From NCBI GenBank assembly GCA_031263875.1, contig JAISEX010000223.1, positions 1 to 14,366 on the forward strand: a DNA stretch of 14,366 nt, given 5' to 3'. The notes beneath the pieces were generated by a model that worked only from the letters and a program-made list of their open reading frames with translations, did not search any database and was not told where the DNA came from. Shown piece by piece: positions 1 to 14,366 of the stretch (positions are counted from its first letter, which is position 1; each line of letters begins with the position of its first letter). The position numbers and the translations under genes are program-made. The DNA is from Eubacteriales Family XIII. Incertae Sedis bacterium (GTDB lineage: Bacteria; Bacillota; Clostridia; Peptostreptococcales; Anaerovoracaceae).

Positions 1-119
1 GAGGTACAGGAGCTTCGCCTGTTTTACGCGGCTTCAGCCGCAAGGTAAAACAGGACAGCGTAGCGAGGCAACGCCGAGCGGAGGAGAGAGCGAAGCGAAC
101 GTTAGCTCCGTTGTACCTC
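1..119. repeat. Large nested inverted repeat at window edge
   Basis: Bases 1-14 (GAGGTACAGGAGCT) pair with 104-119, interrupted only by two extra bases (110-111). Inside this, 18-27 (CCTGTTTTAC) pairs perfectly with 45-54, and GCGGC at 28-32 pairs with GCCGC at 37-41 around a TTCA loop. An alternative pairing of GCTTCGC (12-18) with GCGAAGC (90-96) also exists. No U-run follows on either strand, so it is not a classic terminator. It looks like an intergenic palindromic repeat (REP or MITE-like) lying past the end of the minus-strand operon. It may continue beyond the window. Confidence 0.65.
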
Positions 120-157
120 GAACATCGAGGAGCGCAGGGCTTTAGCCCGTGGCGCTC
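116..157. repeat. Two adjacent palindromes after the operon
   Basis: CCTCGA (116-121) pairs with TCGAGG (125-130). Immediately next, GAGCGC (130-135) pairs with GCGCTC (152-157) and GGGC (137-140) with GCCC (145-148) around TTTA. The first overlaps the outer arm of the larger repeat at 1-119, so alternative folds exclude one another. The second ends exactly at the stop codon of the small reading frame at 157-420. Neither is followed by a U-run on the minus strand, so factor-independent termination is not shown. Confidence 0.6.
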
Positions 158-420
158 TACCGTGCGCGTCGTCGTCGCTCGTGCCTCGCTCCGACTCCCT
201 CTATCATCGCCCGTAATTCCGACATGTACCCAGGCAGTGACGGCGCATCGCTCCACGACGCAGGCAATCGTTCCGCCATCGTCGCCACTGCAGACATACG
301 CCCCGGCACGGCCGGCGCCAAGATGTATAGTTTCTTCGCCAATTTAGCGCGCGTCATCTTTCGTTCCAATCGGGCTGACGTAATGGCCACGCCCAGTTCT
401 TTTATTATGCCATCATTCAC
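157..420 (-). CDS. Small HTH-like (XRE-type?) protein, possibly decayed
   Basis: This 87-residue frame starts with GTG 17 bases after modD, on the same strand. Residues about 7-31 (with TSARLERKMTRAKLAKKL) resemble the first two helices of a Cro/CI-type (XRE) DNA-binding domain. After that the expected recognition helix is not clear, although AERLPASWSDA recalls the conserved end of such domains. The C-terminus is Arg-rich and runs into a palindromic repeat, so it may be read-through of non-coding DNA or a degenerate gene. If real it would be a local regulator translated with modD. A spurious frame is the main alternative. Confidence 0.4.
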   Translation of the reverse strand: MNDGIIKELGVAITSARLERKMTRAKLAKKLYILAPAVPGRMSAVATMAERLPASWSDAPSLPGYMSELRAMIEGVGARHERRRRAR

Positions 421-436
421 CGTAGTACGGTCTCTT

Positions 437-1270
437 CTACTCTATAACCACCGACATATCGGCAGGCTTGCCGAAATATATCCAGGTGGTAGAAATAGCG
501 TCGATACCTGTCCCTGCATAGGCTCCGGCGTTCTCGCCATTGACGCCTCCCGCGGCGATAAGGCGGGCGCCGCTTCCCGCAGCCCTGATCCTTTCGACGA
601 TCCCTTTCAGCATATCGGGCGGCAGCTTGTCGAATTGCAGCGCGTCCGCGCCGGCGCGGATCATCGCAAACGCGTCTTCCTCAGTTTCCACCTCGACGCA
701 AATTTCCTTATCGCAGACCTTTTGCCGGATCTCGGGCAGTTTACCGGCAAGCCCGGCATAACCGCCGAGTTTTTTTAAATGATTTTCAAAAATGAGGATC
801 GTCTCTCCGAGTCCGAGCCGATGCGGAAGCGCGCCTCCGGCAAGCGCGGCGTTAATGGACACTGCCTTCGTACCGGGAAAAACCTTGCGCGTGGTCAGCA
901 CCGCTATATCCGGATTGACCGCTTTTGCCGCGCTGACGAGCTTCGCCGTGCGCGTGGAGATGCCGCACGAGTATTCAAGCAGATTGAGTGTGACCTTCCA
1001 TGCCCGGTGAATGTCATCGGTGCGGCCTTCCGCCTTGAGAAACACCTCGCCGGGCTGCGCTTTGCCGCCCGATTCCGCCGTCTGCACGATGTCCAGATTG
1101 AAGCGGCGCAGTATCTGTTCCGCTTCTTCCACCGATGAGAGCGTAATGGGATCGCGGCTGTAATAGCCGATGCTTCCCACCTCCTTCCCGATGCCGAGCA
1201 GGTGCGTAGTCAAATCAAAATATGGCACATCTTCCGCAATCCATTCATCGAGCAAACTTGTCTTTATCAT
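437..1270 (-). CDS. modD: ModD, NadC-like phosphoribosyltransferase-family protein
   Basis: This 277-residue protein belongs to the ModD group of the quinolinate phosphoribosyltransferase (NadC) family. Visible family motifs are CGISTRTAKLV (102-112), TTRKVFPGTK (126-135), HRLGLGETILIFENHL (150-165), the metal/phosphate-region EVE (193-195), and LQFDKLPP with the Gly-rich AAGGVN loop (239-244). The length is normal for the family. ModD is usually encoded beside molybdate transport genes; its exact reaction is unsettled as far as I know, so only family membership is firm. The ATG is preceded by GTGAGGA four bases away. The gene lies 24 bases after the ABC permease gene and is probably on the same transcript. 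Because no ModA, ModB or ModC is in the window, its presence links molybdenum or tungsten only loosely to the neighbouring FecCD importer. A true NadC is less likely, since no nadA or nadB is nearby. Confidence 0.85.
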   Translation of the reverse strand: MIKTSLLDEWIAEDVPYFDLTTHLLGIGKEVGSIGYYSRDPITLSSVEEAEQILRRFNLDIVQTAESGGKAQPGEVFLKAEGRTDDIHRAWKVTLNLLEYSCGISTRTAKLVSAAKAVNPDIAVLTTRKVFPGTKAVSINAALAGGALPHRLGLGETILIFENHLKKLGGYAGLAGKLPEIRQKVCDKEICVEVETEEDAFAMIRAGADALQFDKLPPDMLKGIVERIRAAGSGARLIAAGGVNGENAGAYAGTGIDAISTTWIYFGKPADMSVVIE

Positions 1271-1294
1271 GTCATCCTCACTTTCAATCCTGTG

Positions 1295-3511
1295 CTATTC
1301 CTTGTCATTCATGGCGCTGTCTCCGGCGCCCGGCCAGAATTTATACACCCATTTATTCGAACTTTTGTATTTGACCGCGACGAGACTGCCCTCCTCGGAA
1401 AGAAAATAGGCGCTTCGCATTTCGGACAGTATCTGTTTTTTTCGCGCCGGATCTTTCACGATGTCTTTCTCGCCGAAATCCTTCAGTATCCGGAAATCAT
1501 CGGGGCTGTCCGATAAGTAGCTCATGAAATACGGCGACTGCGGAAAACTTGGCTTATTGATGCCGATGTACGGATCGTATGGCTGCACTATCAGCGTTTC
1601 AACCTCGTCCGGATCGATGGAGTTTGTCATGCCGTCATCAAACCACAGACCGTTTGCGTTTAAATACGAAAGCGTGTTTTCAAAGCTTTCATCGAGGTAG
1701 ACAAAGGAATTATTGAGATGGTAAGAGAACGAATTCACATCGTTTTCGCCATCAAAGGTAAACATGAGGATGCCGAGCGGCTCATCCTTCGGGAAGTATC
1801 TGTCCTCGGTCTTCTGCGCGGAAATGTCCGCCCTGATCGCTGCAAGCAACCGTGCCCTGTTTTCGGCGTCAATGCTCAGGGAAAACATACTGCGATAAGT
1901 CGGGTCGGCAAGAAATATGTCTCCGCCAGTGAACGCTTCCCGTGCCCATAACATATCGGACGACGCGTCGCCGTTTTCCGGCCCCGCAAGCACGGCGTCC
2001 CTGCCGAGACGCACCGGCTCCGTATTTTCAAAGGCCAGCAGGGAACGAAGTTGCGAGAGGGATGCCCTGTCATAATACCACGTTTTCGTTTTCCCGCTTT
2101 CGAGCGTGTAGGTAAAACTCACATCATAGGGCACGACGGTGCCTGTCTCAAAATTATCGCCGGTGCCGGAGCGGAGCGGCTTTCTGCCACCATCCGAAAT
2201 TTCACCGTGAATTCGCAGGGCAAGCGCGACGTCGGCCTCGCTTGTGAAAGAATACGCGGCGGAGAAATAGTAATCATGCCCCGTACTGCTGCCGAGCGCG
2301 GGAACGCCGACATAAGAAGGAGCTCCCACAGAGGACACCGATACCGCCGTCACGCCTTCCGCGTCAGGCAGGGACGTGTATGCCCCGTAACCGATTACCG
2401 CGCCCGCCGTGCAGACAAGAAGCAGAAATGCCCGAACCGCGATAGAGGGCGCATGAGGCCGCGCGGAAAGCAATAGTCTATCGCCGCCAAGGATGCCGAG
2501 CGCGAAAATAACGACAAGCACCGCAAGCCCGAAGACGAGGCTGACGCCTGCCGAAAGATCAAAGGCGAGCGCACCGGCAAAGAGCAGCGGCACAAAGGCG
2601 CAGATGCGCGTCACAATCGGATTCTTGGAGGCAAAGCCCGCCTGCTCCGCACGTCTTTTCCGCATAATTATCAGACCCAGCAGCGTGGTCGCAATCACGA
2701 CGACGACCCATACGACAAGAATGGTCGGTGCAATTTTTTCAGGCATGTCCGTCTCAAGCGGCCGGTAAAACATCCGGTGTGCCTCTAAATCCTCGAAGAA
2801 AAACAACACGGGATTTGCGGATGAAAACATGTCCGTCACGGACGGAGCCGCCGGCGCATCGCCGAGAAAAGGCATCGCGCCAAAGGGATTACCCCACAGC
2901 AAGTGTTTCATAAAGGTGTTTGCCGCAGAGGAGAGGACATAGGGTGCGGCAAGCAACGCCGCCGAAAAGAAGACGGCCTCCGGCATCGTCCCCGCAAGCA
3001 GGCAGCCCACCGCGGCGACCGCAAACGCGGCCATTGCCGTGACAAAAATCCCCGCGCTGACATACAGGAAAGCGGCCGTCATCCCCTGATACGGCTCAAG
3101 CGCGACGAGATTGAGCGCGAGCGATAGAGCCATCGGTATAATAATTGTGACCGCAAGCAGGGCCGCGCCGACAAGAAACCTGTTCAGATAGAGCCTGACC
3201 CTGCCGACGCCGAGCGTGAAATAGACGGAAGCCCTGCGCTGGTCGAGGACGAAGCGAAACGACAGGAGGCCGAACGCAAAGCCATAGAGGACAGCGAATG
3301 CCTGAACTGCCGTCACAAAGTCATCGCCGATAAACCGGAATTTCATCTGCATATGCGTGACCGCGACGCTGAAGATGGAATCGCCCGGTATGCCCGCCGT
3401 CGAGAACGGTATCAGGAAAAGCAGTACGCAAAATCCGGCTGACGCAAAACCAAGGCTGCCTTGAAGCTGCCGTCTTACGTCATGCCGGGCGGCTCCGCTG
3501 CGGCCCGCCAT
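1295..3511 (-). CDS. YtrC/YtrD-like ABC transporter permease with DUF6449-like C-terminal region
   Basis: This protein of about 738 residues is the membrane partner of the ATPase just upstream. The first 380 residues hold roughly eight to ten hydrophobic segments (near 21-40, 68-90, 112-135, 147-175, 178-198, 263-284, 300-318, 322-340, 358-378). The last 360 residues are soluble, with short patterns such as ALRIHGEI and FTYTLESGKTKTWYYD that recall DUF6449 of YtrC-type permeases. The start is either GTG at 3514 or ATG at 3511. Both follow a perfect GGAGGT (3521-3526), at 6 and 9 bases. I chose ATG, whose codon shares a base with the ATPase stop (TGATG). Family members work as exporters or envelope-stress ABC systems with unknown substrates; the substrate here cannot be told from sequence. 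Confidence 0.78.
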   Translation of the reverse strand: MAGRSGAARHDVRRQLQGSLGFASAGFCVLLFLIPFSTAGIPGDSIFSVAVTHMQMKFRFIGDDFVTAVQAFAVLYGFAFGLLSFRFVLDQRRASVYFTLGVGRVRLYLNRFLVGAALLAVTIIIPMALSLALNLVALEPYQGMTAAFLYVSAGIFVTAMAAFAVAAVGCLLAGTMPEAVFFSAALLAAPYVLSSAANTFMKHLLWGNPFGAMPFLGDAPAAPSVTDMFSSANPVLFFFEDLEAHRMFYRPLETDMPEKIAPTILVVWVVVVIATTLLGLIIMRKRRAEQAGFASKNPIVTRICAFVPLLFAGALAFDLSAGVSLVFGLAVLVVIFALGILGGDRLLLSARPHAPSIAVRAFLLLVCTAGAVIGYGAYTSLPDAEGVTAVSVSSVGAPSYVGVPALGSSTGHDYYFSAAYSFTSEADVALALRIHGEISDGGRKPLRSGTGDNFETGTVVPYDVSFTYTLESGKTKTWYYDRASLSQLRSLLAFENTEPVRLGRDAVLAGPENGDASSDMLWAREAFTGGDIFLADPTYRSMFSLSIDAENRARLLAAIRADISAQKTEDRYFPKDEPLGILMFTFDGENDVNSFSYHLNNSFVYLDESFENTLSYLNANGLWFDDGMTNSIDPDEVETLIVQPYDPYIGINKPSFPQSPYFMSYLSDSPDDFRILKDFGEKDIVKDPARKKQILSEMRSAYFLSEEGSLVAVKYKSSNKWVYKFWPGAGDSAMNDKE

Positions 3512-4272
3512 CACGTTTGCACCTCCGCAGCGCCGCCGTTTCTCTCCGGCCCAAAAATACCGGCGAACGCCGCATCGTCGATATCGCGCTCGGAGAGGAA
3601 ATACTGTTCGAGCGTCCCGTGCGCGGCCTTGATCTCCGCGACCGGGCCGACGTAGCCGAGCCTGCGCCCGTGTATCATCACGATCTTGTCGATATTATCC
3701 TCAAGCTCCCGCAGATTGTGGGAGGTGACAATGGCCGTCGCATTTGAGGTTTTCACATAGTCCGCAAGAAGCGTGTTCATTACGCCTCTCATGGAAAGGT
3801 CGAGCCCGTCAAAAATTTCATCGAGCAGCAGGTAGCGGGGTTTTGTCGAAAACGCGAGAATGATGCCCGCCTGTCGTCGCATCCCCTTTGAAAAACTGCC
3901 GATTTTCTGCGTCCGGTCAAGCCGGAACGCGGCGCACAAAGACGCGAACGTCCCCTCGTCCCACGCCGGATAGTAACCGGCATAGAAATCACGCATATCG
4001 TCGAGCGAAGCCTGCGGCGGGAAATACATATCCTCCGTCAACATAAATGTCCGCGACTTCTTTTCGGCATTCTCGTATACGGCCTCACCGTCAAGAAGCG
4101 CCTCGCCGGTCTCGGGGCGGTACATGCCGGAGATGACGCGAAGCAGGGTTGTCTTGCCCGCGCCGTTATAGCCGATCAGCCCGCAGACCGCGCCGGTATC
4201 CGCCGTAAAGCTGATGCCTTCGAGAACGGATACGCCGAAATATGATTTGCTCACGTTTCTTGTTTCTATCAT
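3511..4272 (-). CDS. ABC transporter ATPase, YtrB-like
   Basis: This 253-residue nucleotide-binding subunit powers the permease encoded next. It has Walker A GYNGAGKTT (34-42), a signature in the variant form FSKGM (127-131) instead of LSGGQ, Walker B YLLLDE (147-152) with the catalytic Glu at 152, a D-loop GLD, and the H-loop His185 in TSHN. The Q-loop region reads MLTEDMYF, with no clear Gln. The variant signature and the YPAWDE stretch (101-106) are typical of YtrB-like ATPases. Its ATG overlaps the stop of the preceding surface protein gene by four bases (ATGA), implying translational coupling, so this ABC pair is made together with the surface proteins. Confidence 0.88.
   Translation of the reverse strand: MIETRNVSKSYFGVSVLEGISFTADTGAVCGLIGYNGAGKTTLLRVISGMYRPETGEALLDGEAVYENAEKKSRTFMLTEDMYFPPQASLDDMRDFYAGYYPAWDEGTFASLCAAFRLDRTQKIGSFSKGMRRQAGIILAFSTKPRYLLLDEIFDGLDLSMRGVMNTLLADYVKTSNATAIVTSHNLRELEDNIDKIVMIHGRRLGYVGPVAEIKAAHGTLEQYFLSERDIDDAAFAGIFGPERNGGAAEVQT
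3521..3526 (-). promoter_or_regulatory. Strong ribosome binding site for the ABC permease
   Basis: The minus strand reads GGAGGT, a full Shine-Dalgarno core, inside the end of the ATPase gene. It lies 6 bases before GTG (3514) and 9 before ATG (3511), so it supports both candidate starts. Confidence 0.7.
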
Positions 4273-5735
4273 AGGCCGGCCCGTTCCGTTTCTGCGGTTT
4301 CCGCTGTTGCCGCCGCCTGTTCCGTGCCGACGGTTTCGACGGCTGCCGCCGCCCGCTTCTTTTTCTTGTTCCCGCGGGTGATAAGCATTATGGCAATCAA
4401 GGCAATAACGCCGATGCCGATGCCGACCGGGATAATCGGGAAACCGCCGCCCGCCTCTTTCAGGCTGCCGCTGACGAGAATCAGGTCATTCGTGTTTTGG
4501 ATGTCGAGGCTGACATAGCCGGACGTGGCCGTACCGTCCCTCGCGATCTGTACCGGTTTGCCGCTCACCGGGTCAATGTGGTAGATATCCACGGTGGCGC
4601 CTCCGCCAAAATGCGTGCCGGCCGCGACATAGAGCTCCGCGGTCGCCGGAAGCTGTTCGTGCTTGTCGAATCTGAGCATAAGAGCGTCGCCGTCCGTCCG
4701 TATGTTTTCGGGCATATCCTCGGTGATCCGTGCCATCATATCGACGTCGACCGCCGCGGTCAGATCGCTGCCGAGGAACGAGAGGGAATAGAGCGCATTC
4801 CCGGCTTCGTCCTGTTTGGTGAACGTCACCTTTTCGTAGCGCCCCATCGCGTTCGCGAGAAGCTCCTTCACACTGAAATCATCGCTGCCAAGGATCGCCA
4901 TCGTATAGACCATCCCGTCCTTGCCCGTCATGGAGGTGACGCTTGCCGGTGCGAGCGCAGCCTCCGTATCGTCCTCAGCGGCACTGTCCGGTGAAACGGG
5001 CGTCAGTCCGTTCGACGGGCTGCTTACCGCGCTGTCTCCGCTGTTTACGGCGGTCTTTTGCGGTGTGCCGTCGGTCTTGTTTGTGGTCGTATCGCCGCCG
5101 GAAGTCCCGCTCGAACTGCTGCTTCCGCTCTTGCCATCGCCGGAAGTTTTCCCGGAACCGCTCGAACTTCCCGAATTTCCGGAGCCGCCCGAACTTCCGC
5201 TCCCGCCCGTATCGCTCCCGGAATTGCCGGCATTTTCGGAGTCGCCCGAACTGTTCACCGTAACGGTTATCGTCGTCGAGTTGCTGCGGAACTGGCGAAG
5301 CGAGGCTGTCAGCGTGACTGTCGTCGTCCCCGGTGACACGCCGGAGATCGACACGGCGCCGCCCGAATAGCTCGCTCGTGCGACGGAGCCATTGGAAGAG
5401 ACCGCCGAGACCTGGGTTTGATAGGTGCTGTATTTCGAGCCGGCGCAGGTGCATTGCCCGTTGCCGTCAAGGCAACCGAGGTCGCCGCAGGTCTGAGGGC
5501 ATTCGGCCATGCCGCAGCCGGGCGTCTGCTTATCCGACGCCGGATTGAGGCTTACGCTGACCGTGCGGCTCTCGCCCGCGTTCAGCGATACCGAGGATTG
5601 GCTGGGCGAAATGCCGACCTGACCTCTGTCAAAATACGCGTATGCGCTGCCGCTTATCGCGAAGACCGCGACAATGGCCGTGACGATCAGGCATGTCATT
5701 TTAAATTTTTTGCTCCTAATGATTCTTGTCATCAT
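4269..5735 (-). CDS. Secreted, membrane-anchored protein with six-cysteine Ig-like (BIG2-type) domain
   Basis: This 488-residue protein has a signal peptide (basic RSKKFK, hydrophobic core, likely cleavage after AYA at 33). It continues with a BIG2-like beta domain (about 38-160, ending GVSPGTTTVTLTA) holding a loop of six cysteines spaced C-x4-C-x3-C-x4-C-x6-C-x-C (C74 to C97). A Ser/Gly-rich linker (about 162-220) follows, then a second domain (about 265-425) with FDKHEQLPATAELYV and VDIYHIDPVSGKPVQI. That domain resembles a beta module seen before C-terminal anchors of other Gram-positive surface proteins. Last come a membrane helix (432-453) and a Lys/Ala/Glu-rich tail, with no LPxTG. The ATG overlaps the lipoprotein stop (ATGA), and AGGGGAG lies upstream. 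The cysteine loop recurs in the giant surface protein of this window. Metal binding is possible but unproven; disulphides or an EGF-like fold are alternatives. Confidence 0.8.
   Translation of the reverse strand: MMTRIIRSKKFKMTCLIVTAIVAVFAISGSAYAYFDRGQVGISPSQSSVSLNAGESRTVSVSLNPASDKQTPGCGMAECPQTCGDLGCLDGNGQCTCAGSKYSTYQTQVSAVSSNGSVARASYSGGAVSISGVSPGTTTVTLTASLRQFRSNSTTITVTVNSSGDSENAGNSGSDTGGSGSSGGSGNSGSSSGSGKTSGDGKSGSSSSSGTSGGDTTTNKTDGTPQKTAVNSGDSAVSSPSNGLTPVSPDSAAEDDTEAALAPASVTSMTGKDGMVYTMAILGSDDFSVKELLANAMGRYEKVTFTKQDEAGNALYSLSFLGSDLTAAVDVDMMARITEDMPENIRTDGDALMLRFDKHEQLPATAELYVAAGTHFGGGATVDIYHIDPVSGKPVQIARDGTATSGYVSLDIQNTNDLILVSGSLKEAGGGFPIIPVGIGIGVIALIAIMLITRGNKKKKRAAAAVETVGTEQAAATAETAETERAGL
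5073..5252 (-). other. Ser/Gly-rich low-complexity linker
   Basis: Residues 162-221 of the six-cysteine surface protein consist almost wholly of Ser, Gly, Asn, Asp and Thr in short SGSG-type runs. Such a stretch is expected to be a flexible stalk between the N-terminal cysteine domain and the membrane-proximal domain. Confidence 0.75.
5445..5516 (-). other. Six-cysteine loop in Ig-like domain (copy 1)
   Basis: Cysteines 74, 79, 83, 88, 95 and 97 of the 488-residue protein fall within 24 residues between two predicted strands of a BIG2-like domain. The order matches copy 2 (12904-13008): a close pair, a middle cysteine, an LGC tripeptide, and a final C-x-C. No other cysteine lies in the predicted mature protein. 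Confidence 0.7.
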
Positions 5736-6538
5736 TCCTGTTCTCCCCTGTTCACGTAGCTGTATACCGAAATCGAAAGCTCCGCGTCCGCGGATGATTT
5801 TGAAGTTGCCGTTACCGTCGTGCCGTCCGCCGTGAATTCATACCGGCCGCCGAAGTGACTTACAAGCGCCTCGGCGAGATTGGCGGCGACGTCATACCGG
5901 TCGTCCGTGAGAAACTCGTGGCCGTGAAGCGCCACCGCTCCGTCGCGCTCGTCAGCGCCGCTGAGAAGCGAACCGCCCACCGTTTCGCCGCTGTCCTCGA
6001 AACGTATCCATGCGATGCAGCGAATATCAAAGACGTGCGTCACCTCAACAGTTACGCTCCCGGGCCTGGCGTCCACCGTTTCAAGCGTGAGACCGCTCGG
6101 CGCAAGCGTCTCTATGGTCTGCGCCTTTGCCGCGTATTTGCCCGACGCGTCCGTGATGGCGGGCAGCCCGCCGTTGTCCGTATCGCCGAAGCGTACCGTA
6201 ATGTCGCCGTCTTTAATTCTGTCCACCGATACCGTGATAATCAGATCGCTTCCCTCCGCCGTCACGGTAATGTCTTTGCTCTTGACCGTCTCGTTTGCGA
6301 TCCTGATCTTCGGTTCAAAACCGTCCGCCTTGATCTCCCGGTCGAAAGCACCTGTCATCACGATATACTGCGTCTCATTGCTCCCCTCGTTAAAAGAGCT
6401 AAATTCCACGCCCACAAGACGCGGCGAAGATTCCTCATCGTAAACGCCGCCTCCCGAGCAACCGCCAAGGAGCAAAAATGTTGTTAAGAAAACAAATATA
6501 AGACTGTTAGTCCAAAAACGGTGCGAATACTTTGACAT
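5732..6538 (-). CDS. Lipoprotein with the A-B surface module and H-x-H motif
   Basis: This 268-residue protein opens with a lipoprotein signal ending LLLGGC, with Cys27 the predicted lipid-modified residue. Residues about 41-150 match domain A of the giant surface protein (IVMTGAFDREIK, then a Gly-Lys beta region and AITDASGKY). Residues about 158-262 match domain B, including HGHEFL (205-210), followed by an amphipathic AANLAEALV helix and YEFTADGTTVTATSKS strands. I do not recognise A or B as named families. The start at 6538 is chosen because GGGAAGGGG lies 4-12 bases upstream; the ATG at 6553 has its SD-like bases too close. The gene overlaps the importer ATPase by 32 bases and the next gene by 4. 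It is probably an accessory ligand-binding lipoprotein on the outer face of the membrane. Confidence 0.75.
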   Translation of the reverse strand: MSKYSHRFWTNSLIFVFLTTFLLLGGCSGGGVYDEESSPRLVGVEFSSFNEGSNETQYIVMTGAFDREIKADGFEPKIRIANETVKSKDITVTAEGSDLIITVSVDRIKDGDITVRFGDTDNGGLPAITDASGKYAAKAQTIETLAPSGLTLETVDARPGSVTVEVTHVFDIRCIAWIRFEDSGETVGGSLLSGADERDGAVALHGHEFLTDDRYDVAANLAEALVSHFGGRYEFTADGTTVTATSKSSADAELSISVYSYVNRGEQE

Positions 6539-7301
6539 GCTTCCCCTTCCCATCTTCCACTTCTATGATTTTAGCGCGGACGCCGTACAGTTCCCGTGCC
6601 ATATCCGCGGTAATAACGTCTCCCGATGCGCCGCGGGTCGCGTTACCTACGCCGCTGATCGCCGCCACCTCCGCGTCGAGCAGCAAGGCATGGTTGGGAT
6701 CGTGCGAGGTAAAGACAATGCCCTTGCCCGCCGCCGCAAGACTGCCGAGGATGCCGAGGACTTTCATCTGGTTGCCGATGTCGAGATTTGCGGCAGGCTC
6801 ATCTAAAAAGAGGTAATCCGCGCCCTGCGCGATGGCTCTCGCGATAAGAACCATTTGCCGCTCGCCGCCGCTGATTTTCGTATACGCGCGATCTTCCAGA
6901 TGACCGATGCCGAGCAGCCCCATCGCTTCCGCCGCGCGTTTTTTGTCGCTTTCGGACGGCAGGGAAAACGCGTGCATAAGCCCGGCTCTGCCCATCAGCA
7001 CGATGTCGAAGGCGGTATAGGCAAAGGGCGGGTTGTGCGACTGCGGAACAGAGGCGATCAGGCCTGCCCGCTCTTTCCGGTCAAGGGCAAACAAATCCCT
7101 GCCACCGATGGATACGCTGCCGCCGAGCGGACGCAGGGAACCCATCAGGGTACGGAACAGCGTGGTCTTTCCGATCCCGTTCCGCCCGAGAATGCACAGC
7201 ACATCTCCACGGCGTATATCGAGGGAGAAATCCTCAATGATAGGCAATGAGCCATACCCGCACCTCAAATCTTTGATGGAAAGTATGCCAGCGCTATGCA
7301 T
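6507..7301 (-). CDS. FecE/BtuD-type ABC importer ATPase
   Basis: This 264-residue ATPase energises the FecCD-type permease encoded two genes upstream. Motifs are Walker A GRNGIGKTT (39-47), Q-loop Gln87 in SVPQSH, signature ISGGE (143-147), Walker B YLFLDE (163-168), D-loop ANLD and H-loop His200 in TSHD. The length suits the iron-siderophore/B12/MolC branch of type II importers. The reading frame stays open 49 codons further upstream inside the receptor gene, but ABC homology starts only at GILSIKDLRCGYG, so the ATG at 7301 is the sensible start. It overlaps the receptor stop by 8 bases. The substrate cannot be assigned from the ATPase. Confidence 0.9.
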   Translation of the reverse strand: MHSAGILSIKDLRCGYGSLPIIEDFSLDIRRGDVLCILGRNGIGKTTLFRTLMGSLRPLGGSVSIGGRDLFALDRKERAGLIASVPQSHNPPFAYTAFDIVLMGRAGLMHAFSLPSESDKKRAAEAMGLLGIGHLEDRAYTKISGGERQMVLIARAIAQGADYLFLDEPAANLDIGNQMKVLGILGSLAAAGKGIVFTSHDPNHALLLDAEVAAISGVGNATRGASGDVITADMARELYGVRAKIIEVEDGKGKHVKVFAPFLD

Positions 7302-8730
7302 CCGGGGCCCGCCTTTCGAGTATGCGCGTCGCATCGTCATAACTGAGCGGATAGTCCAAAAATTCGCGGTAGAACCGCTGCACCTCGGAAGCCATGTCGA
7401 GGTCCGCAAACAATTCGGGATGGATGGTCTTCGCCATATACTCGACAAGCAATATCTTCTGGAGCCCCATATCCCAATAGAACACCCCCGAGGGAGTGAG
7501 TATGACCCGTTTGTTTTTAATTGCGCCGATCTGCGCGTATTTCGCGTTGGCGTAAGCTGCCGCCGCGACCTCGTCCGCGGCGCCGTCCTCGCTCCCGCTC
7601 ATGCCGCAGTGGTCGATAAAGATATAGTCGGGATTCCACGAGGCGAGTTTCTCCGCGTCCGTGTTAATGCGGTTGCCGCCTTCAAGCTCTTTCGTTACGG
7701 CTGCGCCGCCCGCCGCCTCGATCACTTCTATAATGTCGGACAGCCTGCCGTAGGTGGTGAGGATGTCCGTGCCCGCGTAATAGACCGTAGGCCGCTCCGC
7801 GTCGGTGAGGCCGTCCGTGCGGCTCTTGATAGACGCGAGGCGCTCGTCGAAATATTCGTCATAGGCGTCCGCTCTTGCCTGCGCGTCCGCGCCGAGCGGC
7901 GCGGCGAAGGTGTGAAGCAATGCCTTCACATCGTCAAGCGTCCTCGTCGTCTCCCCTTGGATATACCCGACCTTCGTTTTTTCAAGAAGCGCGATCTCAT
8001 TGGGCCGTGGGAAGGTGTAGACTAAATCCGGCTCATACGAAAAGAGCGTTTCCATATTGACCGCCGCATGGACGTCTTCGAGCACGGGAAGCCTGTCGAT
8101 GTGCTTATATACCTCAAACGCCCACGGGAAATTTTCCGTCTGGACGTCGGCGCGGACAACGATGCGGCTTTCCGCCCCGAGCAGGGTAAGCGCTTCATAG
8201 GACGGGCCGTAGACCGCCGCAAGCCTCTGCGGGTTTTCGGGTATCTGCGCCGCAGAGTTGCTGCCAGCGCTGCCGGAGCGGGCTGTGCCGTAGCCGCCCC
8301 TTATGTCCAGCCCCGCGGGAGCCGCCGGCGGCTCCGCTTCTTCCGGCGTAATGCCCTCGGCAGGCCGGAACGAGACGCTTTCCCCGTCAAGCCCATCGAA
8401 GACCCAATCCCCGTCCGGGTAGTCAATTTCGATCGCCTGTTTGAGCGCGGCGGCAACGGTCTGCGCATTGTCGCCGACGAGAAGGCTGACCGGCTGGTCG
8501 TCGCAGTCGCCGCAGGGATTTGACGCCTGGTCTTGGTAGACGTTCATGGTGTAACCGAGATAGGTAATGACGCCCGGCTCGCGCAGGCTGCCGCTGACGG
8601 TAATGGTGTAGACGTCCCTGCCGCCGCAGCCGATAAACAGAAGGGACAGCGCGGACAAAAATACCAAGAGGAGCGCGCAAAATACCTTCCGCATTGCCGT
8701 TCTTCGTTTCGGGTATATCGTTGCATTCAT
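7294..8730 (-). CDS. Substrate-binding lipoprotein of FecCD-type importer, with extra N-terminal domain
   Basis: This 478-residue protein has a basic N-terminus, a hydrophobic segment and the lipobox-like LLFIGC, with Cys35 predicted to be lipidated. Residues about 165-460 form a class III periplasmic-binding-type domain (PF01497 family). Evidence includes NPQRLAAVYGPSYEALTLLG, then METLFSYEPDLVYTF, a long linking helix (280-305), and WNPDYIFIDH (365-374). Members bind iron-siderophores, haem, cobalamin, or molybdate/tungstate (MolA). Before it lies an unusual domain (38-145) with a CGDC motif (73-76) and a helix-strand pattern like domain B of the neighbouring surface proteins, then an Ala/Ser/Gly linker. 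Two starts are possible: ATG 8730, with GGAAGGG 11 bases upstream, or ATG 8694, which gives a more usual signal length but a weak SD. The gene begins 3 bases after the permease gene. Confidence 0.87.
   Translation of the reverse strand: MNATIYPKRRTAMRKVFCALLLVFLSALSLLFIGCGGRDVYTITVSGSLREPGVITYLGYTMNVYQDQASNPCGDCDDQPVSLLVGDNAQTVAAALKQAIEIDYPDGDWVFDGLDGESVSFRPAEGITPEEAEPPAAPAGLDIRGGYGTARSGSAGSNSAAQIPENPQRLAAVYGPSYEALTLLGAESRIVVRADVQTENFPWAFEVYKHIDRLPVLEDVHAAVNMETLFSYEPDLVYTFPRPNEIALLEKTKVGYIQGETTRTLDDVKALLHTFAAPLGADAQARADAYDEYFDERLASIKSRTDGLTDAERPTVYYAGTDILTTYGRLSDIIEVIEAAGGAAVTKELEGGNRINTDAEKLASWNPDYIFIDHCGMSGSEDGAADEVAAAAYANAKYAQIGAIKNKRVILTPSGVFYWDMGLQKILLVEYMAKTIHPELFADLDMASEVQRFYREFLDYPLSYDDATRILERRAPDA
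8296..8619 (-). other. Extra N-terminal domain on the importer receptor
   Basis: Residues 38-145 precede the normal binding-protein fold. The order is a beta region (YTITVSGSL), a cysteine pair CGDC followed by DD, a helix (TVAAALKQAI), then strands (WVFDGLDGESVSFRPAE) and an Ala/Gly/Ser linker. The helix-then-strands half resembles the end of domain B in the lipoprotein and the giant surface protein, but the H-x-H motif is absent. Homology is suggestive, not proven. Confidence 0.5.
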
Positions 8731-8733
8731 ACG

Positions 8734-9759
8734 TTATTGATCCCTTCCCGAGCGCGCAAGCAGGGCGAGGAAAAGCGGCGCGCCGATAAGCGCGGTCAGC
8801 ACCCCGAGCGGCAACTCGATGGCGAGCAGCGTCCGCGCCGCGTCGTCTACGGCCATCAGGAAAACCGCCCCGATGAGCAGGGACGCCGGAAGCAGTTTCC
8901 GGTAATCGGGTCCCGTAATAAGCCGCGCGATATGCGGCACGATGAGGCCCACCCACGCTATCATGCCCCCGACCGCGACCGACCCGGATGTGAGCAGGGT
9001 TGCGCAGAGGATCACAAGCATACGCGATTTTCCGGCATCGACGCCGAGCGCGTTTATTTCCTCGTCCGAAAGCGAGAGGACATTGAGCCGGAAGCGCATA
9101 AGGAACAGAAGCAGCCCTCCTATAGCGAGCGGCGCAAGCATAATGAGGATATCCTCTTTGATAACATAGGCCAGACCGCCCATCAGCCAAAAGGTGATCG
9201 CCGGCAGCTCGTCATAGGGGTCGGCGGCGAGCTTCACGCTGGAGATAAGCGCGGAAAATATGGCGGTGATAACCATGCCGCAGAGGACGAGGGTCGTGGT
9301 ATTGTCGCGCATCCGGCCGGAAAACCGGACGCCCGCAAGAGAGGATATGGCGACGCCGACGATGCCGAAACAGAAGGCGATAACTTGCAGCCATATCTTG
9401 CCGAGCCCGAGAAAGATCGCGAGCGCCGCGCCGAAACTCGCGCCCGCCGCCGCGCCGAGAATATCGGGCGACACGAGCGGATTGCGGAAGATGCCCTGAT
9501 AGGTCGCGCCCGACACGGAAAGGGCGGAACCGATAAGCGCCGACGCGATCAGGCGCGGCAGCCGCATGGTGAAAAAGACCGTCCCGTCCATGCTTCCCGA
9601 ATCCGCGCGCCCCGTAATAAGGGCGAGCAGCTCGCGCGGCGCGATACTGTATCTGCCGACGCACAGCGACACCGCAAAAACGACGATAAGCAGAGCGATA
9701 AGCCCCGCAAATATCAGCGCGTTATTTTGTTTTGGTGTAACTCTCTTTTTTCGTGCCAT
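8734..9759 (-). CDS. FecCD-family ABC importer permease
   Basis: This 341-residue polytopic membrane protein is the channel of a type II importer (FecCD/BtuC/MolB family). Signature stretches are VFFTMRLPRLIASALIG (61-77), SVSGATYQGIFRNPLVSPDI (81-100), GGMIAWVGLIVPHIAR (264-279) and ELPLGVLTALIGAPLFLALL near the end. About ten membrane segments are expected, and the length is standard. The open frame extends 32 codons upstream, but those residues are not membrane-like and overlap a strong leader hairpin. The ATG at 9759 starts a typical basic N-terminus (MARKKR) behind a modest GAGAGA SD. Only one permease is present, so it should act as a homodimer. It opens the tightly packed importer operon. 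Confidence 0.92.
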   Translation of the reverse strand: MARKKRVTPKQNNALIFAGLIALLIVVFAVSLCVGRYSIAPRELLALITGRADSGSMDGTVFFTMRLPRLIASALIGSALSVSGATYQGIFRNPLVSPDILGAAAGASFGAALAIFLGLGKIWLQVIAFCFGIVGVAISSLAGVRFSGRMRDNTTTLVLCGMVITAIFSALISSVKLAADPYDELPAITFWLMGGLAYVIKEDILIMLAPLAIGGLLLFLMRFRLNVLSLSDEEINALGVDAGKSRMLVILCATLLTSGSVAVGGMIAWVGLIVPHIARLITGPDYRKLLPASLLIGAVFLMAVDDAARTLLAIELPLGVLTALIGAPLFLALLARSGRDQ

Positions 9760-9779
9760 ACGCGATCTCTCTTCTGCGC

Positions 9780-9860
9780 GAAAGACAACCGGCGGTTCTG
9801 GGCTGTCTTTCGATGGTTCTCTTTTGTATGCGGAGCCGGGGAATCCGGCCCGCATACAAA
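9780..9860 (-). promoter_or_regulatory. Two strong hairpins in the leader of the importer operon
   Basis: The 132-base gap before the FecCD permease holds two hairpins. The first has 11-base-pair arms 9823-9833 and 9850-9860 plus an inner GCCGG/CCGGC stem (9835-9839, 9845-9849), with one bulged base. The second has arms GAAAGACA (9780-9787) and TGTCTTTC (9804-9811). On the minus-strand transcript neither is followed by a U-run. They could be an mRNA processing or stabilising structure, an attenuator, or a cis-regulatory RNA. I do not recognise a known riboswitch. Confidence 0.5.
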
Positions 9861-9891
9861 CCTCAGATTAGTTCAACAACATTCAAGTGTC

Positions 9892-10671
9892 TCAAACCGG
9901 ACAAGAGTCCGGAGCGTCATACCACCTCCCATCTTGCAATTCACCATTCCAACCTTGTAATGTCGGAAGATCAACACCATATCCTCGCAGGAAGATATTA
10001 TCGATAATATACATATACAGTGTTTCTTCCCCGTCACCTTCAAATTCAATGATATTATCGTTCGCAGTGAGCGTATACCCGGTCGGAAGCGGATTCGTTG
10101 TGGTAATAGATACCACGATGCCCTTTGCCAAGGTCGCGGGGTCAGGATAAGACTGGTAGTTGTCAATAAAGGCGGTGAATGTGTTTATCAGCAGCGGGCT
10201 GCGTGTACCAGCAATAGGAACGATATTCCCCGTCCCATCGTCTTTGTATAGACCGAGATGTATCATCCCGTTTCCCTGCACGGTTGAGCAAATTTCCATG
10301 CTAACCGTCGTATCGCCCTCATCCTGATAACTAACGGTTTCACCGAGATTGATAACGGTTACGAAATCCTCAATCGCGTCCGCTTGAACGCCATCAATGA
10401 GAATGCCGGTCATATTGCTGTCTATTGTCAACTTTCCGGACAATACGCTTGAGTATCCCGGGCTTGGAGCAACCGTAAAGGTAACGGTATCCGTCCCATT
10501 GGTGCCGATCGTTGTCCTCGCGAGCACGTCTTGACCGTTGATTGTGATAGCGAGTGTGAAATGGGGGTCTGGCGAACTGGGAACTACTACTGTCGATGAA
10601 TCGTAATAGAATGTTATGATAACCGTATTAGCGGTTATTGTCGCTGTATAATCTTCGTATGAAGTAGCCAT
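9892..10671 (-). CDS. Unrecognised 259-residue A-B module protein without signal peptide
   Basis: I do not recognise this family by name. The ATG at 10671 is chosen because AAAGGA lies seven bases upstream; an upstream GTG would add 23 Lys/Arg-rich residues and overlap a hairpin. The predicted protein is nearly all beta, with no signal peptide or membrane helix. Residues 135-223 align with domain B of the giant surface protein (GMIHLGLYK against GMVHFILLK; TAFIDNY against TAHFHDY; then GYTLTAN against GYTASYE). The two His of the motif become Phe168 and Asp170. Residues about 10-90 may correspond to domain A. The C-terminus (WNGELQDGRWYD, SCPV) is unlike the neighbours. The DNA is visibly more AT-rich than the surrounding genes (22 of 60 G+C in 9961-10020). 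Without a signal it may use another export route or stay cytoplasmic. Confidence 0.7.
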   Translation of the reverse strand: MATSYEDYTATITANTVIITFYYDSSTVVVPSSPDPHFTLAITINGQDVLARTTIGTNGTDTVTFTVAPSPGYSSVLSGKLTIDSNMTGILIDGVQADAIEDFVTVINLGETVSYQDEGDTTVSMEICSTVQGNGMIHLGLYKDDGTGNIVPIAGTRSPLLINTFTAFIDNYQSYPDPATLAKGIVVSITTTNPLPTGYTLTANDNIIEFEGDGEETLYMYIIDNIFLRGYGVDLPTLQGWNGELQDGRWYDAPDSCPV

Positions 10672-10678
10672 GTTAATT

Positions 10679-10684
10679 TCCTTT
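10679..10684 (-). promoter_or_regulatory. Ribosome binding site deciding the start of the 259-residue gene
   Basis: The minus strand reads AAAGGA, ending seven bases before the ATG at 10671. It favours this start over the GTG at 10740, which would otherwise extend the frame. Confidence 0.65.
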
Positions 10685-10719
10685 CTTTTTCTTATGTTTC
10701 TCCGAATACATCTTTTACC

Positions 10720-10750
10720 GCGCCCGAAACGTTGTTTCACTTCCGGGCGC
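10720..10750. other. Hairpin in the 5' leader of the 259-residue gene
   Basis: GCGCCCG-AA (10720-10728) pairs with TTCCGGGCGC (10741-10750), with one extra base and a 12-base loop. It lies between the TATAAT box and the start codon. No U-run follows on the minus strand. On the plus strand a T-rich stretch follows only after several bases, so a terminator reading is weak. Confidence 0.45.
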
Positions 10751-10780
10751 CGTGCACTTTATTTCTTCTTCAATCAAATT

Positions 10781-10786
10781 ATTATA
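10781..10786 (-). promoter_or_regulatory. Candidate -10 promoter box upstream of the 259-residue gene
   Basis: The minus strand reads a perfect TATAAT about 110 bases before the start codon, in the longest gap inside the gene block. No good TTGACA-like -35 box is visible at 16-18 bases upstream, and no extended -10 TG is present. The promoter call is therefore tentative. Confidence 0.35.
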
Positions 10787-10859
10787 CTCCCTTCTTCAAA
10801 ACATCTGTTGTGATAACGGATACGCGCATATTGTATGCATGTAATGTTTCTCCTGTTCC

Positions 10860-10898
10860 GCCCGGAATGACAGAGGCGCAACGCGTATCATTCCGAGC
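10860..10898. repeat. Hairpin repeat between the giant surface gene and the next gene
   Basis: GCCCGGAATGA (10860-10870) pairs with TCATTCCGAGC (10888-10898), with one G-U pair on the minus-strand RNA and an inner GCGCAACGC loop region. It begins 17 bases after the stop of the giant gene. The flank reads TCATTCCGAGCGAATAACGAAG, which recalls the dispersed palindromic repeats of the TCATTCNGAGCG type seen in many bacterial genomes. It could act as a 3' mRNA-end structure, but no U-run follows. Confidence 0.5.
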
Positions 10899-10914
10899 GA
10901 ATAACGAAGGTTAA

Positions 10915-13900
10915 TTAATTTCTGCTGCGCAGTTTCCCCGTCTGCAGCAAGAGGTTCATAACCAATGCCCCGATAGCGAGGAAGGCGAGGCACGCTAGCA
11001 TCAGAATCAGTACGAACGCATAGGTCGGCAGGTTTATGCCGCCGGTATCCTGCGCCGTAGAGACAGGAATGGCTTTCGCCGAATCGTCGGCAAACGATAC
11101 CGGATTTTGGCTTTCCGGCAGCAGGCCGCTCTCGTCCGCGGCGGCTTCGATTTCATCGGCTGCGTCTGTCGTCACCTGCGTATTTTGGTTTGTCGCGCCC
11201 GGTTGCGTGCTGTAATACGTGTTGTTATTCGTTACCGTCTTGCCATCCGCACCGGCTTTGCCAGTCGCGCCAGTTGCGCCGGTCGCGCCAGTTTTTCCGG
11301 TTGCGCCAGTTTTTCCGGGTGTGCCGGTTTCACCGGGCTGTTCGGTTTCGCCGGTTTCGTCTGGTGTGTCGGTTCCGCCGGCGCTCGCCTTGGGCAGTCC
11401 GGTGGCAGTGATCGGCAGAGCCACCACGAAATTATCCGAGAAAAGCACCTGCACCAACGCGCTGGCATCCCCGTTCGCATCGCCGGTCCCCAGTTTCGCC
11501 TGAAGTTTGGCAAACGCGGACGGCAGCAAAGTGACGACTGTGCTGCCCGCCGATAACGTGTAATCCGTCCCCTTGACAAGCAAGATGCCGCCGAGATACA
11601 CCGTGGCATTGGGGTCGAAGTCGCCGTTGATATGGATGGTCAGGTTGCCGTTCGCCGGTATGTCGTAGATGACGGCCGCGGGATCGGCGGCGACTACTTC
11701 GCCTGTCGTCTGGCCGGTTATGCTCACCGCATCTACCGTGCGCTCATTTTCGCCCGGCGTCGTATTGCCCGCGGCGTCAGTCGTGTTTCCGCTGTTTTGT
11801 ACGGTATTCACCGCGCCATATGCAACGAGTTGAAGATCGATGATCTCGCCCGCTGACGCGTTGTTCGCCGTGATGATAATGCGGCTCCCCACGGCGGTGG
11901 CCGTGTAGCCGGAGATCGCTATCTCGCCGTCGACCGGGGCGTAGCCTTCATCGGCTCCGCCATTGAATTTGTCAACGATAGACTGGGCGAAAGATGCCGC
12001 GTCAAGGTTCAGGTAGTCGTGGTAATGCGCCACAAAGGTCGCGCCATAGCCGTTGAGCTGATTGCCAAACGGCTGACCGTTCACCAGGAATTTGAGGTGA
12101 ACCATGCCCCGCGTGGTGTCCGCCGGCGCAACGACCGTCTTCGCCACAGACGCCTTGCCCGTTTCCGTACCGCGTACGTACGCGGCGTTCACCAGGCTTA
12201 CGCCATTGGGCACAAAGAGGTCGATGGTCGGGAAGGTGACGGAAACGCCGTTCCCATCGCCGGTGGTCAGCGAGGTTCCTACCCCGGTTCCCGCATTCTT
12301 CGGGGAGACCTGCAGCCTGCCCGAGAACGAAGCGAAATTGATATGCATTTTAAGTACCAGCGTATTTCCGCCCTCAACGGATATTTCCGACGCTGTCGCG
12401 CTGAGCGGATTCGTGCCGCCGATAGTCATATTCAGGCTGTCGATAAGCGCCTGCGCGTTGTTAAGGCTGATGGCCTTGTCAAACGGGATGCGGAGGGTGA
12501 TAAACTGGTCGTCGGTGCTGGTGCCGTCGGTGGTGGTATTAACCGTGCCACCGTGGCCCGTGCCCACGCTGTACGCCCCTGTTGTCTGAGCAGGCGCTTC
12601 TGTTGGCGGTTCAGGTTCTTCTTCTCCCGACACATTGACCGTCAGTACCAACGGCAGAGAATACCGGTAGGCGACGTAATCGTCGTCTGCGGCAGTCTGC
12701 GCGGTGTGCGGGTCGAGCGACGTGTTGTGCATATAAGCTTCGACGGCAACCGTCGTCGTGCCGGATGACACGCCGGTAATGGTGAGTTGGCCGGTAACCG
12801 GATCAAAATTGGCCGTTGCGACCGAACCGTTCGGATTGCCGACCGCAGCGCCTTTTATCTCCTCAATGCGCTGCAACACCGAGGTGTCCGTATATTGATT
12901 ATTACAAGCACAGAACCCAAGCGTCAGCTTGCTCACAACGCAGCCAAGGCTTTCGTTGCAGGGAATCGGCCCCATTGGATCGGTAATAGCGCCGTAACAG
13001 CCGCCGCACGTCGCGTAGGCGCGTTCGGACGTCTTGCTCGGCGTAAACTGGACCGTGACGGATTCGCCCGCCTTTACACTGACAGCGCTCCCGGCATCGG
13101 AAGATACGGTAAAGTTTTCCGTGTAGACCTTCATATTGGTCTTGTCTTGGAAGATGCCCGTCTTTGCGCTCCATGCCGGCGTTTCGGACGACCCGCCCGC
13201 ATAGCCGGTATCGCCTCCCGATTTCGTATTGGCGACCGCCGCGTTAAGAGCGGCAGTCTGCGCGTCGATTTCGCTCTGCAGATAGTAGATGGACGCGTTC
13301 ATCGAGCGCGCTTTTGCGAGTTCGTTTTGCAGCGCCGTATACGCATCCGCCGCGTAGTCTTCCGCGGACGCCGCCTGCGCCGTAGAAATGGCGGATAAAA
13401 TCGCCGTCTTATCTGCCTGCGTATCGCGGTCACGCGGATAGCCCACCAAAAGCAGATCGATCACATCTCCCGCCGCGGAGTTTTTTGCCGTGATGGTAAG
13501 GATATTACCCTCATAGCTCGCGGTATAGCCTGCGGCGAAAGTGGGAGCGGCTATAAGCCCCGCAACCCTCGATGTCAAACCAGCCGCCGTATCGGTGAGA
13601 TAGTCATGGAAGTGCGCGGTCATATTACCGCCTTTGTCATCAATCGGCGCAACCGGCTCCCCGTTCTTCAGCAAGATAAAGTGTACCATCCCGCGCGTCA
13701 TCGAAGGCGGCACTACGATTTCCTTGACGACGCGGGCATTTGCCGCAGCGGTCGCCGCCGTTTGGGAGACGGTCGAAAGCTGCGTACCCGTGGCCACCAC
13801 CATATTCACATTGGGGAAGACGATCGGATGTCCGTTCGCATCCGTCAATGAAGCAAGTGTTTTATCAGAACTCTTTGCGGTAGCGATCAGACGGCCGGTC

Positions 13901-14366
13901 GTGGCCGCATACGAGATGTGCATCGTCAGACGCAGTGTTTTACCATCCGCAAGCACTTCCGCCGTATTCGGCGGCTGATCGACTCTTGCTGTCGGATTGA
14001 TAGTTGTACCGCCATACGTAGCGGTAAATTCTTTTAATAACTCAGTCGCGTTTGCAACGGTGATATTCCTGTCAAACGTAACGTCGAGCACCATAAACTG
14101 GTCGTCTGTCGTGGCATCACTGGGCAACGTCGGAAGCTGATGATCCGTCGTGGCCTTATAGGAAACGACTGCGGCTTCGCTTACGGCACTAGGAGCTTCG
14201 GCAACGTTGATTTGAATCTCAATCGGCGCGGAGAAGCGCTGCGCCATCCACGTGTACCACGTGACGGGGTTCTGTCCCGCATGGTCGCGGATAATGGTGG
14301 AGCCGTCGATTTTGCCGGGGTCGGGGTGCGTGATAAAACTCTCAATGCGCACCGTGGTCGTACCCG
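10915..14366 (-). CDS. Giant multidomain surface protein, 5' end outside window
   Basis: The frame is open to the right edge; a GTG at 14352 is internal, since the codons before it (GTTTV) complete an Ig-like motif also found at residue 531. Counting from that GTG, 1145 residues are visible. In order they are the tail of an Ig-like domain (1-50), domain A (about 83-190), domain B (208-305) with HFHDYL (247-252), a FIVAR-like helical spacer (312-377), and a six-cysteine BIG2-like domain (about 400-575). Then come A again (614-720), B again (737-845) with HYHDYL (776-781), an X2/IPT-like beta domain (about 870-985), eleven collagen-like G-x-y triplets (1007-1039), a membrane helix (1108-1136) and a short basic tail KLRSRN. 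No LPxTG is present. It is probably a long surface-exposed protein that captures a ligand for the downstream FecCD importer; adhesion is the main alternative. Confidence 0.8.
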   Translation of the reverse strand, partial: GTTTVRIESFITHPDPGKIDGSTIIRDHAGQNPVTWYTWMAQRFSAPIEIQINVAEAPSAVSEAAVVSYKATTDHQLPTLPSDATTDDQFMVLDVTFDRNITVANATELLKEFTATYGGTTINPTARVDQPPNTAEVLADGKTLRLTMHISYAATTGRLIATAKSSDKTLASLTDANGHPIVFPNVNMVVATGTQLSTVSQTAATAAANARVVKEIVVPPSMTRGMVHFILLKNGEPVAPIDDKGGNMTAHFHDYLTDTAAGLTSRVAGLIAAPTFAAGYTASYEGNILTITAKNSAAGDVIDLLLVGYPRDRDTQADKTAILSAISTAQAASAEDYAADAYTALQNELAKARSMNASIYYLQSEIDAQTAALNAAVANTKSGGDTGYAGGSSETPAWSAKTGIFQDKTNMKVYTENFTVSSDAGSAVSVKAGESVTVQFTPSKTSERAYATCGGCYGAITDPMGPIPCNESLGCVVSKLTLGFCACNNQYTDTSVLQRIEEIKGAAVGNPNGSVATANFDPVTGQLTITGVSSGTTTVAVEAYMHNTSLDPHTAQTAADDDYVAYRYSLPLVLTVNVSGEEEPEPPTEAPAQTTGAYSVGTGHGGTVNTTTDGTSTDDQFITLRIPFDKAISLNNAQALIDSLNMTIGGTNPLSATASEISVEGGNTLVLKMHINFASFSGRLQVSPKNAGTGVGTSLTTGDGNGVSVTFPTIDLFVPNGVSLVNAAYVRGTETGKASVAKTVVAPADTTRGMVHLKFLVNGQPFGNQLNGYGATFVAHYHDYLNLDAASFAQSIVDKFNGGADEGYAPVDGEIAISGYTATAVGSRIIITANNASAGEIIDLQLVAYGAVNTVQNSGNTTDAAGNTTPGENERTVDAVSITGQTTGEVVAADPAAVIYDIPANGNLTIHINGDFDPNATVYLGGILLVKGTDYTLSAGSTVVTLLPSAFAKLQAKLGTGDANGDASALVQVLFSDNFVVALPITATGLPKASAGGTDTPDETGETEQPGETGTPGKTGATGKTGATGATGATGKAGADGKTVTNNNTYYSTQPGATNQNTQVTTDAADEIEAAADESGLLPESQNPVSFADDSAKAIPVSTAQDTGGINLPTYAFVLILMLACLAFLAIGALVMNLLLQTGKLRSRN
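11236..11334 (-). repeat. Collagen-like G-x-y triplet run
   Basis: Eleven consecutive Gly-x-y triplets (GET, GTP, GKT, GAT, GKT, GAT, GAT, GAT, GKA, GAD, GKT) sit between the last beta domain and the membrane anchor. The near-identical codons make a short tandem DNA repeat. This length is modest for bacterial collagen-like stalks and may vary by slippage. Confidence 0.8.
11818..12762 (-). repeat. Composite Ig-tail + A + B repeat, copy 2
   Basis: This stretch encodes residues 531-845 of the giant protein. Anchors shared with copy 1 are GTTTV, DDQF followed by FDK, a LKMHI core (LTMHI in copy 1), SGRL, TRGMVH, A-H-Y-H-D-Y-L and GEIIDLQLV. Confidence 0.75.
12904..13008 (-). other. Six-cysteine loop in Ig-like domain (copy 2)
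   Basis: Cysteines 449, 452, 465, 471, 481 and 483 of the giant protein have spacing C-x2-C-x12-C-x5-C-x9-C-x-C. The loop sits between VTVQFTPS and GSVATANFD, the same place as in the 488-residue protein (VSVSLNPAS and GSVARASYS), with LGC and final C-x-C shared. Confidence 0.7.
13222..13419 (-). other. FIVAR-like helical spacer
   Basis: Residues 312-377 show the FIVAR pattern: ADKTAILSAISTAQ, then EDYAADAYTALQNELAKAR and a closing helix EIDAQTAALNAAVANT. FIVAR modules are found in Gram-positive surface proteins, often as spacers or sugar-binding helices. It separates the two composite repeats. Confidence 0.75.
13438..14366 (-). repeat. Composite Ig-tail + A + B repeat, copy 1 (cut by window edge)
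   Basis: This stretch covers the visible part of the first composite unit, from GTTTV at the edge to residue 305 of the giant protein. The A domain begins DDQFMVLDVTFDRN and the B domain carries TRGMVHFILLKNGEPV and HFHDYL. The matching position in copy 2 suggests that another six-cysteine loop lies just beyond the window. Confidence 0.72.

Follow-up and report, generated by a model that had tools for sequence, protein, structure and literature searches.

What role is played by a domain pair that seems to recur on three proteins beside an ABC importer in one bacterial locus, and which ligand might it handle? The question is raised by a stretch of 14,366 nucleotides from a gut bacterium of Eubacteriales Family XIII. 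Incertae Sedis (GCA_031263875.1, the entire contig JAISEX010000223.1), hereafter the window, in which all genes lie on the minus strand. The largest product is a giant surface protein whose N-terminus is cut off by the contig end and whose C-terminus carries a membrane segment. A PF01032 permease, a PF01497 binding protein and a PF00005 ATPase define the importer as FecBCD-type; the alignment of the ATPase frame with relatives begins at about residue 45-55. The following features were located.

10915..14366, (-): giant surface protein, frame open up to the contig end
13777..14193, (-): giant domain A1 (local alignment and lipoprotein-profile match)
13429..13776, (-): giant domain B1 (local alignment and lipoprotein-profile match), His-Phe-His at 13606-13614
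12721..13098, (-): module C of the giant (E 3.1e-6 against a profile built from 9 proteins)
12193..12606, (-): giant domain A2 (local alignment and lipoprotein-profile match)
11806..12192, (-): giant domain B2 (local alignment and lipoprotein-profile match), His-Tyr-His at 12019-12027
11242..11355, (-): collagen-like part of the giant (PF01391, 22 bits, under the cut-off of 27.2)
9892..10671, (-): 259-residue protein, fourth A-B copy (profile-versus-profile comparison, split test, bridging proteins), G+C of the gene 47%
about 10363-10665 and about 9988-10362, (-): its A and B parts, respectively
8734..9855, (-): FecCD-type permease (PF01032, E 9.3e-82)
7294..8730, (-): FecB-type binding lipoprotein with an additional N-terminal domain (PF01497, E 2.3e-16; solved-structure profile search)
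8311..8619, (-): that N-terminal domain, probably a divergent B-type domain, Cys-Gly-Asp-Cys at 8503-8514
6507..7448, (-): importer ATPase, open frame (PF00005, E 1.3e-27)
5732..6553, (-): A-B lipoprotein, probable start at 6538
6089..6436, (-): lipoprotein domain A, Ig-like (alignment and predicted structure)
5750..6088, (-): lipoprotein domain B (alignment and predicted structure), His-Gly-His at 5918-5926
4269..5735, (-): 488-residue Cys-bearing protein with module C and a C-terminal membrane segment, Cys stretch at 5439-5519
3511..4272, (-): ATPase of a second ABC transporter (PF00005, E 1.5e-21), conserved in the cluster
1295..3514, (-): membrane partner of the second ABC transporter, no accepted family, conserved in the cluster
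437..1270, (-): ModD (TIGR01334, 223 bits, cut-off 178.85)

The first-pass annotation had proposed that the same A-B module occurs four times in these three proteins. Copies 1 to 3 (A1-B1 and A2-B2 of the giant, and the lipoprotein) were related by pairwise local alignments scored against 300 shuffles, with z values of 23.6 for A1/A2 and 23.9 for B1/B2; lipoprotein domain A reached 5.4 with A1 and 3.5 with A2, and lipoprotein domain B 9.8 with B1 and 4.4 with B2. In the same test the 259-residue protein, copy 4, stayed at background against each other copy (z ≤1.3), so that pairwise comparison alone would refute it, a verdict overruled by the profile tests. A profile from 22 lipoprotein sequences matched both modules of the giant (per-copy E 2.2e-15 and 3e-16) and gave 2.5 bits (E 0.77) on the 259-residue protein. 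When the profile of giant-type modules (9 copies) was compared with that of the 259-residue family (3 members), 201 columns were aligned in order with a probability of 97.4, an E of 1.3e-11 and a score of 82.9, the controls falling far below: 18.05 for the best of 60 column shuffles, 12.4 for the reversed profile, and 17.6 and 17.7 for two unrelated cluster families. The lipoprotein-only profile gave a weaker match to the same family (probability 65, E 5.9e-5, score 39.9; best shuffle 19.6). The match was also domain-specific, since A paired with the A part of the 259-residue family at 88.8% (E 2.5e-6) and B with its B part at 82.5% (E 9.8e-6), whereas the two cross-pairs and A against B each remained below 1%; the 13-row alignment used in domain comparisons omits L005, which was missed by the motif pattern. 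Finally, two proteins of one relative (L056:7732-8784 and L057:1143-2201) bridge the groups, with E values of 9.9e-19 and 1.7e-18 for the A-B profile and of 5.2e-17 and 2.9e-19 for the 259-residue-family profile, respectively. By these sequence comparisons, all four are homologous copies of a single A-B module, as had been proposed.

The G-M-[VI]-H strand, initially listed among the features of domain B, is found in the giant and in the 259-residue protein, whereas the lipoprotein has RCIAW instead. The strongest signature of B is a His-x-His motif. Across 33 aligned rows, of which some are almost the same sequence and none comes from the 259-residue family, it never varies, nor do one Arg and one Gly; the fourth copy lacks the motif. 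In line with the first reading, neither domain was recognised as a named family: nothing in Pfam or NCBIfam scored above cut-off for A or B, the nearest being LmeA (PF11209) on the lipoprotein with 19.9 bits for a cut-off of 27.3. The NEAT model (PF05031) did not match the giant, the 259-residue protein or the lipoprotein at E up to 1, nor did the HtaA Pfam model match the A-B proteins of the cluster at that level, and the A-B profile found no significant sequence among solved structures (best E 0.13). Structures were predicted for the lipoprotein copy and for the N-terminal domain of the binding protein. In the lipoprotein model, domain A is a beta-sandwich superposing on Ig domains and domain B superposes on the phage tail-sheath domain (PhiTE, Mu); NEAT and HtaA are not among the structure matches listed for it, which excludes neither. 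The N-terminal domain of the binding protein is probably a divergent B-type domain. Another Ig-like stretch, the Cys-bearing module C, is common to the giant and the 488-residue protein. The description of the A-B module as private holds with respect to curated families and may not extend to the A part alone, which gave weak matches (E 6e-7 to 7e-4) in 6 of the 8 genomes matched in one search. In the open literature searched, no prior description of the module or of the cluster was recognised.

The gene neighbourhood was conserved. In 16/16 genomes seen (the window, L004-L012, L027-L030, L071 and L078), the A-B lipoprotein gene adjoins the FecCD or binding-protein genes or lies at most two genes away, and both genes of the second ABC transporter are conserved in the cluster. 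Together with the modules shared between cluster proteins, this linkage supports the suggestion of a dedicated ligand-handling system, in which the A-B proteins would take part. Three genome entries (G684, G685 and G686) are the same contigs as G096, G175 and G095. A sulfite-oxidase-like molybdopterin fold considered for L007:257-2842, L010:8977-11118 and L027:7344-8771 was abandoned, since neither family searches nor a search of solved structures, run with part of the L007 protein, gave such a match.

The distribution of partner genes points to molybdenum. In a sample of 296 genomes, ModD was present in 7/10 genomes with a strong module match versus 3/286 others (p 3.8e-10), and MoaC in 10/10 versus 111/286 (p 1.0e-4), p-values which overstate the evidence because the genomes are related. 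These counts omit G250, with one partial match (E 3.2e-5); its inclusion gives 7/11 versus 3/285 for ModD and 10/11 versus 111/285 for MoaC. ModD adjoins cluster genes in six genomes (the window, L004, L006, L007, L073 and L075) and is absent from three module-bearing genomes of the family (G021, G052 and G119). Further genes were counted against 64 control genomes, drawn in list order from the 111 that have MoaC and lack the module; one of the controls, G030, bears a cluster fragment. ModA was found in all 16 module genomes (47/64 controls), so that an importer for plain molybdate is already there and the cluster cannot be the sole molybdate importer. Tungsten was rejected: AFOR, a family of tungsten enzymes, is not enriched in module genomes and is somewhat rarer there (4/16 versus 35/64, p 0.0495). 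Mo hydroxylases were unsupported as a common client (13/16 versus 42/64, p 0.37).

A second line of evidence comes from Candidatus Formimonas warabiya, where a Moco riboswitch (RF01055) was detected at L059:5809-5946 with 75.1 bits (cut-off 36) over the full length of the model (positions 1-135 of 135). It lies 222 bases upstream of a 323-residue A-B gene; after it come a 14-bp hairpin and a U-rich run, read as a terminator. The third stem of the riboswitch (GGACA/UGUCC) was taken as P3, a stem associated with the use of Mo and not of W (PMC2408646). No Moco riboswitch was found in the window or in the other cluster loci searched. Directly before the Formimonas A-B lipoprotein gene lies a regulator gene encoding an HTH and a PF12727 domain, the latter also scoring 185 bits against the C-terminal portion of a model for a molybdopterin biosynthesis protein, short of the full-length cut-off of 534.

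The enrichment of ModD and MoaC and the Formimonas riboswitch before an A-B gene are the basis for reading the ligand as a molybdenum species. We consider it probable (roughly 0.6) that the A-B module serves as the extracellular capture part in a surface-to-membrane relay for such a species, either molybdate or a Mo complex. The two B domains of the membrane-anchored giant would pick up the ligand, presumably through their His-x-His motifs, and the A-B lipoprotein would then take it over. The binding protein, perhaps via its B-type N-terminal domain, would deliver it to the FecCD importer for use by ModD and the Moco pathway of the cell; module C and the second ABC transporter may also take part. 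In a more specific form, advanced tentatively and at less than even odds, sheath-fold His-x-His domains would form a dedicated system for Mo scavenging at the surface of Gram-positive anaerobes. They would hand on the metal, as thiomolybdate, another Mo chelate or Moco itself, from giant to lipoprotein to the binding protein's own sheath-fold domain, and in one lineage or more a Moco riboswitch would control the system.

A relay of the same kind might carry another ligand, such as a Cu, Ni, Co or Fe chelate, heme or a corrinoid bound on the His-x-His and Cys motifs, the Mo-gene link reflecting shared lifestyle. This is unlikely in our estimation, yet several observations favour it besides the motifs themselves and the presence of ModA in 16/16 module genomes. 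Genes for a copper-type ATPase and DsbD flank two clusters (L058 and L007), MerR-type regulators adjoin the lipoprotein gene in G021, G052, G119 and G056 and are noted for L027-L030, one A-B protein bears a Shr-like Hb-interacting domain, and FecB-type binding proteins serve many ligands. Against it stand ModD within the cluster, MoaC in 10/10 genomes and a Moco riboswitch before an A-B gene. The loci searched yielded no riboswitch for cobalamin, NiCo or another metal at the gathering score. Distinctly improbable is that the A-B proteins serve at the surface as adhesins or sensors, produced when Mo is limiting, with FecBCD acting alone: collagen-like, SLH and fn3 parts do occur in A-B proteins, but the lipoprotein gene lies beside importer genes in 16/16 genomes and the binding protein itself probably bears a B-type domain. 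That only three copies exist, the 259-residue protein not being homologous, can hardly be maintained from its background pairwise scores, its 2.5 bits with the lipoprotein profile and its lack of His-x-His, against the controlled profile match, the domain-specific split test and the bridging proteins.

Gram-positive surface relays are known for heme. In the Isd heme relay, NEAT domains recur on surface proteins and close to an importer of the FecBCD type, with hand-off from wall to membrane. Here too one domain type is found several times on surface proteins and near such an importer, and a similar hand-off is likely. The differences are that A and B have no NEAT family match, that B is similar to a tail-sheath domain, that the lipoprotein comes on top of the binding protein, and that the context is Mo rather than heme. 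If the molybdenum relay is real, some gut and sediment anaerobes would acquire forms or concentrations of Mo that are beyond ModABC alone. Two unnamed domain families also gain a testable ligand, and a phage-tail-like fold is seen in a new use, probably in ligand binding or docking and apparently on an ABC binding protein too. A precedent is MolBC-A of Haemophilus influenzae, which imports molybdate in parallel with ModBC-A; no surface proteins are described for it in the available part of the report (PMC4031551). The binding protein of the cluster is related to MolA (E 2.2e-15 in the solved-structure profile search) and a ModABC system likewise stands alongside, with the difference that MolA ranked 9th of 13 matches and matched no better than other FecB-type proteins. 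As for modABCD operons, the ModD gene is a common element, lying next to a ModA gene in two module-negative genomes (G035 and G047), whereas in the present cluster it accompanies a FecBCD-type importer and the A-B proteins.

The first-pass annotation had claimed that a shared two-domain (A-B) surface module occurs four times in three proteins, and this was borne out, three copies by alignment and the fourth by profile-profile comparison. The two modules of the giant surface protein and that of the lipoprotein were clear in plain alignment and in a search with the lipoprotein profile, whereas the 259-aa protein was detected by neither. Profile-profile comparison of the 259-aa family with the A-B module gave an E-value of 1.3e-11 over 201 columns with the order kept, and its score of 82.9 exceeded the best of 60 column shuffles (18.05) and the reversed alignment (12.4). 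Taken domain by domain, A matched A only and B matched B only. Two proteins of one relative (L056:7732-8784 and L057:1143-2201) matched both profiles strongly and thus bridge the gap to the 259-aa protein. As judged from these comparisons, the four A-B copies are real.

The window is an entire contig of a fragmented genome (1.87 Mb, 319 contigs, 67.8% complete), and all ten described genes lie on its minus strand, in the following order:
minus strand, giant surface protein
9892-10671, minus strand, 259-aa protein
minus strand, FecCD permease
7294-8730, minus strand, binding protein
minus strand, importer ATPase
minus strand, A-B lipoprotein
minus strand, 488-aa Cys-bearing protein
1295-4272, minus strand, second ABC pair
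minus strand, ModD

The A-B lipoprotein, whose named relatives belong to Clostridiales Family XIII bacteria, adjoins the FecCD/binding-protein genes or lies at most two genes away in 16/16 genomes with visible lipoprotein neighbours (the window, L004-L012, L027-L030, L071 and L078). The Lachnospiraceae locus L071 reads lipoprotein, Cys protein, second ABC pair, permease, binding protein, ATPase and A-B surface protein. The cluster is rare: matches were found in 11 of the 296 genomes sampled from the window's family (10 strong, and G250 partial), in 1/391 of a class-wide sample, namely the window's own genome, and in 8/299 of the Eubacterium oxidoreducens family (two with the full module, six weak and in the first part only). 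A Cys-bearing Ig-like stretch is a third shared module, common to the 488-aa protein and the giant (E 3.1e-6), and several relatives have it on their surface proteins as well. Many relatives retain the second ABC pair in the cluster; its membrane protein had no match in the family search. The N-terminal domain of the binding protein, fused in the window, is a separate short protein in two relatives (L028:11611-12069, L058:13078-13527). A relative's A-B surface protein (L027:8880-11918) has two additions, SLH repeats and a Hb-interacting domain of the Shr-like type (PF07550, E 3e-8).

The cluster probably encodes a relay at the cell surface that supplies a FecBCD-type importer; its domains are unnamed, and molybdenum is the probable ligand. 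Most likely, the B domains of the giant would capture the ligand and pass it to the membrane A-B lipoprotein, which would dock with the binding protein or hand the ligand over to it for import via the FecCD permease and use in molybdenum cofactor (Moco) synthesis. The Isd architecture is similar to this relay, but the A and B domains had no match to the NEAT family in the family search.

The molybdenum reading draws on co-occurrence, position and regulation. In the family sample, MoaC was found in 10/10 module genomes against 111/286 others (p 1.0e-4) and ModD in 7/10 against 3/286 (p 3.8e-10), p-values that overstate the evidence since the genomes are related. ModD adjoins cluster genes in six genomes (the window, G096, G095, G039, G030 and G175); in G030, tallied as module-negative, the neighbour is the second ABC gene (75% identity) at a contig edge. 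ModD stands beside a ModA gene in G035 and G047, where the B and C genes were called by eye, and is located elsewhere in G056 and G197. A Moco riboswitch precedes another gene near ModD in G035. Against molybdenum stands ModA, present in 16/16 module genomes and in 47/64 controls (p 0.018, subject to the same relatedness of genomes). The cluster would therefore need either to import a different molybdenum form or to serve as a second route; it would then resemble MolBC-A, described in PMC4031551 as a second molybdate route in Haemophilus.

In the relative Candidatus Formimonas warabiya, a 323-aa A-B gene is preceded by a Moco riboswitch matched over its full length (75.1 bits, cut-off 36); between the two lie a ribosome-binding site and only short open frames (at most 59 aa). 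In the leader, a U-rich run follows a 14-bp hairpin, of which eight bases are exactly complementary to bases at the 3' P1 strand of the aptamer, so that ligand binding would favour the terminator and turn the gene off. The third stem is present; stem P3 is linked to molybdenum rather than tungsten use in PMC2408646. The regulator gene before the Formimonas A-B lipoprotein gene encodes a PF12727 domain; the same domain scores against the C-terminal portion of a molybdopterin biosynthesis model as well. Speaking against molybdenum, neither the window nor any other cluster locus searched gave a Moco riboswitch hit, and a relaxed threshold yielded none in the window and ten further loci.

Other observations also count against molybdenum. 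ModD is missing from three of the family's module genomes. MerR-type regulators are adjacent to and divergent from four lipoprotein genes (L027:15637-16518, L028:9163-9642, L029:4463-5446, L030:4815-5762); three of these regulators span 294-328 aa, with the MerR-family match confined to the N-terminal part. A copper-type P-ATPase and a DsbD_2 gene flank the cluster in two lineages (L058:13600-16807, L007:12398-16311), which makes a copper or copper-molybdenum link possible. The binding protein showed no special closeness to MolA in profile comparison.

By eye, loss of the His-x-His motif is graded, with His-Ala-His in the L057 bridging protein, His-Ala-Met in that of L056 and neither in the 259-aa protein. 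Both bridging proteins have a signal-peptide-like N-terminus; none was seen by eye in the 259-aa protein or its relatives P0013 and P0015. The G+C content of the 259-aa gene is 47%, against 58% for the giant. The 2367-aa protein encoded at L056:420-7520 contains three A-B modules, and its gene adjoins that of a separate 351-aa A-B protein.
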